The notes beneath the pieces were generated by a model. The model had not been told where the DNA came from and searched no databases. It saw nothing but the letters and a program-made list of their open reading frames with translations. A program made the translations under genes and the position numbers. From an uncultured bacterium (lineage in GTDB: Bacteria > DRYD01): a DNA stretch of 6,591 nucleotides. The stretch spans positions 1 through 6,591 of the forward strand of contig CAKZQG010000021.1 in assembly GCA_937139605.1 (NCBI GenBank). Reading direction: 5' to 3'. How positions within the stretch are numbered: position 1 is the first letter of the stretch; the number at the start of each line of letters is the position of its first letter. Below, piece by piece: positions 1 to 6,591 of the stretch.

Positions 1-61
1 TTAACTGTTGTATTGCTGGTAATATAGGATTATTATATTCCTGTTGCTTAACTTCTTTCAT
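1..61 (-). CDS. 5' end of a gene cut by the left window edge, unknown product
   Basis: An ATG at 59-61 opens a frame that stays open to the window edge and encodes 20 residues beginning MKEVKQQEYNNP. It is preceded by a good ribosome binding site, AGGTGG, 4 bases upstream. It starts one base after the stop codon of the transglycosylase gene, so it belongs to the same operon. Too little is visible to assign a function. By position, after a nozzle-like, an internal-protein-like and a transglycosylase gene, it could be a further internal virion (ejection) protein; that is inference from gene order only. Confidence 0.75.
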   Translation of the reverse strand, partial: MKEVKQQEYNNPILPAIQQL

Positions 62-62
62 A

Positions 63-788
63 TTACCACCTATAAAAATTTAATAGTTGCATAATATTGT
101 TAACATAATTCCTTGTTTCCTCTATATTGAATACCCTATCGCCAATTTTCTTTACCCTCTCGTGTCCTGCATTATAAGAAGCCAAAATGTATTTTAATTT
201 TTCAGGGTCACTATAATCTTTATACGTATAACCTAAATATCTTCTTATATAATCAATATATTTAACACCAACACTAATATTGGTTAGTGGGTCATACAAT
301 TCTTTAGAATTAGTTACACCATAATATTTTCCAGTACCAGGCATAATTTGCATTATACCAATTGCTCCTGCAGGACTTTTTGCATTTACAAATCCAGAAG
401 ATTCTTGAACAATAATAGATTTTATAACTTCGGCGGGAACATTATATTTAGCTGATTGTTCTTGTATATACTTTTCATAAGGTTCTATTCTTTTTTTTGT
501 TCTATCTGCTCTTGATAATAAATTTGTTGATAATTCTTTAGAAATAAAGTTAAATTTCCTTTCAGTACTTTTAGGTAAATTCTCTGTAATAATCGCTTCT
601 TCATCAAAAGATGAATCTGAAGAACTAGTACTTTCAATTACAGGAAATACAGGTACTTTAATCTCAATTGGATTATAGTTAATTCTTTTTGCTTTACTTT
701 TATTATATAAGTTCATCTGCTCATATATATTAGCCAGCTTACTTAATCCAGTTTGTAAAGTTTTTAAAGAAAATAATATATCATTCAT
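63..788 (-). CDS. Virion-type lytic transglycosylase (SLT domain), 241 aa
   Basis: The C-terminal half, about residues 103-236, is a soluble lytic transglycosylase domain of the goose-lysozyme-like fold. It shows the catalytic Glu129 in the VQESSG motif, GIMQIMP at 144-150, and ASYNAG at 203-208, followed by the usual RNYVNNI helix near the end. Such enzymes cleave the MurNAc-GlcNAc bond of peptidoglycan and leave a 1,6-anhydro product. The first 100 residues are lower in complexity, with a Ser/Asp/Glu-rich stretch at 53-65 and a basic segment near 93-101, and carry no recognisable domain. There is no signal peptide, which fits a virion-carried protein rather than a secreted one. The gene starts 4 bases after the internal-virion-like gene and lies downstream of a nozzle-like gene, so the likely role is local wall opening during DNA ejection, as done by the N-terminal domain of T7 gp16. 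Its own ribosome binding site is weak, so coupling to the upstream gene is likely. A role in lysis is possible but less likely. Confidence 0.88.
   Translation of the reverse strand: MNDILFSLKTLQTGLSKLANIYEQMNLYNKSKAKRINYNPIEIKVPVFPVIESTSSSDSSFDEEAIITENLPKSTERKFNFISKELSTNLLSRADRTKKRIEPYEKYIQEQSAKYNVPAEVIKSIIVQESSGFVNAKSPAGAIGIMQIMPGTGKYYGVTNSKELYDPLTNISVGVKYIDYIRRYLGYTYKDYSDPEKLKYILASYNAGHERVKKIGDRVFNIEETRNYVNNIMQLLNFYRW
66..71 (-). promoter_or_regulatory. Ribosome binding site of the left-edge gene
   Basis: On the minus strand AGGTGG lies 4 bases before the ATG at 61. It sits inside the last codons (Arg-Trp-stop) of the transglycosylase gene, so translation of the two genes is likely linked. 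It supports the partial frame at 1-61 as a real gene although only 20 codons are visible. Confidence 0.7.
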
Positions 789-792
789 AATA

Positions 793-1407
793 TTACTTTT
801 TAAATCCTAATTTTATTTCAGGTATTGGATATAACATTTCCCACATATTTAACGATGAGTTTGGAAAATAATTATTAAACCAATTATTATTAATTTTATT
901 ATTCGTATCATCCTTTTTTGTATTATTCTCTCCATACTTATTAAGTAAGTTTATAGTTTGTGATAATTGATAACCACTAATAGCTCCCATACCTAAATCA
1001 GTTAGTGCATTACCAAGATTATAACTTGGCATACCTAATTCTGCCTGTGCTTTTTGTAAATCAATTTGTTTATTAAAGTCATCAATTTTCATAGCTAAAT
1101 CATTACTTAACTTAGCTTTTTCTCCTAATAACTTAGCTGCTAATTTACTTCTTAGATTCGAAGTATTTTTTGTATCCCCTAATGAATAATCAATTAAAGT
1201 GGAATTAAGAACATCAGTAGCTTCAATATTAAAAGCTCTATTCAAGTCAGCAAGTTTATTATATTTATCTTCTGTTTTATATTTACTTGTTTCAAGCGTT
1301 TGTATAAACTTATTAATTCTATCCTTTTGCTGTGAAGCATTTGTAGCATTACTAACTAAATTAAGTATTCCACTTCCTGCTGTAAGTAATAATGGTAAAA
1401 TACTCAT
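793..1407 (-). CDS. Probable internal virion (ejection) protein, 204 aa
   Basis: No catalytic motif is visible. The protein starts with a hydrophobic, glycine-containing segment (residues 2-19, SILPLLLTAGSG...), followed by a long polar helical region (about 25-125) rich in Lys, Asp, Gln and Leu with coiled-coil character. A second Gly/Ala-rich hydrophobic patch lies at about 131-155, then an Asn/Lys-rich linker (160-180) and an aromatic, proline-containing tail. This layout, hydrophobic head plus helical body, resembles small podovirus internal core proteins such as T7 gp14, which inserts into the outer membrane. The position between a nozzle-like gene and a transglycosylase gene matches T7 genes 12-14-16. 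The identification rests on architecture and order, not on a sequence motif. The start is secured by a strong ribosome binding site, AGGAGG, 5 bases upstream. Confidence 0.5.
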   Translation of the reverse strand: MSILPLLLTAGSGILNLVSNATNASQQKDRINKFIQTLETSKYKTEDKYNKLADLNRAFNIEATDVLNSTLIDYSLGDTKNTSNLRSKLAAKLLGEKAKLSNDLAMKIDDFNKQIDLQKAQAELGMPSYNLGNALTDLGMGAISGYQLSQTINLLNKYGENNTKKDDTNNKINNNWFNNYFPNSSLNMWEMLYPIPEIKLGFKK

Positions 1408-1408
1408 A

Positions 1409-3829
1409 TTATCCTCCTATTAAAGATTCTCCTGCTAATTCTAAGTTATATTGTATTGTATTTATTCTACCTTTAAATTCCAATTCCATATTTAACCTAT
1501 TAGATGGTACTCTATCTTTGAATGGAACTAAATATTTCCTATATTCTCCATTTACTAAGTTAACAGTATTACCATTTAATTTCAATTTAATCTCTGTATT
1601 ATTATCAGTAGCAACTATTACTTCTGTAATGTATTTTAATAGTTTATATTCGTCGAAGGAAGTTTTAGGAAAAACTATCCTAGAATTTCTTTGTATTCCT
1701 TCATTAAAGCGCAATAGTAAAACTTTATTACCAAATCCAAGTAAAACTATACTCCCCTCATTTTTAATCGCTTTTAAGTCATTTATGCGATACTTAGAAG
1801 GTACATCTATACTAAACCAAGTTTCAGTAAAATCATCATAAATATAACATATTTCGTTATCAAAATCAAATACTAACAATTGTTTATTATATTCATCATA
1901 GTGTATAGCAAGTTCCTTGTATCTACTTTCAATTATATTTTGTATTTGTGTAGAAATTAGTTTACTTTGATTACCACTGTAAACTATTATCCCTTTATTA
2001 AATAGTATAAAAAACTTATCTGATGATTTAGATATTTGAAACTTATTTTCTATTCCAACAGGAACTGAATCTTGTATTGGTACTAAAATTATATCCCCCG
2101 CTTTATCAGATTGTATTATAAACATTTCAGAATAATTCTTAGTGAATATTATTAAATTCTTATTAAGTTCACTATAAGCAATTATCTTATCTTTAATATT
2201 TTCTACTATTCTACTTTTATAATACAATAAGTCTTGGAATCTACCATTTCCATAAGCTGGTAAATATATTTCCCCATTCTTATAACCAATAAGTAAATTG
2301 TTAACTTTCTCTACTTTGTCAGGTATTATAAACCCTTTATTAAAGTCTTCATATACTAAACCCGTATTGTTTAATAAAGTAATACCTGTTAATTCCCTTT
2401 TGGTAATTAAGAAGTCTTTACTATTTAGTTTTTTTCTATCATAGAAATCTAACTCCCATACTAATTCTGGTTCTTCTGAATCAAACTTTAAGTAATATCT
2501 AAACTTAGTAACTTGTGGAAAGTCATTATAATACCAATCTTCATCTGTTAATACCGTATTTTTAACTTCTATCCCAAACTTATTGGCTGGTGAACCTATT
2601 ATCTCAACTTTATCTGAACGTAAAAATACTTCATCACTATTTTCTACTACCATTGTGGTAATTAATTCAGCGTGTTTAAGCCCTGGTTTTTCTATCCCAA
2701 TTTGTTCAATATTGAATGGTTTATAAACAAAGTAAGGTTCATTATTAGCTAAAATATCACTTGGCTGTAAATGTGTAAAACCTATGTTATTTATATTGGG
2801 TACTTCAAACTTACATTCTTCTTTTACTTTTAGTAAAACAAACTTATTTTCCGCTGAAATCTTTACTTTTGAATTATATACTAAATTGCCTGATTTAATT
2901 CTTCCAAATACGTATATTAAAGTATCTTTTGAATTTATTATCTCTACATCGCTGTTATTACTTAACTTATCTTCAAAGTAACTACTAAAATATTCATACG
3001 GAATTAAAAAGTCAGTTAAATAGTTTTTACCGTTTCTAACTTCTACCCTTCTTAAAGTATATAATTCATAAGGATAACTTGGTGTATGTAATTTAATATA
3101 TACAGGAACTTCTCCTGCATATCCAAAATAAGTTAATTCTCTTGATTTGCATTCTAATAGTGTATCATTATTTAATACGTTAAATATTATCCTATTTAAA
3201 AACCCAGTTTGATTACCAGTTGGTCTTTCTACTTCCTCTTGAAAAGCAAATCTAACAGTTCTATTATTAGCATCTAAGCTTTTATTAACTAACTTGCAAT
3301 CAGTTATTACTTTTTCTTTATACTCAAGCTTATACTTTTGTATATTTAGCGGATATATTGCTGAATAATAAGTAACTCCTCTTTTGTTTCTTTTATACCG
3401 CTTAACCTTACTTATTACTACTACTGAATGTTTAAAATAAATATTTAACCTACCCTTTGTGTTTACTATTTCTTTTAACTCATCATCCAAAGTAGCTAAA
3501 TTTATTACATAGGTAGTATCCTTATGTAAATGTAATACATAAGCTGTATCACTTTTGAATATCTTATATTCATATTTATCAAACTCTTCATCATAAATAA
3601 ACTCTAATTCATCATTTTCATAATTATATTCATTTTTTAAACTATCACTTAAATAACAAATACCTTCCGCTATATTATCATTATTTATTACTTCAGCTTT
3701 ATATCTAACACTTTCAATATAATTCTGATTTACTTTACAATTATGAAAAGTAGTAGCATATTCTAATGAAATATCATTTTCATCTGCTGCAGTATATAAA
3801 CCTTTTATTGTTTTAATAAGTTGTTTCAT
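1409..3829 (-). CDS. Podovirus nozzle / tail tubular protein B-like structural protein, 806 aa
   Basis: This is the largest gene in the window. The protein is almost entirely predicted beta structure, with many short alternating hydrophobic strands, few helices, and no signal peptide or membrane segment. Strand-turn repeats with a propeller-like look run through the second half, such as IIAYSELNKNLIIFTKN, FFILFNKGIIVYSG, and ICYIYDDFTETWFSID near residues 655-675. The last roughly 75 residues (KYITEVIVATDN near 733 and RVPSNRLNMELEFKG near 773-787) resemble the terminal beta domain of T7 gp12-type nozzle proteins, in which an arginine-led strand pair closes the protein. T7 gp12 is of very similar length (about 794 residues). 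In the virion such a protein forms the distal hexameric nozzle of the short tail. Homologues in crAss-like phages are often labelled stabilization protein. The ATG overlaps the stop of the preceding small gene (TAATG), and no clear ribosome binding site is present, suggesting termination-reinitiation. A tail-fibre or tailspike role is the main alternative. Confidence 0.6.
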   Translation of the reverse strand: MKQLIKTIKGLYTAADENDISLEYATTFHNCKVNQNYIESVRYKAEVINNDNIAEGICYLSDSLKNEYNYENDELEFIYDEEFDKYEYKIFKSDTAYVLHLHKDTTYVINLATLDDELKEIVNTKGRLNIYFKHSVVVISKVKRYKRNKRGVTYYSAIYPLNIQKYKLEYKEKVITDCKLVNKSLDANNRTVRFAFQEEVERPTGNQTGFLNRIIFNVLNNDTLLECKSRELTYFGYAGEVPVYIKLHTPSYPYELYTLRRVEVRNGKNYLTDFLIPYEYFSSYFEDKLSNNSDVEIINSKDTLIYVFGRIKSGNLVYNSKVKISAENKFVLLKVKEECKFEVPNINNIGFTHLQPSDILANNEPYFVYKPFNIEQIGIEKPGLKHAELITTMVVENSDEVFLRSDKVEIIGSPANKFGIEVKNTVLTDEDWYYNDFPQVTKFRYYLKFDSEEPELVWELDFYDRKKLNSKDFLITKRELTGITLLNNTGLVYEDFNKGFIIPDKVEKVNNLLIGYKNGEIYLPAYGNGRFQDLLYYKSRIVENIKDKIIAYSELNKNLIIFTKNYSEMFIIQSDKAGDIILVPIQDSVPVGIENKFQISKSSDKFFILFNKGIIVYSGNQSKLISTQIQNIIESRYKELAIHYDEYNKQLLVFDFDNEICYIYDDFTETWFSIDVPSKYRINDLKAIKNEGSIVLLGFGNKVLLLRFNEGIQRNSRIVFPKTSFDEYKLLKYITEVIVATDNNTEIKLKLNGNTVNLVNGEYRKYLVPFKDRVPSNRLNMELEFKGRINTIQYNLELAGESLIGG
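1413..1418 (-). promoter_or_regulatory. Strong ribosome binding site of the internal-virion-like gene
   Basis: A consensus AGGAGG on the minus strand lies 5 bases before the ATG at 1407. It is built into the two terminal glycine codons (GGA GGA TAA) of the nozzle-like gene, whose stop is at 1409-1411. The signal fixes the start of the 204-residue protein and lets it be translated more strongly than the preceding 806-residue gene. Confidence 0.85.
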
Positions 3830-3999
3830 TAGTTCATACTCAATACTGTTAACCCTCTATCATTAAATAAAAAAATAAAATCTACAACTATATCAGCTCC
3901 ATACATCCTAATAAAATAATCAGATACTATCTTTACATATAACTCGCATATTTCATCTTCTAAGTTATCTAATTCTTGATTTTCTAATTCTTCTTCCAT
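3829..3999 (-). CDS. Small acidic protein of unknown function, 56 aa
   Basis: I do not recognise this protein. With the ATG at 3999 it begins MEEELENQELDNLEDEI, a strongly acidic helix-forming segment of about 20 residues, followed by a hydrophobic half (residues 20-50) containing YVKIVSDYFIRMYG and VVDFIFLF. It is soluble or peripherally attached rather than clearly transmembrane. An upstream in-frame ATG at 4011 would add four residues. The ATG at 3999 is preferred because GGAGGG lies 4 bases before it and because it overlaps the stop of the peptidase gene by one base (TAATG). Its own TAA overlaps the ATG of the nozzle-like gene in the same way. Possible roles, such as a chaperone for the tail protein or a lysis modulator, are guesses from position. 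Confidence 0.7.
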   Translation of the reverse strand: MEEELENQELDNLEDEICELYVKIVSDYFIRMYGADIVVDFIFLFNDRGLTVLSMN

Positions 4000-4457
4000 T
4001 ATTCCCTCCATCTTGCTGGTGATACTCTTTGTAAAATACTTCTGGTATCAATATGCACAAAAGTTGGATATAAACCTAAACCTAAATTTCCTTTTTCCTT
4101 CGGAAGGAAATAAAATTTATTCGGTGTTTTATCCCACAAATCTAAAGTTAAATATAATCCTTTTAAATCACTCTTACTTTTAACAGTCCAATCAACAGCA
4201 TTAAACACTAAGTGCAATGAATTACTTTTCCCTCCTATTTTACTGTTATACTGTGGTGTCCTATATGTTGAGTTAATTGTAATTGGCTCTCCATAGTATT
4301 CTCTCAACATATCAAGACACTTCATAGTTGGGATTATATTTGCTATATACTGCATTGGGATTTGTTCTTTAGTTATCTTTTGGATTTTAATCGGTTCTAA
4401 GATTTCATCCCAAGTAAAATATTTAAACTTAACTTCTTCAATTATTCTATCAATCAT
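3999..4457 (-). CDS. Peptidase M15 family peptidoglycan endopeptidase, probable endolysin, 152 aa
   Basis: Zinc-dependent D,D- or L,D-cleaving peptidase of the M15 (M15_3-like) type. Landmarks are TYRTPQYNSKIGG at about 64-76 (the SxYRxxxxNxxxGG pattern), the first metal-ligand motif with His82 (SLH) and Asp89 (NAVDW), then GLGLYPTFVHIDTR at 126-139 with His135 as the third ligand, and the terminal ARW. The residue normally Gly in SxHxxGxAxD is Phe86 here (HLVFNAVD), while the presumed ligands are all kept. The single-domain size is typical for phage endolysins of Gram-negative hosts. No signal peptide is seen, so it would need a holin for release, and one is encoded nearby. The ATG at 4455-4457 shares a base with the stop of the metallophosphoesterase gene (TGATG) and has GGGAG 8 bases upstream. 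A TTG one codon earlier is open but worse placed. A virion-associated wall hydrolase is an alternative, since tail genes follow directly. Confidence 0.85.
   Translation of the reverse strand: MIDRIIEEVKFKYFTWDEILEPIKIQKITKEQIPMQYIANIIPTMKCLDMLREYYGEPITINSTYRTPQYNSKIGGKSNSLHLVFNAVDWTVKSKSDLKGLYLTLDLWDKTPNKFYFLPKEKGNLGLGLYPTFVHIDTRSILQRVSPARWRE
4004..4009 (-). promoter_or_regulatory. Ribosome binding site that selects the start of the 56-aa gene
   Basis: GGAGGG on the minus strand ends 4 bases before the ATG at 3999 and lies within the Trp-Arg-Glu end of the peptidase gene. It decides between two in-frame ATGs: the upstream one at 4011 overlaps the binding site itself and has no comparable signal of its own. 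Confidence 0.75.
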
Positions 4458-5218
4458 CAATAAATCTCCCTATTTATTATTCTTCTTAGGTTAACTATAA
4501 ATCCCTTGTCCTTAGTCGTTATAACCTCTGCAAATCCGTGCTCCCATTGGTTAAACAAATTATATTCTGGATATAAGTCACACAAGCACCCATTAACCCA
4601 AACACTCTTAACTTTGCCTTTTAAATCCCTACTGCTATACGATTGACTTATATGCCAATGTCCCAATAAGATATTTGCTTGTAACTTTAATAGATACTGC
4701 CTTGCAACATTGATTAAATTGCTTGTCGCTCTTATTTCGTGTCCGTGCATAATAAACAATTCATTTATCTTTATGAGTTGATTATAATGCACAGTTTTAA
4801 TATTTAATTTCTTTAATTCTAATAACTCTTCAATGGTCAATGTTTCCAATCCAAATAGTGCTTCAGCGTGTAACCAAATATAATCATCAAGTCTCTTTTC
4901 GTGGTTACCATATTTATAAATTATTTCGCCTTTAAAATTTTTTCTTAGTGTATTTAAAAACTCTTTTACAACTTCTATTTCATCTTTTATCTGCTTGTGT
5001 TTTGGATGTCTTTTGTATCTACCAACCCCCTCAAAATCAATTAAGTCTCCGTTAATTATAAGTGTATCATAATACTTTAATTGACTAAGAGCTATGTTAG
5101 ACACCTCTTTGTTATGTTTTGGGATATGAAGGTCATTTATTATCATTATTCTCTTGCTACCTTTTATTTCAAAAGGTTTAATATAATTAGTAATGCCTTC
5201 CTGTCTAATAAATTCCAT
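4457..5218 (-). CDS. Calcineurin-like metallophosphoesterase, 253 aa
   Basis: All five metallophosphoesterase motifs are present in order: DLH (Asp29, His31), GDLID (Asp58), GNHE (Asn105, His106), MHGHE (His158), and GHWH (His187, His189). These bind a two-metal centre that hydrolyses phosphomono- or phosphodiester bonds, and the substrate cannot be read from sequence. Such enzymes are common in phages, where roles in nucleic acid end-processing or nucleotide signalling have been considered. The preferred start is the ATG at 5216-5218, giving a 14-base overlap with the helix-turn-helix gene. A TTG at 5281 would add 21 residues (first residues LTEVDLHKERF) but would require a much longer overlap, and no ATG lies in that stretch. 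The ribosome binding site of the ATG is weak. The core begins at about residue 22 after a short IKPFEIKG linker that looks like the junction between domains in phage proteins where a helix-turn-helix is fused to a phosphoesterase. Confidence 0.88.
   Translation of the reverse strand: MEFIRQEGITNYIKPFEIKGSKRIMIINDLHIPKHNKEVSNIALSQLKYYDTLIINGDLIDFEGVGRYKRHPKHKQIKDEIEVVKEFLNTLRKNFKGEIIYKYGNHEKRLDDYIWLHAEALFGLETLTIEELLELKKLNIKTVHYNQLIKINELFIMHGHEIRATSNLINVARQYLLKLQANILLGHWHISQSYSSRDLKGKVKSVWVNGCLCDLYPEYNLFNQWEHGFAEVITTKDKGFIVNLRRIINREIY
4466..4470 (-). promoter_or_regulatory. Ribosome binding site of the M15 peptidase gene
   Basis: GGGAG on the minus strand lies 8 bases before the ATG at 4457 and only 5 before the in-frame TTG at 4460. 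The spacing favours the ATG. The site lies inside the last codons of the metallophosphoesterase gene (Asn-Arg-Glu-Ile-Tyr). Confidence 0.6.
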
Positions 5219-5564
5219 ATTTCTTGTAATCCAAAATTTTATAATAAATCGTTCTTTGTGCAAATCCACTTCTGTTAGCAATCTTAAAAGATATTTCTTT
5301 CGCAGATTTATCAGGATACTTCTTTGATAAAGCTAAATATTCTTTAATAATCTTTTCCCCATTAGCTTTATGATAATTACTTGCTCTTTCAATTCCTAAA
5401 TAGTTTCTTAAAAATGTTACATTCCTTCTTATCGTTTCTAAATCATAACTTGTTCTACTTATTCTTTTATATATCTTTGCTATACTTGTGTCATTTAACT
5501 CTTTGTTTTCATTAAGTATTTTCTCTAATGCACCCCAGTCTATTTTCTTTTTTGCTGTTTTCAT
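5205..5564 (-). CDS. Small helix-turn-helix-type DNA-binding protein, 119 aa
   Basis: Basic, all-helical protein with two segments that look like helix-turn-helix units: one at about 26-55 (SIAKIYKRISRTSYDLETIRR) and one at about 86-111 (KSAKEISFKIANRSGFAQRTIYYKI). No catalytic motif, signal peptide or membrane segment is visible. The ATG overlaps the stop of the spanin-like gene by four bases (ATGA) and the end overlaps the metallophosphoesterase gene, so all three are translated together. It may act as the DNA-binding half of a two-subunit pair with that phosphoesterase, be a transcription factor, or be a small-terminase-like protein; sequence alone does not separate these. The first interpretation comes from the fusion of comparable domains that I recall in other phages. 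Confidence 0.6.
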   Translation of the reverse strand: MKTAKKKIDWGALEKILNENKELNDTSIAKIYKRISRTSYDLETIRRNVTFLRNYLGIERASNYHKANGEKIIKEYLALSKKYPDKSAKEISFKIANRSGFAQRTIYYKILDYKKYGIY

Positions 5565-6016
5565 AATCCCAAAGCAATGATAATTGTTATAACTACTCCA
5601 GCGATAAAATTCAAGTAAGGCTTTTCATACCAAGCTGTTCCATTCTGGAACGGCTTCACTGTTTCAATTATATCGTAAATTTTCACTGTATCCCTAATAA
5701 GTTTCTCATATGTTTGAAATTTTACATCCATAAACCATTTCGCAACAGTATCAATTTCTACCATCGCAGAAATCTGAATAGTTGCATTACTATCACTAAT
5801 AGTAGTATCCAATTGAGTAGTTAAGGTTTCATTAACAACCGTAATAGGTTTAATCTTTTCTATTACCTTTGTAATTTTCTTTTCAACCACAAGAGTATCT
5901 GTAACAATTTTTACTTCTTGCTTCGGTTTGTATTTTTCTCCACAACTTGAGATAACATATATCCCAAGTAGAAAAGATAAAATAGCAATTAAGATTAAAC
6001 TAAAATTGTTCTTCAT
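5561..6016 (-). CDS. Candidate unimolecular spanin: lipoprotein signal plus C-terminal membrane helix, 151 aa
   Basis: The N-terminus has a basic start, a hydrophobic core at about 5-21, and the lipobox-like ISSC with Cys25, the only cysteine, followed by Gly-Glu. The middle (about 30-125) is periplasmic in character, rich in Val, Ile, Thr, Glu and Lys with alternating beta-type patterns such as TDTLVVEKKITKVIEKI and DTVKIYDIIETV. The C-terminus, after WYEKP, is a hydrophobic helix at about 133-151 (NFIAGVVITIIIALGL). A lipoylated N-terminus in the outer membrane joined to a C-terminal inner-membrane helix is the plan of u-spanins such as T1 gp11, which fuse the two membranes in the last step of lysis. 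The nearby holin and wall peptidase agree with this. If the N-terminal segment is an uncleaved anchor instead, it would be a two-helix membrane protein of unknown role. The start overlaps the previous gene by 17 bases and has AAGAG 6 bases upstream. Confidence 0.6.
   Translation of the reverse strand: MKNNFSLILIAILSFLLGIYVISSCGEKYKPKQEVKIVTDTLVVEKKITKVIEKIKPITVVNETLTTQLDTTISDSNATIQISAMVEIDTVAKWFMDVKFQTYEKLIRDTVKIYDIIETVKPFQNGTAWYEKPYLNFIAGVVITIIIALGL
5632..5656. repeat. 10-bp inverted repeat inside the spanin-like gene
   Basis: AAGCTGTTCC (5632-5641) and GGAACGGCTT (5647-5656) flank a 5-base spacer. As plus-strand RNA the arms pair throughout with one U-G wobble. In the real, minus-strand mRNA there is a single C-A mismatch near the middle. 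There is no T-run on either side. The element lies in codons for the KPFQNGTAW region just before the C-terminal membrane helix. It could be mRNA structure that affects folding or translation speed, or chance. Confidence 0.45.
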
Positions 6017-6194
6017 CTTTTTCTCTTGAATATTCTTTAGCTAATTCTATTACACTTCTTTTTACTGATTCAGGATGATAACCATAAACTGTAAGCGTAT
6101 TTAGTAAAATCTCTAATAAATCATCTACCACTATATCTAAGTGTTTAAATTCAATGGTAATAATTTTTTCTTCATCTTCAAATGTTACTTTCAT
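6000..6194 (-). CDS. Small acidic protein of unknown function, 64 aa
   Basis: I do not recognise this protein. It begins with a beta-type strand pair (MKVTFEDEEKIITIEF), followed by a helix (VVDDLLEILLNTLTV), the segment YGYHPESVKRS near 37-47, and a charged amphipathic C-terminal helix. This is a common architecture for small soluble phage proteins and shows no metal-binding or membrane motif. The ATG at 6192-6194 has GAGAG 6 bases upstream. It is the first gene after the intrinsic terminator and its end overlaps the spanin-like gene by 17 bases, so it heads the downstream part of the operon. Confidence 0.7.
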   Translation of the reverse strand: MKVTFEDEEKIITIEFKHLDIVVDDLLEILLNTLTVYGYHPESVKRSVIELAKEYSREKDEEQF

Positions 6195-6207
6195 AAAGTT
6201 CTCTCTA

Positions 6208-6232
6208 TAAAAGAAGCCCCCGAAGGAGCTTC
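6208..6232 (-). terminator. Intrinsic terminator with a UUCG tetraloop, minus strand
   Basis: On the minus strand, bases 6232-6225 (GAAGCTCC) pair with 6220-6213 (GGGGCTTC) in an uninterrupted 8-bp stem with one T-G wobble. The loop is TTCG closed by a C-G pair, the very stable cUUCGg fold. A TTTT run (6212-6209) then TATAG follows directly. The plus-strand reading has no T-run after the stem, so the element works for leftward transcription. It follows the holin gene by about 36 bases and precedes the 64-residue gene by 14, so it would reduce or end transcription between these two. The T-tract is short, so read-through is likely to be partial. Confidence 0.8.
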
Positions 6233-6253
6233 CACTAATTAACCATTAACTAA
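6232..6253. repeat. Imperfect 11-bp tandem direct repeat in the holin-downstream gap
   Basis: On the plus strand CCACTAATTAA (6232-6242) is followed without gap by CCATTAACTAA (6243-6253); nine of eleven positions agree. It lies immediately upstream, in the direction of transcription, of the terminator stem. It may be a protein-binding site, a slippage product or chance in AT-rich DNA. Confidence 0.4.
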
Positions 6254-6268
6254 GGAGGACACCCCCAA

Positions 6269-6478
6269 TTAAAACTTTTTTGGGTCTAACTGTTTTAAAT
6301 ATTTATTCTGAATAAACGTAATTAGCACTCCAACTAAAAACGATAACGCAGAGTAAATATATGCTTCCAAAGAATCTTGATTTATTCCAAAAGCTAAAAA
6401 TACTCCACTTAATACTTTAAACATCCATCTACCAATTAAAGCTGATAACCAAATTAAAGGTTTCTCTAATAGTTTCAT
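6269..6478 (-). CDS. Holin-like protein with two membrane helices, 69 aa
   Basis: Small membrane protein with hydrophobic helices at about 8-31 (the first, interrupted by Arg17 and Lys21) and 39-57 (SALSFLVGVLITFI), joined by a short polar turn with Asn-Gln-Asp-Ser. The C-terminus is short and charged (NKYLKQLDPKKF). This size and layout match class II holins, which open the inner membrane at a set time and release an endolysin that has no signal peptide. The downstream M15 peptidase and spanin candidate are suitable partners. The ATG overlaps the stop of the coiled-coil gene (ATGA) and has an excellent ribosome binding site, AAGGAG, 6 bases upstream. It is followed by a terminator. No dual start is seen near the N-terminus. 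Confidence 0.7.
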   Translation of the reverse strand: MKLLEKPLIWLSALIGRWMFKVLSGVFLAFGINQDSLEAYIYSALSFLVGVLITFIQNKYLKQLDPKKF

Positions 6479-6591
6479 TTTATTCTCCTTCCTTTATTTT
6501 TTAATTCTTGAATTGATTGACAAGATGATAAATGCTTTTCCAGTTTTGTATTTATCTGCTGAACTTCTTTAATAATATCATCTTTGATTGA
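6475..6591 (-). CDS. 3' end of a coiled-coil gene cut by the right window edge
   Basis: Reading in from the right edge on the minus strand, one frame is open for 38 codons and ends in TGA at 6475-6477, overlapping the holin ATG by four bases (ATGA). The peptide has hydrophobic residues at heptad-like spacing (DDIIKEVQQINTKLEKHL) followed by a basic end (KNKGRRIK). This looks like the C-terminal coiled coil of a longer protein. Function cannot be assigned. The overlap and the holin ribosome binding site within its last codons support that it is a real gene. Confidence 0.65.
   Translation of the reverse strand, partial: SIKDDIIKEVQQINTKLEKHLSSCQSIQELKNKGRRIK
6485..6490 (-). promoter_or_regulatory. 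Strong ribosome binding site of the holin-like gene
   Basis: AAGGAG on the minus strand, within AAGGAAGGAG, lies 6 bases before the ATG at 6478. It sits inside the last codons of the preceding coiled-coil gene. It is among the best initiation signals in the window, along with that at 1413-1418. Confidence 0.85.

Follow-up and report, generated by a model that had tools for sequence, protein, structure and literature searches.

The question raised by this locus is whether a 151-aa hypothetical protein, encoded among the lysis genes of a phage, is a spanin made in one piece, i.e. a unimolecular or u-spanin. The window, which is the whole stretch of DNA that was analysed, is a complete contig of 6591 bp. 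It is a fragment of a tailed phage, with all its main genes on the minus strand, and belongs to a 1.88-Mb draft genome bin (88.5% complete) of a little-sampled diderm phylum that is represented by seven genomes. Omp85 is present in the bin and the host therefore has an outer membrane; phage and host are linked by the binning. The two records that matched a 16S signature show about 78% identity along the gene, which is uninformative as to the name of the host. Two probes, the L003 capsid and Terminase_6C, found no other parts of the phage in the bin. The features of the window are the following:

6475..6591, minus strand: gene cut by the contig end, of which the C-terminal 38 aa are present (SIKDDIIKEVQQINTKLEKHLSSCQSIQELKNKGRRIK), coiled-coil-like and with one Cys
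6269..6478, minus strand: holin-like protein of 69 aa with two hydrophobic segments, called by hydropathy only
6000..6194, minus strand: gene of 64 aa that overlaps the start of the spanin candidate by 17 nt
5561..6016, minus strand: candidate unimolecular spanin of 151 aa, called by the lipobox at Cys25 (the sole cysteine), the C-terminal hydrophobic helix, the codon usage, and as the only strict-scan match in the window
5942..6016, minus strand: signal sequence and lipobox of the candidate, residues 1-25 (MKNNFSLILIAILSFLLGIYVISSC), with the pattern match at residues 15-25
5621..5941, minus strand: presumed periplasmic part of the candidate, residues 26-132, 30% charged and 37% V/I/T, with no cysteine (from composition)
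5564..5620, minus strand: putative C-terminal membrane anchor of the candidate, residues 133-151, with WYEKP immediately N-terminal and no charged tail behind (from hydropathy and insertion score)
5205..5564, minus strand: HTH-like protein of 119 aa, positional counterpart of an N-terminal part that relatives carry in one protein with the phosphoesterase
4457..5281, minus strand: metallophosphoesterase of 274 aa (PF00149, phrog_221), a syntenic marker of lysis cassettes
3999..4460, minus strand: endolysin, an M15 peptidase (PF08291, 3.7e-16; phrog_894 'endolysin', 1.8e-19)
between the M15 peptidase and the SLT transglycosylase, minus strand: three genes of unknown function, 60, 806 and 204 aa
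63..788, minus strand: second murein hydrolase, an SLT transglycosylase that is probably virion-borne

The open reading frame of the candidate (6016..5561, minus strand, from an ATG start to a TGA stop) is a real coding gene, because its codon usage agrees with that of the other window genes in its own frame alone and because it is tightly packed between its neighbours, with the 17-nt overlap upstream and a stop that overlaps the next start (ATGA). A sequence-only reading of the window had pointed to an ISSC lipobox at Cys25 and a hydrophobic helix at about residues 133-151, and both are confirmed. Cys25 stands in V-I-S-S-C, in agreement with the pattern generally used for lipoboxes ([LVI][ASTVI][GAS]C), and the protein also passes a PROSITE-type lipoprotein rule, with Lys2 in the n-region and no charged residue among the six before the box. 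The residue at +2 after Cys25 is Gly; Asp at this position is the inner-membrane retention signal of lipoproteins according to the E. coli rule, and the candidate does not have it. There are only two hydrophobic segments, residues 5-24 (KD up to 2.6) and about 133-151 (KD 2.15), and in a crude insertion-energy score the first lies between -4.6 and -4.9 and the last between -2.7 and -3.7, as compared with +5 to +6 for the best segment in the middle. The beta tendency of the middle part is one of composition only (Chou-Fasman mean 1.08 for beta versus 1.05 for alpha; Val, Ile and Thr together 37%), and a single-sequence AlphaFold model, all helix with a pLDDT of 47, carries no meaning.

The lipobox was called by a rule-based pattern match, and recognition of the protein by signal peptidase II rests on that rule. 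As the N-terminal hydrophobic segment is also long enough for a helix, the protein could instead be a non-lipoprotein that sits in the inner membrane with two uncleaved helices, for instance a lysis regulator or an antiholin. We find this quite improbable, since the sole cysteine belongs to a consensus lipobox and is placed right where the h-region ends, and since the whole layout is hard to obtain by chance. We scanned all six frames for open reading frames that are 70-260 aa long, have an h-region followed by a strict lipobox, and are hydrophobic in their last 40 residues. In the window this strict scan finds the candidate as the single match; it gives nothing in 400 copies randomised by a first-order Markov model and nothing in 1.03 Mb (2447 open reading frames) of unrelated IMG/VR contigs that had been collected for another purpose. 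The layout is thus more than chance. The scan recovers T1 gp11 and FCL-2 gp19, and a relaxed version recovers SIO1 gp22, 11b gp49, RAP44 gp03 and phi12:1 gp64; FCL-2, 11b, RAP44, SIO1 and phi12:1 are phages listed with u-spanins (PMC6139136). The match in phi10:1, gp004, is not beside an endolysin and may differ from the published u-spanin.

The order of the lysis cassette is the two-helix holin-like gene, the 64-aa gene, the candidate, the HTH gene, the metallophosphoesterase and the M15 endolysin. Because of the signal for a lipid anchor, the helix at the end and the site among wall-cutting and pore-forming genes, the candidate is most likely a one-piece spanin, and we conclude that it is probably the u-spanin of a tailed dsDNA phage, similar to T1 gp11 both in its plan and in how it would act. 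The u-spanin plan proposed by the sequence-only reading is thereby well supported, by the anatomy as well as by the context of holin-like gene, M15 endolysin and phosphoesterase-linked synteny. Among the points against it are that the protein matches no known family, and that no positively charged cytoplasmic tail follows its last helix. Phages do encode lipoproteins without a role in lysis, such as superinfection-exclusion proteins, and the sequence alone would be compatible with one of these. The candidate gene is however placed between the holin-like and the endolysin genes, and no exclusion lipoprotein is known to have a second, C-terminal anchor in the inner membrane, which makes such a role most unlikely.

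Among the genes around the candidate, the 69-aa holin-like protein matches no PHROG or Pfam family, and the 119-aa HTH-like protein has no family match of its own. The C-terminus encoded at 6475-6591 resembles the end of P12024L gp13. The HTH-like protein and the phosphoesterase are two overlapping open reading frames in different frames in the window (4457-5564), and form a single one of about 335 aa in five other phage loci (L195, L198, L205, L225 and P8625); the two-frame state may be a natural split, a frameshift or an assembly error.

A coiled-coil lysis protein of the inner membrane may be the product of the gene that the contig end truncates. On another explanation, the candidate is the outer-membrane half (o-spanin) of a two-component spanin and has its partner in this upstream gene. 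The coiled-coil-like C-terminus with its Cys would fit, and genes with an N-terminal helix and a coiled coil adjoin the M15 gene in P12024L, L170, L178 and L229, some of them with weak matches to Rz-like spanin PHROGs. The N-terminal helix of the partner would however lie beyond the contig end, and the C-terminal segment of the candidate has the length and hydrophobicity of a true membrane helix, a feature that o-spanins lack. We therefore regard a two-component system with the candidate as its outer half as improbable. No pair of the Rz/Rz1 type is present in the 6.6-kb window, which is a fragment of the phage, and as the phage is incomplete it may also carry a second spanin system.

If the candidate is a u-spanin, we infer the following course of events. 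After export by Sec the protein would be cleaved at Cys25, receive its lipid there and be sorted to the outer membrane, with its C-terminal helix staying in the inner membrane, so that one chain of about 107 residues would span the periplasm through the peptidoglycan mesh. The holin-like protein would then open the inner membrane and the M15 endolysin would cut the wall, and the freed chains could cluster and collapse, by which the membranes would be joined and the outer membrane disrupted. Such a mechanism of collapse and fusion has been proposed for T1 gp11 (PMC6139136).

T1 gp11 (phrog_1804; PMC6139136) is also among the closest known parallels in plan, in that it is one chain with an N-terminal lipobox and a C-terminal membrane helix, about 90-110 periplasmic residues with no cysteine, a place in a holin/endolysin cassette, and WY..P before the helix. 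There is however no detectable sequence similarity; the candidate has no PHROG match to the gp11 family, and the alignment is no better than shuffles. The two also differ in that gp11 has a basic cytoplasmic tail and belongs to a set with a SAR-endolysin and a pinholin, whereas the candidate lacks the tail and goes with a soluble-looking M15 peptidase. The u-spanins of Bacteroidetes phages (11b gp49, FCL-2 gp19 and phi12:1 gp64) resemble the candidate in layout and size, in having Cys only at the lipobox, in coming from AT-rich phages, and in that the gene adjoins the endolysin, which in FCL-2 is an M15 peptidase. All three match phrog_5885, but the candidate has no profile match to it.

The sequence-only reading had set the candidate apart from the two-component spanins of most described Gram-negative phages, and this contrast is weaker than it was made out to be. 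In 2018, 58 u-spanins in 13 families were already catalogued (PMC6139136), and a survey from 2025 reports that phages of Bacteroidetes use no spanins other than unimolecular ones, and also that IMG/VR is rich in spanins (PMC12596118). For this reason the surprise is modest, and the candidate is new in sequence and probably of a known kind.

No direct relatives of the candidate were found in 50,697 phage records, where a 46-aa C-terminal piece was also used as query, nor in IMG/VR, in 84,980 species genomes or in the 7 genomes of the phylum itself, and the protein matches no known u-spanin, PHROG or Pfam family. One hit, phrog_4756 (E 4e-4), was not accepted as a homologue; it extends over a part of the profile, which is 440 aa long and has no assigned function. 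According to the published rule for clustering u-spanins, 40% identity over 40% of the periplasmic part, the candidate would be a singleton family, as were six of the thirteen families of 2018 (PMC6139136).

Further guidance comes from the phosphoesterase. Aligning it with two phage relatives led to 79 further loci (31-41% identity, 0.64 Mb), and these contain 11 strict layout matches versus none in the 1.03 Mb of controls. All are on the strand of the phosphoesterase, 9 to 1333 bp away from it; they fall into two families (A4 and L198) and are therefore not 11 independent events. With the relaxed scan a third family (L217, L220, L225-L227 and L232) and further members of A4 are added. The three families are mutually unrelated and unannotated, and their members occupy the same place in many of these loci. 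None of these proteins has a convincing PHROG or Pfam match, and a search of 50,697 phage records with one A4 member came back empty. Genes for lysis enzymes are close by: an amidase (PF01510) in L195 and an endolysin called by PHROG in L198; by inspection only, L225 also has a lysozyme that looks like GH24, and L205 a VanY-like peptidase. The order of holin-like gene, small gene, lipobox and C-helix protein, phosphoesterase and endolysin is common to the window and L225, and the same elements recur in other orders in L195, L198 and L205. The context of the candidate is thus a recurrent one. In many A4 loci a gene of 75-88 aa overlaps the start of the spanin by 11-23 nt; the 17-nt overlap of the 64-aa gene in the window is a parallel. 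The comparison of these small genes between the window and A4 is at most suggestive of homology (single-sequence p about 0.016; one of five pairwise tests at 0.0015).

The proteins of these loci (A4 in L188, L193-L207 and L230; L217/L225; L198) share with the candidate the layout and the place beside the phosphoesterase. Most of them have a positively charged tail, which the candidate lacks. A4 (L188, L193-L197, L200-L207 and L230) has three periplasmic cysteines that are invariant in the alignment, and the candidate has none; a model of this family shows four strands before the last helix, with low confidence (pLDDT 54). Searched against about 9,800 open reading frames, the A4 profile gives no match to the candidate even with E values of up to 20 allowed. 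In a global alignment with the L225 protein the candidate is beaten by 17 of 20,000 shuffles and stands above all 622 AT-rich controls, in one of about fifteen comparisons made, and the profile of the L217/L225 family ranks it 3476th among shuffles. It is a syntenic protein of the same layout, possibly a distant relative. A tentative reading, which we find possible but somewhat less likely than not, is that across a large group of uncultured phages the HTH-phosphoesterase gene is a mark of the lysis cassette, and that at one position in it mutually unrelated one-piece spanins, the cysteine-bearing A4 among them, have taken over from one another; the candidate would be another occupant of independent origin.

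For the window itself the outcome is mostly one of annotation, from hypothetical protein to probable u-spanin. Of more interest, as a by-product, are the cassette linked to the phosphoesterase and the A4 family with its cysteines. Spanins diverge fast and are thus missed by annotation libraries, and neither the candidate nor the proteins of the same layout have a usable library match; a conserved phosphoesterase next door is then a practical handle for finding them. All 58 published u-spanins are without periplasmic cysteine (PMC6139136), and A4 would put to the test the published position that disulfides in the periplasm have no part in u-spanins.

The WYEKP before the anchor had been suggested to mark a wider family in AT-rich phages, and this did not hold. 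About 120 stretches in IMG/VR encode WYEKP[YF] in a pattern scan, and in one family only, which is unrelated, does the motif precede a C-terminal helix. T1 gp11 has the look-alike SWYDP at the same place, several close relatives of T1 have WYDA, and LIMElight, TLS and the C-terminal part of KP34 gene 54 do not have the motif. On this variation and the scan together WYEKP is rejected as a family marker, and it is most plausibly just the usual kind of aromatic stretch ahead of a membrane helix. The one family consists of four near-identical loci (L075, L092, L109 and L123) with a type-I-looking signal peptide that has no lipobox and a coiled-coil-like middle, a plan that resembles phi13:2 gp095. 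Its weak phmmer match to the candidate (E 0.0013) is biased, because the family was fetched by the WYEKP pattern.

Two further observations concern neighbouring subjects. In L003, fetched earlier, the phosphoesterase is 96% identical to that of the window over the part present, and a different, VanY-like peptidase follows it (L003:560-898), an exchange of endolysin beside a conserved gene. The likely u-spanins of 11b, FCL-2 and phi12:1 (L130:28129-28593, L131:11415-11798 and L139:9053-9484) are the three that match phrog_5885, which bears the label unknown function; it could therefore be relabelled as u-spanin, and would then join three published families.
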